Source of the DNA: Candidatus Zixiibacteriota bacterium
Lineage (GTDB): Bacteria; Zixibacteria; MSB-5A5; JAABVY01; JAHJOQ01
DNA: 8,090 nucleotides
NCBI GenBank assembly: GCA_030631455.1
Contig: DAOVLC010000049.1
Span: 1-8,090, forward strand
Direction of reading: 5' to 3'
Position numbers and translations under genes: made by a program. Under the pieces are notes generated by a model, which was given only the letters and a program-made list of their open reading frames with translations, did not search any database and was not told where the DNA came from. Shown one piece after another: positions 1-8,090 of this stretch; position 1 is the stretch's first letter, and the number at the start of each line of letters is the position of its first letter.

Positions 1-279
1 GACCAGGTCATACGTGTTGATCCCAAAACTCGTGATGAGCGTATAGTTCTTGCCGATCGCGTATGCGGCTGCCGCACTCGTATTCTCGACCCATCGGTCG
101 GAGCCGAGCGGTTGTTTACCCTGGCGGGAATTCAGGATCAGCGCTGTCTTGCCATAAGATCTATCGATATTCGAAATGACTTTGATCGTGCTTGACAACT
201 CGGATTCCCCATTTTGCGCCCGGATGTACAGACCAAATCCTGTTCCAGTCAGATGCTCCCCCGGACGCTGCCTTATGTA
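1..279 (-). CDS. Partial open frame, unknown protein, no visible start
   Basis: On the minus strand this frame stays open from a TGA at 280-282 to the window edge, 93 codons, so the C-terminus lies outside. The translation is rich in Gly, Ser, Thr and Asn, for example GTGFGLYIRAQNGE near its start and AAAYAIGKNYTLITSFG near the edge, which would suit a beta-rich surface or fibre-like protein, but I recognise no family. Ile is mostly ATC and Leu mostly CTG/CTC, as in the neighbouring genes. The opposite-strand frame over the same bases uses ATA for several Ile codons and is less convincing. There is no ATG after the in-frame stop; TTG at 196-198 is the only common alternative start. It may therefore be a decayed gene, a frameshifted one, or chance. 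Confidence 0.3.
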
Positions 280-393
280 TCAACAGCACATCGTCTATCG
301 CTTCTGCACAAAGTATAGCAGATGACCTTCGGAATCCAAATGAAATCTGACTACACTTGAATGTGGAAGCTGCCCCCCATGTACAAAAAACAG

Positions 394-422
394 TTTACAA
401 TTGGCACAATGTATGTTATACT
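394..422 (+). promoter_or_regulatory. Sigma70-type promoter of lpxC-fabZ-lpxA
   Basis: TTTACA at 394-399 and TATACT at 417-422 are separated by exactly 17 bases. Transcription would begin near 429, only about 9 bases before the lpxC ATG at 438, so the 5' leader would be very short. The only Shine-Dalgarno-like bases, GCGGGA at 425-430, would be partly lost from such an mRNA. An additional upstream promoter is possible. Confidence 0.6.
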
Positions 423-437
423 CAGCGGGAATTTGCC

Positions 438-1835
438 ATGAATGAGAAGCAACGTACAATCGCGCATCCGGTCTCTCTTGATGGAGTTGGCCTTCATACA
501 GGGTGCAGGTCGAAGGTAACATTCAAACCAGCGCCTGTAGATTACGGAATCGTGTTTGTGCGTAGCGATATCGAGGGATCCCCTGAGATACCGGCACTGG
601 TGGACAATGTAGTCGGCATCAATCGCGGGACCACGCTTGCTGTCGACGGGAACGAGGTTTACACGGTCGAGCATGTGCTCGCCGCCGTCGCAGGCCTTGA
701 GATCGACAACATAATCTGCGAGCTGAACAATATCGAGCCACCGGTGTTAGATGGCTCCGCAAAGCCGTATGTCGATAAACTCCTTGAAGCCGGGCTTGTC
801 GATCAGGACGCCGACAGGAGGTTTTTCATTCTGGATGAACCGCTGGCTTACTCTGAGCCTGACCGCAAGGTCGATATTGTAGTGACTCCGGCGGATGACA
901 TACGAATAACATTCCTTATCGACTACCCCAATCCGGCGCTCGGAACACAGTATACATCCCTCGTTAAGCTTAGTGACGAGTTCGTCGATGAGTTCGCGCC
1001 AGCCCGGACATTCTGTTTTCTTTCCGAAGTCGAGATGTTGAAATCTCAGGGGATTATCAAGGGTGGCAGTCTGGACGCGGCGATAGTCATAGTCGACAAG
1101 GAAGTGGACGCTGCCTTGATCGCCAAGCTGACGGAGATGTTCGACCTGAAGGAAGATATAACCGCCGGTGACAACGGCATCCTGAATAACAAGGAATTGA
1201 GATTCTACAACGAACCGGTTCGTCATAAGGCGGTTGACTTGCTTGGCGACATGACACTGATAGGCGTGCCGGTCAAGGCTCACTTCCTGGCTGCACGGTC
1301 GGGCCATGCTGCTAATGTAGCGGTTGCCAAAAAGATTCGGGCACTCTATGAAAAACAACTGCTCTCTGAGAAGTACAGCGTTAATGGAAAGAACAAAGGC
1401 TATCTTCTCGATATCACATCGATAATGGAGTTACTGCCGCACCGCTATCCATTCCTGCTGATCGACAGAATCATCGATCTGGAACCGGAGAAGAAAGTCG
1501 TCGCAATCAAGAACGTAACAATAAACGAACCTTTCTTCCAGGGGCATTTCCCCGGCCATCCGATTATGCCGGGCGTGCTGATTGTCGAGGCGATGGCACA
1601 GGCGGGCGGATTCCTTATGCTCAACGCCGTCGGGAACCCGGGGGAGAAGGTCGTTTACTTCATGGGAATTGACGGCGCTCGTTTTCGGAAACCGGTCATA
1701 CCGGGCGATCAAATTCGATTCGAGGTCGAATTCGTCACATTCAGACGGAATACATGCAAAATCGCCGGCAAAGCGTATGTCGACGGCAAGCTCGTCACCG
1801 AAGCAACCATGATGGCTACGGTAGTGGACAAATAG
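438..1835 (+). CDS. lpxC-fabZ: Bifunctional LpxC deacetylase / FabZ dehydratase
   Basis: A 465-residue fusion of two enzymes. Residues 1-305 are LpxC, the zinc UDP-3-O-acyl-GlcNAc deacetylase that commits the cell to lipid A synthesis. It has [21 protein letters not shown] at the N-terminus, the catalytic pair Glu78-His79 in TVEHVLAA at E. coli numbering, zinc ligands His263 and Asp267 in [10 protein letters not shown], and His290 in [10 protein letters not shown]. After a short linker, residues 322-465 are FabZ, the (3R)-hydroxyacyl-ACP dehydratase, with [13 protein letters not shown], catalytic His370 in [14 protein letters not shown] and Glu384 in [11 protein letters not shown]. An in-frame ATG at 357 would add 27 residues, but it lies upstream of the promoter and LpxC proteins begin just before QRTI, so 438 is preferred. 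The fusion is known in Bacteroidetes and relatives. Both halves keep their catalytic residues. It is followed with no gap by lpxA. The product should be cytosolic. Confidence 0.95.
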
Positions 1836-2615
1836 ATGGCTAACCGAGAAATTCATCCGACTGCGATTGTCGATCCGAAAGCGGAACTCGGCAATAATGT
1901 AACAGTCGGCCCATATTCTATCATTGAGTCAAATGTGCAGATAGGTGATGGTTGTCAGATCGCATCGAATGCCCTCGTCGCTTCCGGCGCGCGTCTCGGC
2001 AAGAACATCAAGATACATCACTGCGCAGTTGTCGGAACTTTTCCGCAGGATCTGAAATTCGCCGGCGAAGAAACGACCGCAGAGATTGGTGATAACACCG
2101 TGATCCGGGAATTTGTGACGGTGAACCGGGGGACAGTCGACAGATTGAAAACAGTGGTCGGTTCCGATTGCCTTCTGATGGCGTATGTGCACGTCGCGCA
2201 CGACTGTATCCTTGGCGACAGGGTAATCATGGCTAATGCCGTCAACCTCGGAGGCCATGTCGAGATCGACGACTGGGCGATTATCGGTGGCCTTGTGCCG
2301 GTGCATCAGTTTACGAGGATTGGTAAACATGCCATAATCGGCGGCGGGTTCAGGGTAGTGCAGGATGTCTGCCCGTTTTCATTAATGGCAGGCAATCCCC
2401 TGAAGGTTGTCAGTGTCAATCACGTCGGACTGTCGAGACGAGGATTCTCCGAGGAGACCATTAAGACTCTCAAGGCAGTATTCAAGATTCTATTCCGCAG
2501 TAAACTCAACACTACGCACGCCCTTAGTCGAGTTAAAGACGAAATCGAGATGATCCCGGAAGTAGTAGAGATCATAGAATTCTTCAAGACCTCGAAACGC
2601 GGCGTAATCAAGTAG
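1836..2615 (+). CDS. lpxA: LpxA, UDP-GlcNAc 3-O-acyltransferase
   Basis: 259 residues, close to the usual 260 or so. LpxA moves a (3R)-hydroxyacyl chain from acyl carrier protein to UDP-GlcNAc, the first step of lipid A synthesis. Residues 1-185 form the left-handed beta-helix of hexapeptide repeats (IHPTAIVDPKAELGNNVTVG and so on), followed by a helical C-terminal domain with GLSRRGFSEETIK. The catalytic His is His122 in HVAHDCILGD (E. coli His125); His141 in GGHVEIDDW and His157 in VHQF match E. coli His144 and His160. Gly170 matches E. coli Gly173, the acyl-chain ruler, so a long chain (about C14 or more) is likely to fit; this is inference. The ATG directly follows the TAG of lpxC-fabZ and has only a weak Shine-Dalgarno match, so translational coupling is likely. 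Confidence 0.95.
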   Translation: MANREIHPTAIVDPKAELGNNVTVGPYSIIESNVQIGDGCQIASNALVASGARLGKNIKIHHCAVVGTFPQDLKFAGEETTAEIGDNTVIREFVTVNRGTVDRLKTVVGSDCLLMAYVHVAHDCILGDRVIMANAVNLGGHVEIDDWAIIGGLVPVHQFTRIGKHAIIGGGFRVVQDVCPFSLMAGNPLKVVSVNHVGLSRRGFSEETIKTLKAVFKILFRSKLNTTHALSRVKDEIEMIPEVVEIIEFFKTSKRGVIK

Positions 2616-2630
2616 CAACGGAACACTCCC

Positions 2631-2675
2631 GACCGACCATAGTCGAATGCTGTCGGTCTAGGTCAGTCTGACCTA
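2631..2675 (+). other. Two tandem dyads after lpxA
   Basis: Two inverted repeats begin 15 bases after the lpxA stop. GACCGAC (2631-2637) pairs with GTCGGTC (2652-2658) around a 14-base loop, and TAGGTCA (2659-2665) pairs with TGACCTA (2669-2675) around GTC. Neither is followed by a T run, so this is not a textbook intrinsic terminator. It could stabilise the mRNA 3' end, act as a weak terminator, or bind a protein. Confidence 0.4.
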
Positions 2676-2754
2676 AGAAACTCATATCTGCATTCAGCAA
2701 GTATTCGATAGACCAGGTTACGTTTCAGCAAGCATGATCTGTAACTAAACAGAA

Positions 2755-2780
2755 GAACGGCTGCCGAATGGCAGCCGTTC
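2755..2780 (-). terminator. Intrinsic terminator of the FKBP gene
   Basis: A perfect 11-bp stem, GAACGGCTGCC (2755-2765) with GGCAGCCGTTC (2770-2780), around a 4-base loop. Read on the minus strand it is followed by TTCTTCTGTTT, a U-rich tract. It lies 29 bases past the FKBP stop. On the plus strand no T run follows, so it mainly serves the minus-strand gene, though it may also slow transcription arriving from lpxA. Confidence 0.8.
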
Positions 2781-2808
2781 GAACCAAATAATTGATAGGA
2801 TGCTGAGC

Positions 2809-3339
2809 CTATTGAACTTCCAGCAGTTCCACGTCGAATACCAGAGTCGCATTCGGTGGAATCCTCGGCGGACGTCCGCTCGGCCCGTAGGCGAGATCGC
2901 CCGGAATAATCAGCAGCCTGCGGCCGCCGACATTCATTGTTGCGATGCCCTCATCCCAGCCCCTAATCACACGACCGGCTCCGATCGGGAAATCGAACGG
3001 CTGATCCTTGTCTCGAGAGCTGTCGAATTTCGTACCATCCGCCAACCAGCCGGTGTAATGCATCACGCATTTCTGACCCTGTGTAGGACTGGCGCCGTCA
3101 CCGACTGTCATGTCGATGTACTTCAAGCCGGATTCTGTCGTGATCGTGTCACCTTCGACGCTCGGAATCTCACCAACTGCGGTGACAGTCTCTGCCGTCG
3201 GTGGCTCCACAACCGGTTGCTCAGTTGCCGGCTCGGCTGCCGGCTGTTCGGTTGTCGGTTCGGCCTGCTCCTCGCTGTCATTGCATCCAAGGCCAAGCAA
3301 CAGCAGGGCGATTGCCAGGATTGAAATCAGTGCTTTCAT
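2809..3339 (-). CDS. FKBP-type peptidyl-prolyl isomerase, probable lipoprotein
   Basis: 176 residues. The N-terminus MKALISILAIALLLLGLGC is a short charged stretch, a hydrophobic segment and a Cys at 19, a type II (lipoprotein) signal peptide; the lipobox is slightly atypical, with Leu-Gly before Cys. Residues 21-52 are a Glu/Pro/Thr-rich spacer with repeated EQP and EP units. Residues 70-176 are one FKBP domain, which isomerises X-Pro bonds: VMHYTGWLADGTKFDSS, VIRGWDEG, LAYG and FDVELLEV. Binding-pocket residues Tyr95, Phe105, Asp106, Val124, Ile125, Trp128, Tyr151 and Phe168 are present, so it should be active. It probably acts as a folding catalyst tethered in the periplasm or at the outer membrane. 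GGAGGAG lies 5 bases before the ATG. It has its own promoter and terminator and appears to be a single-gene unit, convergent with lpxA. Confidence 0.92.
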   Translation of the reverse strand: MKALISILAIALLLLGLGCNDSEEQAEPTTEQPAAEPATEQPVVEPPTAETVTAVGEIPSVEGDTITTESGLKYIDMTVGDGASPTQGQKCVMHYTGWLADGTKFDSSRDKDQPFDFPIGAGRVIRGWDEGIATMNVGGRRLLIIPGDLAYGPSGRPPRIPPNATLVFDVELLEVQ

Positions 3340-3344
3340 CAGTA

Positions 3345-3351
3345 CTCCTCC
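3345..3351 (-). promoter_or_regulatory. Strong Shine-Dalgarno site of the FKBP gene
   Basis: GGAGGAG on the minus strand, separated by TACTG from the ATG at 3339. It fixes the start codon. Confidence 0.85.
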
Positions 3352-3385
3352 ACGAGCTTCTGGTTACTTCGCTCAATCTCAGCCG

Positions 3386-3413
3386 AAGATACGAATGTTG
3401 TATTCAAATGCAA
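3386..3413 (-). promoter_or_regulatory. Probable promoter of the FKBP gene
   Basis: On the minus strand TTGCAT (3408-3413) and TATCTT (3386-3391) are 16 bases apart. Each matches the sigma70 hexamers at four or more positions. Transcription would start near 3379, giving a leader of about 40 bases. Confidence 0.5.
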
Positions 3414-3505
3414 TACATTTATCCGTCGAGTTTGTCATCGGCTTCCACTGAATATACAACGAAAGTTCCATTGCACAGAAACCGATTTCGGGAGTCATAT
3501 TATAT

Positions 3506-3556
3506 GGCGAGCATAAAGAAGCCCCATCCACCTGCCGCAGTGGATGGGGGCTCGCC
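3506..3556 (-). terminator. Nested hairpin, probable minus-strand terminator
   Basis: An outer 7-bp stem, GGCGAGC (3506-3512) with GCTCGCC (3550-3556), encloses a perfect 10-bp stem, CCCCATCCAC (3522-3531) with GTGGATGGGG (3540-3549), around an 8-base loop. On the minus strand the inner stem is followed by CTTCTTTATG, the U-rich tract expected of an intrinsic terminator. It would stop transcripts running toward the FKBP promoter. It lies about 330 bases beyond the regulator stop, after another terminator-like hairpin, so it may serve an unseen transcript between them or be a backup. Confidence 0.6.
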
Positions 3557-3807
3557 CAAAACCATAGCTTAATGTCCTACCCTGTTCAGCTTGCCCAAAC
3601 CGAGCCAACCAGAGACTTAAGCTTTCACATGTCCACGCCAAGGTATAATGCAACCTACATGCCAAGAGATTATTCTTGGCCAGCCCAATCCACAAACGAG
3701 TATCTCATTGCACAACAACAGCTTGAGGCTAGGCGACTGGATGGCATCAATTCTCGAAGCTTTCCGAGAAAAAACGAGGAAACGCAGAAACTGCCCCAAA
3801 AGATGGA
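3557..3807. other. Gene-free stretch between two hairpins
   Basis: I find no convincing gene here on either strand. Short ATG frames lack Shine-Dalgarno sites; the longest plus-strand frame (from 3572) runs into the antisense of the regulator. A 7-bp dyad, GCCAAGA (3660-3666) with TCTTGGC (3673-3679), is present. Since terminator-like hairpins for the minus strand sit on both sides, a small RNA on that strand is conceivable, but I see no good promoter for one. Confidence 0.4.
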
Positions 3808-3842
3808 GGCACAGCCGAGTTATGTTCGTAACTGGCTGTGCC
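3808..3842 (-). terminator. Terminator hairpin of the regulator operon
   Basis: GGCACAGCC (3808-3816) pairs with GGCTGTGCC (3834-3842), and inside it AGTTA (3818-3822) pairs with TAACT (3829-3833), leaving one bulged G and a 6-base loop. On the minus strand it is followed by TCCATCTTTT. It lies 46 bases after the regulator stop. The U tract is imperfect but the stem is long and GC-rich. Confidence 0.6.
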
Positions 3843-3888
3843 ACTTCAGATTATACGTGAGCGCAAGACTCGGGGGAATTTTCAAATA

Positions 3889-6120
3889 TCACGCATGCAT
3901 TTTGTGTCTTCTCATTTTCGAGCGCAGTGTCGCCTCCGGTATCTGCAGAATCTGCGCCGCTTTTCGGATCACACCATTCGTCGACTTCAGCGCCTTCCTG
4001 ATCCTGTCCTGTTCGAAAACGGCAAGCTGATCGTTCAGCCCGCTCACGTTGCTGTAGTCAGCCGATTCCATGGGTTCCTTCAACTTCGATTCCAACCCGA
4101 GCAGCACTTCAGCGGGGTCACCTGAGTGCTCTAATGAAAGAAGTTGGATTTCATTCCTCAGTTCGCGTACGTTGCCGGGCCACTTGTATCGGAGGATGTT
4201 TGTGATGCTTTTCCTGTCGAAGAGCCCATTCAGGTCGTGTACGTCCAGCCCATTCTCGACCATGAAGAACTTCACCAACTCGATAATGTCCTCACGCCTC
4301 TGGCGGAGACTCGGAAGTTCGAAGGTCATAACCGCGATCCTGAAGTAGAGATCCTGGCGGAACTTACCGGCCGCAACGTCTTCTTCCAGTTCACGGTTGG
4401 TGGCGGTTATAAGCCTGAAATCGACAGATCTTGCGACAGTATCACCGATTCTCACGACGCGTTTCTCTTCAAGGCATCCGAGAAGCTTGGCCTGAAGAGC
4501 AAGCGGGAGTTCACCGATCTCGTTCAGGAAGAGCGTTCCTCCGTGAGCAGCAGATATATAACCTTCTTTGCTTTCGATGGCGTTTGTAAACGAACCTTTG
4601 ACATGTCCGAAGAGTTCGCTCTCTGCCAGATCTTTCGGGATAGCGGAGCAGTTGACAGGCACGAATGAACCGGCGGATCTGTTAGAGGAATGGTGAATGT
4701 ACTTCGCGAGAAGGTCCTTGCCGGTTCCCGTCTCACCGGTTATGAGTATCGGGATGTCGGAATCCTTGCAGTTGTCGACCACTCTCAGGATAGACCGCAT
4801 TTGCTTGTTCGCCGTCACAATGGCAACCGTCTCACCGGTTGCGCCTGCGACGAGATAGACATGCTTGTCGGATACTTCTGGTGCGCTCGACTGAGGCTTT
4901 CTGATCAGGTCTACTTCCAGCCCGATAGAATCGAACAGTTCCTCCGCCATGTGTTGGTAGAAGACCCTGCCCGCCTCGTCAAGCCAATTCATCTTGGAAC
5001 CACGCTCGTAGGCATCGGCAAGCTCGAATGTGGTGTTGAGTTCGCGAAGCAGCGAAAGAGCGTAATCGAACTGCTGTCTGCTGTCTGTCTGGCGACGGTT
5101 CCTATCTGAGATCTCCGACATAAGCTTCAGACATTCTGCGATCTCAAGCTTCTCGTCGATCTTCTCGGCTACATGCAGCGCCTTATTCGCAGCTTCCTCC
5201 GCTTCACTGACTCGGCGCATCTTGAACAGCACCAGCGCCTTCAAACGCTCGGATTGACTGATCAGGTCACCGTCGGCAGCGATGGCATATCCGATCTCAA
5301 GGGCGCTGTTTGCGCAGTTGAGCGCCTCGTCAAGATTCTCCAGAGCTATTGAGAGTTCCGCCCTGTATTCGTAGTAGATTGCCAGTTCCCGTTTCAGATC
5401 GTTGTCACGGATGATCGACAGGGCATTCTTGAGATTCCGGCGCGCGGAGTCATAGTTCGCTAACCGAATCTCGACAAGCGCAAGAGAAAGAAAGGCCCTC
5501 GCGAGGTTGACGCTGTTGCCGGTGTTGCTATTTTTCTCTACCGAAACAGACAGCTTTTCGACGGCGTCCTGGAATCTTCCCTCCCGGATCGCTATCTGGC
5601 CGAGGTTCCCACTGATCTTTGCGAGACGCACTTCATCGTGTAACTCCTCTGCCAGTTTCCAAGCCTCATCGAGCATACGCCGAGCCTCCACATAGTCGGC
5701 TCTCAGATAGCGAATTCCCGCAATCCTGTTGAGCGTGTCTACGAGGCCCTCGACATTTCCGGATCGTCTGTAACATGCGGCAACGTCACGATACTCCATT
5801 TCCGCACGATCGGTATCACCAAGGTAATGCTGGGCTTTTGCCATCTCTGCCTGCACGAGAGCCAGCAACTCATGTTCTGACGTTGCTCTGACCAGGTCGT
5901 ATGCCTCCGACGCGGCCGCAATGGCACTCCTGTAATCACCGATCTGATTAAATATGGAAGCCTTGTCTAACAGGAACTCAGCCGATTCGGATGTTTCCTC
6001 GGGAAACTGCGACTCGAGTCCCCTGGCCATCTCGATGGCTCCCTTCAGATCGCGATCACCGCAAAGCTGTGTGAACAGCCTAAGTTGTTCTATGTATTCC
6101 GGGCACTTAATTCTCGACAT
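3889..6120 (-). CDS. TPR / sigma54-type AAA+ / Fis-HTH transcription regulator
   Basis: 743 residues. Residues 48-362 hold about eight tetratricopeptide-like helical repeats, a protein-interaction scaffold in place of the usual receiver or PAS input. Residues 430-665 are a sigma54-interaction AAA+ domain: Walker A GETGTGKD (462-469), ESELFGH, the loop GSFTNA (509-514) where GAFTGA is usual, Walker B TLFLNE (529-534), sensor I LITATNREL, the Arg-finger region FRQDLYFR (587-594), and WPGNVREL (647-654). Residues 703-740 are a Fis-type helix-turn-helix. The family remodels sigma54 RNA polymerase with ATP. Two deviations stand out: Walker B has Asn533 where Asp normally helps hold Mg, and the loop has Asn513 for Gly. 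Phe511, Thr512 and Glu534 are kept. It follows the small secreted-protein gene by 5 bases with no clear Shine-Dalgarno site, so the pair is probably co-transcribed and coupled. Its signal and targets are unknown; it need not act only on sigma54 promoters. Confidence 0.88.
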   Translation of the reverse strand: MSRIKCPEYIEQLRLFTQLCGDRDLKGAIEMARGLESQFPEETSESAEFLLDKASIFNQIGDYRSAIAAASEAYDLVRATSEHELLALVQAEMAKAQHYLGDTDRAEMEYRDVAACYRRSGNVEGLVDTLNRIAGIRYLRADYVEARRMLDEAWKLAEELHDEVRLAKISGNLGQIAIREGRFQDAVEKLSVSVEKNSNTGNSVNLARAFLSLALVEIRLANYDSARRNLKNALSIIRDNDLKRELAIYYEYRAELSIALENLDEALNCANSALEIGYAIAADGDLISQSERLKALVLFKMRRVSEAEEAANKALHVAEKIDEKLEIAECLKLMSEISDRNRRQTDSRQQFDYALSLLRELNTTFELADAYERGSKMNWLDEAGRVFYQHMAEELFDSIGLEVDLIRKPQSSAPEVSDKHVYLVAGATGETVAIVTANKQMRSILRVVDNCKDSDIPILITGETGTGKDLLAKYIHHSSNRSAGSFVPVNCSAIPKDLAESELFGHVKGSFTNAIESKEGYISAAHGGTLFLNEIGELPLALQAKLLGCLEEKRVVRIGDTVARSVDFRLITATNRELEEDVAAGKFRQDLYFRIAVMTFELPSLRQRREDIIELVKFFMVENGLDVHDLNGLFDRKSITNILRYKWPGNVRELRNEIQLLSLEHSGDPAEVLLGLESKLKEPMESADYSNVSGLNDQLAVFEQDRIRKALKSTNGVIRKAAQILQIPEATLRSKMRRHKMHA

Positions 6121-6125
6121 GTGAA

Positions 6126-6488
6126 TTACTTCGTCTTCTTCTTCATTGCGGAGTTTTTGGGTATTGTTGCTTTCTTCACAGCCTTCTTAACCGGCGGAAG
6201 CACCTTGATGAACACCATCCGGAATCCGCCGAACGACGAAAGTATGTCCGGTGTGATCCAGATGTGAGTCGAACCACCACCGCCGTCAGCACTGGTTAAG
6301 TCGGATCCGCCTCCATCGTCGTCCTGCCACGGGTCTCCGTCCAGAGGTGGTGGATCGGTGTAGGTCTGGCCATCATCAAGCTTCTGAATCTGCCTTGGAT
6401 TATTGCCGTCCTTGGCAATCAAGGACGTAACGCCGAACAGCCCGAAAGCCAGCGTTACGGCGACTATCATCAGTTTGCTGGGTCTCAT
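6126..6488 (-). CDS. Small secreted Asp/Gly/Pro-rich protein, unknown function
   Basis: 120 residues. MRPSK plus a hydrophobic run and SLIA before KDG look like a Sec signal peptide cut near residue 25. The mature part has an acidic, Pro- and Gly-rich linker (DPPPLDGDPWQDDDGGGSD, then GGGGS), a short patch THIWITPDILSSFGGFRMVF that may be the only ordered piece, and a Lys-rich tail with KKAVKKA and KKKTK. I recognise no family. The ATG at 6488 is preferred because AGGAG (6497-6501) sits 8 bases upstream; a GTG at 6497 overlaps that site. It is the first gene of a probable operon with the TPR regulator, so it may be an extracytoplasmic partner or output of that regulator; this is inference only. 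Confidence 0.75.
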   Translation of the reverse strand: MRPSKLMIVAVTLAFGLFGVTSLIAKDGNNPRQIQKLDDGQTYTDPPPLDGDPWQDDDGGGSDLTSADGGGGSTHIWITPDILSSFGGFRMVFIKVLPPVKKAVKKATIPKNSAMKKKTK

Positions 6489-6512
6489 AAGACACACTCC
6501 TGAGTATCTAAG

Positions 6513-6541
6513 ATTATACTGTCATCTATCCTATAGCACAT
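6513..6541 (-). promoter_or_regulatory. Probable promoter of secreted protein / regulator operon
   Basis: A consensus TATAAT reads on the minus strand at 6513-6518. The -35 region 17 bases upstream (6536-6541) reads ATGTGC, a poor match, as in activator-dependent promoters. Transcription would begin near 6506, giving a leader of about 18 bases that includes the AGGAG site. Confidence 0.45.
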
Positions 6542-6552
6542 GACGGCTCAAA

Positions 6553-6570
6553 CGTTGAAAGTGTTCAACG
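6553..6570. promoter_or_regulatory. Perfect 7-bp inverted repeat, possible operator
   Basis: CGTTGAA (6553-6559) and TTCAACG (6564-6570) flank AGTG. Its centre is about 55 bases upstream of the proposed minus-strand start, a usual place for an activator site next to a promoter with a weak -35 element. There is no T run to suggest a terminator. The binding protein is unknown; the Fis-HTH regulator encoded downstream is one candidate. Confidence 0.4.
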
Positions 6571-6738
6571 AGATTTGGCGGGCAAAGGCAGGGTATAAAC
6601 GTCAGTTACCATAAGTATAATAACGGCTAAACGCCGGTATGTCAAGAAGTATCTTACACAATACCGTGCGGGAAGCATTGCAGAACCGGCCTGCAAATCA
6701 CATGAGGTTCCCCGCTCTCTTGATAATCACGATTTTGA

Positions 6739-6767
6739 TTGCCAGCAAGCAGGCATTGTGTTATAAT
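6739..6767 (+). promoter_or_regulatory. Near-consensus sigma70 promoter of the methyltransferase
   Basis: TTGCCA (6739-6744), a 17-base spacer and TATAAT (6762-6767). Transcription would start near 6774, about 30 bases before the ATG at 6804. The promoter lies inside the longer open frame that begins at 6639 and so argues for the downstream start. Confidence 0.8.
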
Positions 6768-6803
6768 TCGGCGACAAAGTCTTATTGGATAAGGTGGGAG
6801 TCC

Positions 6804-7451
6804 ATGACCAAAGTAACATTCGATCAGAAGTATGCTTCGAACAAACTCTATTGGGGGGCCAAACCGTCGAACCTTGTCAAGAACTTCGCCAAACTCGCCA
6901 AGATCGATCATGCTCTCGATCTCGGGATGGGCGAAGGAAGAGACTCCATCTATCTCGCCAAAGAGCAATTCAAAGTCACCGGAGTCGATCAGTCCGAGGT
7001 CGGTGTTGAAAAATGCCGGAAACGAGCAGAGAAACTGGGGCTGAAATTGAAAACTGTCACAGACGATGTTCGCCATTTCAAGATCGCGAAGAACAAATAC
7101 TCGCTTATTGTGTCCAGCAGTTTATTTCAATATATCACCAAGAGTGAAGCGCATCAAGTCGCTAGTGACATAATTGCCGGTTTGAAGAAGGGTGGCCTCA
7201 TTATAGCCTCTGTCTTCACCTATGACGATCCGCGATATAAAGAATTCAAGAAGAAGTGCAATGAATTGGAGCCGGGGTCGTTTCTCCAGGTTTCGGGTGA
7301 TATCTACTCACTTTATGACTGTAGAGAGTTGATGTCGTTCTTCGACTCTCTTCGCCTTCTATACTATACTGAGTACGACTACTACGAAACTCATGCCGGA
7401 AAAGGGGCACACTGGCACGGGGTCGCTGAGTTGGTTGCGAAGAAAGTGTAA
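6804..7451 (+). CDS. TehB-like SAM-dependent methyltransferase
   Basis: 215 residues, a class I (Rossmann-fold) methyltransferase. Motif I is HALDLGMGEGRDSIYLAKEQ (residues 36-55), followed by VTGVDQSEVGVEK with Asp62 as the likely ribose-binding acid. SLIVSSSLFQYI and LKKGGLIIAS are the next strands, and the C-terminal HAGKGAHWHGVAELVAKK resembles the end of TehB/TPMT-type enzymes, which methylate small thiols, tellurite or selenium compounds. The substrate here is not known. Motif I has Met where GCG is more usual. The frame extends back to 6639, but the promoter at 6739-6767 lies inside that extension, and AAGGTGGGAG (6791-6800) precedes the ATG at 6804. It is a single-gene unit, divergent from the secreted-protein/regulator operon. 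Confidence 0.85.
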   Translation: MTKVTFDQKYASNKLYWGAKPSNLVKNFAKLAKIDHALDLGMGEGRDSIYLAKEQFKVTGVDQSEVGVEKCRKRAEKLGLKLKTVTDDVRHFKIAKNKYSLIVSSSLFQYITKSEAHQVASDIIAGLKKGGLIIASVFTYDDPRYKEFKKKCNELEPGSFLQVSGDIYSLYDCRELMSFFDSLRLLYYTEYDYYETHAGKGAHWHGVAELVAKKV

Positions 7452-7502
7452 GAGCTTGGGCGGCCGTTGTGTTTCCCTAAGTATGTGGTTAGTTGGTACC
7501 AC

Positions 7503-7527
7503 GCGCAGAAGCTGCGCTGTTTCTGTT
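7503..7527 (+). terminator. Probable terminator of the methyltransferase gene
   Basis: GCGCAG (7503-7508) pairs with CTGCGC (7512-7517) around AAG, followed by TGTTTCTGTT. It lies 51 bases after the stop. The stem is short but GC-rich. A second dyad, AGGCCG (7553-7558) with CGGCCT (7570-7575), follows without a T run. Confidence 0.6.
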
Positions 7528-7638
7528 GGACTTTTGCGGGTGACTTTGCATGAGGCCGGTGCCGGAATGCGGCCTACAGCAGTTGTGTGTGGCGATCCGG
7601 CAATCGCACAAAATCGAGTCCTGATCGCAAAAAAAAGC

Positions 7639-7667
7639 TTGACAATCTATGATGTATTTCTTACAAT
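7639..7667 (+). promoter_or_regulatory. Consensus sigma70 promoter of a 23-codon gene
   Basis: TTGACA (7639-7644), a 17-base spacer and TACAAT (7662-7667), preceded by a run of eight A (7629-7636), which could act as an UP-like element. It is the best promoter match in the window. Transcription would begin near 7674. Confidence 0.85.
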
Positions 7668-7673
7668 ACATGT

Positions 7674-7775
7674 GTATGATGGGAAGTGTCATATAGTTTG
7701 GCCGAAAAAGGCCACTGAAGTATAACCTGCTGCGGCAGGTAACCGGTCGTCCATTTCACATTGGAGGTGAGACTG
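7674..7775 (+). promoter_or_regulatory. Structured 5' leader of the small-peptide gene
   Basis: About 100 bases between the inferred start of transcription and the ATG. It holds two hairpins: TGGCC (7699-7703) with GGCCA (7710-7714) around GAAAAA, and ACCTGC (7725-7730) with GCAGGT (7735-7740) around TGCG. TCAC (7756-7759) could weakly pair with GTGA (7767-7770) across the Shine-Dalgarno site. I recognise no known riboswitch. This is long for a 23-codon gene, so regulation of translation, or an RNA function of its own, is possible. Confidence 0.45.
7763..7770 (+). promoter_or_regulatory. Near-perfect Shine-Dalgarno site of the small ORF
   Basis: GGAGGTGA, an 8-base complement to the 16S rRNA 3' end, 5 bases before the ATG at 7776. 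It is the strongest translation start signal in the window and fixes the start against in-frame GTG and TTG codons just upstream. Confidence 0.85.
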
Positions 7776-7847
7776 ATGTACGAACTCCTAATCGAAGAAC
7801 TCGAGGAGAAGATCGCACCGGTTGGATGGAGCCTGGGCGGTCAATAA
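7776..7847 (+). CDS. 23-residue acidic peptide of unknown function
   Basis: A 23-codon ORF ending in TAA. Residues 1-14 (MYELLIEELEEKIA) would form an acidic amphipathic helix, with Leu4, Leu5, Leu9 and Ile13 on one face and five Glu. Residues 15-23 (PVGWSLGGQ) are a Pro/Gly-rich tail with one Trp. There is no Cys, no membrane segment and no signal peptide. A consensus promoter, a near-perfect Shine-Dalgarno site 5 bases upstream and a strong terminator 36 bases downstream make a dedicated transcription unit, which is the case for it being real. The helix-then-glycine layout recalls the leader and core of small ribosomally made modified peptides, but no modifying enzyme adjoins it except possibly the upstream methyltransferase, which has its own promoter and terminator. 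It could also be a regulatory or quorum-type peptide, or an ORF on a dual-function small RNA. I do not recognise it. Confidence 0.7.
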   Translation: MYELLIEELEEKIAPVGWSLGGQ

Positions 7848-7883
7848 GATCTTGCTCGGTGCAATGATCGATGACCGGAATTT

Positions 7884-7917
7884 GAGGCTGCCTGAAAAGG
7901 CAGCCTCATTCCTTTAT
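7884..7917 (+). terminator. Strong intrinsic terminator of the small-peptide gene
   Basis: A perfect 10-bp stem, GAGGCTGCCT (7884-7893) with AGGCAGCCTC (7898-7907), closed by a GAAA tetraloop and followed by ATTCCTTTAT. It overlaps the end of the convergent minus-strand gene and may serve both directions, though the plus-strand tail is more U-rich. Confidence 0.88.
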
Positions 7918-8090
7918 GCAAGTTTCACTGCCAGCTGCCTGACGGACTCGATCAACTCCAGCTTGTCTCCTCCGCTCATGTAGCTCTTTACTAGTCCTTT
8001 GTCGGTTATATTGCCGGCGATTTCCCTCAGTATCGTCCCTGCCTTCTTAAGCTTCAGGAAGGCATCTTCATACTCCAACTGCGCCATACA
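7914..8090 (-). CDS. C-terminal end of an unknown, probably TPR-type, protein
   Basis: The minus-strand frame is open from the window edge to a TAA at 7914-7916. There is an ATG at 8085-8087 that would give 57 residues, but the frame continues into the preceding codon and no Shine-Dalgarno site can be seen, so the true start is probably outside. The visible part is helical and charged. The segment with ILREIAGNITDKGLVKSYM resembles the ends of large TPR-containing ATPases, cyclases and regulators, where an 'IA..I.D..L..S(Y/F)' pattern recurs; this is recalled family knowledge, not a search result. If the internal Met is the start, it would be a small hypothetical protein. It converges on the 23-codon gene. 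Confidence 0.65.
   Translation of the reverse strand, partial: CMAQLEYEDAFLKLKKAGTILREIAGNITDKGLVKSYMSGGDKLELIESVRQLAVKLA

Follow-up and report, generated by a model that had tools for sequence, protein, structure and literature searches.

What is a reading frame of only 23 codons doing behind an almost ideal set of expression signals? The window that raises this question is the whole stretch of 8,090 nucleotides analysed here from Candidatus Zixiibacteriota (contig DAOVLC010000049.1 of assembly GCA_030631455.1, our G000:C214), and its contig stops at base 8090, shortly behind the frame. A preliminary description of these letters had proposed that such signals would rarely gather around a chance frame, that the peptide was an orphan and could represent a new family, and that it might be the precursor of a modified peptide, a signalling peptide or a small protein acting inside the cell. 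Searches of a library of open-access papers returned none on the peptide, on its leader strings or on such a module in Zixibacteria.

The promoter, the Shine-Dalgarno site and the frame were confirmed letter by letter (Table 1), and the terminator hairpin, with its GAAA loop and U-rich tail, lies where it had been placed, its stem measuring 11 bp in our scan rather than the 10 originally given. In both strands of positions 7000-8090 the window promoter was the best of five sites, where shuffled sequences lead one to expect 0.9, and transcription would start at about 7674, the position that the preliminary description had predicted. The signals recur at homologous loci. Sigma-70 sites of at least 10/12 were found in 56 of 97 homologous upstream regions, against 4.8 expected from shuffles, and sites of at least 9/12 in 71 of the 97, against 22.9; 43 of these 71 end 77-111 nt ahead of the start codon, the window site at 108 nt. 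A full seven-base Shine-Dalgarno match precedes 87 of 99 homologues, a count that leans upward because the homologous start codons (85 ATG, 7 GTG and 7 TTG) were picked by their Shine-Dalgarno score.

Table 1. Features of the peptide locus in the window.
Feature	Position	Strand	Remarks
Sigma-70-like promoter, TTGACA-17-TACAAT, 11/12	7639..7667	+	Scan; recurs at homologous loci
-35 element TTGACA	7639..7644	+	Spacer of 17 nt
-10 element TACAAT	7662..7667	+
5' UTR hairpin, ACCTGC-TGCG-GCAGGT	7725..7740	+	Hairpin scan
Shine-Dalgarno site GGAGGTGA	7763..7770	+	5 nt ahead of ATG 7776
23-codon gene of the putative precursor peptide, MYELLIEELEEKIAPVGWSLGGQ	7776..7847	+	Codons 7776-7844, TAA 7845-7847
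Leader-coding part, M1-P15 (MYELLIEELEEKIAP)	7776..7820	+	Putative RRE recognition helix
Predicted core, VGWSLGGQ	7821..7844	+	Putative cleavage after P15
Intrinsic-terminator-like hairpin	7883..7908	+	Between the stop codons of two convergent genes
Ser/Thr kinase-TPR gene, 3' end (177 bases)	7914..8090	-	Cut by the contig end

The frame itself is spread through nearly the whole phylum, mostly as a single copy. A first blastn search with a 288-bp region against 98 genomes retrieved 20 loci, 19 of them with the frame; the remaining one (L021) was discarded as a chance match, and other matches at E<=10 were mostly chance. A profile built from 20 of the peptides was then used against 132 Zixibacteria genomes, all those available for the class and equally for the phylum, and it found the frame in 98 of them at E<=1e-3. 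At E<=1 it matched 108 genomes, the weakest matches being chance, and among the weaker ones four (G022, G031, G036 and G046) proved on inspection to be clear frames. Nine of 13 inspected genomes were without the peptide; in G040, G082, G089, G093 and G098 contig ends lay too near to judge. The 99 loci counted below are those of the 98 genomes together with G073 (E 0.0026), leaving uncounted the second peptide places in G052 (C227) and G094 (C48) and extra tandem copies; their peptides range from 21 to 35 residues. With promoters recurring and the frame present to this extent, the earlier suspicion that the signals exceed chance is borne out, and the proposed new family is indeed a conserved one.

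The excess of third-position substitutions that the preliminary description had regarded as the mark of a true frame is evident in the leader part. Across 11 codons ahead of the tail, compared among 13 sequences from the closest families, the differences summed over all pairs at codon positions 1, 2 and 3 were 125, 34 and 479, and pN/pS was 0.095 (pN 0.082; pS 0.87, near saturation). On this pattern of substitution the leader codons are evidently under purifying selection, and we consider it virtually certain that positions 7776-7847 hold a real, translated peptide gene. The contrary reading, that the frame arose by chance within a structured small RNA or where two convergent 3' UTRs overlap, could appeal to the unusually good folding of the window transcript (z -6.5), which is partly due to the terminator hairpin. 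Against it stand the codon-position pattern, which already refutes it, the conservation of amino acids across the phylum, the frequency of complete Shine-Dalgarno matches and a pairing of the Shine-Dalgarno site no higher than in controls (0.52 in both), and it is scarcely credible. The same pairing value led us to reject a thermometer or riboswitch that sequesters this site.

The 5' UTR nonetheless has a structure of its own. Between -85 and -25 nt from the start codon, 56 of 98 loci have a hairpin above the 95th percentile of 40 of their own shuffles; its place is conserved (3' end at a median of 37 nt ahead of the start) and the letters of its stem differ between loci. This claim relies solely on the hairpin scan of the 98 loci, and not on folding z-scores from 34 loci, whose medians were -3.88 for UTR, frame and 90 further nt and -1.50 for the UTR alone. 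The region has no Rfam match at gathering thresholds; two weak matches to eukaryotic families, obtained at a relaxed threshold, share positions with the terminator hairpin and were put down to chance, so that no known RNA element was assigned. In the window an inverted repeat, ACCGGTCGT (7742-7750) and ATGACCGG (7871-7878), flanks the frame and closes a long-range fold of the transcript, and a related genome (G002) shows similar letters, ACCGGTCATC and GATGACCGG.

The two ends of the peptide evolve differently, the leader being nearly fixed and the tail varying. The leader ends in L-E-x-K/R-x-A-P, and counting back from the A-P dipeptide, L(-7), E(-6), K/R(-4) and P(-1) are each present in 99 of 99 peptides, as is one of I, V, L or T at -3, with A(-2) and L(-12) in 97 and E(-9) in 94, a constancy that is partly selection because the members were gathered with a profile. 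Behind the proline the tail is variable and mostly S-x-G-G-Q-like (S-x-G-G in 79/99, GGQ in 68/99). Tails are rich in Gly, Ser and Gln, and Cys occurs in two of the 99 peptides; the leader has a GRAVY of about 0 and no hydrophobic signal stretch. A conserved N-terminal part joined to an exchangeable C-terminal part corresponds to the plan of a leader-core precursor, and as in RiPPs generally a ribosomal precursor here combines a conserved leader with a variable core. In one genus (g52) the gene forms tandem arrays of seven, four and two copies (L165, L167 and L171) in three of the four stretches examined, the copies keeping the leader and carrying a different tail, S[RK][YWF]G..

If the leader is to be recognized, what recognizes it? 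At 55 of the 99 loci an M50 site-2 protease-HlyD fusion of about 770-800 residues is encoded upstream on the same strand, at a median distance of 256 nt (maximum 1034); of the other 44 loci, seven stop too early for a decision and 37 are flanked by different genes. Genome-wide, the fusion occurs in 101 of 132 genomes, a figure reduced from 105 matches by leaving out HlyD-only matches in G083, G025, G019 and G032. The window's own genome encodes it on another contig, as 628 residues running to the contig end with HEFAH and LDG present, and HExxH and LDG are found in 52 of 52 of these proteins. Peptide and fusion are both present in 91 genomes, the peptide alone in 7, the protease alone in 10 and neither in 24 (p=1.3e-12, a value that overstates the association because genomes are not independent samples); inclusion of the weaker peptide matches changes these counts to 97, 7, 4 and 24.

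Pfam PqqD recognizes the N-terminal part of 18 of 48 fusion proteins at E<=0.1, and residues 21-110 are predicted to fold into three strands and three helices (pLDDT 94-98). The best structural matches of this domain are the leader-binding RREs of lasso-peptide enzymes and of TigE, with PqqD lower down among some unrelated methyltransferases that have a like domain. The fusion is thus predicted to carry an N-terminal RRE-like domain, and a predicted RRE-containing partner that co-occurs with the precursor is again what RiPP systems in general present. Of eight partial Mantel tests the sole positive one (0.29) related the leader to the M50-HlyD part behind the RRE; leader against the RRE part alone was not significant. 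The strongest links in the whole locus are those of the leader with the RRE-protease, namely predicted fold, motif, co-occurrence and partial Mantel correlation, and very probably the peptide is a substrate of this enzyme.

Alternatively, the peptide might serve as scaffold or precursor for a modified product, a RiPP cofactor or an alkaloid, whose modifying enzymes lie nearby or elsewhere. Besides the RRE logic, such a reading could cite the likeness of the leader to the ammosamide/lymphostin model NF033737, though the window peptide, at 13.6 bits, and that of G052, at 20.7 bits (E 3.4e-4), both stay below its cut-off of 30, as well as the action of M50 enzymes in pearlin and epipeptide pathways, as the excerpted text of PMC10885120 describes it. 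A gene for an FAD-dependent oxidoreductase (Pfam DAO) does stand upstream on the opposite strand at 27 of 99 loci, but it looks like a bystander because it is also found in G083 and G114, which have neither peptide nor protease; tails of Gly, Ser and Gln with almost no Cys also speak against modification, and we regard this product as improbable. A CLC channel gene lies upstream on the strand of the peptide at 30 loci, and apart from it and the protease no same-strand upstream family, as clustered, occurs in more than six loci, some neighbours having no family. We rejected the CLC channel and the FAD oxidoreductase as candidates for an exporter or a modifying enzyme; an exporter or immunity gene may still lie among the neighbours that have no family.

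Downstream, the peptide is no orphan, contrary to the preliminary description: at 89 of 99 loci it faces a convergent Ser/Thr kinase-TPR gene across a gap of 7-510 nt (median 54). Three of the other ten loci end too soon, and seven have no such gene within 600 nt. In the window, the segment 7914-8090 on the minus strand scores 56 bits against the kinase-TPR reference proteins of relatives. Of 79 full-length Ser/Thr kinases adjoining the peptide gene, 77 keep HxDxKxxN, with DFS in 39 and DFG in 14, these counts being made with a looser pattern where a stricter one gave 65 and 14 of 79. Behind the kinase-TPR gene lies a gene for a GAF-PAS histidine kinase (Pfam, from the G002 protein), which a search at E<=1e-60 detects in 112 of 132 genomes; the window's own assembly, which is incomplete, gave no match. 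By simple hydropathy, membrane segments are absent from all 79 Ser/Thr kinases and from 77 of 79 histidine kinases.

Elsewhere in the window, a TPR-sigma54-activator gene (743 aa) occupies 3889-6120 on the minus strand, directly preceded by a 123-aa frame (6126-6497, minus strand) with an N-terminal hydrophobic segment and a Lys-rich end. This frame matches nothing in Pfam or NCBIfam and may code for a further small secreted product next to the gene of a TPR regulator. By Pfam, positions 438-2615 on the plus strand encode an LpxC-FabA/FabZ-like fusion, and an LpxA-like gene comes next.

Losses inform on how the genes belong together. In G083 and G114 the CLC gene abuts that of the histidine kinase at a distance of 6 and 12 nt, and the locus has no gene for protease, peptide or Ser/Thr kinase; G082 resembles them, its CLC gene being cut by the contig start. 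G102 is missing protease and peptide but retains the kinase, and G023 likewise has a kinase without protease or peptide. From these joint absences the genes appear to behave as a unit of which the kinase is the looser member. The evidence that would tie the tail to the kinases is gene order and joint absence: tail and TPR distances were uncorrelated, partial Mantel tests detected no co-divergence of tail and kinase, and receptor-ligand co-divergence of tail and TPR was accordingly rejected. Dependence on Opp for re-import was also provisionally set aside, a search for the Opp-type binding protein (SBP_bac_5) having found it in 22 of 98 peptide genomes.

Our preferred reading, to which we would give an even chance, is that of a leader-core precursor cut after Pro15 under guidance of an RRE, whose octapeptide VGWSLGGQ signals through the kinase-TPR/histidine-kinase pair. 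The letters and their conservation show the tiny frame preceded by a sigma-70-like promoter, by a 5' UTR that contains a hairpin and by a Shine-Dalgarno site close to consensus. The leader MYELLIEELEEKIAP would dock on the RRE of the M50-HlyD protein, as predicted fold, motif likeness and co-occurrence suggest. By analogy with the daptides, whose numbering with P(-1) implies that cleavage falls just behind A-P, the enzyme would cut directly behind that dipeptide and free VGWSLGGQ as the core; cleavage at this point strikes us as fairly probable. The HlyD part suggests that the tail peptide may leave the cell, and gene order and joint absence that the two kinases may respond to it. Signalling through the kinases, taken by itself, we hold to be close to evenly balanced. 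As both kinases look cytosolic and the Opp-type binding protein is rare, it may alternatively be the uncut or unexported precursor that the kinase senses within the cell.

The cytosolic look of the kinases and the rarity of the binding protein lend themselves also to a peptide that stays uncut in the cell and acts on the convergent kinase as adaptor or inhibitor until the membrane protease removes it and so resets the pathway, and the acidic leader helix could conceivably bind TPRs. Yet it is with the protease, and not with the TPR region, that leader distances correlate, and in g52, where no Ser/Thr kinase-TPR gene was seen in the stretches examined, the leaders are kept, so that we assign little probability to this idea. 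The altered tails of those tandem copies speak for a secreted product, such as a small bacteriocin or an envelope or matrix peptide, matured by RRE, protease and HlyD and merely controlled in its production by the kinases. The evidence for maturation is the same as for a signal, kinases adjoining a gene may well regulate that gene, and the missing co-divergence of tail and kinase is in keeping with this. Bacteriocins, however, are sporadic and fast-changing, whereas this gene is nearly phylum-wide, mostly single-copy and commonly ends in S-x-G-G, and beside CLC and protease no same-strand upstream gene among those assigned to a family recurs in more than six loci; a secreted product is on balance unlikely. 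Of the three roles originally proposed, modified-peptide precursor and signalling peptide are now favoured because of the leader-core architecture, the co-occurrence with the RRE-protease-HlyD fusion and the recurrent kinase neighbour.

Similar leaders with other tails occur in Acidobacteria records and in one of Candidatus Sulfopaludibacter, which we take to belong to the Acidobacteria. Two loci (L089 and L225) present in a row M50-HlyD, peptide and HD-GYP/GGDEF-like genes, after which a kinase-like gene begins; a third (L226) likewise has M50-HlyD, peptide and HD-GYP/GGDEF-like genes, a fourth (L224) the peptide with a protease gene broken into two, and a fifth (L079, at a contig end) peptide, HD-GYP/GGDEF and kinase-AAA-TPR-sigma54. 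Protein searches with two longer Acidobacteria peptides matched three unnamed proteins and one, the first query being among the three. Six further Acidobacteria stretches (L071, L074, L075, L084, L086 and L088) each hold one or two IEELEAKVAPDGGETVLPLP-type peptides, which in L071 adjoin an aconitase-like gene (Pfam); in other stretches such peptides lie beside frames that look similar by eye, and the frame often found near them presumably resembles 6-pyruvoyl-tetrahydropterin synthase.

As a broader proposal, which we advance tentatively and put somewhat short of an even chance, these loci would represent a phylum-wide Gram-negative module: a precursor of 21-35 residues, cut by an RRE/site-2 protease and exported through HlyD, would yield an unmodified peptide of about 6-20 residues that is read out by the Ser/Thr kinase-TPR/histidine-kinase pair, with related leader-core precursors in Acidobacteria bearing other cores and c-di-GMP-type outputs. 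The best-known examples of peptide signalling with a maturation apparatus of its own come from Gram-positive bacteria; if true, an equivalent spread almost throughout a Gram-negative phylum with few cultured members would be new. In that event the RRE-site-2 protease machinery familiar from clusters for natural products would also be capable of a housekeeping role in signalling, and 23 codons would have sufficed to conceal a widely conserved gene. With two genes for maturation and two for response, the module is small enough to be tested in E. coli.

Among known systems, the daptides (precursor MpaA, protease MpaP) come closest. According to the excerpted text of PMC10036551, they too have an RRE fused N-terminally to a site-2 protease, their precursors carry the motif ELExMEAP, and changing L(-7) or M(-4) abolishes modification by the RRE-bearing MpaB/MpaC pair. 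The Zixibacteria leaders share the ending L-E-x-x-x-A-P with its Leu(-7) and Pro(-1), but in all 99 peptides K/R and I/V/L/T replace the M(-4) and E(-3) of the motif as that text gives it. Tandem precursors can occur in both systems. The NCBIfam daptide protease model matches the M50-HlyD protein at E 5e-66 with 223 bits, below its cut-off of 300. Unlike in daptides, the protease is fused to HlyD, a kinase neighbour recurs and the invariant C-terminal Thr is absent (0/99); the daptide oxidative decarboxylase, aminotransferase and methyltransferase are absent from the recurrent neighbour clusters at the loci. We do not class the family with the daptides, since it has neither their C-terminal Thr nor their precise motif.

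Like the epipeptide protease YydH/LiaK/EpeP, the fusion is a membrane M50 protease that appears to serve a small ribosomal peptide, but it has RRE-like and HlyD parts, scores 40.9 bits against that NCBIfam model (cut-off 225), and no radical SAM epimerase was noticed in the neighbourhood of the peptide gene. With the ammosamide/lymphostin (pearlin) precursors the peptide shares an acidic leader, its match to their model remaining under the curated cut-off. In the RRNPP systems (Rap/Phr, NprR, PlcR) and in Rgg-SHP a tiny peptide gene lies beside the gene of a TPR-containing regulator, as it adjoins a TPR protein gene at 89 of 99 loci here. In Zixibacteria, unlike those systems, the TPR part belongs to a Ser/Thr kinase, the protease is predicted to be RRE-guided, the peptide has no hydrophobic signal stretch and the Opp-type binding protein is rare. 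Agr (AgrB-AgrD-AgrC) combines a membrane protease, a small precursor and a kinase, and the same set recurs here with an M50 metalloprotease bearing an RRE, hardly any Cys in the peptides and kinases without membrane segments. The Zixibacteria locus resembles Agr and RRNPP in having a protease, a precursor and a regulator, though the parts that define those systems were not encountered at it.
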